From: Abyssalbus ytuae
Lineage (GTDB): Bacteria; Bacteroidota; Bacteroidia; Flavobacteriales; Flavobacteriaceae
Direction: 5' to 3'
Length of the DNA stretch: 64,000 bases
Assembly (NCBI RefSeq): GCF_022807975.1
Contig: NZ_CP094358.1
Coordinates: 992,001-1,056,000 of the forward strand
Part shown: positions 1 through 64,000 of the stretch, one piece after another
Position numbering within the stretch: position 1 is the stretch's first letter
Layout: every line of letters starts with the position of its first letter
Translations under genes and position numbers: made by a program
Notes under the pieces: model-generated
The model's database searches: none
What the model was told of the DNA's origin: nothing
The model's input: only the letters and a program-made list of their open reading frames with translations

Positions 1-2147
1 TCTAAACCGGCTTCATAAGCAGTGGTGAATTCAGGATTCAGGTCAGGAGCCGATTCTCTGTAAGATTGTGCCAACCCCACTGTACTGCCATAAGGAAAAC
101 TATAAGGTTCATCATCATAGTTCGCACTATTATCATTAGGCGCATAAAAAACAGGATTAGTCACATAAGGCCGGGGGTCATTTCCTGTTTCGGTAATATT
201 AAAACTGGCTTTTAAATAACTGAGTCCCTTATCTCCCTTAATCCCCGGAAATGCATCGCTCACTACAAATGAAATCCCTCCTCCAGGATAAAAGTAAGAT
301 TGTTCGTCTTTGGGTAAGGCAGAAGACCAGTCATTTCTTGCCGTTACATTTAAAAACAGGTAATCATTAAAACCAATTGTAAGGTCGCCGTATACACCTG
401 CTTTTCTGTAAAGCTGAGATTCTTCTCCTCCGGCCAGATCACCAGTACGGGAGGAAACATTATAAAAGTCGGGAATTATAAGGTTCTCACCCGATACGTT
501 CACCGCTTTATAAGTAGTAAGACGGATATTTTGCCCGATATTTGCATTTACCGAGAAATGTTCATCAATATCTTTTGTAATATTCAGGATAACATCACTG
601 TTAAACCGGGTAGTATTACTTGTTTCATCATATACGCTGGCACCATAGGGGTCCATTTCGGAATACGGATGAGGGACATGAAATGCATAGGTAAAAGCAC
701 CTAATTCCCGCTTAAAATTTTCAGATCCGCCAGTATACCCACCTCTCCAGTTCAAATTTAACCAGTCTGTAAAATCGTATTTCATGTGGGCTATAATGGT
801 AAACTCCTGGTAATCGGTTTTTTCTCTTTGAGTATCTACAATAAAATAGGGATTTTCATAAAACCTGTAATAAGAAACTTCGTTTCTTGTAAACTCACCC
901 GTTCTCCAATTTTTCATTTCTGTAATCGGAATATGTAAAGGAGTATTTAATACATTCCAGTAAAGAGGCCTGCCCTGTCTGCCCCCTACATCAGAAACCA
1001 CATTTGCATGAGACCGGAAGAAGGAAAAATTTCCTCCTATTTCAAATTTTTCAAAGTTTCTGCTTGCTTTTAATCTAACGTTGGTTCGGTTATAAGTATC
1101 TTTAGGAACAATACCTTTTACATTGGTCTGATCAAGAGAGAACATAAAATCACTGATATCATCACCTCCCTGAACTGTTAGCCCATGACGCACGGTAGAC
1201 CCCCTGTTAAAAAAGTTTTTATGGTTATCCTTAATAGGGGTAAAAGGCACCAGCCAAACTCTGCCATCTTCATAGGTTTCACTGGCTTCAACCAGCCGCC
1301 CGTCAAACCTGGGGCCCCAATTTACGTTTTCCAACGGGTAAAGTGTTCCGTCGGGAAAACCACCGGCTCCAAATTTATCCTGAAGCTCGGGCATATATGA
1401 TACACTTTCCTCCTGGTAGGAAGTAGTATAAGTAAGATTTAATTTTCCTTTACCTTTTATAGTTGAAATAAGGATAACACCGTTTGCTGCATCAGAACCG
1501 TATAAAGCCGAGGCATTCGCCCCTTTAAGTACACTTATATCGGCAATGTCGCTTGGGTTAATCCTGTCAAGTACCCCCCTGGAAGAAGGATAACCGTCAA
1601 TAACAATTAATGCTTCATTATTCCCTAACAAGGATCTGTTTCCCCTAAGTACCACACGTGTATTGGGGTTAACTCCGTTATTGGTAGTATTTACCTGTAA
1701 GCCGGAAACTTTTCCTACCATTACAGTGGCTGCATTTACAGCTTTGGTTTTGTTTACCTCTTCTCCCCCAACTTCCTGCACCGAATAGGATAACTCCTTA
1801 GGCTTTCTTTCAATTCCCAGGGCAGTAACCACCACTTCTTCCAGTGCCTGGGTATCTTCAGTCATTTGCACATTAATAACATTTGACTGTCCAACTGTTC
1901 GCTCCTCGGTCATCTGACCAATGAAAGAAAAAACAATAACCTGCCCCGGGGCTGCAGAAATGGAGTAAGTTCCGTCAAAATCCGTTTGTGTTCCGGTAGA
2001 AGTTCCTTTAATAAACACATTTACACCGGGAAGCGGAAGATCCAAATCATCGGTAACATTCCCGGTTATTAATTTTTCCTGCGCCAGTGTTAATGAAAAC
2101 CCAAGTAGCAAAAACACCAGCATCATCCAAAAGTTGTTTACTTTCAT
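1..2147 (-). CDS. SusC/RagA-family TonB-dependent outer membrane receptor, 3' part outside window
   Basis: This outer-membrane receptor would import a TonB-dependent ligand, usually a glycan or peptide handled with a SusD partner. Translation from the ATG at 2147 gives a signal peptide ending in LTLAQ. A carboxypeptidase-regulatory-like domain follows (about residues 22-110, with GVNVFIKGTSTGTQ and the DGTYSI pattern). Next come the RagA-type LEEVVVTALGIER segment and a plug domain with VDGYP-like and LKGANASALYG motifs, then the start of the barrel. The frame stays open to base 1, so at least 715 residues are visible and the C terminus lies outside. A susD gene would be expected further left, and the substrate cannot be told. 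The AraC-type gene just upstream on the same strand could regulate it, which is inference from position. Confidence 0.93.
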   Translation of the reverse strand, partial: MKVNNFWMMLVFLLLGFSLTLAQEKLITGNVTDDLDLPLPGVNVFIKGTSTGTQTDFDGTYSISAAPGQVIVFSFIGQMTEERTVGQSNVINVQMTEDTQALEEVVVTALGIERKPKELSYSVQEVGGEEVNKTKAVNAATVMVGKVSGLQVNTTNNGVNPNTRVVLRGNRSLLGNNEALIVIDGYPSSRGVLDRINPSDIADISVLKGANASALYGSDAANGVILISTIKGKGKLNLTYTTSYQEESVSYMPELQDKFGAGGFPDGTLYPLENVNWGPRFDGRLVEASETYEDGRVWLVPFTPIKDNHKNFFNRGSTVRHGLTVQGGDDISDFMFSLDQTNVKGIVPKDTYNRTNVRLKASRNFEKFEIGGNFSFFRSHANVVSDVGGRQGRPLYWNVLNTPLHIPITEMKNWRTGEFTRNEVSYYRFYENPYFIVDTQREKTDYQEFTIIAHMKYDFTDWLNLNWRGGYTGGSENFKRELGAFTYAFHVPHPYSEMDPYGASVYDETSNTTRFNSDVILNITKDIDEHFSVNANIGQNIRLTTYKAVNVSGENLIIPDFYNVSSRTGDLAGGEESQLYRKAGVYGDLTIGFNDYLFLNVTARNDWSSALPKDEQSYFYPGGGISFVVSDAFPGIKGDKGLSYLKASFNITETGNDPRPYVTNPVFYAPNDNSANYDDEPYSFPYGSTVGLAQSYRESAPDLNPEFTTAYEAGL

Positions 2148-2384
2148 AAATGTTTAATTTTATTTTTAATTAGCTAAAACAATTGGAAAAAAGGAGGGTA
2201 GAAGGAGAACGCTAATTCAAATAATCTTCTTTAAATCCTGAGAAAAAGTTTAGTAGATTTTTGTGAAGTTATTTTATATCTACCCATCCCTTAAAAGCAA
2301 TTGCGGAATAAAATGAATGAAAGAATACCGGATTAATGATAATGCTTATAAACCTTAATGTTTTTGCCGACAAAGATTTTGGTT

Positions 2385-3488
2385 TTATAAAGACGAAACT
2401 TTCTTCTTGTAGTTGGACGGGGTGGTGCCTGAAATCTTTTTAAAAGCTTTATTAAAAGAAACCGTATTATTAAAACCAGACTCGTAAGCAATTTCCGTTA
2501 TGTTTAGGTCATTGTCCTCTTCCAGGAGTTCAATTGCCTTTTCAATCCGGTAATGATTTACAAAATCAAAAAAATTTAATTCAAAATGCTGGTTGATAAC
2601 CTGCGAGGCATGGTGCCGGTTAATATTTAATAAATCTGCCACATCCATTAACTTAAAATCACTGTTTAAATACGGTTTTTCTTCAACCATTAAGGTGAGC
2701 AATTTTTCTTTTAACTCATGGGAGATAGAGTCAGACAATCCCGTTTTTTTATACTTAATAAAAGGCAATAGCTTGTTCATGGCTTTTCCGTCAAAAATTT
2801 CGGGTTTGTTAAATGCAAAAAATGAAATGATCGCTATGAAGAAGCTCATCACTGTGGTAATAAAATAATCATACTCTTTTTTCAATACCCCCGTATACAA
2901 CAAACTGTAATAAATAATATAAGAGAACACTACCCCAAAAAAGCCCAGGCACATTACCTTTAACCATACTTTTAAATGAGGAGGCCCCTCAAAACCCTTT
3001 ATATAATCCATGTAAATGTATATAGTATAGTATACCATTAAAATTACAATAATGAGCTCCATATGAGGAAAAATGAAAATCAAATCGGAAACACTTTGTT
3101 TTTCATGAATTTCCATTTTTTCGGAAGATGAAAGAAAGTAATGTGGCAAATAAGAAAACAACACATAGATAAAGGGAGCAAAATGAATAATATCTTTCTT
3201 TAATATTATTTTACTTTTTACTGCTACATTCCTCATATAAAAGAAAAAAGAAGGAGCCAGTAAACTATGAAATAAGATATAAGTAAAATTAAGATGTATA
3301 AAATCTTCCGTATATAAAAGCTCCGACCAAAAGAGTGTATTGTACAATAAACAATACCCAAAGAAAAGCAGGAAAATGGCAAGTAATCTATTAGAATAGT
3401 AATCAGAAGTCTTTCTGAAGAAAAAAAAGATGGCTATTAAAAGAGACTGAAAGGCAAAGAACAAGATAAATATTTCCCACAGATTCAT
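2385..3488 (-). CDS. Membrane-bound AraC-family transcriptional regulator
   Basis: The 367-residue protein has two parts. Residues about 1-230 form some seven hydrophobic helices, beginning at the N terminus (WEIFILFFAFQSLLIAIFFF) and ending near FFIAIISFFAF. Residues about 265-365 are an AraC/XylS double helix-turn-helix with the typical second-helix region ITEIAYESGFNNTVSFNKAF and the GTTPSNYKK ending. The architecture is common in Bacteroidetes and suggests a sensor at the inner membrane that binds DNA directly, with no separate kinase. It lies 240 bp upstream of the SusC-type receptor gene in the same direction. Control of that receptor is plausible but not shown. The ligand is unknown. 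Confidence 0.88.
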   Translation of the reverse strand: MNLWEIFILFFAFQSLLIAIFFFFRKTSDYYSNRLLAIFLLFFGYCLLYNTLFWSELLYTEDFIHLNFTYILFHSLLAPSFFFYMRNVAVKSKIILKKDIIHFAPFIYVLFSYLPHYFLSSSEKMEIHEKQSVSDLIFIFPHMELIIVILMVYYTIYIYMDYIKGFEGPPHLKVWLKVMCLGFFGVVFSYIIYYSLLYTGVLKKEYDYFITTVMSFFIAIISFFAFNKPEIFDGKAMNKLLPFIKYKKTGLSDSISHELKEKLLTLMVEEKPYLNSDFKLMDVADLLNINRHHASQVINQHFELNFFDFVNHYRIEKAIELLEEDNDLNITEIAYESGFNNTVSFNKAFKKISGTTPSNYKKKVSSL

Positions 3489-3892
3489 TTTTTAGATTTA
3501 AAAGTATAATAGCTACAATTAAACTACGCAAAGGCTTATAAGGATTAGTAAAAAAACCAGATAGAGTCAACAAATATTTTTTTTTGAATAATGTAAGAGA
3601 GTATACAATTGGTGAACAATAAAAATCTTTATTATGGTATTTCCCAATGCTGACCTGGTTAAATTACATACATGAAAATATATGCACTAATAAAACTATT
3701 CTATAATTAAAAAGATATACTTCTCAAAAAAACGTTTTCAGGAAATCATTTAATAAAAATTTTGAAATAAAATACCGGCGGGCTAGTTGTATTGTCTGTT
3801 TGGTTTTTTCAGTGAGTAAAAAATAATGAGGCTGCCCCAAACGCGGGGCAGCCTCTTTTATTGGGTTACTGTTTTAAATTACCGCAGTAAGG
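3489..3892. other. AT-rich gap with a terminator, no gene seen
   Basis: About 400 bp separate the AraC-type gene from the next gene. I see no convincing reading frame. The only structure is the strong hairpin at 3828-3855, described separately. The rest is AT-rich and may hold the promoter of the AraC-type gene, but no clear Bacteroidetes -33/-7 pair stands out. Confidence 0.5.
3828..3855 (-). terminator. Rho-independent terminator, probably bidirectional
   Basis: An 11-bp perfect stem (gaggctgcccc / ggggcagcctc) encloses the 6-base loop aaacgc. On the minus strand it is followed by a T-rich run (complement of aaaaaataat), so it can end transcription of the small gene at 3893-4204. The plus strand also continues with tttta, so it may work in both directions. 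Confidence 0.85.
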
Positions 3893-4204
3893 TTACGGGC
3901 AGTCTTTTACCTTTTTGTACAGCTCATCCAGCAACTCGGCTTCGTTTTCAATATTAAGTAAATCTCTTGCCATACCCAACAGGTTAAAAATATTGGTTAA
4001 ACAGGCTTCGCTTACTATATTTTCGTTCATGCCCAGTAAACAACCCCTGCTTACGTCTATTAAACTTTGCACTTTGCATAATAAATCTCCGTAGCTGTCT
4101 ACCTGTACAGGTACATAGGTTTTGCGGGTGTGGGGGTTGGTTTTAAAAGCATCCAGCAAACTGCTGTTTACCTCTACCGTTTTTGTTTGGTGTGGTGTAT
4201 TCAT
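3893..4204 (-). CDS. Hypothetical protein, 103 residues
   Basis: I do not recognise this family. The protein is soluble, with no signal peptide or membrane segment and probably mostly helical after residue 35. It contains four cysteines (in DLLCKVQ, SRGCLLG, SEACLTN and the C-terminal KDCP). It ends 38 bp before a strong terminator and starts 13 bp downstream of a 35-codon reading frame on the same strand. The start regions of both share almost the same sequence, so they probably form a two-gene unit of linked origin. The Cys spacing could suggest metal binding or disulfides, but this is speculation. Confidence 0.6.
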   Translation of the reverse strand: MNTPHQTKTVEVNSSLLDAFKTNPHTRKTYVPVQVDSYGDLLCKVQSLIDVSRGCLLGMNENIVSEACLTNIFNLLGMARDLLNIENEAELLDELYKKVKDCP

Positions 4205-4344
4205 AATACTTTGTGTTTAGGAATAAAAACCCGTAGGGCTTAGGTGTCCTACGCCACAAAGAGCGCGCGGCTGTTTCCAGTACTCGCCACCATCCCCTAC
4301 GGGCAAAGCGTTTTCGTTTATCATAATCTTTGTGTTTAGGAGGT
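4202..4344 (-). repeat. Duplicated 5' leader in front of two consecutive start codons
   Basis: On the plus strand cataatactttgtgtttagg (from 4202) and cataatctttgtgtttagg (from 4322) differ by one 1-base indel. Each begins with the complement of an ATG, so both reading frames here carry the same roughly 17-base leader directly before the start codon. The copy at 4322 continues into aggtg, the complement of an A/C-rich rather than a Shine-Dalgarno leader. The repeat may be a translational signal or a regulator binding site. Confidence 0.6.
4217..4324 (-). CDS. Possible 35-residue small protein or leader peptide
   Basis: An ATG at 4324 opens a 35-codon frame closed by TAA at 4219-4217. The peptide includes PVGDGGEYWKQPRALC and ends SPTGFYS. 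It is richer in G+C than its surroundings. The bases before its ATG (cctaaacacaaag) recur before the ATG of the following 103-residue gene, which supports a real initiation region. I do not recognise the peptide. The same DNA contains an inverted repeat (cccgtaggg at 4230-4238 and ccctacggg near 4296-4304), so it could instead be a structured RNA or an attenuator-like leader. Confidence 0.4.
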   Translation of the reverse strand: MINENALPVGDGGEYWKQPRALCGVGHLSPTGFYS

Positions 4345-4576
4345 GTAAAGATAGAATATAATTGTATACTTAAACTATAAGGGAAACAATTTTACAGGGG
4401 GCAGCCGCAAATACCGGAAGGCAAAGGTATTTAACATTTATTTTGTTTTTATGTAAGAAACAACCTATATTCGTAAGGCCTCACTTTTCTTCTTGTAACT
4501 CCCCCCTACTTACGTGTAGCCAATCCCCTTTGTTTATTAATAAAGTGTATAAACAAGTTACAAAATACAGAAATTC

Positions 4577-5455
4577 ATGGAAAAAAGAACTACCAAAGCT
4601 ACTAAACCACCTGAACCAACTCAACTGATAATATTAAAAGAAAAGTTCAAATCCGAATTATTAGAAAGAATAGCTAAAGGTGAAGAAATTCTTAGAAAAG
4701 ATATTCAGACAAATAAAGATTTTAAGCAGTTACAAAGTGACTATTCTTCTTGGCATGATTACAATCTTGAGTTGTTAAAACAATCCTTTAATGAACCTTA
4801 TAATGAATATAGAAAATCATATTCCTATACTGGTAATTGGTCAGGTATGATTCTTAGGAGTGGTAGAACTTCTTCTACCCAAGCACTAAAAGACTTAACA
4901 AATAAGTTCAATTCCAAGATAAACAATCTTAAAAAACTTGTTCAAAAGATCGACCTCCTAAAATCAACAGAAGTTGAAGCTGCCAACGACGACAGCCATG
5001 ATGAACAAAAACTTGAAAAATCACAAGTTTTTATTGTCCATGGACATGATGATCTAACAAAACTAGAAACAGCAAGATTTATTGAAAAACTCGGGTTCAA
5101 ACCGATCATCCTTCACGAACAGGCTAGTTTAGGAAACACAATAATTGAAAAAATTGAGAACTATTCAAATGTTGGTTTTGGTGTAGTTCTTTATACACCG
5201 TGTGACACCGGTTTTAAAAAAGGAAACGAAACAGATTTACGTGATAGAGCAAGACAAAATGTAGTCTTCGAACACGGTTACTTAATCGGAAAAATTGGAA
5301 GGAAAAATGTAGCTGCTCTTGTAAAAGGAGATGTCGAAACTCCAAACGACATATCAGGTGTAGTGTATATTTCAATGAATAAAGATTGGAAGTTGGACTT
5401 GGCGAAAGAACTGAGAAGCAGCGGTTACCCATTGGATATGAATAAAGTAATATAA
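4577..5455 (+). CDS. TIR-like nucleotide-binding protein of the PF10137 / Pycsar-CBASS effector type
   Basis: Residues 150-290 form a TIR-like domain of the PF10137 kind. It begins VFIVHGHDD (151-159), continues through ARFIEKLGFKPIILHEQ and the VGFGVVLYTPCD strand, and reaches ARQNVVFEHGYLIGKIGR, where E232 matches the catalytic glutamate of NAD-cleaving TIR domains. Residues 1-149 are helical, charged and unassigned. Related domains act as NADase effectors in Pycsar and CBASS anti-phage systems, where cyclic nucleotides activate them. No cyclase gene is visible within several kilobases, so this copy is an orphan or has another trigger. It sits in an accessory stretch directly before the coupled pair at 5545-6362. 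The role in defence is inference from family. Confidence 0.8.
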   Translation: MEKRTTKATKPPEPTQLIILKEKFKSELLERIAKGEEILRKDIQTNKDFKQLQSDYSSWHDYNLELLKQSFNEPYNEYRKSYSYTGNWSGMILRSGRTSSTQALKDLTNKFNSKINNLKKLVQKIDLLKSTEVEAANDDSHDEQKLEKSQVFIVHGHDDLTKLETARFIEKLGFKPIILHEQASLGNTIIEKIENYSNVGFGVVLYTPCDTGFKKGNETDLRDRARQNVVFEHGYLIGKIGRKNVAALVKGDVETPNDISGVVYISMNKDWKLDLAKELRSSGYPLDMNKVI

Positions 5456-5469
5456 AAATACTGTGCTTA

Positions 5470-5523
5470 ACAACACCTATACATAATGACCTTCGGGACA
5501 CTGTTCATAGCCAAACCGTTGTC
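5470..5523 (+). repeat. Cassette-end-like repeat, left copy
   Basis: The stretch begins with acaacacc (5470-5477) and ends with aaccgttg (5514-5521). Its outer bases acaac and gttgt are inverted repeats. The same two words, in the same order and orientation, recur at 6372-6390 just after the next two genes. The layout recalls the ends of mobile gene cassettes (attC-like sites), but the spacer differs in length and I cannot show the classical integron core sites. Confidence 0.45.
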
Positions 5524-5544
5524 CATAACCTGAAATAATAAAAT

Positions 5545-5847
5545 ATGAGAGAGGATTTAAAATCAAGAATTTTACAACGAGCTAAATCAAAAGTGAGAGA
5601 GCTTGGATATAATTTGACATCAGTAGCAGAGGACGATTTAGAAGAATTTATTAATCAAGGTGTTGACCGAATGACTTCTATGCAGTATTATTCTGAGACT
5701 GACAGAATACGAGCCGAAAGAAATATTGAAACCTTGATTGAGAGAATGTCAACAAACGCTAAATCCCGTAGTTTGACTGAAAGTTTGGATTATAGAAGTT
5801 TCTCTATTGCAAAGGCAAGTATTTGTCCTCTTTGGCCTTTCTGCTAA
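5545..5847 (+). CDS. Hypothetical helical protein, 100 residues, coupled to the next gene
   Basis: This is a soluble, charged and probably all-helical protein with no signal peptide. The C terminus is distinctive (SIAKASICPLWPFC), with two cysteines. I do not know its function. Its stop codon TAA (5845-5847) overlaps the ATG of the membrane-protein gene in the arrangement TAATG, which predicts translational coupling and a joint role. The pair is bracketed by the cassette-end-like repeats at 5470-5523 and 6372-6390, and it follows a TIR-domain effector gene. It may therefore belong to an accessory or defence module, which is inference. Confidence 0.65.
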   Translation: MREDLKSRILQRAKSKVRELGYNLTSVAEDDLEEFINQGVDRMTSMQYYSETDRIRAERNIETLIERMSTNAKSRSLTESLDYRSFSIAKASICPLWPFC

Positions 5848-6362
5848 TGAAAACTAATGAACAAAAAGCCTTTGATTTTGCTGCTGACACTATAAAGCAA
5901 CTTATAACATTGTCAACAGCAATAATTGCCTTAACAATAACTTTTTCTAACGATATTGTTGGAGCAAATATTTCAAATTCATCATCAATATATTGGGCTT
6001 GGGGACTTTTCTTAGCATCAGTAATATTTGGAATTTGGACTTTAATGGCATTGACTGGTACACTTCAGCCAATGAAAAAAAAGAAAAAAGCTAACCAAGA
6101 AAATGAAGAACAAAAGGAACAAAATGGTGAACCTGAAAATGAAGAAGAATCAATAAACATTAATGGCTTCAATGTAAAACTTCCTGCTGGGTTACAAATT
6201 TTAACTTTTATTGTAGCTTTAATTTTTACTGTAATCTTTGGAGTTTCATCCATAGTTTCACAAAAAGATAAATTAGACCCAAAAGATTGTATTGAAATTA
6301 TAAAACGTTCGGAATACGAATTAGTTAAACCAGTTTCGATTGACACTTTGAAAGTTAAATAA
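5847..6362 (+). CDS. Hypothetical inner-membrane protein, about 171 residues
   Basis: The ATG at 5847 overlaps the upstream stop codon and is preferred over an in-frame ATG at 5823 inside the upstream gene. The product has an amphipathic N terminus (MKTNEQKAFDFAADTIKQL), two adjoining hydrophobic helices near residues 20-70, a highly charged cytoplasmic-looking loop (KKKKKANQENEEQKEQNGE), a third helix near 120-142 and a short tail. It does not match the DUF5706 Pycsar membrane effector that I recall. Small membrane proteins next to TIR genes are often toxic effectors, but I see no specific sign here. Function unknown. Confidence 0.7.
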   Translation: MKTNEQKAFDFAADTIKQLITLSTAIIALTITFSNDIVGANISNSSSIYWAWGLFLASVIFGIWTLMALTGTLQPMKKKKKANQENEEQKEQNGEPENEEESININGFNVKLPAGLQILTFIVALIFTVIFGVSSIVSQKDKLDPKDCIEIIKRSEYELVKPVSIDTLKVK

Positions 6363-6371
6363 AAGATATGT

Positions 6372-6390
6372 ACAACACCGGTAACCGTTG
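6372..6390 (+). repeat. Cassette-end-like repeat, right copy
   Basis: It contains acaacacc (6372-6379) and aaccgttg (6383-6390) separated by only three bases. With one extra base pair on each side it forms a near-perfect hairpin (gtacaac... / ...gttgcac). It has the same orientation as the copy at 5470-5523, so the two genes between them form one unit. Confidence 0.45.
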
Positions 6391-6667
6391 CACAAGCCTA
6401 TAATTTTAAAAACACAAGATGTATTTAAGCCTTTTTTAAGGTTTTTATTTTAGGTAGTATCCTAAAACAACAAAAGTAACTCTCCCCACCCCATTAAACT
6501 ATAAAACACACCCATAAATATTAATTAAGTTTCCCGTCCCGGGCATTTCAATCCTGCTCAAACGTGCCGTTCGGTCAGCCTGGCCCCGCCCCAGAATGAA
6601 CTTGTTCGGGCTGGTCCGCCAAAACGCCGGGTCACGTAGGTTTCACCTTTATTCCAAGCTACAGAAC

Positions 6668-6877
6668 GCTGTTTCCCGGAGTTTTCTGCTTACCTGGAAC
6701 TCAGGAAGGCCGGCGCGCGCAGTTTTCTGCCAACATGGCACTCCAAATTAGCTGTTTCCTGAAGTTTTCTGCTTACCTGGAACTCAGGAAGGCCGGCGCA
6801 CACAGTTTTCTGCCAACCTGACACTCCAAATTAGCTGTTTCCCGGAGTTTTCTGCTTACCTGGAACTCAGGAAGGCT
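6668..6877. repeat. GC-rich tandem repeat with an 83-bp period, 2.5 copies
   Basis: Units begin with gctgttt(c/t)cc(c/t)g at 6668, 6751 and 6834, exactly 83 bp apart. The third is cut after about 44 bp. Each unit is itself made of two related halves that share gttttctgc. The period is not a multiple of three, so translation is not the reason for its conservation. Base composition is clearly richer in G+C than the neighbouring genes. No inverted-repeat transposon end or encoded protein is seen. Confidence 0.75.
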
Positions 6878-6901
6878 GCCGACAAAAGTTTTCACCTTTT
6901 C

Positions 6902-7041
6902 CCGCCAAAATGAACTTGTTCGGGCTGGCCCGCCAGAATGACTTTGTCGGGCTGGTCCGCCAGAATGAACTTGTTCGGGCTGGCCCGCCAGAATGACTTT
7001 GTCGGGCTGGTCCGCCAGAATGACTTTGTCGGGCGGGCCCA
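6902..7041. repeat. Tandem array of 27/28-bp GC-rich repeats
   Basis: Five adjoining units of the form ccgccagaatga(a)cttgt(t)cgggctgg follow one another, alternating 28-bp (tgaacttgttc) and 27-bp (tgactttgtc) versions. A further single copy lies at about 6588-6618, on the far side of the 83-bp repeats. There are no spacers, so this is not a CRISPR array. It ends about 100 bp before the start of the lipoprotein gene at 7142. Confidence 0.75.
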
Positions 7042-7141
7042 TCACAACTTATTCCCCTTTTTGTTACCTTTGGTTTACCGGGAAAGTTCCTTGCTTTTCT
7101 TGCTAAAATCACATTCTATCATTAACACTAAAACCAACACT

Positions 7142-7648
7142 ATGAAACTTAAAAGCACCCTTTGCATTTTATTCATCCTCGCAATAATAAGTTGTAAACA
7201 AAAAACCACCGAAAAAGAAACTCCCGCAATGAAAGAGCCCACGGTAGTAAGTTTAGACGATCAATTGGCATTTAATGAATTGAAAAAACTTAAGCTGGAC
7301 AGTACTTACACCAATTTACTGGACCCTCGAAACGTTACGGAAGCCGAGTTCAAAACCGTACGAAAATCATGGGTCGAATTTCATAAAAAAGTTTCCGCTT
7401 TTATAAAGGAGGAAAATTTTAAATGGGAAGTGCCGGATTCCACCATATTTATAGTTAATAAAATATATTTTGATAAAAACGGGGCTATTGACTATTACGC
7501 CTTTAGAATATTAAACGATTCTGTTCCTGAAACAAAACGGGAGGAATATGAAAAAGTATTGCAAAAGTTCAGTAAAGAAATTAAAATTAACCTCCAAAGA
7601 GACGAGCAGTTTGCCCAATGCGGAAACACTAAATACCTGAATTACTAA
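7142..7648 (+). CDS. Hypothetical lipoprotein, 168 residues
   Basis: The ATG at 7142 gives a clean lipoprotein signal (MKLKSTLCILFILAIISC) with lipobox cysteine C18. A longer in-frame start upstream would translate the tandem repeats and is unlikely. The mature part is soluble and charged, with no family I recognise. It is probably exported and anchored by its lipid in the inner or outer membrane. It stands alone between the repeat block and the coiled-coil gene at 7913. Confidence 0.75.
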   Translation: MKLKSTLCILFILAIISCKQKTTEKETPAMKEPTVVSLDDQLAFNELKKLKLDSTYTNLLDPRNVTEAEFKTVRKSWVEFHKKVSAFIKEENFKWEVPDSTIFIVNKIYFDKNGAIDYYAFRILNDSVPETKREEYEKVLQKFSKEIKINLQRDEQFAQCGNTKYLNY

Positions 7649-7800
7649 TTGACACCCTTTACTGAAGGCTGATTATTAAACTGTGGAAAGCCTTTAAATA
7701 ACAGGAAACTCCTCCTTAAATATGTTTATATTTGAACTTATCCTTATTACAAAAGGTAAAAAACACGAGGGGGTAAAACCCTTTTAAAAAATATAAGGAT

Positions 7801-7876
7801 GCTTAATTCAACCTGTATTCATACTTTTTTCCTACCGTAATCCGTCCTATATAATAAGAGAACCGGGATAATTTTG
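7801..7876 (+). promoter_or_regulatory. Conserved upstream control region, copy 1
   Basis: The region contains cttaattca, actttttt-cct, cctata-taataagaga and finally taattttg (7869-7876). The last fits the Bacteroidetes -7 consensus TAnnTTTG and lies 36 bp before the ATG of the coiled-coil gene. A second copy with the same blocks in the same order is found at 9941-10016. The usual -33 TTTG is not evident, which may mean that an activator is needed. Confidence 0.55.
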
Positions 7877-7912
7877 CCACGAAGATTTTCTTATTAACTA
7901 AATTTCATTATT

Positions 7913-8809
7913 ATGAAAACTAAAACAATTTTATTATTAGCAGGATTAACAGTTTACAGCAGCCTGGCTTGTAGCCAGGTGGTAAAAGATTCTTTACAGG
8001 CACACCATATTTACCCCCGGTTTAACGGTTATTTTTCAGTAGAAGAGAGTTGGCAGATACATAAAGAAGCCTATAAAAAACAGTTGGAAGCAAAAGGATT
8101 GACTGAACAGGAGATCAGCCAAAAAATGAAGGAATATGAAAAACAAAAGGAAGAGGTAATAGAAAAAATAAAACAGCAACGAAGGGTAGCTGAAAAACAA
8201 AGGCAGCTGGCAGATATTCAAAGACAAAAAGCAGATTCGCTTAGAAAAATGGCAGCTGCTCAAAGACTGGAACACGACAAACAGAGACAAAAAGCCGACG
8301 CCCTTAGAAAAATGGCAGATACCCAAAGGCAGCAAGCCGAAAAACAGAGACAACAGGCTGAGGTGATGCGAAGGGAAGCGGAAGCTCAACGGAAAATAGC
8401 GGAAGAAAAGCGAAAAATAGAAGAAGAGTGGAGAAAGAGTATTAAGGTTTTATTGGGTGAAAATGTACCCTTGGTTGTTAAAGATACCGGGGTTAAACCT
8501 TTAAAAATAAATGTAAGTAAAAGGAGCACCCTGTTTTTTAACATATACGGAAATATAAATTCCGGCCGTGTTTTAATAGAGGTTTTTAACCCCAACGGGC
8601 AAAAGGAAGCTGAGCTTGCTTTAGATCATCACAAAGAAACAGTTCCACAACCAAAAACCCGGCTTTCGGACAATACCTCGGGTTCCCTGAGCAAAACCAT
8701 TAATTCTCCCAAAACGGGAGCCTGGATAGTAAAAATTTCTCCTCAAAAATGCCGGGGTACTATAAATATTTCAGTTGCTCAATATATAAAACCCGCTGCT
8801 GATGAGTAA
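7913..8809 (+). CDS. Exported coiled-coil protein with a C-terminal beta domain
   Basis: The N terminus is an export signal (hydrophobic to about residue 20, SSLACSQ), perhaps with a weak lipobox cysteine. Residues about 45-178 are a long charged coiled coil with a repeated pattern of the type QRQ(Q/K)AD..RKMA. Residues about 185-298 look like a beta-sandwich (KINVSKRSTLFFNIYG ... GAWIVKISPQ). I know no function for the family. Its 3' end overlaps the start of the membrane-LuxR gene by 8 bases, so the two are translationally coupled. The protein may be a periplasmic partner of that regulator. That is inference from coupling. Confidence 0.7.
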   Translation: MKTKTILLLAGLTVYSSLACSQVVKDSLQAHHIYPRFNGYFSVEESWQIHKEAYKKQLEAKGLTEQEISQKMKEYEKQKEEVIEKIKQQRRVAEKQRQLADIQRQKADSLRKMAAAQRLEHDKQRQKADALRKMADTQRQQAEKQRQQAEVMRREAEAQRKIAEEKRKIEEEWRKSIKVLLGENVPLVVKDTGVKPLKINVSKRSTLFFNIYGNINSGRVLIEVFNPNGQKEAELALDHHKETVPQPKTRLSDNTSGSLSKTINSPKTGAWIVKISPQKCRGTINISVAQYIKPAADE

Positions 8810-9800
8810 AATGTTTAAAACTTTTGTGCTTACTCTTTTTCTGTGTGTAAGTTCAGGCCTTTATTCTTCCCCTGATAAACCGGGACAGATCAGGGGAAAA
8901 TTATTTCTTGACCATAGCTGGGAGCGCACCATTTATATTTCTTTAATAGAAACTTTTGAAAAAGAATTTGCGGTTTCAGACCATATGATCATAGGTAGTT
9001 CCCCTATCGATAGTTTGGGCAGGTTTACCATTAACCTGGATATTTTACCAAAGCAATGGTGTTTTCTTCGTTTACATATCGTAAAAAAAGAAAATCCGCC
9101 GGCATCATTAATTATTGGCGGGTCTGAAGAGAATTATTGTTTTCTTATTGCCGATTATTACTCAACCATACAAATACATAATACTGCAGAAAAACCCGTG
9201 TTTAAAAATTTATCGGTTTCGGGAGCCCCGTACTTAAAAACATTTCAATACATCATCAATCTTAAGGAGTACCCCAATTCCATAAATTATGAAAACTCCC
9301 TGATTGAGAAAGAGTTTGTAGCAGAAGTAGTGGCTGCAAAACTAAAAATAGTGGCCGATACCTGTACAAATCCGCTGGTATCCCTTTACTCTTTATACCA
9401 GACAGATTTTCATGCCGATGCCGAGAGGGACCCTGCTTTTTATAAAGAATATTTATCTAAATGGAAAGGGAATAACAGCGCCTCTTTTCAATCTTTCAGA
9501 AGGCAATTACCTGTTACGCAAAAACCCGGGGGGTTGTATCTGTTCATATTAATAATCATAGCTGCGGGTATTTTGTTTGCTGTAACTATATTCCTGAGGA
9601 ACGGAAAAAAGAGAAAACTTAAAAAATTAAGTGTACAGGAGCGTAAAGTGTTTGAACTGTTGCAAAAAGGAGCCAGTAACCAGGAAATTTCCGATGCCTA
9701 TAATATAGAAATCAGTACCGTAAAATCGCATGTAAGTAATATTTTCTCCAAACTGAATATTAAATCCCGGAAAGAGGCTATTAATATAAAAAAGAAATGA
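8802..9800 (+). CDS. Membrane-anchored LuxR-type transcriptional regulator with periplasmic domain
   Basis: The order of parts is a signal peptide or first helix (residues about 5-22), a roughly 215-residue extracytoplasmic region, one membrane helix (about 243-263, LYLFILIIIAAGILFAVTIF), and a C-terminal GerE/LuxR helix-turn-helix (about 275-330, LSVQERKVFELLQKGASNQE then STVKSHVSNIFSKLNIKSR). The first part of the outer domain (IRGKLFLD...IYISLIE...IDSLGRFTIN) recalls the DUF4369 fold, which is a weak match. It would sense something outside the membrane and bind DNA without a kinase. It lies between two genes that share an upstream control region, which makes both candidate targets. Confidence 0.8.
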   Translation: MSKMFKTFVLTLFLCVSSGLYSSPDKPGQIRGKLFLDHSWERTIYISLIETFEKEFAVSDHMIIGSSPIDSLGRFTINLDILPKQWCFLRLHIVKKENPPASLIIGGSEENYCFLIADYYSTIQIHNTAEKPVFKNLSVSGAPYLKTFQYIINLKEYPNSINYENSLIEKEFVAEVVAAKLKIVADTCTNPLVSLYSLYQTDFHADAERDPAFYKEYLSKWKGNNSASFQSFRRQLPVTQKPGGLYLFILIIIAAGILFAVTIFLRNGKKRKLKKLSVQERKVFELLQKGASNQEISDAYNIEISTVKSHVSNIFSKLNIKSRKEAINIKKK

Positions 9801-9940
9801 AGGTAGCCGGCTCACTAAGAACTTACACCTGCGCATTCGGGTAAATTTTTCAGCATTTACAAAAAAGGATAACAAGTACCCGGTTTAACCCTGTAACCTC
9901 AAGACGATATTAAATTAATACCTGTTTAAAAATTAAAAAT

Positions 9941-10016
9941 ACTTAATTCATACTTCCCTGGCACTTTTTTCCTGCTGCTGTACAACCCTATAAATAAAGA
10001 GACTGAAATAAGTTTG
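9941..10016 (+). promoter_or_regulatory. Conserved upstream control region, copy 2
   Basis: It carries the same blocks as 7801-7876: cttaattca, actttttt-cct, cctataaataaagaga, and the -7-like taagttt(g) at 10009-10016, which ends 38 bp before the ATG at 10055. Conservation covers some 75 bp with one small shift, more than a core promoter needs. This suggests a shared regulator site. Confidence 0.55.
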
Positions 10017-10054
10017 TTGCCAGATATTTTAATGAACAAGCAAATTTTATCCTT

Positions 10055-11446
10055 ATGAAAAACAAACTTTTTATTCTTAGCTTTCTTTGTGTAAGTGCTT
10101 TTTTGTCTGCCCAGGATAATCTTTCAAAAGCACAGCAACTGGAACAAATCGGGCTTTATAAACTTCCTGATCCGGAAGATTTGAAGAACCTGATACTCAA
10201 GGAAAATCAAATGGAGGTATCTGCTATTTCCACCAGTGACATTTCACCGGATTTCAGCAATATTGACGACCTGCAATGGTTAAAAAAACCCGCCCGACAA
10301 AACAAGGTAATTATGCTGGGGGAAAACCATTACCACAACTACATTCATAATTTAAGACACAGAATGTTTTTTGCCCTCAATCAGTTTGATTACTACCCGT
10401 TAATTGTCCTGGAAATGCAATATTCCTTAACCGCGTATGTAAACTACTATCTTTCTATAAAGAACGAACAAAAGGCTAAACAGTTTTTTGATGATGAATT
10501 GAGCCATATGGTAACCTCACAAGAGGATTATAACCTGTTTCTATACATCAGGAAATGGAATACCCTGCATCCGGAAAAACCTTTAAAGGCAGGTTGCTCA
10601 GATTTGGAGCACGATTACAAAACTACGATCGAACGCATTATTCTCCCGTATTTAAATATGGTTGAAAAAGATACGGACACCCATCTTGAAAATTTGATGC
10701 AAAGGGAACTGGGAAGTTTGATCGCTGTGTATAAAAAAAGGCTTAAAAAGGCAGCTAAAAAGAACCTTACAGGTAAATATCCCTTTATTACACCGACATA
10801 CATAAAAACGGTTATAGATAATCTGGAATCCTTACACAAAGCCTACTACTATGATTTTAATACCTACAGGCAGATTGCCATTGTGCGGAATTTAACCGGG
10901 CGGGAGTTTTTAGGTAAATATTGGAAAGGCAAAAAAATGTTCCTTCACGGCGGAAATTATCACTTAACAAGCCAGGTTAAATATCCTGACCAAAAAAATT
11001 TCCTGCGGGAAGGTTCTTATCTTAATTTCGAATACCCGGAGACCAAAGGTAAAACGTATGCGGTTCAAGTTACCGGCCTCGCCCGCTCTTTAGAAGATAT
11101 GGCTAACATATCGCTTGACAGTTGTATTCATGTAGGAAGAGCTTACAGGCAGACTACCGATAAATTTCAAACTGCTTACCAAAAGAATTTAATCTTGCCC
11201 GACGATAATTACATAGAATGGAAAATAGGAAGTATTGATAGTTTGATCGTAAAAAAAGCATTTACAAACAATACAACCGGAGTGATCATTGAAAAAACAC
11301 ACTGGCCCTTAATGTTGCAGGATATGAAGGAGGAAAATATGAATGAGTATAATTACCTTAAATATCGTAAAGACCAGGAAATGAGATACGATAAAATCAT
11401 TTATTTTATCAAATCACCTCTTATCCGCGCAAGAATAAAAGAGTGA
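10055..11446 (+). CDS. Secreted Ere/ChaN-like (erythromycin-esterase superfamily) hydrolase
   Basis: A signal peptide (residues 1-20, ending FLSAQ) exports this 463-residue protein. The segment VIMLGENHYHN (E90, H92) with a conserved Arg about ten residues on, then the LIVLEMQ strand and a later HGGNYH motif, matches the layout of the erythromycin-esterase/TIKI/ChaN superfamily. Its metal-independent or metal-dependent active site is built from such E and H residues. The true substrate is unknown, and macrolide resistance should not be assumed. It shares its upstream region with the coiled-coil/LuxR operon and may be co-regulated. Confidence 0.6.
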   Translation: MKNKLFILSFLCVSAFLSAQDNLSKAQQLEQIGLYKLPDPEDLKNLILKENQMEVSAISTSDISPDFSNIDDLQWLKKPARQNKVIMLGENHYHNYIHNLRHRMFFALNQFDYYPLIVLEMQYSLTAYVNYYLSIKNEQKAKQFFDDELSHMVTSQEDYNLFLYIRKWNTLHPEKPLKAGCSDLEHDYKTTIERIILPYLNMVEKDTDTHLENLMQRELGSLIAVYKKRLKKAAKKNLTGKYPFITPTYIKTVIDNLESLHKAYYYDFNTYRQIAIVRNLTGREFLGKYWKGKKMFLHGGNYHLTSQVKYPDQKNFLREGSYLNFEYPETKGKTYAVQVTGLARSLEDMANISLDSCIHVGRAYRQTTDKFQTAYQKNLILPDDNYIEWKIGSIDSLIVKKAFTNNTTGVIIEKTHWPLMLQDMKEENMNEYNYLKYRKDQEMRYDKIIYFIKSPLIRARIKE

Positions 11447-11530
11447 TGATCTTATTATTGAACTAATTATACTATACTGTAACATTTATAAAGGCTGGAT
11501 TGCTTTTATAGGAAATTCGGCCTTTTTTAT

Positions 11531-11740
11531 GCGTTATATGAAACATCGATAGTAATAGATAACGAATATTGCCACCTAAGGCCTGCAGTAAAATTCGTGA
11601 GAGAAGCCATACAGGAAAAATATCCGAAGAAATATGAACATGTGTTGGTTGACTTTAATAATGCTGAAGAAACAACTGCTTAAGTATGTACAGGAAATTT
11701 AAAGCGTGCAAAAGAACACCTAAGGAAAGCCATAAAATAG
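11531..11740 (+). pseudogene. Decayed reading frame with internal stop
   Basis: From 11531 one frame reads a protein-like sequence (KFVREAIQEKYPKKYEHVLV) without an ATG. It is broken by TAA at 11681-11683 and continues in the same frame (NLKRAKEHLRKAIK) to TAG at 11738-11740. The amino-acid composition looks genuine but no family is recognised. It is most likely a gene remnant beside the tRNA-linked island. Confidence 0.35.
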
Positions 11741-11859
11741 TTATTTATAAAAGTATGGCTGTAGTTATGAGTTGACGAAATGTATCTGCAAACACAATAG
11801 AGATAAAGATGATTGTAAAAACGGGAGGCAACTCATCATTTTTGAATTTGTCCGTCAAG

Positions 11860-11901
11860 TAACCACGGCAGGATTCGAACCATCAACTCTCCAAACCGAA
11901 A
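11860..11901 (-). pseudogene. Degenerate 3' half of a tRNA-Arg gene
   Basis: This stretch matches the 3' half of the intact tRNA-Arg at 13344-13417 from the discriminator base to the anticodon (ccgaaa), with roughly four-fifths identity, including the full ggattcgaacc T-arm core. Similarity stops in the anticodon loop. Terminator-like flanking sequence (11821-11859) also resembles that of the intact gene, with its loop inverted. It cannot fold into a working tRNA and looks like an old duplication or an integration scar. Confidence 0.6.
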
Positions 11902-12008
11902 AATGAATGCACAATTTTCTTTGCAGGCCTTCCCTTTGCTCTCAAGAGCCTGCCACGTAGTTCCAATCCTTATTAATTAAAAAAGTAAAAGATTTGTGAA
12001 GAAAAAAT

Positions 12009-12035
12009 AAAGCTCCTGAGGTTATCAGGAGCTTT
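12009..12035 (-). terminator. Rho-independent terminator after the CsbD gene
   Basis: A perfect 11-bp stem (aaagctcctga / tcaggagcttt) has a 5-base loop and is followed on the minus strand by attttttc. It lies 24 bp past the stop codon of the CsbD-like gene. Confidence 0.85.
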
Positions 12036-12058
12036 ATCAAAGAAAATTTACCATTATA

Positions 12059-12244
12059 CTACCAATTATCAATCTCTTCTTTGAGCTCTTCCTTGGTTTT
12101 CCCGGTTTTTTCCTGGAGTCTTCCAAGCATTTCTTCAAATTTCCCTTCGGAATAAGTCAAATCATTATCTGTCAATTTACCGTATTTCTGTTTGAATTTT
12201 CCTTTGACTTGCTTCCATTTTCCTTCTAACTGATCATGATTCAT
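12059..12244 (-). CDS. CsbD family stress-related small protein
   Basis: The 61-residue protein starts MNHDQLEGKWKQVKGKFKQK and contains LTDNDL and EGKFEEMLGRLQEKTGKTKE, the pattern of the CsbD family (general-stress, hydrophilic, helical). Members are usually induced by osmotic or general stress, and their biochemical role is unknown. It has its own terminator downstream. It lies with the YihY-type gene between the degenerate and the intact tRNA-Arg copies, so it may have come with that segment. Confidence 0.9.
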   Translation of the reverse strand: MNHDQLEGKWKQVKGKFKQKYGKLTDNDLTYSEGKFEEMLGRLQEKTGKTKEELKEEIDNW

Positions 12245-12340
12245 AATAAAATGTATTTATAGATTACTATAGTACTAAGTTACTTATGAAGTAGCATTGA
12301 TTAGTACCTTATAAATTAGATTATTACCTCAAAAAAAACT

Positions 12341-13183
12341 TTAACATTCCTTGTATTTCATTTCTGTTATCTTACCACCTAACAATAAGATTAATGAACT
12401 GTAATACACCCAAATGAGAATTAATGCAAGAGAACCTGCTGCTCCATACACGGTATTTAAACTGCTGGTGGCAATATAAAAACTTATCAAAAACCTTCCT
12501 ACAAAAAACAAAATCGAGGTTATGACCCCTCCATAAAATGCACTTTTCCAAGGTATCTTCGCATGGGGGAGAATAATAAAAATATATGAGAAAAGTATTG
12601 AAGTAAGCAACATGGAAAGTATCCAGTTTACTGCTTGCAACAAGTACACTGTCACTTCCGGAATAATCCTTTTGAGATAATCCATAAGCAAGAGTAAAAC
12701 AGTATCTGAAAGCAGGGAAACCACAATTAAGAATCCAAGTGCTATAACCGTGGTAAAAGACCGGAGGCGGTCATATAAAATCCTTAATAAATTATTTTGA
12801 GGTTTACGATAAATATTCCATATCGAATTTAAGCCCTTTTGTATGGAGATAAATACAGTAGTTGTACCGATGAGAAGGAGTGAAATACTCCAGATGGTTC
12901 TCCATACGTTCGATTTTACCGCTTCCACATTAGCGAGTATCTCCTGCAGGGTTCCTGCAGTAGTACTTCCTACTACTTTCGATATTTCTGAATAGAGCTG
13001 CTGGGTAACGGCTTCCTGGCCCCAGAAATAGCTGGCAATTTGCACCATTATAAACATAACTGCTGGTAAACTGAATAAGGTGTAGAAAGATATCGAGGCA
13101 CTATGGAGAAAAGGATCGGCATCGAGAAACTCTGCTACAAATTTATTTGAGGCTTTCCATATTTTTTTAAAATTGATTTTCAT
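12341..13183 (-). CDS. YihY/virulence factor BrkB family membrane protein
   Basis: This 280-residue inner-membrane protein has about six hydrophobic segments. Family hallmarks include the early SASISFYTLFSLPAVMF, the central NSIWNIYRK region, and the late AAGSLALILIWVYYSSLILL followed by GGKITEM. The family was once misnamed ribonuclease BN, and its actual transport or envelope role is unsettled. It is about 100 bp upstream of the CsbD gene on the same strand. In Bacteroidetes such pairs are often part of stress-response gene sets. Expression with CsbD is plausible. Confidence 0.9.
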   Translation of the reverse strand: MKINFKKIWKASNKFVAEFLDADPFLHSASISFYTLFSLPAVMFIMVQIASYFWGQEAVTQQLYSEISKVVGSTTAGTLQEILANVEAVKSNVWRTIWSISLLLIGTTTVFISIQKGLNSIWNIYRKPQNNLLRILYDRLRSFTTVIALGFLIVVSLLSDTVLLLLMDYLKRIIPEVTVYLLQAVNWILSMLLTSILFSYIFIILPHAKIPWKSAFYGGVITSILFFVGRFLISFYIATSSLNTVYGAAGSLALILIWVYYSSLILLLGGKITEMKYKEC

Positions 13184-13304
13184 AATATGAAAATTACGAA
13201 ACGTATGGAAAGCTATTAGCTGTAAACATTTTATATTTAATACATTAAATAAAAGTCACTACTTTGTCCGGTAATATCCAAAAAACTGTGTAAATAAATT
13301 AAAA

Positions 13305-13339
13305 ACGGGACAAATTCAAAAATGATGAACTTGTCCCGT
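13305..13339 (-). terminator. Rho-independent terminator of tRNA-Arg
   Basis: A 9-bp perfect stem (acgggacaa / ttgtcccgt) with a 17-base loop is followed on the minus strand by the run tttttaattt. It begins 4 bases past the tRNA 3' end. Confidence 0.8.
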
Positions 13340-13343
13340 CAAG

Positions 13344-13417
13344 TGACCGCGGAAGGATTCGAACCCTCAACCCTCAGAGCCGAAATCTGATATTCTATCC
13401 AGTTGAACTACGCGGCC
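13344..13417 (-). tRNA. tRNA-Arg (anticodon TCG)
   Basis: The 74-base minus-strand sequence folds into a complete cloverleaf. It has a 7-bp acceptor stem ggccgcg/cgcggtc, a D arm gttc/gaat, an anticodon stem tcaga/tctga around tttcggc (anticodon TCG), a T arm gaggg/ccttc with ttcgaat, and discriminator A. CCA is not encoded. Its 5' end overlaps the last codons of a GIY-YIG gene (stop codon at 13395). There is no room for its own upstream promoter unless it lies inside that gene, so the tRNA is probably processed from a longer transcript. Confidence 0.95.
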
Positions 13418-13655
13418 TTTCTATATTGTTTTTTCTCCATCTTCTCCCTGCTGCACTTTTCAAATATTTTTCTCTCTTCCTTGCTTCTTCTATGGTTTCA
13501 AACACCTCCTGGTAACATACAACCCATGGAAGAAAAGCTTTGGTCGATTTTACTGTTCCTGAATTATGCTGTCTCAGCCTCTCTTTTACATCTTGAGACA
13601 TCCCTACATAAAACCGGGCAAATTTATGGCTATAAATAATATAAACAAAATGCAT
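13395..13655 (-). CDS. GIY-YIG nuclease family protein, copy 1 of 3
   Basis: The 86-residue protein is a single GIY-YIG domain: VYI (4-6) and YVG (16-18), the catalytic-type R26 in KERLRQHN, and the EEARKREKYLKSAAGRRWRK segment with the metal-binding Glu. This is the short, stand-alone URI/UvrC-like form common in Bacteroidetes. The last codons (ERPRSSTG then stop) are read from the 5' end of the intact tRNA-Arg. The ATG lies about 2 bases beyond the end of a partial tRNA-Arg copy, whose sequence stops in the anticodon loop. It may serve as a homing or recombination nuclease for this tRNA site, which is inference. Confidence 0.85.
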   Translation of the reverse strand: MHFVYIIYSHKFARFYVGMSQDVKERLRQHNSGTVKSTKAFLPWVVCYQEVFETIEEARKREKYLKSAAGRRWRKNNIERPRSSTG

Positions 13656-13656
13656 C

Positions 13657-13754
13657 CCGAAATCTGATATTCCCTGCCCGAACTTACCGTTAGGTAAGGG
13701 TGGGTATCCAGTTGAACCCGCCTGAATGTATTCAGTCGGGCAAGCTACGCGGCC
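13657..13754 (-). pseudogene. Disrupted tRNA-Arg 5' half, copy 1
   Basis: It is identical to the tRNA-Arg 5' half from the acceptor strand to the anticodon loop, but is split by two inserts. One of 28 bp (13718-13745) follows position 9-10 and contains the palindrome gaatgtattc. One of 32 bp (13673-13704) lies between the D loop and the anticodon stem and contains cttaccgttaggtaag. The inserts also share tgcccga/tcgggca, so they can pair with each other. Confidence 0.75.
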
Positions 13755-13992
13755 TTTCTATATTGTTTTTTCTCCATCTTCTCCCTGCTGCACTTTTCAA
13801 ATATTTTTCTCTCTTCCTTGCTTCTTCTATGGTTTCAAACACCTCCTGGTAACATACAACCCATGGAAGAAAAGCTTTGGTCGATTTTACTGTTCCTGAA
13901 TTATGCTGTCTCAGCCTCTCTTTTACATCTTGAGACATCCCTACATAAAACCGGGCAAATTTATGGCTATAAATAATATAAACAAAATGCAT
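13732..13992 (-). CDS. GIY-YIG nuclease family protein, copy 2 of 3
   Basis: It is identical in protein sequence to copy 1 except for the C-terminal residues (PRSLPD instead of PRSSTG), because its 3' end runs into a disrupted tRNA half rather than the intact tRNA. The same motif set is present (VYI, YVG, R26, EARKREKYLKS). It starts just after the anticodon-loop end of the next tRNA half. The lack of divergence points to recent duplication or continuing gene conversion. Confidence 0.85.
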   Translation of the reverse strand: MHFVYIIYSHKFARFYVGMSQDVKERLRQHNSGTVKSTKAFLPWVVCYQEVFETIEEARKREKYLKSAAGRRWRKNNIERPRSLPD

Positions 13993-13993
13993 C

Positions 13994-14091
13994 CCGAAAT
14001 CTGATATTCCCTGCCCGAACTTACCGTTAGGTAAGGGTGGGTATCCAGTTGAACCCGCCTGAATGTATTCAGTCGGGCAAGCTACGCGGCC
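13994..14091 (-). pseudogene. Disrupted tRNA-Arg 5' half, copy 2
   Basis: It is the same as the copy at 13657-13754, shifted by 337 bp, with both palindromic inserts at the same positions (28 bp at 14055-14082 and 32 bp at 14010-14041). Confidence 0.75.
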
Positions 14092-14329
14092 TTTCTATAT
14101 TGTTTTTTCTCCATCTTCTCCCTGCTGCACTTTTCAAATATTTTTCTCTCTTCCTTGCTTCTTCTATGGTTTCAAACACCTCCTGGTAACATACAACCCA
14201 TGGAAGAAAAGCTTTGGTCGATTTTACTGTTCCTGAATTATGCTGTCTCAGCCTCTCTTTTACATCTTGAGACATCCCTACATAAAACCGGGCAAATTTA
14301 TGGCTATAAATAATATAAACAAAATGCAT
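14069..14329 (-). CDS. GIY-YIG nuclease family protein, copy 3 of 3
   Basis: Its protein is identical to copy 2. It is the first of the three in transcription order (minus strand). It is preceded by the third disrupted tRNA half and then by sequence leading from the yqeY gene. If the array is transcribed from the promoter that once served the tRNA, this copy is promoter-proximal and the intact tRNA is the last product of the transcript. Confidence 0.85.
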   Translation of the reverse strand: MHFVYIIYSHKFARFYVGMSQDVKERLRQHNSGTVKSTKAFLPWVVCYQEVFETIEEARKREKYLKSAAGRRWRKNNIERPRSLPD

Positions 14330-14330
14330 C

Positions 14331-14428
14331 CCGAAATCTGATATTCCCTGCCCGAACTTACCGTTAGGTAGGGGTGGGTATCCAGTTGAACCCGCCTGAA
14401 TGTATTCAGTCGGGCAAGCTACGCGGCC
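14331..14428 (-). pseudogene. Disrupted tRNA-Arg 5' half, copy 3
   Basis: It is the outermost copy. It carries one base change in the hairpin insert (ggtagggg for ggtaaggg). Beyond its acceptor end (14428) the flank differs from the other copies (tgtttttgttatag), so this is probably the position of the original tRNA promoter side. Confidence 0.75.
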
Positions 14429-14444
14429 TGTTTTTGTTATAGTT

Positions 14445-14882
14445 TTAAGCCAGTTTTGCTTTTACAATATTAGAAATAGTTTTACCATCTGCTTTACCGG
14501 CGAGTTGCTTTGAGACTATTCCCATATCCTTCATACTATCTGCATTAGTTTGCGAAATTACTTCTGTAACAACTTTTTCAATTTCCTCTTCAGATAATTG
14601 TTCCGGTAAAAATTTTTCAATTACTGCTACCTGTGCCAGTTCCGGTTCGGCCAAATCAGCCCTTCCCTGTTCTGTATATATAGCAGCACTCTCTTTGCGT
14701 TGCTTTACCAATTTTTGTAAAAGTTTTATTTCCTCTTCTTCTGAAAGTTCATCTTTTGCACCGGCTTCGGTTTTAGCCAACAAAATTCCGGACTTGATTG
14801 CTCTTAAAGCCTCTAAAGCAACGGAATCTTTTGCTTTCATAGCGGCTTTCATTCCTTCCATTATTTTTGATTGCAAACTCAT
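14445..14882 (-). CDS. GatB/YqeY domain-containing protein
   Basis: The 145-residue protein matches YqeY along its length. It has an N-terminal helical part (MKAAMKAKDSVALEALRAIKS), the KLVKQRKESAAIYTEQGRADL stretch and the C-terminal PEQLSEEEIEKVV plus MGIVSKQLAGKADGKTISNI. The fold resembles the tRNA-binding tail of the GatB amidotransferase subunit and may bind tRNA or assist tRNA-linked amidation. The role is not established. It follows ftsZ on the same strand with a 109-bp gap and closes the division cluster, as is usual in flavobacteria. Confidence 0.92.
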   Translation of the reverse strand: MSLQSKIMEGMKAAMKAKDSVALEALRAIKSGILLAKTEAGAKDELSEEEEIKLLQKLVKQRKESAAIYTEQGRADLAEPELAQVAVIEKFLPEQLSEEEIEKVVTEVISQTNADSMKDMGIVSKQLAGKADGKTISNIVKAKLA

Positions 14883-14991
14883 TTATACTTTCTTTTTAAC
14901 TTTTATCAATTGGAATGCGAAGATAAAAAAATAACCCGAAACATATATGCTTCGGGTGTATATTACTTATCACAATTTGAAAAACAATTAT

Positions 14992-16926
14992 TTAATCAAC
15001 ATTATCATGTAAAAATGAATTATTTGTACGTAACTGAACATCATTATTACTATCGGTTCCCAAGCTTACCCGGGAAGCATCAGTTTCATTTTTCTTATTT
15101 TCCAATTCTATTCCCATTCTTTTATAGGCCGGTTGTTTTTCTATTTCATCAATCCTGCTTATGTTATTTCTGAATTTATAATTAAAATCCTTAAGTTTTT
15201 TCCTTCTCTCTTCCGCTCTTCTTTTTAAACTTTCTTCAATTGAGCTGTTAAAAGGATCTATTTCCTTTATTTCCTTATTTTTTTCAACTGGTTTTTCTTC
15301 ATCAACTATCTTTTTTTCAAAAACTATTTCCTCTTCAACAACCGGTGTTTTTTTGGCTGTTGGTTTTGCATTGTTAAGGTTAGTTTCCATTTCCATATAG
15401 TCATCCAAACTATATCTTATTTCTCCTTCTTCTGAAACTTCGGTAACCGGAACTATTTCTATAGCATCTTTTACATTATAGTTTTTTACTTCATCGGTTA
15501 AATCAAATAATACTACATTCTCTTCTTTTTTATCATCGTCTTTTGTTTGCTTTATTGGCATATCAAACGATAACTCAATTTGATTATCTTCTTCTACAGG
15601 TTTTACTACTTCCGGTTCTACCACTTCTATGTTCCTTATTCGGGAGGTGGTATCAATTATAACAAAATCATCATCATTATCTGCCGACACTTCTTCATAA
15701 ACAACATTAATATTTTTAATGATGTCGGTTGTAGGTATTAATTTTAGTTCCTTTTCATCGTCAAATAATGTATGTTTGATTACATTTTGTTTATCTAAAT
15801 TACTTTCTTTTGAAAGGCCTGAAGGACGTGTATTACCTTGAAAAGGAGCAGATTTAGGAGTTAAATCGTGTTCTACTTTTTGTTCATCCTCCAGTGTGTG
15901 TATAATTTTTTTTGCTTCGGTATTTACAATTTCATGTTGTTGCTCGGCATTAAAACCGGTAGCAATTACTGTTACGGCTATAGCATCTCCCAACTCTTCG
16001 TCTTCTCCCACACCCATGATAATATTTGCACTGTTACCGGCTTCACTTTGAATATAGTCATTGATTTCGCCTATTTCATCGAGTGTAATTTCTTCGGCTC
16101 CGGAAACAATCAGCAACAATACATTTTTGGCTCCTGTAATTTTATTGTCATTTAATAAAGGAGAGTCCAGTGCTTTAATAATAGCTTCCTGTGCCCTGCT
16201 GCCTCCTGTTGCGGTGGCAGATCCCATAATTGCCGTACCACTATTTGACAATACGGTTTTAGCATCCCTCAAGTCAATATTTTGGGTATAGTGGTGTGTA
16301 ATTACTTCTGCAATGCCCCTGGAAGCTGTTGACAATACTTCATCTGCTTTAGAAAATCCTGCTTTAAAACCTAAATTACCATAAACTTCACGAAGTTTAT
16401 TGTTATTAATTACAATTAATGAGTCTACATGTGTACGAAGATTTTCAATTCCTTTTTGTGCCTGTTGTATACGCATTTTCCCTTCAAACTGGAAGGGCAT
16501 AGTAACAATACCCACAGTGAGGATGTCCATATCTTTTGCCATTTTAGCTATTATAGGGGCAGCACCAGTACCTGTACCGCCTCCCATACCGGCAGTTATG
16601 AAGACCATTTTTGTGTTTGTATCCAGCATTCTCTTTATATCTTCCACACTTTCAATAGCAGACTGTTCTCCAACCTGCGGATTGGCTCCTGCTCCCAAAC
16701 CTTCGGTTAAAGATACTCCCAACTGCACTTTGTTAGGTACAGGTGAATTTTCAAGAGCCTGTGCATCAGTATTACATACTACGAAATCTACACCGTTTAT
16801 TCCCTGCTGAAACATATAATTAATAGCATTGCTACCTCCTCCTCCAACGCCTATTACTTTGATGACATTGCTTTGGTTCTTGGGTAAATCGAATGCTATT
16901 GCTCCATAATCTTTGTTACTACTCAT
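14992..16926 (-). CDS. ftsZ: Cell division protein FtsZ
   Basis: FtsZ is the tubulin-like GTPase that forms the cytokinetic ring. Residues 24-340 are the globular core, with GVGGGGSNAINYMF (26-39), the tubulin signature GGGTGTG (115-121) and the NNNKL and TDEV-like regions. From about residue 345 a very long acidic, low-complexity linker (some 250 residues) leads to a conserved tail (PAYKRMGIEL). At 644 residues it is much longer than typical FtsZ (about 390), which is a familiar feature in flavobacteria. It is last of the dcw division genes before yqeY, and its neighbour upstream is ftsA. Confidence 0.98.
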   Translation of the reverse strand: MSSNKDYGAIAFDLPKNQSNVIKVIGVGGGGSNAINYMFQQGINGVDFVVCNTDAQALENSPVPNKVQLGVSLTEGLGAGANPQVGEQSAIESVEDIKRMLDTNTKMVFITAGMGGGTGTGAAPIIAKMAKDMDILTVGIVTMPFQFEGKMRIQQAQKGIENLRTHVDSLIVINNNKLREVYGNLGFKAGFSKADEVLSTASRGIAEVITHHYTQNIDLRDAKTVLSNSGTAIMGSATATGGSRAQEAIIKALDSPLLNDNKITGAKNVLLLIVSGAEEITLDEIGEINDYIQSEAGNSANIIMGVGEDEELGDAIAVTVIATGFNAEQQHEIVNTEAKKIIHTLEDEQKVEHDLTPKSAPFQGNTRPSGLSKESNLDKQNVIKHTLFDDEKELKLIPTTDIIKNINVVYEEVSADNDDDFVIIDTTSRIRNIEVVEPEVVKPVEEDNQIELSFDMPIKQTKDDDKKEENVVLFDLTDEVKNYNVKDAIEIVPVTEVSEEGEIRYSLDDYMEMETNLNNAKPTAKKTPVVEEEIVFEKKIVDEEKPVEKNKEIKEIDPFNSSIEESLKRRAEERRKKLKDFNYKFRNNISRIDEIEKQPAYKRMGIELENKKNETDASRVSLGTDSNNDVQLRTNNSFLHDNVD

Positions 16927-16994
16927 AATTTAGGTTTTCTGTTGTACTGTATTGTCAAATATTGTTTTTCTATTTTCCGAATTCCCTCTGTGGG

Positions 16995-18341
16995 TTATTC
17001 AGCATTATCTAAAAAGTCTTTTAACTTTTCAGACCATTTTTCTAAAAATGATTTTCTCTGTTGTTCTACTTTAGCAGCCTGTTGCTGCGACTCCTGATAA
17101 GCAAAATTTTGGTTCCCATTTTCTTCTTTTTCTTTATCATTATTATCAGATGCTTCATCAGTTACATGGATATTCTTTTCCTTTTTTTGTAAGGCATTCA
17201 TAACCAATCCCACAGCAGTTGCATATACAGGACTGGCCACTTCAGAATCAGAATCTCCTGCCAGATGCTCGTTCGGATATCCTATCCTGGTATCCATGCC
17301 GGTAATATATTCTACCAATTGTTTGAGGTGTTTTAACTGGCTGCCACCCCCTGTTAAAACTATTCCTGCTATTAATTTTTTCTTTTGCTCTTCGTGTCCG
17401 TAATTTTTTATTTCCACATATACCTGTTCAATAATTTCCACCACCCTTGCATGTATTATTTTCGAAAGGTTTTTTAAGGTAATCTCTTTAGGTTCTCTTC
17501 CTCTTAATCCGGGTATGGAAACTATTTCATTGTCTTTGTTTTCTCCGGGCCACGCCGAACCAAACTTTATTTTAAGCAATTCGGCCTGTTTTTCAATGAT
17601 GGAGCAACCTTCTTTTATATCTTCGGTTATGACATTTCCTCCAAAAGGAATAACTGCAGTATGACGAATAATTCCATCTTTGAAAATTGCCAAATCTGTT
17701 GTTCCTCCTCCTATATCGATCAAAGCTACTCCTGCTTCTTTTTCCTCCTGACTTAAAACTGCATTAGCAGAAGCCAGAGGCTCCAGTGTTATGCCTCCAA
17801 GTTCAAGTCCGGCACTTTTAACACATCTTCCTATATTTCGTATGGATGAAACCTGCCCGACCACTACGTGAAAATTAGCTTCGAGTCTTCCTCCGTACAT
17901 GCCTATAGGTTCTTTTATCTCGGCCTGTCCATCTACCTTATATTCCTGTGGCAACACATGAATAATCTCTTCTCCCGGTAGCATAACCAACTTATATACC
18001 TGATCACAAAGTTTATCAAGATCGGCTTCATTAATTACTTTTTCCGAGTCTGACCTTGTTATATAATCTCTATGTTGTAAGCTACGTATATGCTGACCGG
18101 CAATTCCTACTACCACATCGTTTATTTTTAGTCCGGAAACACTTTCGGCTTCCTGCATAGCTTGTTGTATAGACTGAATAGTTTGGGTTATATTATTTAC
18201 CACGCCTCTATGCACACCCAGACTTTTAGATTTGCCTGTACCTAATATCTGTATTTTGCCATACTCATTATAGCTACCTATCATTGCCACAATTTTTGTG
18301 GTCCCTATGTCTAATCCTACTGCGTATTTAGTGGTCTCCAT
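16995..18341 (-). CDS. ftsA: Cell division protein FtsA
   Basis: This is an actin-like ATPase that tethers FtsZ to the membrane. The N-terminal phosphate loop is AVGLDIGTTKIVAMIG. The protein contains the SHS2 (1C) region, IDIGGGTTDLAIF as phosphate-2, and VLTGGGSQL as the adenosine motif. The C terminus ends in an amphipathic helix (FLEKWSEKLKDFLDN), the usual membrane anchor, after a charged linker. Its length of 448 residues is normal. It lies 3 bp after ftsQ and 68 bp before ftsZ in one operon. Confidence 0.97.
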   Translation of the reverse strand: METTKYAVGLDIGTTKIVAMIGSYNEYGKIQILGTGKSKSLGVHRGVVNNITQTIQSIQQAMQEAESVSGLKINDVVVGIAGQHIRSLQHRDYITRSDSEKVINEADLDKLCDQVYKLVMLPGEEIIHVLPQEYKVDGQAEIKEPIGMYGGRLEANFHVVVGQVSSIRNIGRCVKSAGLELGGITLEPLASANAVLSQEEKEAGVALIDIGGGTTDLAIFKDGIIRHTAVIPFGGNVITEDIKEGCSIIEKQAELLKIKFGSAWPGENKDNEIVSIPGLRGREPKEITLKNLSKIIHARVVEIIEQVYVEIKNYGHEEQKKKLIAGIVLTGGGSQLKHLKQLVEYITGMDTRIGYPNEHLAGDSDSEVASPVYATAVGLVMNALQKKEKNIHVTDEASDNNDKEKEENGNQNFAYQESQQQAAKVEQQRKSFLEKWSEKLKDFLDNAE

Positions 18342-18344
18342 AAA

Positions 18345-19061
18345 TTAAATTTTAGCACACACAACCTGATTTTTAAATTGCAGATCAACAACTGCATAAT
18401 TATTTAGGGTTTTATCTTTTGATGCCTTTTGATAAAATGCTTTTAAATTGTTAAACTTACTTTCAAGATTATTTACATCTCCCAGTTTTATCGTAAAATT
18501 TTCTACCCGAAAACGCATTTCAAAATTATTCCCGGTTTGTTGTATGCCTATTACATTTTTGCTTAAAAATTCATCGTTGCGAACATACATTGCCAATTTG
18601 TATATATCTTCCAGGTTATTTTTACTCACAGTTCCGGTTACAAGAGGAACCCTGGCAGAATAAATTGGTGATAACGGCATTACATCCCCGTTAATATCTA
18701 AATAGCATTTAGCCTTGCCTCCAAGGCGTGCAATAGGTGTTCTTTGTTTGATTTCAATGTTAAGTTGGCCGTTTACAGATAAATAAACTTCAGCATTTTC
18801 TACCATTTCATTGGAGTTCAGGGCATCTTCCAACTTTTTCAAAACTAATTTTTCTTTAGGTATGCTCGTAACGTCGACCTCATTTTGTATTAACAATTTA
18901 TTAACCGTCGGATATGTGACAAATAAATTTTCACTATCCAATATTTTCACATCAACTTTATTTAATTGCTTTTTGCTACTCCTTTCCTGAGTGAAAGAAT
19001 AAAGAAAAATTACCAGTACTATTACTGCTACTATTTTTATGTATCCTTTTCTAATTTTCAT
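18345..19061 (-). CDS. ftsQ: Cell division protein FtsQ
   Basis: This bitopic divisome protein of 238 residues has a short cytoplasmic tail, one membrane helix (about 8-24, YIKIVAVIVLVIFLYSF), then a POTRA-type segment (VKILDSENLFVTYPTVNKLL) and a beta domain (RTPIARLGGKAKCYLDINGD). Sequence conservation of FtsQ is low in Bacteroidetes. The position between murC and ftsA and the architecture make the call. It overlaps murC by 11 bases, pointing to coupled translation. Confidence 0.92.
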   Translation of the reverse strand: MKIRKGYIKIVAVIVLVIFLYSFTQERSSKKQLNKVDVKILDSENLFVTYPTVNKLLIQNEVDVTSIPKEKLVLKKLEDALNSNEMVENAEVYLSVNGQLNIEIKQRTPIARLGGKAKCYLDINGDVMPLSPIYSARVPLVTGTVSKNNLEDIYKLAMYVRNDEFLSKNVIGIQQTGNNFEMRFRVENFTIKLGDVNNLESKFNNLKAFYQKASKDKTLNNYAVVDLQFKNQVVCAKI

Positions 19062-20403
19062 TTAATAAAGCTTCTTTAATTTTTTTTACTTCTTCCCCTA
19101 TATCGCCAGCTCCAAGTGTTAGTATTACAAAAGCACTGGTATGTTTCACTACCGAAGGCAATTCATCTTTACTTATCAACTGTTTATTCGGATTATTAAT
19201 TTTATTGAGTAACCATTGCGATGTAACTCCTTCTATGGGTTGCTCACGGGCAGGGTAGATATCTAACAGAATAATCTCATCAAATTTTGACAGGCTTTTT
19301 GCAAAATCTTCTATAAAATCGCGGGTTCTGCTATACAAGTGAGGTTGAAAAATTGCCAAAACTTTTTTATCGGGATACATTTCTTTCACCGCATGGTATA
19401 CTGCTTCAATTTCGGTAGGATGATGGGCATAGTCATCAATATAAACTTTATATTCTGTTTGAATATGATAGGAAAACCTTCTTTTAACACCTTTAAAACT
19501 TTCAAGAGCCATAGCCAGGCGGTCAGGGGGGACATTTATCTGAGCCGCCATTGCAAAAGCTGCCAATGCATTTAACAGATTATGCTGCCCCGGCTTGTTA
19601 AATTTAACTCCTTCGATGTTTCCGAAGGGGGTCACCACATCAAAAACGTAGGTCGCGTTTTTAATTTTTATATTCTTTATGCAATAATCCGAATCATCTT
19701 CTATTCCATATGTAATACCTTCAAGAGGTATCCCCTTTCGCAGAAATAATTTTCCGCCCGGTTTTATTTTTTTTGTGAATTCAATAAAGCTTTTTTCAAG
19801 TTCTTTTTTCTCTCCATATATATCTAAATGATCAGCATCCATAGACGTAACACATGCTATGTCAGGAAAAAGATGAAGAAAAGACCTGTCAAATTCATCG
19901 GCTTCAACTACCGTATATTTGTCTCCTTCTGTCAGAAAATTGCTGTTGAAGTTTTCAGACACTCCTCCCAAAAATGCGGTTAAAGGCATTCCGGTTTCTT
20001 TTAAAATATGAGCTAAAATTGATGATGTAGTCGTTTTACCATGTGTACCTGCAACGGCAAAGCAAAAGGAATCCTTTGTTATAAAACCAAGAACTTGTGC
20101 CCTTTTATAAATTTCAAAGCCATTATCTTTAAAATAATTATACTCTCCGTGGTCTTTTGGAATAGCAGGGGTGTAAACAATGAGCGTTTTATTTTTTTCT
20201 TTAAAACCGGCAGGTATACTCATCAGATTGTCGTCAAAATGCACATACATTCCTGCACTTTGTAATCCCTCTGTTATTTCACTGGGAGTTTTATCATATC
20301 CGGCTACATTTTTTCCTATGAATTTAAAATAACGTGCCAAAGCAGACATTCCTATGCCGCCTATTCCCAAAAAGTAAACGTTATGTATGTTTTTTAAATT
20401 CAT
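19051..20403 (-). CDS. murC: UDP-N-acetylmuramate--L-alanine ligase MurC
   Basis: This cytoplasmic ligase adds the first amino acid, L-Ala, to UDP-MurNAc. The N-terminal Rossmann part starts VYFLGIGGIGMSALAR, the ATP loop is GTHGKTTTSSILA (about 118-130), and the central EADEFDRSFLHLFPD and the IDDYAHHPTEIEA motif are typical of MurC. Its length of 450 residues is normal. It starts 11 bp after murG and overlaps ftsQ. Confidence 0.98.
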   Translation of the reverse strand: MNLKNIHNVYFLGIGGIGMSALARYFKFIGKNVAGYDKTPSEITEGLQSAGMYVHFDDNLMSIPAGFKEKNKTLIVYTPAIPKDHGEYNYFKDNGFEIYKRAQVLGFITKDSFCFAVAGTHGKTTTSSILAHILKETGMPLTAFLGGVSENFNSNFLTEGDKYTVVEADEFDRSFLHLFPDIACVTSMDADHLDIYGEKKELEKSFIEFTKKIKPGGKLFLRKGIPLEGITYGIEDDSDYCIKNIKIKNATYVFDVVTPFGNIEGVKFNKPGQHNLLNALAAFAMAAQINVPPDRLAMALESFKGVKRRFSYHIQTEYKVYIDDYAHHPTEIEAVYHAVKEMYPDKKVLAIFQPHLYSRTRDFIEDFAKSLSKFDEIILLDIYPAREQPIEGVTSQWLLNKINNPNKQLISKDELPSVVKHTSAFVILTLGAGDIGEEVKKIKEALLNEN

Positions 20404-20414
20404 CCTGAGTTTTC

Positions 20415-21509
20415 CTATAGTGTTTTCAAAATTTTTTCAATTTCATCTACAATATGTTTAGTTGCATGTGGTAATGCCAGCTTTTTTATATTTTTTGATA
20501 ATTCCTTTTGCCTGGTTTCTGATGTTATTATGCTTTTAAACTCCTTTTCAAAGCGGCTATCCAGGCTTACTTCTTTCACCAGTACTGCAGCATTTCTTCC
20601 TGATAGTGCTTTAGCATTTTTTGTTTGATGATCTTCGGCCACATTGGGAGAAGGAATAAAAATTACAGGTTTACCAACTATGCACAGTTCAGAAACTGTT
20701 CCGGCCCCTGCCCTGGAAATAATCACATCAGCCGCAGTATAGGCCAAATTCATTTTATTTAAAAAAGCTAAAACTTTTATATTCTTATTTTCATACTTTT
20801 TGTATTCTTCATAATACAACTTGCCACACTGCCATATAACCTGAATATTATTTTCGGCAAAAAAATTGAGTTCTTTTTCAATGAGCTTATTAATTGCCCT
20901 GGCTCCCAAACTTCCACCAAGCACCAGCAATACTTTTTTATTTTTATTTAACTGGAAATATTCTAAAGCTTCCTCAACATTGGCTGATACATTTAAAATA
21001 TCCTGTCTTACCGGGTTACCGGTCTTTATAATTTTATTTTTAGGAAAAAATCTTTCTAAACCATCGTATGCTACAAAAATTTTTTCAGCTTTTCCTGCTA
21101 GAAATTTGTTCGCTATACCCGGATAGGAATTTTGTTCCTGTATAACGCATTTCACTCCTTTTGCAGAGGCCACTTTAACTAAAGGAGCACTGGCATACCC
21201 GCCGGTACCTATCACCATAGTAGGCTTAAATTGTTTAACAATTTTCCCTGCTTTTAAAAAACTATCAATAAGTTTAAAAGGAAAAACAAAATTTTTAAGG
21301 GATAATCTTCTTTGTATTCCTGAAATCCATAACCCTTTAATTTCGTAACCTGCTTCAGGCACTTTTTCCATTTCCATACGATCTTTGGCTCCTACAAATA
21401 AAAACTGTGCCTCCGGAAACCTTGATTTTAACTCATTGGCTATAGAAATGGCAGGGTAAATATGTCCTCCGGTACCTCCTCCTGATAATATGAATTTATA
21501 ATTGCTCAC
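20415..21509 (-). CDS. murG: MurG, lipid II synthase
   Basis: This GT28 glycosyltransferase adds GlcNAc to lipid I at the inner face of the membrane. The glycine-rich start [19 protein letters not shown], the QEQNSYPG loop, [11 protein letters not shown] and the UDP-GlcNAc site [12 protein letters not shown] are all present. Its length of 364 residues is normal. It overlaps ftsW by 14 bases, so the two are translationally coupled. Confidence 0.98.
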
Positions 21510-22698
21510 TTAATATTTCTAAAGGGTTATCATGTTGTTCTATCTTTTCTTCCTGTGTTACTTCAACTCGCTTTTTACTAACACTTAAAATAATGCCAAG
21601 TGCCAGGCATGTCATCCATATCGAAGTACCCCCGCTACTTATTAACGGTAAATTCTGGCCTGTAACCGGAAATAATTCAACCGCAACAGCCATATTTATA
21701 AATGCCTGAAAAACAATAGGCATGCCAACAGCAATTACCAGGAGTTTTCCAAATATCGTTGGAGCTTTATGCGCCACGATTATAATTCTGAACAGTAAAA
21801 ACAAATAAAGCAATACTAAGGTGAACGCTCCCATTAAACCGTATTCTTCAACGATAATTGCATATATAAAATCAGAGGTACTTTGTGGAAGGAAATTTTT
21901 CATTACACTTTTCCCGGCTCCTTTTCCAACCACACCTCCGGTTGCTATAGCTATTTTAGCTTTTTCTATTTGATAATCGGCTACAGAATCATCTTTGTCG
22001 GCAAAATTTTCTATCCTGCTAATCCACGTGTCTACCCTGTTGGGGAATAATCCGGGGAATGCCTTTGCAGTTAATACAAACATGGTAAGCCCCAATAGTC
22101 CCACACCTACTATTCTTAAAAGGTATTTTAAAGGATATCCTCCTACAAAACAAAGCACCATTACCATAAAAAATATAATGGCAGTAGTTGAAAAGTTTGC
22201 AGGCAATATTAATACCAGTACTATAAACACAGGCATCCATAGAGGAACCAGGGTTTCTTTAAAAGTTATATTCTCTTCATTCCTGATTTTTGAAAGATAC
22301 CGCGCTACATGTATTAGCAAAACAATTGAAGCCAAAGTAGATGTTTGAAATGAAATACCGACAAAAGGCACCCTTATCCACCTGCTAGCATTTGCACCCC
22401 CTATTGTGGTGCCCTGTGCCAGGGTAAAAGCCAGTAATACATATACAATAGGCATTGCTATAATTGATAAAGCCCTGAAATACTTGTAAGGTATTTTATG
22501 CACCCCATAAATAATCAAGAACCCTAAAACCAATAAAATGCCATGCTTTATTAAATGTCCCCAGGTTGTTCCGTTTCCAACTACATATACTAAATTTGTA
22601 CTTGCGCTATATACAGGCAGAAACGAAAACAATGCCAACAGGGTAATAACTGCCCAAATAGCCTTATCTCCTTTTATATTTTTAAATAAATCCTGCAT
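21496..22698 (-). CDS. ftsW: FtsW, SEDS-family septal peptidoglycan polymerase
   Basis: This polytopic membrane protein of 400 residues has about ten hydrophobic helices. SEDS motifs include [13 protein letters not shown], the central [14 protein letters not shown] and the ending [22 protein letters not shown]. It polymerises lipid II at the septum together with the class B PBP encoded upstream (26780-28792). It lies between murD and murG, as in other flavobacterial dcw clusters. Confidence 0.96.
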
Positions 22699-22721
22699 AT
22701 TTATGTTTCTTTTTTAGGTAA

Positions 22722-24056
22722 CTAAAGATTTCGTACAGCTTCTTTAAACTGTCGCCCCCGGTCTTCGTAGTTCTGAAACAAATCAAAACTCGCACATGCC
22801 GGAGATAATAAAACCGTATCTCCTTTTGTTGATATTTTGTGAGCTATTTTAACTGCTTCTTCCATAGAAACAGTTTCTATCATAAAATCTACCACCTTAC
22901 CAAAGGCATCAATAATTTTCGAATTATCTATTCCCAAGCAAATGACCGCTTTTACTTTTTCTCTCACTATCGGCATTAAAGGGGCATAGTCATTGCCTTT
23001 ATCTGTTCCTCCCACTATCCACACAGTGGGTGAAGTCATACTATCCAACGCATAAAAAGTTGCATTTACATTGGTAGCTTTAGAGTCGTTTATATATTGA
23101 ACGTTCTGTATTTTCAATACTTTCTCCAACCTGTGTTCAACAGCCTGAAAATTCTCAAGACTTTCTCTTATAGTTGCTTTTCTTATACTTAAAAGCTTGG
23201 CAACAGTGCTAGCTGCCATTGCATTCTTCAAATTATGTTGTCCTTCTAGTGCTAATACATCTGTTGACATAGTTATTTTTTTGTTATTAGTTATTATTAC
23301 TATTTCATTATCTTCTAAAAATGCACCCTGATTTAACTTCTTCTTCAATGAAAAAGGAAGCAATGTTGATTTAACAGGATGTTGTTTTAACCACTCTACA
23401 ATTACTTCATCGTCTTCATCGTATATGAGATAATCATTTTCAGTTTGGTTTTCAGCAATTCTGAACTTTGATGCTATATAGTTTTCAAACTTGTACTCAT
23501 ACCTGTCCAAATGATCGGGAGTAATATTGGTTATTACAGCTATGTGCGGCTTAAATATTTCTATATCATCCAACTGAAAGCTACTTATTTCCAACACATA
23601 AAAATCTTTATTATCTTGTGCAACCATCTGAGCAAAACTATCGCCTATATTTCCTGCCACTCCCACATTTAAGCCGCCTTGTTGCAAAAGGTGCCCTGTT
23701 AGCATTGTTGTTGTTGTTTTACCATTGCTACCGGTTATACCTACAATTGTTGCTTTCGTATATTTTGAAGCAAATTCAATTTCTGAAACAACAGGAATCC
23801 CCTTTTCTCTTATCTTTTGTATCAGGGGAACCTTATCCGGTATACCGGGACTTTTCATTACAAGGTCTGCATTCAGAATTTTACTTTCTGTATGTTGGTT
23901 TTCTTCCCAATCAATCTCATATTTTTTAAGAACGTCTTTATATTTTTCTCTAATTTTCCCGCTATCGGAAACAAAAACCTCATACCCTTCTTTTTTACCC
24001 AGAATAGCGGTACCTGCGCCACTTTCTCCTCCCCCTAATACGACTATTTTTTTCAT
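22722..24056 (-). CDS. murD: UDP-N-acetylmuramoylalanine--D-glutamate ligase MurD
   Basis: MurD adds D-Glu to UDP-MurNAc-L-Ala. The ATG at 24056 is chosen because it overlaps the mraY stop codon (TAATG) and gives the standard start KKIVVLGGGESGAGTAIL. A longer frame to 24113 would run into mraY. The ATP loop is GITGSNGKTTTTMLTGHLL, with NITPDHLDRY and the SKATNVNATFYAL region further on, and LLSPACASFDLFQNYEDRG near the end is the usual MurD signature. The length is 444 residues. Confidence 0.97.
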   Translation of the reverse strand: MKKIVVLGGGESGAGTAILGKKEGYEVFVSDSGKIREKYKDVLKKYEIDWEENQHTESKILNADLVMKSPGIPDKVPLIQKIREKGIPVVSEIEFASKYTKATIVGITGSNGKTTTTMLTGHLLQQGGLNVGVAGNIGDSFAQMVAQDNKDFYVLEISSFQLDDIEIFKPHIAVITNITPDHLDRYEYKFENYIASKFRIAENQTENDYLIYDEDDEVIVEWLKQHPVKSTLLPFSLKKKLNQGAFLEDNEIVIITNNKKITMSTDVLALEGQHNLKNAMAASTVAKLLSIRKATIRESLENFQAVEHRLEKVLKIQNVQYINDSKATNVNATFYALDSMTSPTVWIVGGTDKGNDYAPLMPIVREKVKAVICLGIDNSKIIDAFGKVVDFMIETVSMEEAVKIAHKISTKGDTVLLSPACASFDLFQNYEDRGRQFKEAVRNL

Positions 24057-25291
24057 TACCGAAGTTTTAATGTTGCCAAAGCAACAATGGCCAATAAAAT
24101 TCCTATAATCCAAAAGCGGGTAACTATCTTACTTTCATGAAAACCTTTTTTCTGAAAATGATGATGTAACGGCGACATTAAAAAAATTCTTCTGCCTTCA
24201 CCATATTTCTTTTTAGTGTATTTAAAGTAGCTTACCTGCATCATTACTGATAACACTTCGGCTAAAAAAATCCCGCATAAAATAGGCAGTAAAAGTTCTT
24301 TTCTTACCACTATGGCTATAACCGCTATAACCCCTCCTATGGTAAGGCTACCCGTATCACCCATAAACACCTGAGCCGGATAGGTATTATACCATAAAAA
24401 TCCTACTAACGCTCCTACAAATGCTGTTATATAAACCGTTATTTCACCAACCCGGGGGATGTATATTATATTGAGATAATCAGAAAATATAATATTACCC
24501 GATATCCATGCAAAAATGCCCAGTGTTAATACTATTATTGCTGATGTGCCACTGGCTAAACCATCAATTCCATCGGTTAAATTTGCTCCGTTAGATACTG
24601 CCGTAATTATAAATATTACAATAGGGATAAAAAGTATCCATGCATATTTTTTATAATCGCCACCCATCCATGCTATAAGCTCTGAGTAATCAAATTCATT
24701 ATTTTTTATAAATGGTATCGTCGTTTTGGTAGATTTTTCTTCTTCTTTAAATTCACGTTTCACAGGCCCACTAACTACAACTTCCTGATTATTATGAGGG
24801 TTTTTTAACTCTTCTTTTATAGTTACCTGCGGATGAAAATACAAAGTAGCACCAACTATAATTCCCAACACCACCTGTCCCAGCACTTTAAACTTGCCTT
24901 GTAAACCTTCTTTATCTTTTTTAAAAATCTTTATGTAATCATCAATAAAGCCAATAATGCCCATCCATATGGTGGACACCACTAATAGAATGATATAGAT
25001 ATTTTCCAGTTTGGCAAACAACAATACAGGTATTAAGGTTGATAAAATAATTATTATCCCTCCCATGGTAGGAGTGCCTGCCTTTTCACTTTGCCCATGT
25101 AAACCCAGCTCACGTACAGTTTCGCCTATTTGTTTTCTCCTGAGAAAATTAATTACCTTTTTTCCGAATATTGTAGAAATAAGCAATGACAATATTATGG
25201 CTGCTGCTGCCCTGAAGGTTATAAACTGAAACACACTTGCCCCGGGGAACTGATAGTTTTTTTCTAAATATTCGAATAAATAATACAACAT
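24056..25291 (-). CDS. mraY: Phospho-N-acetylmuramoyl-pentapeptide transferase MraY
   Basis: This polytopic enzyme makes lipid I from UDP-MurNAc-pentapeptide and undecaprenyl phosphate. Typical motifs are GTPTMGG near residue 70, [24 protein letters not shown] and the C-terminal [12 protein letters not shown]. An insert between helices (roughly residues 155-205, with [10 protein letters not shown]) lengthens it to 411 residues. This is common in Bacteroidetes. It is coupled to murD by TAATG. Confidence 0.98.
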
Positions 25292-25319
25292 AGATTATTG
25301 CTTTACTTTACTTTGTTTC

Positions 25320-26783
25320 TTATTTATTTAATTCTTTTAATAGTTCTTTCACTGTTTTCATATCATCAAAATCTATCCTTTTGCCGTTAATCTCCTGGTA
25401 AGTTTCATGTCCTTTACCTGCAATAAGGATAATGTCATTTGCATTTGCCATTTGACATGCTGCCTTAATAGCCTGTTTTCTATCAACTATTGACAGTGTT
25501 TTTTTAAAATTCTGAGGTTCAACACCTTTTTCCATTTCATCAATAATCACCTGCGGATCTTCTGTCCTGGGATTATCTGATGTGAATATTGCCTTCGTAC
25601 TTAAAGTGGATGCAATATTTCCCATTACGGGCCTTTTACCTTTGTCCCTATCTCCGCCACAACCAACTACGGCAATAAATTCTTCGTTACCAGTACGAAT
25701 ACTGTTTACAGTTTCCATGGCATTTTTTAAGGCATCTGGTGTGTGAGAATAATCTACTATAGCCGTTATTTTTCCTTCTGAAACAAAATATTGAAACCTG
25801 CCACTCACACTTTCCAATTCACTTAATAACCTTAATACTTCCAGTTTTTCCAATCCCAGTAAATTGGCTGCTGCATAAATTGCAAGCAGATTATATGCAT
25901 TAAAAGTTCCTATTAATCGTGTCCAAACTTCATTATCATCAATTTTCAAGTAAAGGCCACCTATTTGGTTTTCCAGTATTTGTGCCTTATAATCAGCATA
26001 TGATTTTAAAGCATAGGTATATTTTTTTGCTTTGGTATTTTGTATCATTACCAAACCATTTTTATCATCTATGTTTGTAAGGGCAAAAGCATTTTTGGGC
26101 AGTTTGTCAAAATAGCTTTTTTTCACATCCAGGTACTCTTTAAAGGTTTTATGGTAATCAAGATGGTCATGGGTAAGATTTGTAAAAATACCTCCGACAA
26201 ATTCTAACCCTTCTGTTCTTTTTTGATGAATGCCATGAGAACTTACCTCCATAAAGCAAAACTCCACCCCTGTTTCATTCATTAAACTCAGATACTTGTT
26301 AATGGTTAATGAATCGGGAGTTGTATGGGTTGCTTTATACTCTTCCTCATCTGCCATTATTTTAACAGTAGAAAGCAAACCTACCTTATATCCTGCTTTT
26401 TTAAATAGTTGATACAACAATGTTGTAATGGTTGTTTTCCCGTTAGTTCCTGTTACCCCAACAAGCTTTAGGTTTTTAGAAGGATTATCGTAAAAGTTAG
26501 AAGCCATAATCGCTAAAGCTTCATGAGTATCATCAACTTCCACATAGGTAACCCCGTTTATTATTTGATCCGGCATTGATTCGCAAATAATAGCGACAGC
26601 TCCGGACTCCGCTGCTTTTTCAATATACTCATGACCGTCTGAAACATATCCTCTTACGGCAACAAACACATCATCCGGCGAAACTTTACGGGAATCAAAA
26701 TGCAACTCATTTACAGGAATATTGGTACTACCCGTTACAGAGTTTATATGAACTTTATATAATATGTCTTTTAAAGCCTTCAA
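25320..26783 (-). CDS. murE: UDP-MurNAc-tripeptide synthetase MurE, diaminopimelate type
   Basis: The ATP-binding loop is GVTGTNGKTTITTLLYQLF (P-loop at 111-118). The motif DNPR at 403-406 is the meso-diaminopimelate selecting motif, so the third residue of the peptide is predicted to be meso-DAP, as expected for a Gram-negative cell wall. SHGIHQKR and THDHLDYHKTF are also typical. The length is 487 residues. Its start overlaps the end of the PBP gene by 4 bases. Confidence 0.97.
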   Translation of the reverse strand: MKALKDILYKVHINSVTGSTNIPVNELHFDSRKVSPDDVFVAVRGYVSDGHEYIEKAAESGAVAIICESMPDQIINGVTYVEVDDTHEALAIMASNFYDNPSKNLKLVGVTGTNGKTTITTLLYQLFKKAGYKVGLLSTVKIMADEEEYKATHTTPDSLTINKYLSLMNETGVEFCFMEVSSHGIHQKRTEGLEFVGGIFTNLTHDHLDYHKTFKEYLDVKKSYFDKLPKNAFALTNIDDKNGLVMIQNTKAKKYTYALKSYADYKAQILENQIGGLYLKIDDNEVWTRLIGTFNAYNLLAIYAAANLLGLEKLEVLRLLSELESVSGRFQYFVSEGKITAIVDYSHTPDALKNAMETVNSIRTGNEEFIAVVGCGGDRDKGKRPVMGNIASTLSTKAIFTSDNPRTEDPQVIIDEMEKGVEPQNFKKTLSIVDRKQAIKAACQMANANDIILIAGKGHETYQEINGKRIDFDDMKTVKELLKELNK

Positions 26784-28792
26784 AATAACTTTAATACTAT
26801 AGTTTGATTATCTTCTATTGTTTCCCCTGCATTCAGAGATTGCTCCTTTACCTTTCCGTTTCCTTCAACCTTTACTTTTAAACCTAAATTTTCAAGTAAA
26901 GACACTGCATCCATTCCGCTCATTCCAATTACATTAGGAATGGTTTGATATTTTATTTGTGCTTTTGCATAAAATGAGTCATAACTTTTAACAGCGCTGG
27001 CATTTTTCCTTTCCAACTCTCTTACCGTATCAACCAATGGTGAGTTGGTATAGATTTTTCTGGCTATACTTTTAAATACCGGCCCTGACACATCTGCCCC
27101 GTAATACCCGACACTTTTATCGGGTTCATGTATTACTACAATACATGAGTACATAGGGTTTTCGGCAGGAAAATAACCTGCAAAAGTTGATATATACTGC
27201 AATTTATCTTTATCCTTACTGGCATAATTTTTTTGAGTGGTTCCTGTTTTTCCGGCCATAGAAAAATTTGCCGAATACAGACCATGCCCGGTACCATGTT
27301 CTTTTAAAATTACATTCTCCATCATTTTCTTTACTTTGGCAATCGTTTCTTCAGAACATATGGAAGGATTCAAAACTTCTTTATCAAATCTTTTAATTGT
27401 CCGGTTCCATTCTTTAACTTCTTTAATCAACCGGGGTTTGACCATCTCTCCGTCATTAGCTACCGCATTATAAAATGTTAATATTTGTAAAGGAGTTAAA
27501 GAGACTCCGTAACCGTAAGCCATCCACGGAAGTGAAATCCCACTCCAATTTTTTTTATCGTTAGGATGGGGAACAACAGGCTTTCCTTCTCCTTTTATTG
27601 ATAATCCCAACTGGTTATTTAAACCCATGTTATAAAGTCGGTTGACAAACTTTTCAGGATTTTTTCTGTAAAAATTATCTATAATTTTAACAATTCCCGT
27701 ATTTGATGAAACCTCAAAAACCTGAGATGCCGATATTTGTCCGTACCCTCCCCAACGTGAATCGCGAACCTTATATTTATCGTAAAATGTTAACACGCCC
27801 CCCTCAGTATTCACAACATAATTGGTGTCAATAACCTTATCTTCCAATGCTGCTATCATAGACATTAATTTAAAGGTTGAACCCGGTTCATTGGATTCGC
27901 CAACTGCATAATTTAATCTTTCGTAGTACTTACCCGATTTAGTTCTACCCAGATTTGAAATAGCCTTTACTTCCCCGGATTCAACCTCCATTACAACAAC
28001 GCAACCATGATCAGCTTTATATTTTTCAAGTTGTGCCAACAATGCATGATGAGCAACATCTTGTATATTTATATTTATAGTTGAAATAACATCAAAACCA
28101 TCTTTAGGTTCCACCTCATTATAATCTGTAATAGGTTTCCATTGACCTTTGGCAATCTTTTGCTTCAATCTTTTCCCTGCCTGACCCCTCAAATAATCTC
28201 CAAAAGCTCCTTCAAGTCCAACCCTGGTTATATAACCTTCGTCATCAATACGTTCATAACCCACACTTCTTTCGGCAATTTTACCAAGAGGATGCTCCCT
28301 TTTAGTTTTTTGCTCTACTATAATCCCACCTTTATAGGCATTCATATTAAACAGCGGAAATGTCTTTAAGCGCGTATAATCCAGATACCCTAAATCCCTG
28401 GCCACAAGCAAATACCTGTTTTTGTTCCCCCTGGCCTTTCTCAATATATTCTGATAATAAGAAGAGGGTTTATTAAACATAACCGAAAGAGAATCGGACA
28501 AAGGTTTTAAGTACTTTTCAAAATTTTCCGAACTGGGAGTTATAGCATCAAACCTTATATCATACTTGGTAACCGAAGTTGCCAAAAGGCTGCCATCATC
28601 CGAATACAGATTACCCCTGTTAGGCTGGATGGTAAAATTCTTTATTGTTTTTTCTTTAGCAAGCTCCCTGTATTTATCTCCATCAGTAATTTGAATGGAA
28701 ATTAATTTAACAACCACCGCCAAAGCAAAAAGAAGCATACATCCTGCTATAAAATACAAGCGGTTTAATATGTTCTTTTCTGTTACAGCCAT
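26780..28792 (-). CDS. ftsI: Class B penicillin-binding protein (FtsI/PBP3-like) with PASTA domain
   Basis: This septal transpeptidase has one membrane anchor at residues about 12-30. A dimerisation domain (VGLEGAFGDYLRGQ) is followed by the catalytic domain with S305-T-F-K308, S362-S-N364 and K515-T-G517. A single PASTA repeat ends the protein (from about residue 610, IPNVIGMSGMDAVSLLENLG). The C-terminal PASTA domain is usual in Bacteroidetes homologues. It acts with FtsW, and sits between ftsL and murE. Confidence 0.95.
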   Translation of the reverse strand: MAVTEKNILNRLYFIAGCMLLFALAVVVKLISIQITDGDKYRELAKEKTIKNFTIQPNRGNLYSDDGSLLATSVTKYDIRFDAITPSSENFEKYLKPLSDSLSVMFNKPSSYYQNILRKARGNKNRYLLVARDLGYLDYTRLKTFPLFNMNAYKGGIIVEQKTKREHPLGKIAERSVGYERIDDEGYITRVGLEGAFGDYLRGQAGKRLKQKIAKGQWKPITDYNEVEPKDGFDVISTININIQDVAHHALLAQLEKYKADHGCVVVMEVESGEVKAISNLGRTKSGKYYERLNYAVGESNEPGSTFKLMSMIAALEDKVIDTNYVVNTEGGVLTFYDKYKVRDSRWGGYGQISASQVFEVSSNTGIVKIIDNFYRKNPEKFVNRLYNMGLNNQLGLSIKGEGKPVVPHPNDKKNWSGISLPWMAYGYGVSLTPLQILTFYNAVANDGEMVKPRLIKEVKEWNRTIKRFDKEVLNPSICSEETIAKVKKMMENVILKEHGTGHGLYSANFSMAGKTGTTQKNYASKDKDKLQYISTFAGYFPAENPMYSCIVVIHEPDKSVGYYGADVSGPVFKSIARKIYTNSPLVDTVRELERKNASAVKSYDSFYAKAQIKYQTIPNVIGMSGMDAVSLLENLGLKVKVEGNGKVKEQSLNAGETIEDNQTIVLKLF

Positions 28793-28793
28793 C

Positions 28794-29117
28794 TCAGTCT
28801 GACTTTTTATTAGTTACTTTTATTTTTTTAGGGGGAATTACAGAAGCTACCAACCCTTTATCCTTTACTTTTTGAGTAATGTTAGACTCCAGTTTTAATT
28901 GCTGAACTTTGGATCTAACATCTACAAACTCACTCTTCAATTCCAAAACCTCATCATTTAAGCTGTCTATTTCAAAAACTTTTTTATCTATACTGTGTGA
29001 ACTTGTTATCATTATTACTGCCAGCAAAGAGGTGAAAATGATAAACTTCCAGTTTTTCACAGCATCTTCACTAATAAGGAATTTTACTTTTAGTATATCT
29101 ATTAAACTCTCTTTCAT
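28794..29117 (-). CDS. ftsL: FtsL-like cell division protein
   Basis: The 107-residue bitopic protein has a cytoplasmic start, a membrane helix (about 25-42, FIIFTSLLAVIMITSS) and a coiled-coil segment (IDSLNDEVLELKSEFVDVRS). Sequence conservation is low, so the identification rests on the topology and the canonical place between rsmH and the PBP gene. It would bridge FtsQ and the FtsW/FtsI pair. Confidence 0.85.
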   Translation of the reverse strand: MKESLIDILKVKFLISEDAVKNWKFIIFTSLLAVIMITSSHSIDKKVFEIDSLNDEVLELKSEFVDVRSKVQQLKLESNITQKVKDKGLVASVIPPKKIKVTNKKSD

Positions 29118-29129
29118 CTTTTCTTTTTT

Positions 29130-30038
29130 TTATATTCTTTCTGCTATCCTAAGCTTTGCACTTCGCGCCCTGTTATTTTTTTCAATTTCCTCTGGTGAAG
29201 GGGTAATTAAGCCACCCACTTTTTTAAAAGGCACATTTGTGTTCCCATAAAAATCCTTTTCAGGCTCCCCTTCAAACATTCCGCCTCTTATAAATCTTTT
29301 CACCAGCCTATCTTCAAGAGAATGATAACTGATGAGACTTAACCTTCCTCCTTTTTTTAACACCTCCGGGGTTTGAAGCAAAAACTCTTTCAATACCTCT
29401 ACCTCCCGGTTCACTTCAATTCTTACAGCCTGATAAATTTGAGCCAATATTTTATGCTCTTTAAATTTTGGCAAAAACCTTGAAAGAACTTTTTTCAGTT
29501 CAGCACTTGTTTTTACAGGCGCCTGACTCCTGGCCTCCACAATGGTTTTAGCAATCGATCCGGCGTTTTTTAACTCACCGTACATACTGAGCACTTTTCT
29601 CAAATCAACTTCGCTGTACTCATTCACCACATTAAAAGCAGAAATTTCACTCTTTTTACTCATCCTCATATCCAATTCTGCATCAAAACGGGTAGAGAAA
29701 CCTCTTTCAGCCTCATCAAACTGATGGGATGAAACACCAAAATCTCCCAAAATCCCATCTACTTCTTTTATTCCATAGAACTTTAAATACCGCTTAATAA
29801 ATCTGAAATTTTCATTTATAAGCGTAAATCTTTTATCATCAATTGCATTTCTTAATGCATCTTCATCCTGATCAAAAGCAAACAACTTCCCTCTATCTCC
29901 TAGCCTTTTCAAAATTTCTGCAGAGTGTCCGCCTCCCCCAAAAGTCACATCAACATAAACTCCGTCTTCTTTTATATTAAGACCATCAACGGTTTCTTTT
30001 AAGAGAACCGGTTTATGATAATTCAATTCCATCGTCAC
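29130..30038 (-). CDS. rsmH: 16S rRNA (cytosine-1402 N4) methyltransferase RsmH
   Basis: This SAM-dependent methyltransferase, formerly MraW, modifies 16S rRNA C1402. The SAM site is VDVTFGGGGHSAEIL, followed by GILGDFGVSSHQFD and the C-terminal LISYHSLEDRLVKRF and RARSAKLRIAERI. The 302 residues are normal. Two ATG codons are available (30038 and 30032). It overlaps the end of mraZ by about 26 bases, indicating coupled expression. Confidence 0.97.
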   Translation of the reverse strand: MTMELNYHKPVLLKETVDGLNIKEDGVYVDVTFGGGGHSAEILKRLGDRGKLFAFDQDEDALRNAIDDKRFTLINENFRFIKRYLKFYGIKEVDGILGDFGVSSHQFDEAERGFSTRFDAELDMRMSKKSEISAFNVVNEYSEVDLRKVLSMYGELKNAGSIAKTIVEARSQAPVKTSAELKKVLSRFLPKFKEHKILAQIYQAVRIEVNREVEVLKEFLLQTPEVLKKGGRLSLISYHSLEDRLVKRFIRGGMFEGEPEKDFYGNTNVPFKKVGGLITPSPEEIEKNNRARSAKLRIAERI

Positions 30039-30480
30039 CTCCCATTACTTCTTCGGCTAAATCAGCAAAATCTACCGCCGCATCATCAATAGCCTGTTCG
30101 TATTTATCTTTATCCCACACCTCAATTATGTTTACAGCTGATGCTAAAACTATCTCTTTGGAAATTTCAGCAAAAGCCACCAGGTCTTTCGGAATTAATA
30201 ATCTCCCCGCTGTATCAACCTCAACCACTTTAACCCCTGCTGTGAACCGACGAATAAAATCATTATTCTTTTTCTTAAAGCGATTAAGCTTATTAACTTT
30301 TTGCATAAGAACATTCCACTCTTCCATAGGATACAACTCAAGGCATGGCTGAAAAACCGACCTCTTTAGAACAAATCCCTGTTGAAGAACAGGTGAAAGC
30401 TGATTTTTCAAAGCAACAGGAAGCATAACCCTTCCCTTTGCATCAGCTTTGCATTCATATGTCCCTATAAAGTTGTTCAT
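30013..30480 (-). CDS. mraZ: Division/cell wall cluster transcriptional repressor MraZ
   Basis: Two SpoVT/AbrB-like halves are seen: IGTYECKADAKGRVMLPVAL near the start and VEVDTAGRLLIPKDL in the second half. The ATG at 30480 (MNNFIGTYE) is preferred over one at 30492, giving 155 residues. The family forms a ring-shaped oligomer that binds 10-bp spaced direct repeats in its own promoter. Exactly such repeats are found at 30526-30557. It heads the dcw operon. Confidence 0.96.
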   Translation of the reverse strand: MNNFIGTYECKADAKGRVMLPVALKNQLSPVLQQGFVLKRSVFQPCLELYPMEEWNVLMQKVNKLNRFKKKNNDFIRRFTAGVKVVEVDTAGRLLIPKDLVAFAEISKEIVLASAVNIIEVWDKDKYEQAIDDAAVDFADLAEEVMGGDDGIELS

Positions 30481-30509
30481 GCACAGATACAATTATCCCT
30501 TCTATTTTT

Positions 30510-30517
30510 CAAATATA
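30510..30517 (-). promoter_or_regulatory. Probable -7 element of the mraZ promoter
   Basis: On the minus strand tatatttg fits the Bacteroidetes -7 consensus TAnnTTTG. It lies 29 bp before the mraZ ATG and 8 bp after the MraZ repeats, so repressor binding would cover the -33 region. No -33 TTTG is apparent at the usual distance. Confidence 0.5.
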
Positions 30518-30525
30518 TAGAATTA

Positions 30526-30557
30526 TTTACCACTTTTTACCACTTTTTACCACTTTG
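30526..30557 (-). promoter_or_regulatory. MraZ operator: three 10-bp direct repeats
   Basis: On the minus strand aagtggtaaa occurs three times in a row with an exact 10-bp period, preceded by ca. The GTGG cores on one face of the helix at 10-bp spacing are the known MraZ recognition pattern. Location 46 bp upstream of the mraZ start codon supports autoregulation of the whole division operon. Confidence 0.85.
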
Positions 30558-30755
30558 TTGATAAATTTCACGATTTTATCTGTGAAAAGCAATAACCCCT
30601 CACAATTTGCATAGTGTTAAAAACTGAAAAGAAGAAAAGAAACCAAATTAAAAGAGGGAAAAAACTATGTTTATAAAACTCTTAAAAAGGTATTTTTATA
30701 AAACATTTTATATAAATGTGAAATGCCTATATTTGCTTTTCACTAAAATGACAAA

Positions 30756-31529
30756 ATGCCATTAATGGTACATGAAATTAAAAAAGAAGGAAAGTATAGT
30801 TATTTAGAAGTTGGTGAGGGTACTCCTATGATTATTTTACATGGATTAATGGGAGGCTTAAGTAACTTTAACGGTGTAACAGAATACTTCTCGAAGAGAA
30901 ACTACAAGGTATTAATTCCAGAATTACCGGTTTACTCAATGTCCCTGATTAAAACAAATGTAAAAAGCTTTGCCAAGTTTTTAGAGCAGTTTATTGAATT
31001 TAAAGGTTTGAATAAAGTCATCTTACTGGGAAATTCACTCGGTGGACATATAGGTCTTTTACATACAAAACTTTTTCCTCAAAAAGTAAAAGCTTTGGTT
31101 ATTACCGGAAGCTCGGGTCTTTATGAAAGTGCAATGGGAGATGGTTACCCGAAAAGGGGAGATTATGAGTTTATAAAGAAAAAAAGCGAAGATGTTTTTT
31201 ACGATCCTAAAGTAGCAACCAAGGAGATTGTTGACGAAGTATATGCCACTGTGAATGACAGACATAAACTAATAAAAACTCTGGCGATTGCCAAAAGTGC
31301 CATTAGACACAATATGGCTAAAGATTTACCCCATATGCACACTCCTACTTGTATTATTTGGGGGAAAAATGATAATGTTACTCCTCCTAATGTAGCCGAA
31401 GAATTTCATGAACTTTTACCGGATTCTGAACTTTTTTGGTTGGATAAGTGTGGGCATGCCCCAATGATGGAACATCCTGATGAATTCAACAAAATTTTAG
31501 ACTCCTGGCTGCAAAAAAGAGGATTTTAA
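30756..31529 (+). CDS. Alpha/beta hydrolase
   Basis: This 257-residue alpha/beta-hydrolase fold enzyme has oxyanion loop LHGLMGGLSNF (28-38), nucleophile S94 in GNSLGG, an acid in GKNDNVTPP (about 207) and the histidine H234 in CGHAPMMEHP. There is no signal peptide, so it is cytoplasmic. The triad is complete but the substrate (ester, lactone or C-C bond) cannot be told. It is transcribed divergently from mraZ and is followed by engB. Confidence 0.9.
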   Translation: MPLMVHEIKKEGKYSYLEVGEGTPMIILHGLMGGLSNFNGVTEYFSKRNYKVLIPELPVYSMSLIKTNVKSFAKFLEQFIEFKGLNKVILLGNSLGGHIGLLHTKLFPQKVKALVITGSSGLYESAMGDGYPKRGDYEFIKKKSEDVFYDPKVATKEIVDEVYATVNDRHKLIKTLAIAKSAIRHNMAKDLPHMHTPTCIIWGKNDNVTPPNVAEEFHELLPDSELFWLDKCGHAPMMEHPDEFNKILDSWLQKRGF

Positions 31530-31592
31530 GTAAAAGTGATTAATATTTTTTTGCTCAAAAAATTTCAGATTAATTAAACAACTCTATTTGTT

Positions 31593-32195
31593 TTGAAAAT
31601 TAAATTGGCAGAATTTATTATAAGCAACTCTGATGTGAGCAAGTGTCCAAAAGATCATATCCCCGAATATGCTTTTATAGGAAGATCTAATGTTGGAAAA
31701 TCTTCTCTTATCAATATGCTTACTAACCGAAAAAACCTTGCTAAAACATCCGGGAAACCGGGTAAAACCCAGCTAATAAATCATTTTAAAATTAATAATG
31801 AATGGTTTTTGGTGGATTTACCGGGATATGGATATGCCAAGGTATCTAAAAGCCTGAAAAACACTTTTCAAAAGTTCATTACGGCTTACTTTGAAAAAAG
31901 AAAACAACTGGTTTCTGCATTTGTTTTAATTGATATCCGACATGAACCTCAAAAAATAGATTTGGAATTTATGCAATGGCTTGGTGAAAACCAGATTCCT
32001 TTTTCTATTATATTTACAAAAGCCGATAAACTAAAGCCTGGTGCTATTCAGCGAAATGTTGAACTTTATCTTCAAAAACTAACTGAAGATGTTTGGGAGG
32101 AAGCTCCTAATTATTTTATCACTTCATCAAGTTCGGGGACAGGTAAAGAGGAGGTTTTAAATTATATTGAACAGATTAACCTGAGCATAAAATAA
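31593..32195 (+). CDS. engB: Ribosome biogenesis GTP-binding protein YsxC/EngB
   Basis: This is a 200-residue single-domain GTPase of the TrmE-Era family. G1 is GRSNVGKS (30-37), G3 is DLPGYG (75-80), and G4 is TKADK. It is needed for late assembly of the large ribosomal subunit. The start codon is TTG at 31593, giving [13 protein letters not shown]. No in-frame ATG is near. A clear terminator follows immediately. Confidence 0.96.
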
Positions 32196-32227
32196 AAACA
32201 CTTACCCGATGAACCGGGCAAGTGTTT
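32196..32227 (+). terminator. Rho-independent terminator after engB
   Basis: The inverted repeat aaacactt-acccg / cgggc-aagtgttt begins directly after the engB stop codon and is followed by a T-containing run (actttcactttt). One mismatch interrupts the stem. Confidence 0.7.
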
Positions 32228-32610
32228 ACTTTCACTTTTCTATTTTAAATATATAATAAAAAAGTACCCCAAACCTAAAACTTAACGTTAGTCAGTTAAT
32301 TTCTTAACTTAAAATTTAAACCCTTTAAATTAAGACTACTAATGTATGCAGGTTAGGGCAGTTTTTCAAAAAATATCACTCTGTATTTATAAATCCAGAG
32401 TAAATAACAATCAAGGCTTTCATAAACAGCTTGAAAGTCAGAAAATTATGAATTAATAATAATTTTGGGCTTTTGTAATATTTTTACGACCTGCTATTTT
32501 TTCAACTCAGGTTTTTCAGCAAAACAGTAATAACATGATACATTTTATAACGAAATCTTATTGAAAAATTAAACTTCTTCAAGGAAAATCTATCAGACTC
32601 TCTTTTAAAT

Positions 32611-32733
32611 TTAAAAGGAACTTCCCAGTGTTTCTTCAAACTCATATGCAATGAAGCCAATACCCACTACAATAAGTACTGCCAACACTATTTTATAAAA
32701 TATTGCAAGTTGTATGTCCTGTTGTTTTTTCAT
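32611..32733 (-). CDS. Small membrane protein, 40 residues
   Basis: The ATG at 32733 opens a 40-codon frame with a single membrane helix (about residues 12-30, YKIVLAVLIVVGIGFIAYEF) after a hydrophilic MKKQQDIQLA start. I know no family for it. Codon usage and hydrophobic pattern look genuine. A second frame of similar design lies at 32988-33107 on the same strand. The stretch between engB and gldC (32228-33177) is otherwise without genes. Confidence 0.5.
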   Translation of the reverse strand: MKKQQDIQLAIFYKIVLAVLIVVGIGFIAYEFEETLGSSF

Positions 32734-32987
32734 TATTTCCTATTTTTAGTTAAGCAAAAAGTACAATTTCTCTGCCCATGTAAAAAAACAGACTTGTATT
32801 TACATCTCAAATTGCACATTCAAGCAGCAAGGTTTGTAAAATAATATTGATTTGATTAATATTAAAGAAAAAGAGGGGTACAAAAGGTAACGTTTTTCAG
32901 ATATCATCAAAACGCCTAAATAAATCGTAAATTAAAAAGACCACCTGTTTTGTTTCCAGACGATCTTACTTATTTAGAAATTCAATT

Positions 32988-33107
32988 TTAATTATTTAAA
33001 ATATGATATAAATCCTTTCTAAATTCATAGGATACAAAAAGGATTAAAATAATAACAAACAAAGCCCATACAATAATTTTCTCTTTAAAGAATTCAGGTC
33101 TTTTCAT
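32988..33107 (-). CDS. Small membrane protein, 39 residues
   Basis: The ATG at 33107 opens a 39-codon frame: charged start (MKRPEFFKEK), one membrane helix (IIVWALFVIILILFVSYEF) and a short tail. Like its neighbour it has the helix ending in YEF followed by a charged residue, so the two may be paralogous. It starts 70 bp downstream of the gldC stop codon on the same strand and may be co-transcribed with gldBC. Function unknown. Confidence 0.5.
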   Translation of the reverse strand: MKRPEFFKEKIIVWALFVIILILFVSYEFRKDLYHILNN

Positions 33108-33177
33108 GTTTAACTATCTTTTTTTGTAAAAAGTTCTATCATAGAGGAAAGTTCACAATTTTATTTTGAAGAAAAAA

Positions 33178-33513
33178 CTATTTTTTCAACTCAAGTTTCT
33201 CTGCAAAATAATCGCAAAAATCTTTCATGGTAGCCGTCATTTTTTCATCCTGAGTGGCCCGGTTAAAAGTGTTTGCCATGGCAGTTAAGGTTTGATGAAA
33301 AAAAATTTTCATCTCATCTACCGGCATGTCTTTGGTCCATAAATCTATTCTGAGGGTTTCTTTATTTTTGTTATCCCATATAGATAACAGCATTGCTTTA
33401 GCTTCCTCATTATCAACACCTCCGTCTGCAGCAGACCAATGCAATTTTTCGGGAATACGGTTTTCATCTAATTCCACAGCAATTTTTATATCGGACTTAT
33501 ATGTTTTTGACAT
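33178..33513 (-). CDS. gldC: Gliding motility protein GldC
   Basis: The protein is 111 residues, soluble and without a signal peptide. It starts SKTYKSDIKIAVELDENRIP and contains HWSAADGG and LRIDLWTKDMPVDEMKIFFHQ, which is the GldC family pattern. GldC supports gliding in flavobacteria but is not absolutely essential. Its start codon overlaps the gldB stop codon (TAATG), so it is coupled to gldB. Confidence 0.93.
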   Translation of the reverse strand: MSKTYKSDIKIAVELDENRIPEKLHWSAADGGVDNEEAKAMLLSIWDNKNKETLRIDLWTKDMPVDEMKIFFHQTLTAMANTFNRATQDEKMTATMKDFCDYFAEKLELKK

Positions 33514-34469
33514 TACTTTTTAGGTTTAAATCTTGATCTGTTAAAAATTTCCTCCGCATTCATTCTCAGCATCTGCTGCAAAGATACATTATTGTTTTTC
33601 ATAAATGCTTTCACAATTTGCCAACCAATGTATTGTCCTACCCTGCCGGGTGATTCATTGTCCAGTTCTAAATAAAATTTTGAATATGGTGCGGGGAGAA
33701 TAAAACGTTCCGGCAATTTACCATCGGTAGAAAAAAGTAATTCATTTTCTACAAAATACTTCCATATTTCACTTTCATTTTCTTCAGCCCATTTATACTC
33801 ATCGTCGGTATATCCTATTTTTTGGGCGTTACTCTTAAATGGAATCAACAAATCTTTTACATATAATTCCTTCCCATACAAAATCATTTGTGCTAAAAAT
33901 GTACGTTCTTTTGTTCGGGTTATTTTACTTTTTGCAACTTCGGCAGCTACATCTACCACCATTTGTTCCTGTTTGAAGTTTTTGCGCACATATTTATAAA
34001 TTCCCTCATAAAAACGATGGTCTTCCCCTAAATAATTATCAAGTCCTATTAAAAGTAAAGTATCAGCATATATCACACTATTTTTATAATCTACATCAGA
34101 AGTAACAGTGATTACCTGGGGCTCATCAAAATCGGGAAAATAATATTTTATATGTTGAAAAAAAGAGTGTAACTCGGCCTCCAAAGCATTTACTTCCGGA
34201 AAAATTTTTAAAACTTCTTCTGACAATTCCTGTTGTAAAGTATCTTTCATTTTGGCTACCCATACACTGTCAGTAAATTGTTCCGGAAACAGATAGGGGT
34301 ATTCTGATTTTAAACCCGGGAGACTGTCAGTAGTTGCTTTGGCAAACTTCTCATCAAATCTGTCAATTTTAACTTCAACGTGAATACCAGATATTTTTTT
34401 TTCAACTTTGCTGTTATTATTGCAACTTATTACTATAATCACAATTATTATCCCCAAAATTTTCTTCAT
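33513..34469 (-). CDS. gldB: Gliding motility lipoprotein GldB
   Basis: The lipoprotein signal has its lipobox cysteine at C16 (IIVIIVISCNN). The 318-residue mature protein has the GldB pattern (DRFDEKFAKA, the YPYLFPEQF region and GRVGQYIGWQIVKAFM near the end). GldB is required for gliding and T9SS function in flavobacteria. It forms an operon with gldC and is divergent from nadE. Confidence 0.94.
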   Translation of the reverse strand: MKKILGIIIVIIVISCNNNSKVEKKISGIHVEVKIDRFDEKFAKATTDSLPGLKSEYPYLFPEQFTDSVWVAKMKDTLQQELSEEVLKIFPEVNALEAELHSFFQHIKYYFPDFDEPQVITVTSDVDYKNSVIYADTLLLIGLDNYLGEDHRFYEGIYKYVRKNFKQEQMVVDVAAEVAKSKITRTKERTFLAQMILYGKELYVKDLLIPFKSNAQKIGYTDDEYKWAEENESEIWKYFVENELLFSTDGKLPERFILPAPYSKFYLELDNESPGRVGQYIGWQIVKAFMKNNNVSLQQMLRMNAEEIFNRSRFKPKK

Positions 34470-34559
34470 ATAAATAATTTAACTGATTAACACCAAAAGC
34501 TTTTAATAATTTTTTTAATAGTCTATTTTTGTGTGACAAAGTTAAAGAAACACTTTATT

Positions 34560-35351
34560 ATGAAAACCGAAAAAGTAGTTAATTATATAGTAAACTGGTT
34601 AAAAGATTATGCTGCCAATGCCAAAGTAAAAGGATTTGTCGTAGGGGTTTCCGGTGGAATAGACTCCGCGGTAACTTCGGCATTATGTGCTAAAACCGGG
34701 CTACCTACTTTATGTCTGGAAATGCCAATACATCAGGCAGACTCACAGGTAAACCGAGCTCTCAACCATGTAGAATGGTTAAAAAAGAATTTTGAAAATG
34801 TGAGTATGGAGCAAATTAACTTAACCCCGGTATTTGACAGTCTGGTTAAAGCATTTCCTACGGTTAAAAATGAAGAAGAAAGATTTATGTCCCTGGCCAA
34901 TACCCGTGCCCGTTTACGTATGACCTCTTTATATTATTTTGCTGCTTTAAAAGGTTATCTGGTTGCCGGTACAGGTAATAAGGTAGAAGATTTTGGAGTA
35001 GGTTTTTACACAAAATATGGTGATGGAGGGGTAGATTTGAGCCCTATTGCCGACCTTTTAAAAACTGAAGTTTATGAGGTTGCAAAATATTTAGGAATTA
35101 ACCGGGAAATAATAGATGCCGCCCCTACCGATGGTTTATGGGGTGACAACAGGACTGACGAGGACCAAATCGGGGCTTCATATCCTGAACTGGAATGGGC
35201 TATGAAAATGAATGAGGAGGGGAAAAAAGCTTCTGATTTCTCAGGAAGGGAAAAAGAGGTTTTTGAAATTTACACACGTTATAATACCGCAAACAAGCAC
35301 AAAATGGTTCCGATTCCTGTATGTGAAATCCCAAAAAGCTATAAGAATTAA
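34560..35351 (+). CDS. nadE: NAD+ synthase, ammonia-dependent
   Basis: This enzyme converts nicotinate adenine dinucleotide to NAD. The PP-loop ATP motif is SGGIDS at 31-36, followed by LANTRARLRMTSLYY and GTGNKVEDFGVGF, all typical of NadE. The ATG at 34560 (MKTEKVVNYI) is preferred to a GTG 27 bases upstream. At 263 residues there is no glutaminase domain, so free ammonia is the likely nitrogen donor. Gene order gldC-gldB / nadE is usual for flavobacteria. Confidence 0.95.
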   Translation: MKTEKVVNYIVNWLKDYAANAKVKGFVVGVSGGIDSAVTSALCAKTGLPTLCLEMPIHQADSQVNRALNHVEWLKKNFENVSMEQINLTPVFDSLVKAFPTVKNEEERFMSLANTRARLRMTSLYYFAALKGYLVAGTGNKVEDFGVGFYTKYGDGGVDLSPIADLLKTEVYEVAKYLGINREIIDAAPTDGLWGDNRTDEDQIGASYPELEWAMKMNEEGKKASDFSGREKEVFEIYTRYNTANKHKMVPIPVCEIPKSYKN

Positions 35352-35525
35352 AAACATTTAAGAAAGTTTTTTCGTAAATTTTGCTAAAGATAAATTTTTG
35401 TTTACTTTTATCATCCCTAAACCTCAAAAATCTCAAACTACGGACACCTTAGGCAAGTGTTTAATTTCTTATTTTTTGACGGTTTAATATTTTGATTTAT
35501 TATAAATTATTAAACAAAAGAACTT

Positions 35526-36155
35526 ATGGTAAAAGTTTTAGTAGCAGACAATCACCCTATTGTCAGAGCTGGCTTAAATTCTGTGATTAAAAGTTCAAAA
35601 CTGGCTGATATAGTAGGCAATGTCAGTACAACAAGCGAACTTTTTAATTTTCTTTCCAAAGAGAAAGTAGACATTATTTTATTAGAAATGGATATTCCCG
35701 AAATTAACGGGATAACGGCTTTAAGAAAGCTTAAAAAAGAATATCCTGATTCTAAAGTATTAATTTTTAGCGGGCAACCGGAAGATGTTTATGCATTGAG
35801 CACCCTTAGAGCCGGAGCCGCAGGTTATCTTTCAAAAAATGCTGATGTTACTGTAATCAGTGATGCAATTACTAAAATTGCCGATGGCGGCATGTTCATT
35901 ACAAATGAACTGGCTCAAAGACTGGCTTTTGATGAAAGTACCAAAAAACCAAGGCGTTTCTTCAGAAAATTATCTACTCGCGAAATTGAAGTTTTAAAAC
36001 TTCTTGCAGCAGGTAAAAGAAACAAACACGTAGCCGAAGAATTAGGTTTAAATGAAAAAACCGTTAGTACCTACAAAGCAAGATTAATGAAAAAACTTAA
36101 TGTTGATAACTTTGTAGATATGCTTCAACAGGCTAAAGCTTTAGATTTGTTTTAA
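35526..36155 (+). CDS. NarL/FixJ-type response regulator with atypical receiver (Glu at acceptor site)
   Basis: The protein has 209 residues. Residues 1-125 are a receiver domain and 145-205 a LuxR-type helix-turn-helix (LSTREIEVLKLLAAGKRNKH, KTVSTYKARLMKKLNVDN). The position of the phospho-acceptor aspartate is occupied by E54 in LLEMDIPE, and the acidic pair is D8-N9 rather than D-D. K104 and S82 are kept. It may therefore be phosphorylation-independent, with Glu mimicking the phosphorylated state. No kinase is adjacent. Its stop codon overlaps that of the convergent dnaG by 3 bases. Confidence 0.88.
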   Translation: MVKVLVADNHPIVRAGLNSVIKSSKLADIVGNVSTTSELFNFLSKEKVDIILLEMDIPEINGITALRKLKKEYPDSKVLIFSGQPEDVYALSTLRAGAAGYLSKNADVTVISDAITKIADGGMFITNELAQRLAFDESTKKPRRFFRKLSTREIEVLKLLAAGKRNKHVAEELGLNEKTVSTYKARLMKKLNVDNFVDMLQQAKALDLF

Positions 36156-38113
36156 TTAACAACACGCTTAAGCTTTTCGGATAATAATTTCTTTAAAAGA
36201 TGATAATTCATGATTTCTTCCAGAATTTCCTGATTGTCATCTTTTTTTTCGAAAGTTTGTTGCTGAAGGGCTTCTACCCTTTTTTCTATTAAATGGCAGC
36301 GCAGGTGTAAAATTGTTTCACTTACCAGTGGGGATACATTTTTATCTTTTTCTTTTACATAAATATTTTTACGTCCCCAATCATGAAGGGTATACCTTTC
36401 TTCATCCATCAAAATACTGGTTATTTCACCGGCTATATCAGCATCGGCCTCATTTACATAACCTTCAATAGCAAAATTTTCATCTTCATTTAACCTGGTA
36501 ATAAGCTCTGAATAAATTTTTCTGAATACAGGGTTGGATAATTCTACTTCATCCTGCTGAAGGTCTAAATAAATTTTTTCAAATACACGGGCGCTATAAG
36601 TTTCCGGTTCTAGAACAAGCTCTCCTTTATCATCATTTTTTAGAATAAGATCCTGAAAGTCTTCTGCTTTATTTCCATATAGAAGCAACAGTTCTATAAT
36701 TTTTCTTTCCAATTGGTGTAAGTGATCAACTTTTTCAATGTCCTTTTGTTCATTCCTTACTACTTCAAAGGCTTTTTGCTGCTTTTTGTATGCTTTTCCT
36801 GCTTCCTGTAATTCTTTTTTACCTGACTGTGCAAGGGTATTAAAAAGTACATCTTCAGAAATATCCATGATGCGGGAGCACTCCTGCACATATATTTCCT
36901 GTTGTATCCTATCTGGTATTTTGGCAATACTGTTGACTATATCGCGTATTGTTCCGGCTTTTTTTACCGGATCGTTTTTAGATTCTTCTACCAGCAGTGA
37001 TGCTTTAAACTGTATGAAGTCTTTTGAATTTTCCTGCAGGTAAAGTACTATATCCTCATAGTCATTTTTGGCTGCAAAACTATCGGGGTCTTCTCCTTCG
37101 GGAAAGGTGCATACCTTTACATTCATTCCCTGTTCGAGAATTAAATCTACCCCGCGCAATGATGCCCGCAACCCTGCAGCATCACCGTCAAACAATACGG
37201 TAATGTTTTTGGTAAGCCTATTTATGAGTCTTATTTGCTCAGGGGTAAGGGCAGTACCACTTGAGGCTACCACATTTTCTATCCCGGCCTGGTGAAACTG
37301 AATTACATCGGTATACCCTTCTACCAGGTAACAATTGTCTTCTTTGGAAACAGCCTGCTTTGCATGAAAAATTCCATACAGAATTTTACTTTTATGGTAA
37401 ATATCACTTTCGGGAGAGTTAAGGTACTTTGCTGCTTTTTTATCGGTGGCCAATATTCTGCCGCCAAAACCCAGCACTCTGCCACTCATGGAGTGTATAG
37501 GGAACATTACCCTACCCTTAAACCTGTCAAACTGTTTATTTTCTTTTACAATGGTAAGGCCGCTTTTTTCAAGATATTCCAGTTGATATCCTTTTTCTGT
37601 AGCAGCATTGGTAAAGGCATCCCATTGATCGGGAGAGTATCCTAATTTGAATTTTTTTATGGTTTCCTCCGTAAACCCACGTTCTTTAAAATAACTCAGG
37701 CCTATGGCTTTTCCCTGTTCGGAGTCCCAAAGGGTTTCCTGAAAATATTGTTGTGCATATTCCGAGACTAAATAAAGACTTTCCCTTTCATTTGCTTTTT
37801 CTTTCTCTTCATTGGTTTGCTCGGTTTCTTCTATCTCAATGTTATATTTTTTTGCAAGGTATTTTATGGCTTCGGGATAGGTAAAATGCTCATGCTCCAT
37901 TAAGAAGGCTACTACATTTCCTCCTTTGCCACTACTAAAGTCTTTCCATATCTGTTTTACCGGCGATACCATAAAACTGGGGGTTCTTTCGTCGGTAAAC
38001 GGACTGAGCCCTTTAAAATTGGACCCTGACTTTTTAAGCTGGACAAAATCACCTATTACTTCTTCTATCCGGGCAGCTTCATATACTTTATCTATGGTTA
38101 ATTTTGAGATCAA
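36152..38113 (-). CDS. dnaG: DNA primase DnaG lacking the usual zinc ligands
   Basis: This primase makes RNA primers for replication. The likely start is TTG at 38113, giving ISKLTIDKVYEAARIEEVIGD; an upstream ATG at 38170 adds an unrelated hydrophobic leader. The N-terminal CHC2-type region (33-65) keeps its layout, but the four metal ligands are replaced by S37, T40, D58 and S61. The TOPRIM domain is intact (VEGYTDVIQ and FDGDAAG). A C-terminal helicase-binding region follows. The length is 653 residues. Confidence 0.95.
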   Translation of the reverse strand: MISKLTIDKVYEAARIEEVIGDFVQLKKSGSNFKGLSPFTDERTPSFMVSPVKQIWKDFSSGKGGNVVAFLMEHEHFTYPEAIKYLAKKYNIEIEETEQTNEEKEKANERESLYLVSEYAQQYFQETLWDSEQGKAIGLSYFKERGFTEETIKKFKLGYSPDQWDAFTNAATEKGYQLEYLEKSGLTIVKENKQFDRFKGRVMFPIHSMSGRVLGFGGRILATDKKAAKYLNSPESDIYHKSKILYGIFHAKQAVSKEDNCYLVEGYTDVIQFHQAGIENVVASSGTALTPEQIRLINRLTKNITVLFDGDAAGLRASLRGVDLILEQGMNVKVCTFPEGEDPDSFAAKNDYEDIVLYLQENSKDFIQFKASLLVEESKNDPVKKAGTIRDIVNSIAKIPDRIQQEIYVQECSRIMDISEDVLFNTLAQSGKKELQEAGKAYKKQQKAFEVVRNEQKDIEKVDHLHQLERKIIELLLLYGNKAEDFQDLILKNDDKGELVLEPETYSARVFEKIYLDLQQDEVELSNPVFRKIYSELITRLNEDENFAIEGYVNEADADIAGEITSILMDEERYTLHDWGRKNIYVKEKDKNVSPLVSETILHLRCHLIEKRVEALQQQTFEKKDDNQEILEEIMNYHLLKKLLSEKLKRVVN

Positions 38114-38498
38114 GGAATACTGTTTTTTGAATATGTAAATGTAACAAATTAGCAATGGTATAAAAAACAAATTCCTTTGGCTGGCTTGTTAGTATTGGTA
38201 TGGGTGCAAGGAATGCTTAGGGTTCCTTAATAAATTTTATGGCTCCTCATAGTACACACACCTGATTTGCTGCGGAAATCCTGCCCTCGAAAGAGGGGAG
38301 ACGGGATGTTAATAGAGTATAGAAGAAATGACAAATATGCTTCGGGGATTTTCCGTAAGCCATCCGGAAAGGAAAATACTCTTCTTTTGTTAATAATTGC
38401 ATACCCCCATTTGCTCTGCAAATAGTTACTCCCCCATCTTATACCCTGGCCTAGTATTTGCTTTTTTTATATGGAGATTAAGAGGGGGAGCAAAAAAG
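38114..38498. other. Gap with several hairpins, no convincing gene
   Basis: This stretch holds a small GNRA-type hairpin (ccctc-gaaa-gaggg at 38284-38297) and a second inverted repeat (attttcc at 38348-38354 with ggaaaat at 38371-38377). A 64-codon minus-strand frame (38227-38421) covers them but has no family match or sensible start. The pattern may reflect a structured RNA or gene debris. Confidence 0.35.
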
Positions 38499-39590
38499 CT
38501 AAAGGTCAAACCGTAATCCCAAGGAAATATTATTTTGCTTTACTGCTGCATCTTTAAAAACAGGGTTCAGGTCATATTTAAGATATAACGAAGTATCGCC
38601 TGCGCCAATATATGCGGCTACTCCATATATAAAACTACTGGTATTATAACCACCTTTAAGCTTTTGTTTTATGTGCTCGCCGTTTTGTTTAAATTTTAGT
38701 TTTTGCCTGGTACTTATGTTAAAACCTGCATATCCTCCCAACCCGAATTTAAATTTGTTATAGGTAGAGTAACGGAAATAATCTTCTTTTTCGATTTTCT
38801 TTGAGGGTCCCATTTCAAAAAATACCGGAAAAACAAGATTGTCCATTCGGAGTTTTGATTTTTTAAGATTTTCGGGGAATTCCTGTAATACGGTTTCTTC
38901 TCCTGTATCTACAAAATACATATTATCCTTGGGGTTTATGCCGTTAAACTGAAATGAAAACCCATACCTGATCCTTAAAAAATTGGTTTCTTTGAATACC
39001 CGGGAGGACCACATCCAGCCTAATTCAAAAAAACGGCTGCCTCCTATTTGATAGGGTGTATCCTCGAGTGACTGATCTTCAATAATAGTATTATTAAGCC
39101 CTACCGCAAAAAAGATATCGGAATAAGTGCGGCGGTCGTACCGCATTTTGCGGTGTTTACCGTTAAAAACAACTTCAAAAAAATCGTCAATATCACGGTA
39201 ATACGACTTTCCTACTTTTATGGCAAATGTATCGTCTTGAAAGCTTTCCAGTTCAAAATCTTCACCTCTTCTGAGTAATTCTATTCTGTTGTCAATAATA
39301 GCCGTTTTGTTTTCAATATTCAGGGCTGTTTCACGGGCAGCTTCCTGTTTCCTGGTTGCAGCTTCTTCAGTGGTAATTTCACTATCATCTTCGAGGTCAT
39401 GAATTTCCTGAACTTTTTCTTTTAATTTATCCTTTTCTAATTCAATGATGTTTTTTTTGTCTTCCTGTAAGCGCTTTATTTTGAAATAAACATCAGAGGG
39501 CAAAACAGAATCCTGAGGTACCTGGGCATTTAATAAATGGGTGCAAAGCATAGCCACCCACATTGCGATGAATGTAATAATTCTGATCAT
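38499..39590 (-). CDS. Outer membrane beta-barrel protein with periplasmic coiled coil
   Basis: The 363-residue protein has a signal peptide ending LLNAQ. A coiled-coil segment (about 35-105, KIKRLQEDKKNIIELEKDKL) follows, and then a C-terminal part with alternating aromatic strands ending in SLGLRFDL, as in outer-membrane barrels. I know no specific function. It is the last gene of the sigma / anti-sigma / barrel unit 40911-38499, so it may be an envelope target or sensor of that sigma factor. Confidence 0.7.
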   Translation of the reverse strand: MIRIITFIAMWVAMLCTHLLNAQVPQDSVLPSDVYFKIKRLQEDKKNIIELEKDKLKEKVQEIHDLEDDSEITTEEAATRKQEAARETALNIENKTAIIDNRIELLRRGEDFELESFQDDTFAIKVGKSYYRDIDDFFEVVFNGKHRKMRYDRRTYSDIFFAVGLNNTIIEDQSLEDTPYQIGGSRFFELGWMWSSRVFKETNFLRIRYGFSFQFNGINPKDNMYFVDTGEETVLQEFPENLKKSKLRMDNLVFPVFFEMGPSKKIEKEDYFRYSTYNKFKFGLGGYAGFNISTRQKLKFKQNGEHIKQKLKGGYNTSSFIYGVAAYIGAGDTSLYLKYDLNPVFKDAAVKQNNISLGLRFDL

Positions 39591-39623
39591 GATTTATTTT
39601 TTTGATTGATGATTGAAACTCCG

Positions 39624-40355
39624 TCAGTTGTTATCGGCAACTGCCGTTTTTATTATTACCGCTCCTTCTTTAAGGGCTTCAAATACTTTATCTCTAAATG
39701 ATTTTTCGAGTTCGTGCTCTACTTCATCAAGTAATGCAACTGCATCTATTTTATTATTGTCTTTATTATATAGGGTGCGTTGAGAATCGAGTTGTTTTTG
39801 AGCCATTTTAAGCAATTGTTCAATTTCTTCAGTGGTCACCTCTCGTTTGGCATTCATGGCATATACCTGTTCTACCACCTGTTTTACTTTTTCTTCTTCA
39901 AAAGCAGCCATTACAGGTTGCTTGCTACGTTCAGCAGGCATATCCGGATTTTTTTGGATTACTTTTTGTTTATTCTTACCGGAAAATCCGGCGGGTTTAT
40001 TGTTAGATGAAATTGCTTGCTCATTATTATTGTATTGAACATTTTTTTCTTCGGAAGGCGTAATGGTTACAGCCGGTAAATCTCTTTCTTTTTCTGAAAC
40101 AGGGCTGGCTTTTATATTCTCTTCTACATTTACAAGGGTTTGCTCCGGTTGTTTTTTAATAAGTAATAAGATAACACTCAATGCCATGGCAACCATTATA
40201 CAGGCGGCTGCCCAATAGGGTACGAAAAAACCTTTTTTAGGGCGCTCCGTTTTATTTAGCCAACTCTCCAATTTCTCCCATGCATGTGGAGAGGGAGTTA
40301 TTTTTCTGGCCTCCATTTTTTCTTTTGACCTCTCTTCAAAATTACCTTGTCCCAT
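39624..40355 (-). CDS. Putative anti-sigma factor, single membrane helix
   Basis: The 243-residue protein has a cytoplasmic N-terminal segment (about 1-45, containing ITPSPHAWEKLESWLNK), one membrane helix (about 48-67, YWAAACIMVAMALSVILLLI) and a charged periplasmic part. The design and the 14-base overlap with the preceding ECF sigma gene support an anti-sigma role. No zinc-binding HxxxCxxC motif is visible, so it would belong to the non-ZAS type found in Bacteroidetes. Confidence 0.75.
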   Translation of the reverse strand: MGQGNFEERSKEKMEARKITPSPHAWEKLESWLNKTERPKKGFFVPYWAAACIMVAMALSVILLLIKKQPEQTLVNVEENIKASPVSEKERDLPAVTITPSEEKNVQYNNNEQAISSNNKPAGFSGKNKQKVIQKNPDMPAERSKQPVMAAFEEEKVKQVVEQVYAMNAKREVTTEEIEQLLKMAQKQLDSQRTLYNKDNNKIDAVALLDEVEHELEKSFRDKVFEALKEGAVIIKTAVADNN

Positions 40356-40911
40356 TTTCTTTAAGATTTAGTCCGTTTAATTTATGCTGAAGCATTTTCC
40401 TGGCCTTATATAACTGTGATTTGGAGGTACTTTCGGAAATATGGAGCATTTCTGCTATTTCTTTATGTGAATAGCCTTGTATGGCATACATAACAAACAC
40501 CGATTTATATCCGTCCGGCAATTCATCGATAATTAATTGAAGGTGATCTACCTCGGGTGTATGGTTATAATCTATTTCCTGAACAATCTTTTCTTCTTCT
40601 TCAACAAAAAACATTTGCTTTTTACTTCTTAAAAATGAAATGGATTCCCTTACCATTATTTTTCTTATCCATCCTTCAAAACTACCGTTGTTTTTAAAAG
40701 CAGGCAGGTTGGAAAAAACTTTATAAAAGCCGGTAATCATCACATCTTCCGCAAAATGCAAATCTGCTATATAATACCTGCATATGCTTAGCATTTTGGG
40801 AGAATACTTTTCAAAAATTAACCGTTGGGCTTCTTTATTATTTTTTTGGGCTTTACGAATTAATTTTAGTTCGTTTGTATGAAGTGGTATGACCTTCAAA
40901 AGTTTTTTCAT
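40342..40911 (-). CDS. ECF RNA polymerase sigma factor
   Basis: This sigma-70 family factor of 189 residues has region 2 (EKYSPKMLSICRYYIADLHF to SFEGWIRKIMVRESISFLR) and region 4 (LPDGYKSVFVMYAIQGYSHK with EIAEMLHISESTSKSQLYKA). It heads a unit with a membrane anti-sigma and an outer-membrane barrel protein, suggesting control by an envelope signal. The target promoters are not recognisable here. Confidence 0.92.
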   Translation of the reverse strand: MKKLLKVIPLHTNELKLIRKAQKNNKEAQRLIFEKYSPKMLSICRYYIADLHFAEDVMITGFYKVFSNLPAFKNNGSFEGWIRKIMVRESISFLRSKKQMFFVEEEEKIVQEIDYNHTPEVDHLQLIIDELPDGYKSVFVMYAIQGYSHKEIAEMLHISESTSKSQLYKARKMLQHKLNGLNLKENGTR

Positions 40912-40983
40912 TTTTGCTTCTATTTATATAGACGCAATTAATTTTAAAAAGGTTGCCTGAAGTAATTTTTTGGGGAAAGATTT

Positions 40984-41961
40984 TTACTTTTTTCTGTCAA
41001 TTACATAACTCACCATAAGTTCCAAAGCATCTTTATACTCAGAATTCGGGTAGTTTTTAATAAGGGACAGGGCCTGTTGCTGAAATTCTTTCATTTTCTT
41101 TTCGGCATATTCGAGCCCCCCGTTATTTTTTACAAAATTTATAACTTCTTTTACCCTTTTTTTATCCTTATTATGGTTTTTAACTGAATTTATAAGCCAG
41201 TTTTTATCTTTTTGGTCACAGTTATTGAGAGTATAAATTAAAGGCAGGGTCATTTTTTGCTCCTTGATATCGATTCCTGTTGGCTTTCCTATGGGCCCGT
41301 CAGTATAATCAAACAAATCGTCCTTAATTTGAAAAGCCATACCAATAAGTTCACCAAATTTGCGCATGGTTTCAACCTCCCCGGAATCGGGTTTTACGGA
41401 GCATGCTCCCAGGCTGCAACAGGCTGCGATTAATGTGGCGGTTTTTTGTCTTATGATATCATAATAAACTTCTTCGGTTATATCGAGCCTGCGGGCTTTT
41501 TCTATTTGCAGCAGTTCGCCTTCACTCATTTCCCTTACGGCTACCGAAATAATTTTTAACAGGTCAAAATCTCCATAATCTATAGAAAGTAACAAGCCTT
41601 TGGAAAGTAAATAATCGCCTACCAGAACCGCTATTTTATTTTTCCACAGGGCGTTTATAGAGAAAAAACCACGCCTGCGGTTGCTGTCATCAACCACATC
41701 ATCATGAACCAGGGTGGCCGTGTGAATAAGCTCTATTACCGAAGCCCCCCTGTAGGTACGTTCGTTTACCTGTCCGTTTGACACCATTTTTGCCACCAGA
41801 AAAACAAACATGGGCCGCATTTGTTTGCCTTTCCTGTTAACAATGTAATAGGTGATACGGTTTAACAACGCAACTTTTGAAGACATAGACTCGTAGAACT
41901 TTTTTTCAAAAAGTTCCATTTCGTCATGTACCGGCTTCTTGATTTGTTCTACAACCTTCAT
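40984..41961 (-). CDS. Polyprenyl diphosphate synthase
   Basis: The 325-residue all-helical prenyltransferase has the first aspartate-rich motif D87-D88-V-V-D91 in LVHDDVVDD and the second in QIKDDLFDY, with the KTATLIAACCSLGA helix between. It makes the long isoprenoid chain of menaquinone or a similar product from isopentenyl diphosphate. Chain length cannot be read safely. It lies just upstream of the sigma-factor gene, 72 bp away on the same strand. Confidence 0.93.
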   Translation of the reverse strand: MKVVEQIKKPVHDEMELFEKKFYESMSSKVALLNRITYYIVNRKGKQMRPMFVFLVAKMVSNGQVNERTYRGASVIELIHTATLVHDDVVDDSNRRRGFFSINALWKNKIAVLVGDYLLSKGLLLSIDYGDFDLLKIISVAVREMSEGELLQIEKARRLDITEEVYYDIIRQKTATLIAACCSLGACSVKPDSGEVETMRKFGELIGMAFQIKDDLFDYTDGPIGKPTGIDIKEQKMTLPLIYTLNNCDQKDKNWLINSVKNHNKDKKRVKEVINFVKNNGGLEYAEKKMKEFQQQALSLIKNYPNSEYKDALELMVSYVIDRKK

Positions 41962-42100
41962 AGAGTGGGCAAAGATAGTATTTAGAGTTTAATGTTGATA
42001 AACATTATTTGCCATAACTGTAAATAATTAAGTGTTTTTAAAACAATTTCACTGTTTACAGTGAAAAATCCAATATTAATTATTTATTAGATTTGTCTCA

Positions 42101-44206
42101 ATGCAAACTTTATATAAATATTGGATAGTCGTTTTTTTTCATTTCTTTCTTCTACATGGATACACACAACATGAAGAGGAAATAATAGACAGCCTGAACT
42201 ATACTTATAATAATATTAGTAAAATAGGTGAGAAAAGATTTTTGGCTATTGTAGACCCGCTTTTATCTAATCCGAAAATCAGTGTAAGGTTGAAGCTAAA
42301 TGCCTATTATTTTAAAGGACAATATCACAACTTTAAAGGGGTAATAGACTCTGCTATACATTATGCAAAAAAAATAATAACACTCACCGACCAAAAAGAT
42401 GATGAACTTTCAATAGGAATGATGAACCGGGCATACTATTTATTAGGTACTGCCAACAGCAATAAAGGATTGAATGAAAAAGGCAAATACTGGTATTTAA
42501 AAGGTATTGAAATGGCCGAGAGATTTAAAGAAAAAGAAAGTGACTCCTGGTTGTATTACTTCAACCTGCATGGCCTGGCAAAAATATATGTAGTGCTGGG
42601 AGAATTTGATAAAGCTCTAAAACTTTTTCATGAATGTACAAAAGCAAATTTAACTAAAGAGCTTGTTTATGGTAGTTATATAAACATGAGTAATATATAC
42701 TCTGTAAAAAAAGAATTTAACACTGCAAATATTTATCTGGCAAAAGCCCAAAAACTTTGTGAGGAAGAAAGCAACCATAAATGTGTGGCAATATGTTTAT
42801 TAAACATTGGTGAAAATTTACACAGCCAGGGAAATTATGACGAAGCATTAAAATATTATGATGAATCGGTTAAAATTTCGGCAACTTATGGCTTTAAGGA
42901 CTTGAAACTATACAACTCGGTACAAATAGGATCTATTTTTAAAAGCAGGGAACAATGGAATGATGCCTATTTAATATATACAACTGCCCTAACCGATGCC
43001 ATAGATTTAAACCTGATGGAGCAGCAAATGTATATATATGAATTGCTGGCAGATATGTCGCTTAAAAAAAATGATTATAAAAATGCTTTTACTTTTCAAT
43101 CTGAGCGTTATAAAATACTGGATTCCTTAAACAACATGCAAAAAAACAAGGAAATTAATGAGCTGGAAGTGAAATTTCAGACCTTGCAAAAAGAACAAGA
43201 AATTGAAGTACTAAAAATAACCAATAAAAACCGCGAACTGCAATTAAAAAACAAGAACGAAGCCATTAGTAACCTGCTCCTTAAACAAAAGTATGACAGT
43301 ATTAATAAAGCCAACCAAATTTTATCGCTACAAGGTGCATCGGAAAAACGCAGAATTGAATTAGAACTTCTTAGAAAAGACCGGCTTTTAAAACAAAATG
43401 AACTGGCATCAGAAAAAAATACAAAGCGGTTAATGCTTGTGGCTTTTTTAATAATTCTGATTCCTGTTATTGCTCTGCTGTTTGTTTACTATCAAAAATT
43501 ACTCACTCAAAATCAGCTTAATAAAAAGCAGGAAGAAATCAATAATGAGAAAATATATTCACTGGTAAAAGAGCAGGAGTTAAAATTAATTAAGGCATCG
43601 GTAGAAGGACAGGATAAAGAAAGATCGAGAATTGCACAGGAATTACATGACAGTATAGGAGGTAATCTGGCTGCCATAAAACTCCAGTTCAGTAAAATTA
43701 TTCACAGCAGCAATGGCACTTTAACCAGTATAAACCAACAACTGGACGATACGTATAACCAGGTCAGGACCATCTCGCATAATTTAATGCCCAAAAAGTT
43801 TAATCAAAATTCCTTTATTGCAGTGCTTACGGAGTATTTGAAAAACATAGGCGAAGCGAGTGATATACGAACAAACCTGTTTGTTTTCCCTGATAATCAT
43901 ACAATTGATAAAATTGACGAAAAAATCCTCGTAGAAATTTATAAAATAATTCAGGAACTGATAACAAATACCATTAAACATGCACGGGCGTCTAAAATAG
44001 ACATACAGTTTAATTTAATAGGAAACGATGTAAATATTTTATATGAAGATAATGGTAGCGGTTTTATTCCGGAGAAAGTAAATTACGGAATAGGTTTTTT
44101 AAATATCCAAAACAGAATTAAAAAAATTAATGGCAGTATAAATATAGATTCAATCCTTAACCGGGGAACAATTATTAACCTTGAAATCCCGGTGCGCAAC
44201 CCATAA
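42101..44206 (+). CDS. Two-component histidine kinase with extracytoplasmic TPR domain (HisKA_3)
   Basis: A signal peptide (MQTLYKYWIVVFFHFFLLHG) starts the 701-residue protein. About six TPR-type repeats (residues 60-350) follow, then a coiled coil (350-440), one membrane helix (about 445-467), and a HisKA_3 domain with phospho-acceptor H516 in QELHDSIGGNLAA. A HATPase domain (ELITNTIKHARAS, EDNGSGF) closes the protein. This is the NarX-like class common in Bacteroidetes. The NarL-type regulator at 44591 is the likely partner. Confidence 0.92.
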   Translation: MQTLYKYWIVVFFHFFLLHGYTQHEEEIIDSLNYTYNNISKIGEKRFLAIVDPLLSNPKISVRLKLNAYYFKGQYHNFKGVIDSAIHYAKKIITLTDQKDDELSIGMMNRAYYLLGTANSNKGLNEKGKYWYLKGIEMAERFKEKESDSWLYYFNLHGLAKIYVVLGEFDKALKLFHECTKANLTKELVYGSYINMSNIYSVKKEFNTANIYLAKAQKLCEEESNHKCVAICLLNIGENLHSQGNYDEALKYYDESVKISATYGFKDLKLYNSVQIGSIFKSREQWNDAYLIYTTALTDAIDLNLMEQQMYIYELLADMSLKKNDYKNAFTFQSERYKILDSLNNMQKNKEINELEVKFQTLQKEQEIEVLKITNKNRELQLKNKNEAISNLLLKQKYDSINKANQILSLQGASEKRRIELELLRKDRLLKQNELASEKNTKRLMLVAFLIILIPVIALLFVYYQKLLTQNQLNKKQEEINNEKIYSLVKEQELKLIKASVEGQDKERSRIAQELHDSIGGNLAAIKLQFSKIIHSSNGTLTSINQQLDDTYNQVRTISHNLMPKKFNQNSFIAVLTEYLKNIGEASDIRTNLFVFPDNHTIDKIDEKILVEIYKIIQELITNTIKHARASKIDIQFNLIGNDVNILYEDNGSGFIPEKVNYGIGFLNIQNRIKKINGSINIDSILNRGTIINLEIPVRNP

Positions 44207-44590
44207 AATAATTTTTAATATCTTGGGTTTGTCCAAATGAAGAAAATAGATTTTAAAAATATTAACCAACTTTATTAAACATGTTAAAGCCTCAATTACC
44301 AACATTCAAGTTTAGCCCTTTCAATTCATATTCATTATTTCTTTTTAAAAGCACATATTAAGCTGTAATATACTCCACCGGCTTACTATTTATTAGTTGA
44401 AATTAATATTCAGGTAAGTAGGCCAGGCGATATTCTGATTTAATTTTTGAAGATAAGAGCATAAGCTTTTAATACCAAAGAGGATATATAACCCAATATT
44501 AAAAGTAGAATAAAAACCTAAATGAACCCTTAATAATTGAGTCCCGAATTAACCAGGGCACTATCTTAAACATAGAAACTCCATTAACTC
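44207..44590 (+). other. Gap between kinase and regulator, nothing clear
   Basis: This stretch of 384 bp between the kinase and regulator genes contains no convincing frame, hairpin or repeat. A separate promoter for the regulator is possible, but no clear -7 site can be pointed out. Confidence 0.4.
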
Positions 44591-45238
44591 ATGAAAACTT
44601 ATAATTTAATAATAGCAGACGATCATAAAATGTTTCTGGATGGTTTAATAAGCATCTTACAAGAAGATAAAAGATATAATATTTTATTTACTGCAAAAAA
44701 TGGTAATAATATTATAAAGTATCTGGAAATAAATTCCGATACGAATGTAGATATGGTAATTACTGATATTTCTATGCCGGAAATGGATGGAATTACCTTA
44801 AATAAAATGATAAAAGAAAAATTCCCCGCTGTTAAAACCCTCATACTGAGTATGCATAATGACGGTGACAGAATTCAAAAAGTTATTGAAAACGATGCTG
44901 ACGGATATATTTTAAAGAATGCCGAGAAAAGTGAACTTCTTAAAGCTGTTGAAACAATATTCAGTGGTGAAAAGTTTTTTTCGGAAAGTGTTAAGTCGGC
45001 TTATATGAATAAAATTATCTCCAACAAAAAAGAAGAACAGATTAAACTTACAGAAAGAGAGATTGATGTGATTAAATTAATTGCCCAGGAACACACTACA
45101 CAGGAAATTGCCGAAAAACTGTTTTTAAGCAAACACACTGTTGAAAGTTACCGGAAAACATTAATAGCAAAACTGAACGTAAGAAACCTTGCCGGCCTTA
45201 CAAAATATGCGTTAAAAATGGGATACATAAAAAACTGA
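44591..45238 (+). CDS. NarL/FixJ-type response regulator
   Basis: The 215-residue protein has an intact receiver: acidic pair D10-D11 in IIADDHKMF, phospho-acceptor D59 in VITDISMPEMDG, and the conserved Lys in GYILKNAEK. A LuxR-type DNA-binding domain follows (LTEREIDVIKLIAQEHTTQE, SKHTVESYRKTLIAKL). Unlike the regulator at 35526 it has all key residues. It follows the histidine kinase gene 42101-44206 by 384 bp and is its probable partner. Confidence 0.93.
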   Translation: MKTYNLIIADDHKMFLDGLISILQEDKRYNILFTAKNGNNIIKYLEINSDTNVDMVITDISMPEMDGITLNKMIKEKFPAVKTLILSMHNDGDRIQKVIENDADGYILKNAEKSELLKAVETIFSGEKFFSESVKSAYMNKIISNKKEEQIKLTEREIDVIKLIAQEHTTQEIAEKLFLSKHTVESYRKTLIAKLNVRNLAGLTKYALKMGYIKN

Positions 45239-45247
45239 ATTAAAAAA

Positions 45248-45324
45248 GCCGGCAACACCTTTCCCAAATAAACCATACATAACTAACTACCCAAATTGTC
45301 CAAAAACATAAGAGTGTTACCGGC
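45248..45324. repeat. Inverted repeat between convergent genes
   Basis: The arms gccggcaacac (45248-45258) and gtgttaccggc (45314-45324) match with one mismatch. They enclose a loop of 55 bases between the regulator gene (ends 45238) and the PorP/SprF gene (ends 45336). The loop is long for a simple terminator, but it may serve as one in both directions. Confidence 0.5.
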
Positions 45325-45335
45325 AAAACTGAAAC

Positions 45336-46244
45336 TTAATTAAATTTACTGCCAAAGCCCTTTCCAAAACGATAACTCAATACAATTCCGTGGGTTTTTC
45401 CCAATGGAGAATTTCCTAATGATGGATTGAAATTATATATCATTCTCCAGTTTCGTGAAAGGTAAAATCCTGCGAAAATATTTAAGGTGGAGGTGGTTCT
45501 GTATCCTGCTCCGAACTCGAACTTATTCAGGTAATTAAAAACCGCATTTATATCTACCTGCCAGGGAGCTCCGTTGGTATATTTAAACAAAACACCTGGC
45601 TCAATAAATAAATACCGTGATGTATAAAACCTGTAACCCGCATTTAAATAATAATTACTGTTTATCTCTACATTATTTTCACCTGAAATTGAAGAATCCA
45701 ATAAGTTTGGTACTGAAAAGCCTACATAAAAATTCCGGTTATTATAAAAAACCCCTATACCAAAAGACGGTACGGTTGCAGTAATATTATCTTGAAAGTT
45801 AGGGTCTTCTGAAATATTCAGATCTAATAAATCTTCTTTATAATAGCTAATTCCACCTATTAACCCCAGGCTTAAGGACTGTGGAGAGTAATACCAATCC
45901 GACTGGTAATCTGCATAACCCAAATTAAGCTTAAAAGCATATGTGCCATATACCCCGGTTTTGCTGGTAACTCCAATTTTGTCCTGAATAAGCATTCCTC
46001 CAATGCCTATTTTACTATTGACAGGTCCGTGAGCAGCAAAACTTATGGTGGAAGGAGATCCCTCGATACCATTTAAAAAAGTTCTTCCTGATAATACAGC
46101 TTCCGCCTCTTCATAGAAACCGGAAAATGAAGGGTTAATAACTAAGGTATTATATCTGTAATCAGCAAATACAGGTGTTTGCTGACCATAAGCTTTTATT
46201 AATCCCAGAATAATAAATATATATAGTAAATTTTTATTTAACAT
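45336..46244 (-). CDS. PorP/SprF family type IX secretion-associated outer membrane protein
   Basis: The signal peptide (MLNKNLLYIFIILGLIKAYG) is followed by TPVFADYRYNTLVINPSFSG, the family's start, and then a barrel-like series of strands ending LSYRFGKGFGSKFN. Members sit next to genes of large CHU_C adhesins and help attach or export them, as SprF does for SprB. Here the partner is the gene at 46251-50234, only 6 bp upstream. Confidence 0.93.
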   Translation of the reverse strand: MLNKNLLYIFIILGLIKAYGQQTPVFADYRYNTLVINPSFSGFYEEAEAVLSGRTFLNGIEGSPSTISFAAHGPVNSKIGIGGMLIQDKIGVTSKTGVYGTYAFKLNLGYADYQSDWYYSPQSLSLGLIGGISYYKEDLLDLNISEDPNFQDNITATVPSFGIGVFYNNRNFYVGFSVPNLLDSSISGENNVEINSNYYLNAGYRFYTSRYLFIEPGVLFKYTNGAPWQVDINAVFNYLNKFEFGAGYRTTSTLNIFAGFYLSRNWRMIYNFNPSLGNSPLGKTHGIVLSYRFGKGFGSKFN

Positions 46245-46250
46245 CTTAAA

Positions 46251-49200
46251 TTATCTTTTAATAACTACAAATCCTTCTGTTCTTCTTTCCCGTTCACCAT
46301 CCTTAAAGCGGATTATAAAAAAGTATGTTCCCTCTGGAAGATCTCCTGCCCCCAACGATCCTTTTCTGTTGGCAGTACCGTTAAAAACAACCGAAGTATT
46401 ATTATATCCTTGTGCTTCATAAATGAGATCTCCCCACCTGTTAAAAACCTGAACCCTATTGTTCGGATAATTTTCTATTCCGTTTATTTTCCAAAATTCA
46501 TTGATGCCATCATTATCCGGGGAGAAGCCATATTTCTTTTTATTTAGTAAAGGCAATTCAACCACCACTGTAATATCATCGGAGGTGGCACAACCATTTT
46601 CTGAAAAGAATGTGACTGTATAAACCGTTGTTTCCTCAGGACTTGCAACAGGATTAGCTATAAGAGGATTGGACAAGCCAGTTGCAGGTTGCCATTCAAA
46701 TCTGCCATTAACATTTATAAATGCTTCTAATTGAACTTCCTCCCCTGCTTGAATTGTAACATCACTCCCGGCATTAATATGCGGCAGGGTTTCTTGTTCT
46801 ATTGTGAATGTGCATTCATCTACATTCCCGCTAATATCCGTAGCAGTTAAAGTGATGGTCATTCCGGCGGTGAAAGCACTCCCTGCTGCAGGGTTTTGTG
46901 TGATTACCGGGTTCGGGTCCGTATCGTCCGTAGCGGTTACCATACCCATATAATCCGGGATAGTGACCGTTCCGCAAGGCAGTTCCTGGTCGGCTATACA
47001 GCTTATTGTTGGGTCAGTGGTATCGGCTGCCTGGTTTACTGTAAAAGTACACGGCCTTGCATTACCGGAAGCATCCGTTGCGGTGATTGTTACTGTCATA
47101 CCATTGGTAAAAGCACTGCCTGCCAAAGGGCTTTGGGTAACTACTGGCGATGCATCACAATTATCTGTCACACTTACCATAGAAGTATAATCCGGTAAAA
47201 CTGATCCGGCCGACAAGGTTTGGTCTGCCAGACAGGTGAAATCGGGTTGCTGGGTGTCTGCCGTCTGATTGATGATAAACGTACAGGGAATACTCTCATT
47301 ACCACTGGTATCCGTAGCAGTTAAAGTGATAGTCATTCCGGCGGTGAAAGCACTCCCTGCTGCAGGGTTTTGTGTGATTACCGGGTTCGGGTCCGTATCG
47401 TCCGTAGCGGTTACCATACCCGTATAATCCGGGATGGTGACCGTTCCGCAAGGCAGTTCCTGGTCGGCTATACAGCTTATTGTCGGGGTAGTAGTGTCGG
47501 CTGCCTGATTTACTATAAAAGTGCACGGCCTTGCATTACCGGAAGCATCCGTTGCTATGATGGTTACACTCATGCCATCGGTAAAAGCACTTCCGGCCAC
47601 AGGGCTTTGGGTAACTACTGGCGATGCATCACAATTATCTGTCACACTTACCATAGAGGTATAATCCGGTAAAACTGATCCGGCCGACAAGGTTTGGTCT
47701 GCCAGACAGGTGAAATCGGGTTGCTGGGTGTCTGCCGTCTGATTGATGATAAACGTACAGGGAATACTCTCATTACCACTGGTATCCGTAGCAGTTAAAG
47801 TGATAGTCATTCCGGCGGTGAAAGCACTCCCTGCTGCAGGGTTTTGTATGATTACCGGGTTCGGGTCCGTATCGTCCGTAGCGGTTACCATACCCGTATA
47901 ATCCGGGATGGTGACCGTTCCGCAAGGCAGTTCCTGGTCGGCTATACAGCTTATTGTCGGGGTAGTAGTGTCGGCTGCCTGATTTACTATAAAAGTGCAC
48001 GGCCTTGCATTACCGGAAGCATCCGTTGCTGTGATGGTTACACTCATGCCATCGGTAAAAGCACTTCCGGCCACAGGGCTTTGGGTAACTACTGGCGATG
48101 CATCACAATTATCTGTCACACTTACCATAGAAGTATAATCCGGTAAAACTGATCCGGCCGACAAGGTTTGGTCTGCCAGACAGGTGAAATCGGGTTGCTG
48201 GGTGTCTGCCGTCTGATTGATGATAAACGTACAGGGAATACTCTCATTACCACTGGCATCGGTAGCAGTTAAAGTGATGGTCATTCCGGCGGTGAAAGCA
48301 CTCCCTGCTGCAGGGTTTTGTGTGATTACCGGGTTCGGGTCCGTATCGTCCGTAGCGGTTACCATACCCGTATAATCCGGGATAGTGACCGTTCCGCAAG
48401 GCAGTTCCTGGTCGGCTATACAGCTTATTGTCGGGGTAGTGGTGTCGGCTGCAGGCAATGTGGTTATATTATTTAAATGATAAATAATCCCCTGGTTTCC
48501 TGCTGCATCTTCTAAAAACAGATAGACATCATAAGTAGTATCGGATGCTAATGAAGTAATGACTTCCTGAATATCTGTATTGGCTGTATTCATTAAAAAA
48601 TTGTCAGATAGTACTGCTCCTGTTCCATTTAAAATTTCATCATGAATGGGTGACCCGGAAAAGTTTCCCGGATAAACAGCATAGTGTATGGTACCGGTTT
48701 CAGGGCCGTTTACTACTAAGGTAAAGCCTGTGGTAGTTTCATTTATAGCCTGAGGGTAGCCTGTATTTAAAGGCATAGCATAATGATCGCCTCCAAAAAT
48801 AACATAAGCTTCTCCTGTTCTTTCAGTAGAACCAACCGGAGTTTCTCCGGGGCTGCCTACAATAAAATCAGATATTCCATCCCCGTTAAAATCACCCCCT
48901 CCACTAGCAGGCCTGCCAATATTGGATGTCCTGAAACCGGGAATTATAAACCCGTTTGTTCCATCAAGAGTAGTTTCATTAATGGGATCAGGAAATCCTG
49001 TAGTACTACCAAATATTACAAAAGCTACGGCTTCTAATCCAAGAGAAGCATAAACAGAAATAAAATCGTTTATCCCGTCTTGGTTGATATCTCCTATAGA
49101 AGCAGAGGTTAGTCCACCTGGTAAAATAAATCCGTATGTTCCATCTTCTACGCTACTAAGAGGAATGTGTGAAGGAAAAGGGTCTGAAACTTCCTTACCA

Positions 49201-50234
49201 AATATTGCACTCCGTTCTGAGAAAAAATCGTCTATTCCATCATCATTAATGTCTCCCAACGTTCCTGTAAATGCTAAAAAATTTCCCCCAGTATGATCTA
49301 TTGTAAAAACTTCATTCACAGGAGATGTTTCCAGGTCTATTTGAGCGGTAAAAGTATTTCTTCCATAAAGTAAATGTGTGCGTTCTAATTGAGTACCTGC
49401 ACCTGATGACCAATCTCCAATTATCATATCATCTATCCCATCATTATTAATATCACCGGCTCCTCCAACTAAAAATCCAGGGATAGAAGAATTAGAATAT
49501 CTATTAATTCCGAAACCATTAGCACCATCTAACCAAGATTCATTAATACTATTTGGAAAATTAGATAATCTCCCAAAGATGACCCATACTGCCCTGGAAA
49601 AGTTAGCCCTACCTATTGCAAAATCATTGATATTATCACCGTTAATATCACCAAGATTAGCTATTTCATTAGCGGTATTTGCGCCTTGAATTAAAAAACC
49701 ATTAGTCCCGTCTGCATAATCAATATTAAAGGTTGCATTAAAAGGAATTGTTTTGCCATAAATAATCATTGTATCCCCCGAACTTACAATTGCCAAATCA
49801 TCAATTCCATCTCCGTTTATATCACCTAATCCTTCTACCGAATCGCCCATACGAGTACTCCCTGCAATTCCTTCAACAGCAAATCCATTAGTTCCATCCA
49901 AAGTATTAATATCAAACACAGCAGGTAACCCCATATTGCTCCCAAAAATAATGTAGGCAGCACCAGCAAGATCTAAACCATTTATATCTGCATTATTAAC
50001 CCCCAAAGCAATATCATCAAACCCATCATTATTAATGTCTCCTATAAATTTGGTTTCTGCTCCAAACTGAGATTCTGGATCAATTCCCGGAATACGAAAA
50101 CCATTATTACCATTTAAAGTAGTAATATCCAGGCTTGACGGATAAAGTTGCTGGGCACTCAATCTTGTTAAACCCAATACCATACAAACAATAATTAGCA
50201 AAGTGATTTTATAGAAAGGCGATCTTAAAAGCAT
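46251..50234 (-). CDS. T9SS-exported adhesin with FG-GAP and HYR repeats and CHU_C tail
   Basis: The ATG at 50234 is preferred (50285 adds a leader before the signal peptide) and gives 1,327 residues. A signal peptide is followed by about seven FG-GAP/integrin-alpha-like repeats (GDINGDGIDDLAI type, roughly residues 30-440). A fibronectin-like region comes next, then seven HYR-type repeats (TISCIADQELPCGTVTIPDY and DFTCLADQTLSAGSVLPDY types, arranged as pairs), a PKD-like segment and a C-terminal CHU_C gliding-motility-associated domain (YGFSPDNDGINEFWKINGIE). It is predicted to be exported by the T9SS and held at the surface, with the PorP/SprF gene next to it. Ligand unknown. Confidence 0.93.
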   Translation of the reverse strand: MLLRSPFYKITLLIIVCMVLGLTRLSAQQLYPSSLDITTLNGNNGFRIPGIDPESQFGAETKFIGDINNDGFDDIALGVNNADINGLDLAGAAYIIFGSNMGLPAVFDINTLDGTNGFAVEGIAGSTRMGDSVEGLGDINGDGIDDLAIVSSGDTMIIYGKTIPFNATFNIDYADGTNGFLIQGANTANEIANLGDINGDNINDFAIGRANFSRAVWVIFGRLSNFPNSINESWLDGANGFGINRYSNSSIPGFLVGGAGDINNDGIDDMIIGDWSSGAGTQLERTHLLYGRNTFTAQIDLETSPVNEVFTIDHTGGNFLAFTGTLGDINDDGIDDFFSERSAIFGKEVSDPFPSHIPLSSVEDGTYGFILPGGLTSASIGDINQDGINDFISVYASLGLEAVAFVIFGSTTGFPDPINETTLDGTNGFIIPGFRTSNIGRPASGGGDFNGDGISDFIVGSPGETPVGSTERTGEAYVIFGGDHYAMPLNTGYPQAINETTTGFTLVVNGPETGTIHYAVYPGNFSGSPIHDEILNGTGAVLSDNFLMNTANTDIQEVITSLASDTTYDVYLFLEDAAGNQGIIYHLNNITTLPAADTTTPTISCIADQELPCGTVTIPDYTGMVTATDDTDPNPVITQNPAAGSAFTAGMTITLTATDASGNESIPCTFIINQTADTQQPDFTCLADQTLSAGSVLPDYTSMVSVTDNCDASPVVTQSPVAGSAFTDGMSVTITATDASGNARPCTFIVNQAADTTTPTISCIADQELPCGTVTIPDYTGMVTATDDTDPNPVIIQNPAAGSAFTAGMTITLTATDTSGNESIPCTFIINQTADTQQPDFTCLADQTLSAGSVLPDYTSMVSVTDNCDASPVVTQSPVAGSAFTDGMSVTIIATDASGNARPCTFIVNQAADTTTPTISCIADQELPCGTVTIPDYTGMVTATDDTDPNPVITQNPAAGSAFTAGMTITLTATDTSGNESIPCTFIINQTADTQQPDFTCLADQTLSAGSVLPDYTSMVSVTDNCDASPVVTQSPLAGSAFTNGMTVTITATDASGNARPCTFTVNQAADTTDPTISCIADQELPCGTVTIPDYMGMVTATDDTDPNPVITQNPAAGSAFTAGMTITLTATDISGNVDECTFTIEQETLPHINAGSDVTIQAGEEVQLEAFINVNGRFEWQPATGLSNPLIANPVASPEETTVYTVTFFSENGCATSDDITVVVELPLLNKKKYGFSPDNDGINEFWKINGIENYPNNRVQVFNRWGDLIYEAQGYNNTSVVFNGTANRKGSLGAGDLPEGTYFFIIRFKDGERERRTEGFVVIKR
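46890..48440 (-). repeat. 474-bp tandem repeats encoding pairs of HYR domains
   Basis: Three full 474-bp units and a partial fourth follow one another in frame, each encoding two different HYR domains (158 residues). Units are almost identical at the DNA level; for instance, 47299-47526 and 47773-48000 translate identically even in an unused frame. The in-frame period permits gain or loss of repeats without breaking the gene. Copy number might be miscounted in assemblies. Confidence 0.9.
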
Positions 50235-50440
50235 AATTAAATATTTTGATACAAAACTATAGTCCGAACCACTTTTAAAAATCACTATAATCAGTGGTTT
50301 TAATTGTATATATCCCCCCAGTTTTCAGGGTATTAATTTTCACTTTTTATGGTATACCCCGGCGTAGTGACTGATCATAAATTTGCCCCGTATCCAAACA
50401 GATACGTAAAAGATTTATTAACAATTTAAAATTTAAAATT

Positions 50441-50860
50441 ATGCAATGGGGAATCACTTTAATCCTGTTAAGTATTATTGCAGTGCCTTCTTTAATATTA
50501 TCAAGAAAGCCTGAAGCAAAAGAATTATTAGCAAAAATTGAACCTTACCAAGGGTGGATAGGCCTTGTGTTTTGTTTCTGGGGAATTTGGGGAATTATTA
50601 CCTGTGTTCTCAATTTAGACTGGTTAACCAAATGGCCTGTTTGGTGGGCTACACTTCTGGCAGGCAACTCCATAGAAGCCATTTTAGGTTTCATGCTTGG
50701 ATTTGGTACTATTAACAAACTTGTTTTATCTAAAAACGCCACTGCTCAGGAAAAAGCTTCAAGATTAAGAGAAAAGCTTGCCCCAAAGTTGGGGAAGCTT
50801 GGAATTTTAGGAATATTCGTAGGTATATGGATGATTGTTGCTTCATTCCTATTCTTTTAA
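50441..50860 (+). CDS. Hypothetical membrane protein, 139 residues
   Basis: The product has four hydrophobic helices (about residues 4-22, 36-60, 66-92 and 116-138) and a short charged loop ([20 protein letters not shown]). Tryptophans are many. I do not recognise the family, and no charged residues lie within the helices to suggest transport. It starts a group of three plus-strand genes (50441-52209), all apparently for membrane or exported proteins. Confidence 0.75.
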
Positions 50861-50889
50861 AAGACTCTGTTTAAACTTATTTTTTAATA

Positions 50890-51507
50890 ATGAAATATCA
50901 CTTTTTTAGTTTAATAATATTTTTTGCATTGTTTAAAACTATGGGACAGGTAAAACACAATTCTATTTATGTAGCAGGTGAGACCTCCTACAACCACACA
51001 AAACCTGCTTTGTACACAGCTTATGTTCATATTAAAGAACTTATTCCTGACGGGTATAGTTATGTTTCCGATAAAAAAACTGTGGACCAGGTTTTTACGG
51101 ATTACAAAAATAAACTTGTAGAAAAAAAAGTTGATGTACAAAAGTTGAAAGAAAATGAATTACTGTTTTTTTATACAGGGTATCAGGAAAGCGTCGAACA
51201 AAAGTTTTATACTTTTAAAACAACTTCTCAATCGGAATTTAAAACTTTTCTTAAGACAAAAATAAATGGAATATACTTTTTAAATATTGAAGTTTTTTTT
51301 GATAACCTGTCTACGGAAGATATCGCCGGACTTTCTGCAAAAGCAATAAATGACGCTCGGGAAAGAGCAGAAAAAATTGCTGAAAAAATGAACAGAAAAA
51401 TCGGAAAAGTACTCTACATAGAAAATAAAAACACAAAAAACGTTTATAGCAACTATTACCAGGCACCCAATATCCATGCAGTGGGTGTTGAATTTGAATT
51501 ACTTTAA
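50890..51507 (+). CDS. Exported SIMPL (DUF541)-like protein
   Basis: The 205-residue protein has a signal peptide ending FKTMGQ. The C-terminal segment (AINDARERAEKIAEKMNRKI then GKVLYIEN) is the characteristic helix-strand of SIMPL/DUF541 domains, and the N-terminal IYVAGETS strand fits too. Such proteins are periplasmic and linked to envelope stress, with no enzymatic role known. It lies 29 bp after the membrane-protein gene and 24 bp before the LipL32-like gene. Confidence 0.65.
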   Translation: MKYHFFSLIIFFALFKTMGQVKHNSIYVAGETSYNHTKPALYTAYVHIKELIPDGYSYVSDKKTVDQVFTDYKNKLVEKKVDVQKLKENELLFFYTGYQESVEQKFYTFKTTSQSEFKTFLKTKINGIYFLNIEVFFDNLSTEDIAGLSAKAINDARERAEKIAEKMNRKIGKVLYIENKNTKNVYSNYYQAPNIHAVGVEFELL

Positions 51508-51531
51508 AAACCAAACAAAAATTAAAAACAA

Positions 51532-52209
51532 ATGAAAAATCTAATTTCTTTTTGCATTGTTGCATTAATAAGCTTTACGGGCTTAAATGCACAAAAACTC
51601 GGAAAATTCGGAAGTTCTTCCGAGAAAAAAATTGGTCCGAAAACCATAAGGGTCCCTTATACGGATGTTATTTCCTACAAAGGTTTTGCCTCCCCCGGAA
51701 ACGAAGATGAAATAAAAGACGGTAAAAAGTTTTACTACATATATGTATGGATTCCCCTGGCTGCACCTGAACTTGGCGTGAGAATGATGTCGCCGGTGGG
51801 AAAAGTAAAAATTAAAAACGCTATAGAATCTAAAGCTTATACTGAAAATGCCGGCTCTTCTGATTATTTTGACACTTACATTACTCTTGAAAGATCGGAT
51901 ATTATCAAAAAGGAGAACATCAGCCAAGAAGGTGTAAAAAATGCTACCTGGGTTACTCTCAAGTATAACGATGACAGCAGTGAAATGCCTGCTTTACCAA
52001 ACGGCAGCAAATACAACTCTTTATTAAGATATACAAGTGATATAAATAACCCAACCAAAGCTTTAACCGCGGGTTTATACCGCATTGGTTTTACTACTTA
52101 TAAAGTGGGGGAAGTAAAAGGAACATTTTTAGCCGAAGTGGGTGCTCCTGTTAAATTGCCTGGAGTTGCAATGGCTAAAACCATAGAAAAATTAAAAGAA
52201 TCTTTATAA
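51532..52209 (+). CDS. LipL32-family exported protein
   Basis: The 225-residue protein has a signal peptide (to about residue 20, GLNAQ). The core contains YYIYVWIPLAAPELGVRMMSPVG, DTYITLERSDII and GLYRIGFTTYKVGEVKGTF (shortened here), which match the Leptospira major surface protein LipL32 closely in my memory. Unlike LipL32 it has no lipobox cysteine after the signal. LipL32 relatives also occur in marine bacteria and their function there is unknown. A terminator follows at 52249-52282. Confidence 0.8.
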   Translation: MKNLISFCIVALISFTGLNAQKLGKFGSSSEKKIGPKTIRVPYTDVISYKGFASPGNEDEIKDGKKFYYIYVWIPLAAPELGVRMMSPVGKVKIKNAIESKAYTENAGSSDYFDTYITLERSDIIKKENISQEGVKNATWVTLKYNDDSSEMPALPNGSKYNSLLRYTSDINNPTKALTAGLYRIGFTTYKVGEVKGTFLAEVGAPVKLPGVAMAKTIEKLKESL

Positions 52210-52248
52210 AGGATGATGCGCTTGATTAATTCATAATTTAATTTGGAA

Positions 52249-52282
52249 AAAACCCTCCCCTGCTGCCTACGGGGAGGGTTTT
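52249..52282. terminator. Bidirectional terminator between the LipL32-like gene and rlmN
   Basis: A perfect 12-bp stem (aaaaccctcccc / ggggagggtttt) with a 10-base loop lies between convergent genes. T-rich runs follow on both strands, so it can serve both. It reaches into the last bases of rlmN (stop at 52281). Confidence 0.88.
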
Positions 52283-53321
52283 AACTTTTATTTGCCAGTT
52301 GCCCGCAGGCAGCATCAATGTCTTTGCCCCGTGACCTGCGCACAGTAACTGTTATATTATTTTTCTCCAGTATTTCCTTATACATTTCTATAGCTCCACT
52401 CTCTGCCTGCTTAAACTCTCCGTTATCAATCGGGTTATACTCTATGAGATTTACCTTGGAAGGTGCAAACCTGCAAAAACGAATTAATGCTTCAACATCT
52501 CTTTTTTTATCGTTTATCCCTTTCCAGACCACATATTCATAAGTAATGCGACTTTTTGTTTTAGAATACCAGTATTCCAACGCTTCTCTTAAATCTTTTA
52601 ACGGAAAGTTTTCATTAAACGGCATTATAGATGTTCTTACCTCATCTATTGCCGAGTGTAGTGAAACTGCCAGTTTGAATTTAACATCGTCATCTGCCAG
52701 TTTTTTTATCATTTTAGGAACTCCCGAAGTGGATACCGTAATTCTTTTGGCTGACATTCCCAATCCCTCCGGAGATGTTATTTTATCAATAGCCTTTAAA
52801 ACATTATTATAATTCATCAAAGGTTCACCCATGCCCATAAATACTATATTGCTCAAAGGCCTATTATGGTACAGCCTGCTCTCGTTATCTATAGCAACCA
52901 CCTGATCATAAATTTCATCAGGATTGAGATTTCTCATTCTTTTTAACCGGGCTGTGGCACAAAATTTACAATCTAAACTACACCCTACCTGACTTGAAAC
53001 ACAGGCTGTGGTTCGGGTATCGGTGGGTATTAAAACGGACTCTACTACCAAACCATCGTGCAAACGTACGGCATTTTTAATTGTCCCATCATTACTGCGC
53101 TGCATTTGGTCAACTTTTATGTGATTAATCACAAAATTATCTTCCAGCATCTGGCGGGTCTCTTTTGAAACATTGGTCATTTCTTCAAAAGAGTGTACCG
53201 CTTTACCCCATAACCATTCATAAACCTGGTTACCCCTAAAAGCTTTATCGCCATGGGAAACAAAAAAATCGCGTAATTGTTCTTTGGTCAATGATCTTAT
53301 ATCTTTCCTGGTACCTTGCAT
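52281..53321 (-). CDS. rlmN: 23S rRNA/tRNA adenine-C2 methyltransferase RlmN
   Basis: This radical-SAM methyltransferase modifies A2503 of 23S rRNA and A37 of some tRNAs. The iron-sulfur cysteines C114, C118 and C121 are in GCSLDCKFCATA. FMGMGEPLMNYNNV and the C-terminal region with RRSRGKDIDAACGQL (catalytic Cys) are complete. It is 346 residues, of normal length, and ends in the shared terminator. Confidence 0.97.
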   Translation of the reverse strand: MQGTRKDIRSLTKEQLRDFFVSHGDKAFRGNQVYEWLWGKAVHSFEEMTNVSKETRQMLEDNFVINHIKVDQMQRSNDGTIKNAVRLHDGLVVESVLIPTDTRTTACVSSQVGCSLDCKFCATARLKRMRNLNPDEIYDQVVAIDNESRLYHNRPLSNIVFMGMGEPLMNYNNVLKAIDKITSPEGLGMSAKRITVSTSGVPKMIKKLADDDVKFKLAVSLHSAIDEVRTSIMPFNENFPLKDLREALEYWYSKTKSRITYEYVVWKGINDKKRDVEALIRFCRFAPSKVNLIEYNPIDNGEFKQAESGAIEMYKEILEKNNITVTVRRSRGKDIDAACGQLANKS

Positions 53322-53365
53322 GCTGCAAAATTAAGCAGATTATGAATAGTAAAAGAATTTCAACT

Positions 53366-54814
53366 CTAATTAAGCTGTTTAATTTGAATTTTTGGGTTTT
53401 TTAGTTTTAATTTGAGCCATTCATTCATCTTTACAAACTCTTTTGTTTTATCTGCCGGTAATACCGAATCCTCCCATTTTACTGAAAATACGGGTATAGT
53501 ATCAACCCTTGTGAAGTTGGTTTTTAATTCGTTTGTAAAACTTATTTCAGCAAGACCTTCATAATTAATATGCATTTCTTCTGTTATTTCATCAAAAGGA
53601 ATTTGAGTTGAAGCAATTTTGTTTAACCGGGCCACTTCTTCTTCTAAAATTCTTATCCTTTCTTCGCGGGTAATAAGTTCTTTCTTTTTAGATTCATAAA
53701 GTTCACTTACATATTTAAATTTTTCTTCAGAATCATCTTTCCCTCCTTGTATTACCTTGATGTCAGTATTGGAAAGGGCAGAAAAAGATTTAGCCTGGGC
53801 TTTCCAAGTGCCTATAACATTATCAGGCACAAGTTCTTCTCCCATAAAAACAAGTTCTATTACCGGCTCCTTACCATCATTATATCTTATTTCGGAAAGA
53901 TTATCGAGGTACCTTCCGTCCCGGGTAAATTCATATGGTTTGACATTATCATTAATAAATTGTCTTGCCTGGTTATTAAAGCGTGACTCCTGCCAAACTT
54001 TATAAAATGTATAGCCTGCAGGTATCATTACTGCAATAGCCAAAACAGACGCTACCCGGCCAATAAATCTTCTTTTCCTCGAGTTGGCATACTTTACCAT
54101 AGGAAACCGTAAAAGCTTAAGAACAAGAAAGGTGGCCAGACCAATGAATATAGTATTTATTGTAAACAAATACATAGCACCTGCCGCATACTTAAAATTT
54201 GAAATGGCAAGACCAAAACCAACCGTACATAATGGTGGCATTAAAGCGGTAGCAATTGCCACTCCAAAAATTACACTGGCTACGGTTCCCTTTTTAGCAC
54301 GGGCTATAACTAAAGCAAGTCCGCCAAAAAAAGCAATAAGCACATCCCGTATATCCGGGGCAGTACGGGCAAGAAGTTCGGAGGATTCATCCCTGAGTGG
54401 AAAAAACCTAAAAAACAAAAATGCGGTGAGTATACTAAGACCCACCATAACACAAAAGTTTTTGATTGATCGACGCAATGTATCAACATCATTGATAGCT
54501 AACGACATACCCATTCCTAAAATAGGTCCCATAAGGGGAGAAATTAACATTGCCCCTATAACTACTGCTGTAGAATTTGCATTTAAACCAATAGAAGCTA
54601 TAAAAATGGAACAAACTAAAATCCAGGAAGTATGGCCTTTAAAAGGGATATCCTGTTTAATATCATGAATAGTGGTTTCCCTGTCGGTATTTTTCCGGAT
54701 GTCAAGCAATTCACTAAAAAAAGCTTTCAGGCTGCCCCATACCCCTTCAAAATCCTTTTCTGGAGTTTCTTCCGAATTCGGGGTTACATTTTCCTTTTCT
54801 ATGTTTTCTTCCAT
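53366..54814 (-). CDS. DUF389 domain membrane protein
   Basis: The 482-residue protein has a charged cytoplasmic start, then six to seven membrane helices (about 60-275) with the DUF389 hallmarks ASIGLNANSTAVVIGAMLIS and PLMGPILGMGMSLAI. A long soluble C-terminal part with a short coiled coil follows. The family is widespread and its function is not established. It follows the guanylyltransferase gene by 4 bp and is presumably co-transcribed with it. Confidence 0.9.
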   Translation of the reverse strand: MEENIEKENVTPNSEETPEKDFEGVWGSLKAFFSELLDIRKNTDRETTIHDIKQDIPFKGHTSWILVCSIFIASIGLNANSTAVVIGAMLISPLMGPILGMGMSLAINDVDTLRRSIKNFCVMVGLSILTAFLFFRFFPLRDESSELLARTAPDIRDVLIAFFGGLALVIARAKKGTVASVIFGVAIATALMPPLCTVGFGLAISNFKYAAGAMYLFTINTIFIGLATFLVLKLLRFPMVKYANSRKRRFIGRVASVLAIAVMIPAGYTFYKVWQESRFNNQARQFINDNVKPYEFTRDGRYLDNLSEIRYNDGKEPVIELVFMGEELVPDNVIGTWKAQAKSFSALSNTDIKVIQGGKDDSEEKFKYVSELYESKKKELITREERIRILEEEVARLNKIASTQIPFDEITEEMHINYEGLAEISFTNELKTNFTRVDTIPVFSVKWEDSVLPADKTKEFVKMNEWLKLKLKNPKIQIKQLN

Positions 54815-54818
54815 CTTT

Positions 54819-55895
54819 TTAAGTTAACTCCTCACCATATTTTTGCTTCACCTGTTGTAAATAAGACTTAACATTCTGTTCTTTATTCCTTGGGCAAATC
54901 ATCATAACATCATCAGTCTCTACCACTACAAAATCTTTTAACCCTTCTATAACTACCACTTTATTGTTGGATGTTCTGATAATATTTCCGGAAGATTCAA
55001 TTAAAAGTGGCCTGCTATTTACCACTGCATTTTCATCTTTGTCTTTCTCCAGTTCGTTATATAAAGCTCCCCAGGCTCCAAGGTCATTCCAGTCAAATGA
55101 AGCTGAAAGTACATAAATATCATCGGAATGCTCCAAAATGGCATAATCTATAGATATATTTTCGGCTTTTGCATAGTTTTCTTCGATAAACTTATTCTCC
55201 AATCCGGTATTGTAAAACTCCTCTCCTTTACTAAACAGGTGATACATTTGAGGCTGGAATTTCTCAAAGGCCTCTATAATAATCTTCACACTCCACATAA
55301 ATATACCGGCATTCCATAAGTACATCCCGGTACTTAAAAAAGATTTTGCTGTATCATAATCAGGTTTTTCGGTAAATTTATCTACCTTTTTTAAAGGTGA
55401 TGATGAATTTTCAAATTTAATATACCCGTAGCCTGTGCTGGGAAAGGTTGGTTTTATGCCCAGTGTAAATAGCCCTTTTCTTTCATGGGCAGCCTTGAAA
55501 CATTTCTCTACATTATTTATAAATGCTTCTTCATCTTCTATCCAATGGTCACTGGGTGCCACTATCATTACTGCATCGGGGTTTTCTTTATAAATTTTTA
55601 AGGAAGCATATAAAATGCAGGGGGCTGTATTTCTCATTTCGGGTTCCAGCACCACTTGTTTTGCAGTTATTTGGGGGAGTTGCTCTAAAACAAGCTCATT
55701 ATACCTTTCATTAGTGAGAATTAATATATTTTCAGCCGGAACAATTTTGTTCAGTCTTTTAAATGTTCTCTGTATAAGTGTTTCGCCGGTGCCCAACATA
55801 TCATGAAACTGTTTCGGAAAGCCGGTTTTACTTACCGGCCAAAAACGTGAACCTACACCACCAGCCATTAATACTGCATAATAGTTTTTATTCAT
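54819..55895 (-). CDS. Mannose-1-phosphate guanylyltransferase
   Basis: This enzyme makes GDP-mannose from mannose 1-phosphate and GTP, for glycan synthesis. The nucleotide-binding start is MAGGVGSRFWPVSKTGFPKQ, followed by FTEKPDYDTAK and GIFMWSVKII, matching the ManC/GMPP family. Its 358 residues correspond to the nucleotidyltransferase domain only; the isomerase domain of bifunctional ManC is absent. It lies between the SprT-like and DUF389 genes. Confidence 0.93.
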   Translation of the reverse strand: MNKNYYAVLMAGGVGSRFWPVSKTGFPKQFHDMLGTGETLIQRTFKRLNKIVPAENILILTNERYNELVLEQLPQITAKQVVLEPEMRNTAPCILYASLKIYKENPDAVMIVAPSDHWIEDEEAFINNVEKCFKAAHERKGLFTLGIKPTFPSTGYGYIKFENSSSPLKKVDKFTEKPDYDTAKSFLSTGMYLWNAGIFMWSVKIIIEAFEKFQPQMYHLFSKGEEFYNTGLENKFIEENYAKAENISIDYAILEHSDDIYVLSASFDWNDLGAWGALYNELEKDKDENAVVNSRPLLIESSGNIIRTSNNKVVVIEGLKDFVVVETDDVMMICPRNKEQNVKSYLQQVKQKYGEELT

Positions 55896-55913
55896 TTTTA
55901 TTGTTCAAAAAAA

Positions 55914-56522
55914 TTAAGTTGAAATTATCTCTACTTCCGCATTGGGTTGAAAAAGGTAAACCCTTCCTGAACTCAATTCTATACATTCATATCTTTTTAC
56001 CCTCTTATTGCCTTTTTTAAATACTTTTCCGTTATACAACCGAAAAAGGCTTCCGTAAGGGACTTCAAAGATATAGCTTTTATCATTTACCGGATCGAAC
56101 TGTTTCAAAGCTAACGATAATTTGGCATCTGTATCACTACTTGCCGTCGGGTTGCGAAAATGCTTAGCCAAAACGGGTAACAGTGAAGATGGAAAGATTT
56201 CAGGTTGAATAAACGGTAGCATTAAATGCTGAAAGGTATGTTTCCATTCAACTCCATGCGGTTTTATATAATGACCGTATTTTCTAAAAGCAACCAAATG
56301 AGCTATTTCATGAACCAGCGTTAATAAAAACCGGTATTTATTGAGGTTAGCATTTACCGTTATTTGGTGTAATCCATCGGGTAATTTTCGGTAATCACCA
56401 TGACGTGTAACCCGCTCATTAACTATTTTAAGGTGAACTTCATTCACTTTAATTAATTCAAAGCACAGTTCTACTGCTCTTTCGGGAACATATTTTGCTA
56501 AAATGTTTTGCATGCAGGGCAA
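55914..56522 (-). CDS. SprT-like zinc metalloprotein
   Basis: The 202-residue protein has the HEIAH motif (H71-E72-H75) in a helix, with downstream HGVEWKHTF providing a further possible ligand. This is the SprT/SprT-like domain seen in DNA-protein crosslink proteases and stress proteins. A typical C-terminal zinc ribbon is not visible. There is no signal peptide, so it is cytoplasmic. Its substrate is not known in bacteria. Confidence 0.88.
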   Translation of the reverse strand: MPCMQNILAKYVPERAVELCFELIKVNEVHLKIVNERVTRHGDYRKLPDGLHQITVNANLNKYRFLLTLVHEIAHLVAFRKYGHYIKPHGVEWKHTFQHLMLPFIQPEIFPSSLLPVLAKHFRNPTASSDTDAKLSLALKQFDPVNDKSYIFEVPYGSLFRLYNGKVFKKGNKRVKRYECIELSSGRVYLFQPNAEVEIIST

Positions 56523-56562
56523 AAATAAAACTTTACTTTTAGTATTTATAGTATCGGGCTAA

Positions 56563-57246
56563 TTATGGAGTAGAACTCGAAACCTGCAGTAACTTACCGT
56601 TGTAATATTTATTCCCTGTTAATGCAAAATCGAAAATATATTTGGCCATTTCTAAAGCTGTTAAGGGCGCTTTGTAACCAGGAAATGCTTCTGAAAGCAT
56701 TTCGGTTTGTACGGCTCCAAGTGCGAGCACATTAAAAGAGGGACCGGTTTCTTTATATTCTTCTGCCAAAAGCTCAGTAAGGGTTATTAATGCCCCCTTT
56801 GAGGAACTGTAGGCTGACAAGCCCGGAAATTTAACACTTCCCTGCACTCCTCCCATACTGCTTATGTTTACAACGTGACCTCCTTTTTCCATAAAGGGTA
56901 TGGCCGCTTTTATTACTTGTGCCACTCCCAATACATTTACTTTATATACCTCTTCCATTTCTTCTAATGTAATGTTTTCAAAAGGTTTGTTTAGCAATTT
57001 ACCCGCATTATTTATAAGGATGTCTGCTTTTTTCCATTCGTTTTTTATAAACCCGGAGACCTTCTTTATATCATTTTCATTACATATGTCGAAGGTAAAG
57101 CAGGTAATATTGGGGTGCTTAATCGCTTTAACAGGCTGTTGATTACGGGAAAGTGACAATACTTTATGACCGGCATTGGCAAAAAGTATGGCGAGTTCCA
57201 ATCCTATTCCGCGGCTTGTACCTGTTATTATAACATTTTTACTCAT
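56563..57246 (-). CDS. SDR family NAD(P)-dependent oxidoreductase
   Basis: This is a classical short-chain dehydrogenase of 227 residues. It has the coenzyme loop TGTSRGIG (8-15), NNAG, a catalytic Ser in NISSMGG and the YSSSK motif. Substrate cannot be predicted. Its start overlaps the end of the M28 peptidase gene by 8 bases, so the two are translated together. Confidence 0.92.
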   Translation of the reverse strand: MSKNVIITGTSRGIGLELAILFANAGHKVLSLSRNQQPVKAIKHPNITCFTFDICNENDIKKVSGFIKNEWKKADILINNAGKLLNKPFENITLEEMEEVYKVNVLGVAQVIKAAIPFMEKGGHVVNISSMGGVQGSVKFPGLSAYSSSKGALITLTELLAEEYKETGPSFNVLALGAVQTEMLSEAFPGYKAPLTALEMAKYIFDFALTGNKYYNGKLLQVSSSTP

Positions 57247-58213
57247 TGAGGGTAATTTCTTTTGTTGCTGTATTGGTTATTTTTTCTATAACGGGTATCA
57301 TATCCTCTATCAGGGAACTCATATGCTTGTAATCCATAAATTCCACTTCGTCATCGGCATGATGATAGTAATTATAATTTGTAAAATCAAAAGTTGAAAT
57401 GGTTTGAGCAGGTACTTTGAATTCTAAATAAAAAGGATAATTATCGGACCTTTTAAAAAGGTTGTATTCTTTTGCCTGTGGTAAAAAGCCTATCAGGTCT
57501 TTGCCTGAATATTGATTTATTTTTCGAGCCATGTTTGAACTCTCAAAACCTGTTAAATAAGCTCTGTGGGGTGTTGACATGGGTACTCCAATCATTTCAA
57601 AATTCACCATGGTATAAAGATTTATTTTTCCTTTGAGTTTCTTTGCCAGATGTACTGACCCCAATAAACCTTTCTCTTCGGCAGAAAAGAGTACGAAAAG
57701 CAAGCTTCTCTTGTTAGTTCCTGTATTACCAAAATGTTTAGCAAGTTCTATTACTGCAGTACAACCCGATGCATTATCGTTTGCACCATTTGCAATGATA
57801 TCGCCATTTACATCCTCAACAATACCAATATGATCATAATGTGCCCCGATTACCACAAATTCATTTTTTAACTGTGGGGTATTCCCTTCTACATATCCCA
57901 CTATATTGTATGCAACGGGTTTAAAATTTGTTAGGGTGTCTTTATAAGTTGAAAAATAAGGTGCTACATTGTTTTCTTTGAAAATGTGTTCAATGTAATC
58001 TGCTGCCAAAGTCATTTCCGGAGAACCGGTATGCCTTCCTGCCAGTTCATCGGAAGCTAAATATTCCATTATACCTTCCACATTCATTGCAGGAATTTCT
58101 GTATTACTTCCGTCACCCTTTGACTCTCTTAAAATAGTGTCCGGTCTTACTGAATTAGTGGAAGATTTACAGCTTAAAACTGCCATTAATAAAGAAAGTA
58201 ATATATATTTCAT
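57239..58213 (-). CDS. M28 family metallopeptidase, lipoprotein
   Basis: The lipoprotein signal has its lipobox cysteine at C15 (SLLMAVLSCKSS). The M28 zinc ligand motifs are complete: GAHYDHIG, NDNASGC, SAEEKGLLGS and the later His in YYHHADD. A PA-like insertion is not evident. It would act as an aminopeptidase in the periplasm or at the outer membrane. The gene runs into the SDR gene and is preceded by the pdhC terminator. Confidence 0.92.
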   Translation of the reverse strand: MKYILLSLLMAVLSCKSSTNSVRPDTILRESKGDGSNTEIPAMNVEGIMEYLASDELAGRHTGSPEMTLAADYIEHIFKENNVAPYFSTYKDTLTNFKPVAYNIVGYVEGNTPQLKNEFVVIGAHYDHIGIVEDVNGDIIANGANDNASGCTAVIELAKHFGNTGTNKRSLLFVLFSAEEKGLLGSVHLAKKLKGKINLYTMVNFEMIGVPMSTPHRAYLTGFESSNMARKINQYSGKDLIGFLPQAKEYNLFKRSDNYPFYLEFKVPAQTISTFDFTNYNYYHHADDEVEFMDYKHMSSLIEDMIPVIEKITNTATKEITLNE

Positions 58214-58271
58214 CTGCCTAATTTGTTTGTAAATATTTTTTATTTATTATATCTCTGAAAATTAAAGATAT

Positions 58272-58307
58272 AAAAAATCCCGCCATTAGTAATGAGCGGG
58301 ATTTTTT
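58272..58307. terminator. Rho-independent terminator of the pdhA-pdhC unit
   Basis: A perfect 12-bp stem (aaaaaatcccgc / gcgggatttttt) with a 12-base loop lies just past the pdhC stop codon. Both strands carry T runs, so it may act both ways. Confidence 0.88.
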
Positions 58308-58324
58308 TATACTTATCTAATTGT

Positions 58325-59962
58325 TTATGCCAACATTGTCACCGGATTTTCCAGGTAAGCCTGAAGAGTTTGCAAAAACTGGGCCCCGGTAGCACCATCT
58401 ACAGTACGGTGGTCACAAGCCAGGGTAACTTTCATCGTATTACCCACTACTATCTGACCGTTTTTAACAACAGGTTTTTCTACAATAGCCCCTACAGATA
58501 ATATCGCAGAGTTTGGCTGATTGATTATTGAGGTAAATTCCTGAATACCGAACATACCTAAATTGGATACTGTAAATGTACTTCCTTCCATTTCGGCAGG
58601 GGTAAGTTTTTTATTTCTTGCTTTACCTGCCAATTCTCTTACCTGGCCTCCAATTTGTGTAAGCGACATCTGATCTGTAAATTTAAGAACAGGGACTACC
58701 AGTCCATCTTCTACTGCCACTGCCACTCCTACATGTACATGGTGATTATATGTTGTAGTATCACCTTTCCATGAGGTGTTTACCTGAGGATGTTTTTTCA
58801 ATGCCATGGCACATGCCTTCACTACCATATCATTAAAGGACACTTTTGTATCTGGCAATGAATTGATTTGTATACGTGAGGCCATTGCGTTGTCCATATC
58901 CACCTCAATTGTAAGATAATAGTGAGGGGCTGTAAACTTAGATTCGGCCAGACGCTTGGCTATAGTTTTACGCATCTGGGAATTTTTAACCTCTTCCGTG
59001 CTCTCCTGTCCGGCTGGAACAAAAGGCATTACTGCTGCTTTAGGAGAATCGGAAGCGGCTGCTGAAACCGAAGCTGCCTGTGCAGGCTGTGAAGATGAAG
59101 GAACAAAATTCTCAACATCTTTTTTAACTATTCTTCCGTTTTCACCGGTTCCTTTAACCTGGGATAAATTGATCCCTTTATCCTTTGCTATCTTTTTAGC
59201 CAGCGGTGAAGCTAAAATTCTGCCTGATGTTGAAGCAGGAATTTCTTCTTTTACCTCTGCTGATTTTGTTTCTGTTTTTTCAGGAACTTCTTCTTTACTT
59301 TCTTTTGCTCCGCTGCCTGATGAAACCGCACTAAGTACCTGTTTAACATCAGTACCTTCAGGGCCAATAATAGCAAGAAGTGAATCAACCGGAGCACTTT
59401 CTCCTTCCTTAATCCCTATATGCAAGAGAGTCCCTGAATAAAAAGACTCAAATTCCATAGTGGCTTTATCAGTTTCTATTTCGGCCAATATATCGCCTTC
59501 AGAAACTTCCTCTCCTTCTTTTTTAAGCCATGAAGCTACCGTTCCTTCAGTCATTGTATCACTAAGGCGCGGCATGGTTATAACCTCTACTCCCGATGGC
59601 ATTTCGGCTGTTTCCGAAGGTGTTTCGATATTTTTTGTTTCGGAGGTTTCTTCTTCCTCATTTTCGGAAACTTCTTCTTTTTTACTATCTTCTGCTCCGT
59701 TGATCAAAGCCGATACATCTTCGCCTTCATCTCCAATAATAGCCAAAAGAGAATCAACAGGCGCACTTTCTCCTTCTTCTATACCAATATAAAGTAATGT
59801 ACCCTCATTAAAGGATTCAAACTCCATGGTTGCTTTGTCAGTTTCAATTTCAGCTAAAATATCGCCTTCGGAAACTTTATCTCCAACTTTTTTTAACCAC
59901 TTAGCGACAGTACCTTCTTCCATGGTATCGCTTAATCGCGGCATATTTACAATCTCTGCCAT
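58325..59962 (-). CDS. pdhC: Pyruvate dehydrogenase complex E2, dihydrolipoamide acetyltransferase
   Basis: The 545-residue E2 subunit has two lipoyl domains with lipoyl-lysines K43 and K166, each in EIETDKATMEFES. Charged, flexible linkers follow each domain. A peripheral-subunit binding domain comes next (ILASPLAKKIAKDKGINLSQ), and a catalytic domain with H518 and D522 in DHRTVDGATG. It moves acetyl groups from E1 to CoA. It starts 8 bp after pdhA. The E1-beta subunit gene is not in the window. Confidence 0.96.
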   Translation of the reverse strand: MAEIVNMPRLSDTMEEGTVAKWLKKVGDKVSEGDILAEIETDKATMEFESFNEGTLLYIGIEEGESAPVDSLLAIIGDEGEDVSALINGAEDSKKEEVSENEEEETSETKNIETPSETAEMPSGVEVITMPRLSDTMTEGTVASWLKKEGEEVSEGDILAEIETDKATMEFESFYSGTLLHIGIKEGESAPVDSLLAIIGPEGTDVKQVLSAVSSGSGAKESKEEVPEKTETKSAEVKEEIPASTSGRILASPLAKKIAKDKGINLSQVKGTGENGRIVKKDVENFVPSSSQPAQAASVSAAASDSPKAAVMPFVPAGQESTEEVKNSQMRKTIAKRLAESKFTAPHYYLTIEVDMDNAMASRIQINSLPDTKVSFNDMVVKACAMALKKHPQVNTSWKGDTTTYNHHVHVGVAVAVEDGLVVPVLKFTDQMSLTQIGGQVRELAGKARNKKLTPAEMEGSTFTVSNLGMFGIQEFTSIINQPNSAILSVGAIVEKPVVKNGQIVVGNTMKVTLACDHRTVDGATGAQFLQTLQAYLENPVTMLA

Positions 59963-59969
59963 AGTTATT

Positions 59970-60968
59970 TTAAAGTTTATGGGGTAAAAACGGATAATCT
60001 TCCTGTTCGTATACTACATCATACATTACATTCTTTTCAGGGAATGGTGATTCTTCAGCGAATTTTTCGCATTCGCTTACTTTCTTTTTTACCCTTTTAT
60101 CAATTTCTGCCAACTCATCTTCGGTGGCATACTTTTCTTTTAAGATAGTATCTTTTACCTGAGTAATCGGATCTATTTTTTTATATTCCTCTACTTCTTC
60201 TTTAGTTCTGTAGTGTTGTGCATCAGACATTGAATGTCCCCGGTACCTGTATGTTTTCATCTCGAGGAAAGTTGGTCCGTCCCCTCTTCGTGCTCTTTGA
60301 ACCGCTTCATCAACTGCCTCGGCAACTTTTACCGGATTCATACCGTCCACCGGTCCGCAAGGCATATTATAACCCAACCCTAGTTTCCATATATCGGTAT
60401 GGCTTGCAGTACGGGCTACTGATGTTCCCATGGCATAACCATTATTTTCGCATATAAATACTACAGGGAGTTCCCACAGGGTAGCGAGATTTAAAGTTTC
60501 ATGAAACGATCCCTGACGTACAGCACCATCTCCCATGTAACAAAGGGTTACTGCTTCTTTTTTAAAATACTTGTCTGCAAACGCTAATCCTGCTCCTAAC
60601 GGAATCTGGCCTCCTACAATACCATGCCCCCCGTAAAAACCATTATCAGGAGAAAAAATATGCATTGAACCTCCCAAGCCTTGTGACGTTCCTGTACCTT
60701 TTCCGTAAAGCTCTGCCATAACTCTTTGAGGGTCGGCCCCCATACCTATGGGTTGCACGTGATTTCGGTAAGCTGTTATCATTTTATCTTTGGAAAGGTC
60801 CATAGCGTGTAAAGAACCGGCCAAAACTGCTTCCTGTCCATTATAAAGATGTAAAAAACCTCTAACTTTTTGCTGTATGTATACTGCGGCAAGTTTGTCT
60901 TCAAACTTTCTCCAGAACAACATGTCTTCATACCATTTAAGGTAGACTTCTTTTGTAACTTCTTTCAT
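59970..60968 (-). CDS. pdhA: Pyruvate dehydrogenase E1 component, alpha subunit
   Basis: This thiamine-diphosphate dependent subunit has 332 residues. The thiamine-binding motif runs from GDGAVRQGSFHETLNLA to CENNGYAMGTS. YRYRGHSMSD is the phosphorylation-loop homologue. It decarboxylates pyruvate together with a beta subunit, which must be encoded elsewhere. It follows cdd (117 bp away) and precedes pdhC. Confidence 0.95.
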   Translation of the reverse strand: MKEVTKEVYLKWYEDMLFWRKFEDKLAAVYIQQKVRGFLHLYNGQEAVLAGSLHAMDLSKDKMITAYRNHVQPIGMGADPQRVMAELYGKGTGTSQGLGGSMHIFSPDNGFYGGHGIVGGQIPLGAGLAFADKYFKKEAVTLCYMGDGAVRQGSFHETLNLATLWELPVVFICENNGYAMGTSVARTASHTDIWKLGLGYNMPCGPVDGMNPVKVAEAVDEAVQRARRGDGPTFLEMKTYRYRGHSMSDAQHYRTKEEVEEYKKIDPITQVKDTILKEKYATEDELAEIDKRVKKKVSECEKFAEESPFPEKNVMYDVVYEQEDYPFLPHKL

Positions 60969-61085
60969 GAGTTGATTTATACTTAATGTATAGTTACTTT
61001 TTTTATTTTGAGAGTTACAAAAGTAGCACTTTCAAAAAAAGTGAAAAAATGAAAAAAACGTTTTATGAAAGTTTTTTGTTAAATA

Positions 61086-61571
61086 TTAAATTAATTGGTC
61101 TTTATCGAAGGTTAAAGGCAATAAGTCTTTTAGAGAATCAGCCTTAATAATCCGGCCTGTTTTTCCCATAAAATATATTGAAATTGGCTCTCCTTGTTTT
61201 ATTTCGTATTCTGAAATACTTTGCCTGCAGGCCCCACATGGCGGTATAGGAGTTAAGGTTTCTTTTATATCGGATGAAGCGGAAATAGCCAAACTTTTTA
61301 TTTTTAAATCCGGATATTTGGCCCCGGCCTGGTATATGGCTACCCTTTCGGCACATAGTCCGGAGGGGTATGACGCATTTTCCTGATTGTTACCTATTAC
61401 GACTTCACCATTTTCCAAAGACAAAGCCGCACCAACTCTAAATTTAGAATATGGTGCGTAAGCTTTTTTTCGTGCATTTACTGCAATGTTCATTAACTGC
61501 TGAATATCTTCCGGTAATTCACTTACATCTTCATAAACAGTTAATACAGATTTTATTTCAATTTTATTCAT
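61086..61571 (-). CDS. cdd: Cytidine deaminase
   Basis: This zinc enzyme of 161 residues deaminates cytidine and deoxycytidine for pyrimidine salvage. The motifs are C73-A-E75 in SGLCAERVA and C112/C115 in PPCGACRQS, so the site has three Cys ligands, the tetrameric homologue type. The start lies 6 bp after the porV stop codon in the same direction. The order porV-cdd-pdhA-pdhC is known from other flavobacteria. Confidence 0.95.
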   Translation of the reverse strand: MNKIEIKSVLTVYEDVSELPEDIQQLMNIAVNARKKAYAPYSKFRVGAALSLENGEVVIGNNQENASYPSGLCAERVAIYQAGAKYPDLKIKSLAISASSDIKETLTPIPPCGACRQSISEYEIKQGEPISIYFMGKTGRIIKADSLKDLLPLTFDKDQLI

Positions 61572-61577
61572 TCAAGC

Positions 61578-62744
61578 TTAAAAATCCGTGAATTCTTCCC
61601 CAAAGTTAAAAGTTAATGAGAAACGAAGGGTATTTTCTAACGGATTTCTTACTTTGGAGGCCGAAAACAAATATGACATATCTATGGTAGCCGATTTAAA
61701 TTTAAATCCTGCTCCCAGGGTAAAAAACTTACGGGCTCCTTTTTCTTCACTTTCATTAAAATAACCTGTTCTGAAAGCAAAAGCATCCTGATACCAGTAT
61801 TCTGCCCCCAAAGCCCAGGTAAATTCTTTAAGCTCTTCCGAAAAGCCATCGGGAGCATCACCAAAGGACTTAAACATTCCACTAAAAAAACTCACATCCG
61901 GTTGAACATATCCAACAAAATCCGGATCATCTTCACTCACTTCTTCTCCTTCTCCGTTTACGGCAACACTTGGGGTAGGAACCAAAAGTTTATTAAGTTC
62001 CAAAGAAACCGCAAGTTTATTTTCAGAATTAAAAATAAAATCAAAACCGCCCCCCAGTTTCATGTTGGTAGGGATAAAGCTTTTTTCGCCTGCTTCATCA
62101 TATTTAATACGGGGGCCGATGTTGGAAATATTAAATCCACCTCTCCAACGGCCATTATAATTGCTTAAAGCAAATTCTTTGGAGTTATAAAACCCGGAAA
62201 TATCTACAGCAAAGGAACTGGCCGCTTTAGCATCAACAAATTCATCCGGAATTTTTAAGTCCGATCTTAAATAACGACCACTAACCGCCATTGAAAAATT
62301 TTCACTAAGCCTTAATGCATATGTTGCGTCAATAGTTAATTCATTAGGCCTTTCCACTACTCCTATATCATCAGCGGTATTTCTTAATTCAATATCGCCT
62401 AAGCTAAAATATTTTATACTTGCCGCCCACGCACTTCTTTCATTCATCCGATTGTATGCGGTAAGATTTAAAAGAGCGATGTCATTTACCAACTCGCTTA
62501 AATATGGTGTATAGCTGGCTCCTATTCCAACTTTTTGCTTGGCAAAAACATATTTTGCGGGGTTCCATTGTTGAGAAAAAGCATCTGGTGAAGTAGCAAC
62601 CCCCAGTTCTCCCATACCGCCGGCACGGGCATCTGAAGTTATGAGTAGAAATGGAACAGCAGTAGTAATAACTCTTGAATTATCCTGACAAATAACCTGG
62701 CTAAAAACCAAGAGTGATGTAAATAGTAAGGTTAGTTTTTTCAT
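61578..62744 (-). CDS. porV: Type IX secretion outer membrane protein PorV (LptO)
   Basis: The ATG at 62744 gives a good signal peptide (KKLTLLFTSLLVFSQVICQ); a longer start at 62765 adds FKFKFF. The start of the mature protein (TTAVPFLLITSDARAGGMGE) and the FSQQWNPAKYVFA motif are typical of PorV, a FadL-like 14-strand barrel. PorV carries T9SS cargo from the translocon to the PorU sortase. It is 388 residues and divergent from gldJ. porU, often found between them, is absent. Confidence 0.94.
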   Translation of the reverse strand: MKKLTLLFTSLLVFSQVICQDNSRVITTAVPFLLITSDARAGGMGELGVATSPDAFSQQWNPAKYVFAKQKVGIGASYTPYLSELVNDIALLNLTAYNRMNERSAWAASIKYFSLGDIELRNTADDIGVVERPNELTIDATYALRLSENFSMAVSGRYLRSDLKIPDEFVDAKAASSFAVDISGFYNSKEFALSNYNGRWRGGFNISNIGPRIKYDEAGEKSFIPTNMKLGGGFDFIFNSENKLAVSLELNKLLVPTPSVAVNGEGEEVSEDDPDFVGYVQPDVSFFSGMFKSFGDAPDGFSEELKEFTWALGAEYWYQDAFAFRTGYFNESEEKGARKFFTLGAGFKFKSATIDMSYLFSASKVRNPLENTLRFSLTFNFGEEFTDF

Positions 62745-63085
62745 AAAAAATTTAAATTTGAACAAATATATAGTTTATACATTAAAGAAAGATTAAGTTC
62801 GTATATTAAAGAAATATTAAGTTTTGGTTATCATAGTTTTTACATTTCATTAACGAATATTCAATAATTATCTTGTATTTATCAGTTCTTTTATTATCAA
62901 AAAATATTCTTATTTTTTACTAATAGCAGATAATAAATAGATATTATACGCGTTCAAAAAGGGAGTGTTTAATCAAAATTTGTGGTAATTAATGAGTTGC
63001 AGTGTATAATTTTGTTTAAAATAATTGACTTTTTGTACTTAATTATTATATTGCATCCTATTTTGTACCATAACAAATCTTACGT
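62745..63085. other. Divergent promoter region of porV and gldJ
   Basis: About 340 bp of AT-rich sequence hold no convincing frame. A possible gldJ -7 site is taattttg at 63007-63014 (TAnnTTTG), 71 bp before the ATG, though no TTTG lies at the usual -33 distance. No sign of porU remnants is seen. Confidence 0.4.
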
Positions 63086-64000
63086 ATGAAAAAATATTCA
63101 TTTAAAGTTTTATTTGCTTTTGCTTTAGCATCAATAGCTTTTACAGGATGTAAAAATTCTTCCGGTTCCAGGGATACCTCAAGGACCACCGGTTGGAAGA
63201 TTAATGCAAGGGAAGGAGGATTTCAGTACAATTCTAATTTCAGGGAGCAGGAAACCCCACCGGGAACAGTTTTTATTGAAGGTGGTACTTTTATAAAAGG
63301 TAAAGTTCAGGACGATGTGATGCACGATTGGAACAATACACCTACCCAACAACACGTTCAGTCATTTTACATGGATGAAACTGAGGTGACCAACAGGGAA
63401 TATTTAGAATACCTTGACTGGTTAAAGAGTGTATTTCCTCCTGATGTTCCAAAAAACAGGAATATCTATATAGGTGCTTTACCTGATACCCTGGTATGGC
63501 ATAACAGGCTTGGGTACAATGAAGTTATGGTAAACAATTATCTAAGACACCCCGCATATGGAAATTATCCTGTAGTAGGTGTAAACTGGGTGCAGGCTGT
63601 ACAATATGCCGAATGGAGGACTGACCGGGTGAATGAACTCATATTAGAACGTGAAGGATTTTTAGAAAGAAATACGGGTATTGCTGCTTATAACGGAGAA
63701 ACTCAGGGTGGTACATTTAGCACCGAAACATACTTAAATACTCCTTCCGATACTTATGGAGGCAGAATAGACTCACTTCAGGGAAGAGTAAAAAGAGACT
63801 CTGTCAATGTTTTTGCTAAAAGACAAAGCGGGCTATTATCCCCCGATTTTAGGTTACCTACTGAAACGGAATGGGAATATGCTGCATCTGCTTTAGTTGG
63901 TAAAAGAGAATACAATAACTACAGAGGTAGAAAAAAATATCCATGGAACGGAGAATACACACGTTCCGGCAAAAGAAGATTCAGAGGAGATCAGCTTGAA
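63086..64000 (+). CDS. gldJ: Gliding motility lipoprotein GldJ, 3' part outside window
   Basis: The lipoprotein signal has its cysteine at C22 (ALASIAFTGCKN). From about residue 58 a formylglycine-generating-enzyme-like sulfatase domain runs on (GTVFIEGGTFIKGKVQDD, MDETEVTNREYLEYL, FRLPTETEWEYAA), the arrangement of GldJ. It is required for gliding and for stability of GldK and T9SS activity. The frame is open at the window end, so only about 305 of some 560 residues are seen. Confidence 0.94.
   Translation, partial: MKKYSFKVLFAFALASIAFTGCKNSSGSRDTSRTTGWKINAREGGFQYNSNFREQETPPGTVFIEGGTFIKGKVQDDVMHDWNNTPTQQHVQSFYMDETEVTNREYLEYLDWLKSVFPPDVPKNRNIYIGALPDTLVWHNRLGYNEVMVNNYLRHPAYGNYPVVGVNWVQAVQYAEWRTDRVNELILEREGFLERNTGIAAYNGETQGGTFSTETYLNTPSDTYGGRIDSLQGRVKRDSVNVFAKRQSGLLSPDFRLPTETEWEYAASALVGKREYNNYRGRKKYPWNGEYTRSGKRRFRGDQLE

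Follow-up and report, generated by a model that had tools for sequence, protein, structure and literature searches.

The window analysed here, a 64,000-nucleotide stretch of the Abyssalbus ytuae genome, contains three almost identical genes for a small GIY-YIG protein, each interleaved with a piece of a tRNA-Arg gene. What is such a unit, and why is it in contact with a tRNA gene? In our reading it is probably a selfish nuclease cassette of a free-standing, homing-like kind that specialises in tRNA genes.

Organisation of the array

On the minus strand, a YqeY-like gene (14882-14445) is followed by three 337-bp units (14428-13418) and then by an intact tRNA-Arg(tcg) gene (13417-13343). The features are as follows.

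13343-13417, minus strand: intact tRNA-Arg(tcg), the host gene that closes the array (ARAGORN; Rfam tRNA, 61.6 bits)
13395-13655, minus strand: GIY-YIG gene of unit 1, 86 aa, with its last codons formed by the tRNA acceptor and D-arm
13657-13754, minus strand: remnant 1, tRNA-Arg positions 1-38 split by two palindromes
13673-13704, minus strand: 32-nt palindrome after tRNA position 22, remnant 1
14010-14041 and 14347-14378: equivalents of the 32-nt palindrome in the other remnants
13718-13744, minus strand: palindrome of about 27 nt after tRNA position ~10, remnant 1
14055-14081 and 14392-14418: equivalents of the ~27-nt palindrome in the other remnants
13732-13992, minus strand: GIY-YIG gene of unit 2; its 83 N-terminal residues are the same as in unit 1
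13994-14091, minus strand: remnant 2, placed by the 337-bp period
14069-14329, minus strand: GIY-YIG gene of unit 3
14331-14428, minus strand: remnant 3, the farthest from the intact tRNA, with one base that differs from remnants 1 and 2
14428/14429: border of remnant 3 with native upstream DNA
14445-14882, minus strand: YqeY-like (GatB/YqeY) gene, the conserved upstream neighbour, named by sequence resemblance rather than a family search

Tandem Repeats Finder gives a period of 337, 3.0 copies and 99% matches at 13408-14429. The units proper (13418-14428) occupy 1011 bp, exactly 3 x 337, and the array aligned with itself has 1 mismatch in 685 aligned bases, in agreement with the initial annotation of three nearly unchanged units. 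Each unit consists of a damaged 5' copy of tRNA-Arg (positions 1-38, with two palindromes) followed by the 86-codon GIY-YIG gene, which is the only gene between the remnants. The start codon is 1-2 bases past tRNA position 38 of the remnant, where the same annotation had put it (about 2 bases after the end of the anticodon loop). The tRNA-Arg 5' half copies that it described are present as positions 1-38, but they are not clean halves: each carries a palindromic insert of about 27 nt after tRNA position ~10 and another of 32 nt after position 22. Its proposal that each frame ends in the acceptor end of the next tRNA copy holds only in part, as the frame adjoining the intact tRNA (unit 1) reads across the acceptor strand and terminates in the D-loop (tRNA 21-23), while those of units 2 and 3 stop within the first palindrome of the next remnant. 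Missing from it was the intact tRNA-Arg(tcg) gene that closes the array at 13343-13417.

The triple repeat is unlikely to be an assembly artefact, another point on which the initial annotation had left room for doubt, because the source genome is assembled as a single 4.365-Mb contig, the units differ from one another by a base, and 28 of the 97 tRNA-associated loci in our first survey (below) have more than one GIY-YIG domain, with many tandem arrays. The number of copies may nevertheless not be exact.

Two other repeat regions occur in the window. Tandem arrays of 83-bp and 27-bp units (CCCGCCAGAATGACTTTGTCGGGCTGG) at 6668-7040 are similar to the remnant palindromes, and a 474-bp tandem repeat (3.4 copies, 97% matches) is found at 46835-48452.

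The GIY-YIG protein

The 86-aa protein matches PF01541 (GIY-YIG) over residues 1-73 with E=1.8e-16 and 60.6 bits, the cutoff being 22.6. This match settles the predicted fold, and by membership in the GIY-YIG superfamily the protein is a predicted nuclease. Residues Y5, Y16, G18, R26, H30 and E62 are invariant in both of our GIY-YIG alignments, and the invariant Y, R and E residues are presumably those of the GIY-YIG active site. The closest solved structures by sequence, from a PDB profile search, are the small UPF0213 GIY-YIG proteins 1YWL (E=1e-7) and 1ZG2 (E=1e-5). Across all same-site pairs the dN/dS of the GIY-YIG gene is 0.06-0.49, from which the protein is judged to be under purifying selection.

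Association with tRNA genes

The survey covered several hundred genomes. Searching 60 relatives with the window protein alone gave 30 analysable Flavobacteriales loci, 11 of which adjoin a tRNA or tmRNA gene. A profile made from genes of this kind, A1, has a match in 190 of 249 sampled Flavobacteriaceae genomes, often several per genome; 86 of 103 further loci found with it adjoin a tRNA or tmRNA, and a matching partial copy is present at 65 of those 86. Because A1 was built mostly from tRNA-associated members, the association test was redone with proteins of a single clade of those members. The resulting close alignment, A2, was searched across 84,980 species and the best 80 loci were taken on protein sequence alone, about 15 of them being loci that are also in the family sample.

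An intact tRNA lies within 120 bp of the gene in 76 of these best 80 loci. In three of the remaining four the tRNA is within 250 bp, and a contig end truncates the fourth. A partial tRNA copy is found within 250 bp of the gene in 60 of the 76, and nearly all of the best 80 loci have just one tRNA per ~4 kb. A sister clade of small GIY-YIG proteins, from the same genomes and handled identically, has 0 of 13 members near a tRNA. The adjacency to tRNA is far from chance, and is a family trait rather than a local oddity. The initial annotation had proposed a check for tRNA halves beside related genes, and had taken the unit for a minimal selfish element, a nuclease combined with a duplicate of part of its target, that amplifies in tandem; the enrichment is clear, and together with the many arrays it supports that core proposal.

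Members of the best 80 include Candidatus Scalindua and another Planctomycetes bin (both at tRNA-Val gac), a Lloydbacteria bin (tRNA-Asn) and Cytophagales, so that the cassettes range over Bacteroidota and a few other phyla, including Planctomycetes and CPR bacteria. At 20 loci with no tRNA, Rfam identified no rRNA or other RNA as a target.

Some individual loci should be mentioned here. The source genome has a second element of the same kind at 536719-536949 (L004/L057), before tRNA-Pro(ggg), whose remnant contains the palindrome TCCCGCCAAGGCGGGA. It also has a gene at G000:C1:885033 (L005) which, with its clade, forms a distinct small GIY-YIG family showing no tRNA association, and which serves as an internal control. 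Locus L136 (G172:C34) is an array of eight GIY-YIG genes with a period of ~365 bp, and the 2.5 kb upstream of it contain no tRNA.

Two layouts

The cassettes are set directly against an intact tRNA gene and occur in two mirror-image layouts, at no fewer than 12 tRNA species. In the 5' type, a damaged tRNA 5' part is followed by the GIY-YIG gene and then the intact tRNA; the targets are Arg tcg and acg, Pro ggg and tgg, Ala, Met, Asp, Asn, Val gac and Gln. In the 3' type, the intact tRNA comes first, the gene begins 30-60 bp further on, and the damaged 3' part follows, often with the tRNA's own terminator. Here the targets are Val tac, Arg tct, Arg tcg, Pro tgg, Met, Phe, Ser and Leu, with His less clear. 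The size of the unit is similar across genera.

With the inserts set aside, the aligned remnants share 97% identity with the intact tRNA beside them, and nearly all remnants contain a palindrome. In most Ala, Arg-tcg and Met remnants it follows tRNA position 22, and in others it follows positions 5-11; elsewhere it stands in place of the anticodon arm (Val, Pro ggg) or the T arm (Pro tgg). Of 95 inserts of at least 14 nt, 56 fold more than 2 SD more stably than shuffled sequences, the rest including alignment leftovers. In several relatives the GIY-YIG frame ends 3-9 bp short of the tRNA.

These comparisons alter three further points of the initial annotation. The halves do not look like plain target duplications, since each has an inserted or arm-replacing palindrome. 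A need for the interlocking of frame and tRNA in function is not supported, given the relatives whose frames end before the tRNA. Cleavage at the anticodon loop is not favoured either, as positions vary between families and the insert is in the D-arm in most remnants.

The 3'-type remnants are a likely source of tRNA annotation errors: at L015, L116, L129 and L144, ARAGORN calls false tRNA-SeC or stop tRNAs from them. At L250, L148 and L197, extra copies of the tRNA 3' end lie further downstream, as if integrase-type elements shared the site. A separate GIY-YIG clade lies 190-420 bp downstream of tmRNA (L024/L147, L141, L152, L155, L161), where the search used detected no duplicated part of the tmRNA.

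Sharing and dispersal of the palindromes

Remnants of different genera have palindromes at the same tRNA position with different sequences. One 32-nt palindrome is identical in the Scalindua-bin remnant and in Flavobacteriia remnants, and both orientations are used. Around a dozen dispersed palindromes of the form CCCGCCCGWAC...GTWCGGGCGGG are found in the source genome (L041-L055, for example at 855724, 3322448 and 4137428), often within a longer repeat resembling GTTCATTTTGTCTTGATACAAAATGAACCAA; none of the twelve copies is near a tRNA. Genome G161 has 21 dispersed copies, and 231 of 249 genomes have no palindrome of this type. The Arg/Ala/Met clade is overrepresented among genomes that have dispersed copies (9/16 vs 33/233; p=2e-4 by Fisher test, phylogeny being ignored). 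An exact scan of viral contigs did not find the palindrome.

The palindrome may spoil the target in the remnant or mark the end of the cassette. Alternatively, it may block recombination between the repeats, or it may be a recognition element. This last role gains some weight from the sharing between Scalindua and Flavobacteriia, the use of both orientations and the enrichment for the Arg/Ala/Met clade.

Target specificity, empty sites and horizontal movement

Mapping the target labels onto a nuclease tree with 133 members takes 28 changes, or 27 when only the first 72 residues are used, which leaves out the tRNA-encoded C-terminus. With shuffled labels (n=50) the mean is 75.7 changes and the minimum 69, although near-copies in the tree add to any clustering by target. 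Judged from these trees, the nuclease clades follow their target tRNA.

The site between YqeY and tRNA-Arg was compared in 28 genomes, of which 25 are empty and 3 are occupied, including the window. Occupancy differs even between congeners with identical tRNAs (G094 empty, G271 occupied) or nearly identical ones (G237 empty, G018 occupied). For four same-site pairs (L213/L247, L098/L257, L204/L207, L070/L235), the GIY-YIG gene has a pS of 0.23-0.34, compared to 0.76-0.80 for the upstream gene. Several elements are thus synonymously much younger than the neighbouring gene, which argues for horizontal movement. For L160/L165 and L201/L208 the GIY-YIG divergence is like that of the neighbours, fitting long residence.

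The remnants and element borders provide further detail. The first 22 nt of the G271 remnant have 4 differences from its own tRNA and from that of its congener, and are identical to the tRNA-Arg of another genus (G013). Loci L074 and L211 have one element in common, before Arg(acg) and Arg(tcg) respectively, and their similarity stops inside the shared 5' arm of the tRNA. Overall, the sequence comparisons indicate gain by horizontal transfer at fixed sites, with selection on the protein. Protein searches of phages (with a hand-entered consensus as query), plasmids and viral contigs gave no relative of this clade.

Proposed mechanism and alternatives

Site polymorphism, a lineage tied to its site and horizontal spread, three of the marks of a free-standing homing gene, are all found here. 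We suggest that the GIY-YIG nuclease makes a break or nick in its target tRNA gene where no cassette is present, and that repair from an element-bearing molecule would then copy the cassette into the broken site. The flanking tRNA pieces would act as portable homology arms, because the tRNA is the only DNA conserved right at the sites between genera. Insertion beside the tRNA with duplication of part of it would leave an intact tRNA gene; as the tRNA stays whole, the cost to the host would be low and an intron unnecessary. The tandem arrays could arise when breaks lead to unequal recombination between the repeated pieces of tRNA.

Some observations fit this scheme less easily. The protein, at ~86 aa, has no separate DNA-binding domain, which counts against a homing-like reading. 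The negative searches of phages, plasmids and viral contigs, and the pairs L160/L165 and L201/L208 with their neighbour-like divergence, weigh against it as well. Also, classical homing needs the target in the occupied allele to be spared. The intact tRNA of the window is the same as the empty-site tRNA of G021 bar one terminal base, and the occupied allele therefore still holds the presumed target: the remnant is disrupted by a palindrome, and the intact tRNA keeps the naive sequence. Recoding of the window tRNA as self-protection is ruled out by the same comparison, the single difference being at the 3' end. Cutting of the donor may be weak, or recognition may need a particular context or structure. 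Weak cutting of the donor is described for other free-standing GIY-YIG enzymes in PMC13096335.

The simplest alternative, an ordinary stand-alone GIY-YIG gene lying beside a tRNA by chance and tandemly duplicated by replication slippage, is hardly credible. Tandem duplication does not require a nuclease, and the PDB profile search gives only UPF0213 proteins of no stated mobility, but coincidence sits badly with tRNA adjacency in 76 of the best 80 homologues, partial copies, two mirrored arrangements, clades specific to their targets, empty sites and low pS. tRNA genes are classic attachment sites, and the array could in principle be what is left of an integrase-borne element, with the GIY-YIG gene as passenger; the partial tRNA 3' copies further downstream at some loci (L250, L148) would agree with this. 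However, no integrase lies between the repeats of the window, the 86-aa gene being alone within the repeat-bounded unit. Since the tRNA piece is the 5' part in many families, and the unit size is similar across genera, we consider such an origin very improbable. A host role acquired by domestication, such as that of a regulator or a repair nuclease with a tRNA-like mRNA leader, would account for the purifying selection and for the tRNA-like remnant upstream of the gene in the 5' types. In the 3' types, however, the remnant comes after the gene, and the patchy presence even within genera and the low pS relative to neighbours make a host function improbable.

A last alternative gives the palindromes the leading part. 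Small GIY-YIG proteins would read tRNA genes and remnant palindromes as DNA hairpins, each clade matched to a tRNA arm, and would move the cassette, and perhaps free palindromes, via single strands, as a counterpart of REP/RAYT. The presence of a palindrome in nearly every remnant, at the same tRNA position across genera in spite of different sequence, agrees with such a transposition, and the identical 32-nt palindrome in Scalindua and flavobacterial remnants, in both orientations, and the enrichment noted above point the same way. Yet the palindrome is not found elsewhere in most element-bearing genomes, other families have unrelated hairpins, the correlation between clade and dispersed copies ignores phylogeny, and GIY-YIG enzymes are not known to form the covalent intermediates of HUH transposases. 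Both the hairpin-directed movement and the wider REP/RAYT-like role are for these reasons rather unlikely.

The homing-like cassettes are probably a widespread variant of free-standing homing nucleases, with tRNA genes as their particular targets, that has apparently not been described before. No description of such cassettes in Bacteroidota was found in the literature searched, which consisted mostly of open-access journal papers. If this reading holds, tRNA genes in bacterial chromosomes are widely targeted by minimal homing elements, and this has for the most part escaped notice. The system would then offer a ready panel of natural putative nucleases with matching tRNA genes, and a clean way to test how a parasite can live at an essential gene without an intron. 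The cassettes may also account for annotated tandem small GIY-YIG genes and pseudo-tRNA calls.

Comparison with known systems

The likeness to REP/RAYT is that palindromes are also scattered through the genome that has the element (some twelve more in the source genome and 21 in G161, with none of this type in 231 of 249 genomes). The difference is that the HUH/Y1 transposase beside the palindromes is absent here, the only gene being GIY-YIG.

Group I introns with GIY-YIG endonucleases occur in bacterial tRNA genes, according to the abstract of PMC3984707, and are likewise mobile nuclease-encoding elements that occupy tRNA genes. Compared with the introns as presented there, our cassettes have no intron or split exon: the tRNA is contiguous and part of it is duplicated. 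At the window locus Rfam gives no intron match, and up to E=1 reports only tRNA and one weak sRNA match. A group I intron with a homing endonuclease is therefore ruled out.

A precedent is SegB of phage T6, a GIY-YIG enzyme with cleavage sites inside tRNA genes. Its locus undergoes amplification, probably via short homology between the tRNA-Tyr 5' region and the segB 3' region (PMC13096335). SegB of T-even phages resembles our elements in being a free-standing GIY-YIG gene beside tRNA genes with tandem amplification. It differs in being phage-borne, and the description consulted does not include a truncated tRNA remnant with a palindrome (PMC13096335). The elements described here are in bacterial chromosomes, encode proteins of ~80-90 aa in clades matched to their tRNA targets, and have two mirror-image layouts.

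The closest architecture is that of the mobile endonuclease ORFs of fungal mitochondria, which carry a duplicated C-terminus of the host gene at atp6, atp9, cox2 and nad3 (PMC3630166, which cites Allomyces). There too, an intact hybrid gene end lies on one side of the ORF and a displaced native copy of that end on the other, so that the host gene survives (PMC3630166). The fungal hosts are mitochondrial protein genes, the imported end is clearly diverged, and no palindrome is described in the duplicate (PMC3630166), whereas here the hosts are bacterial tRNA genes and the duplicate is near-identical.
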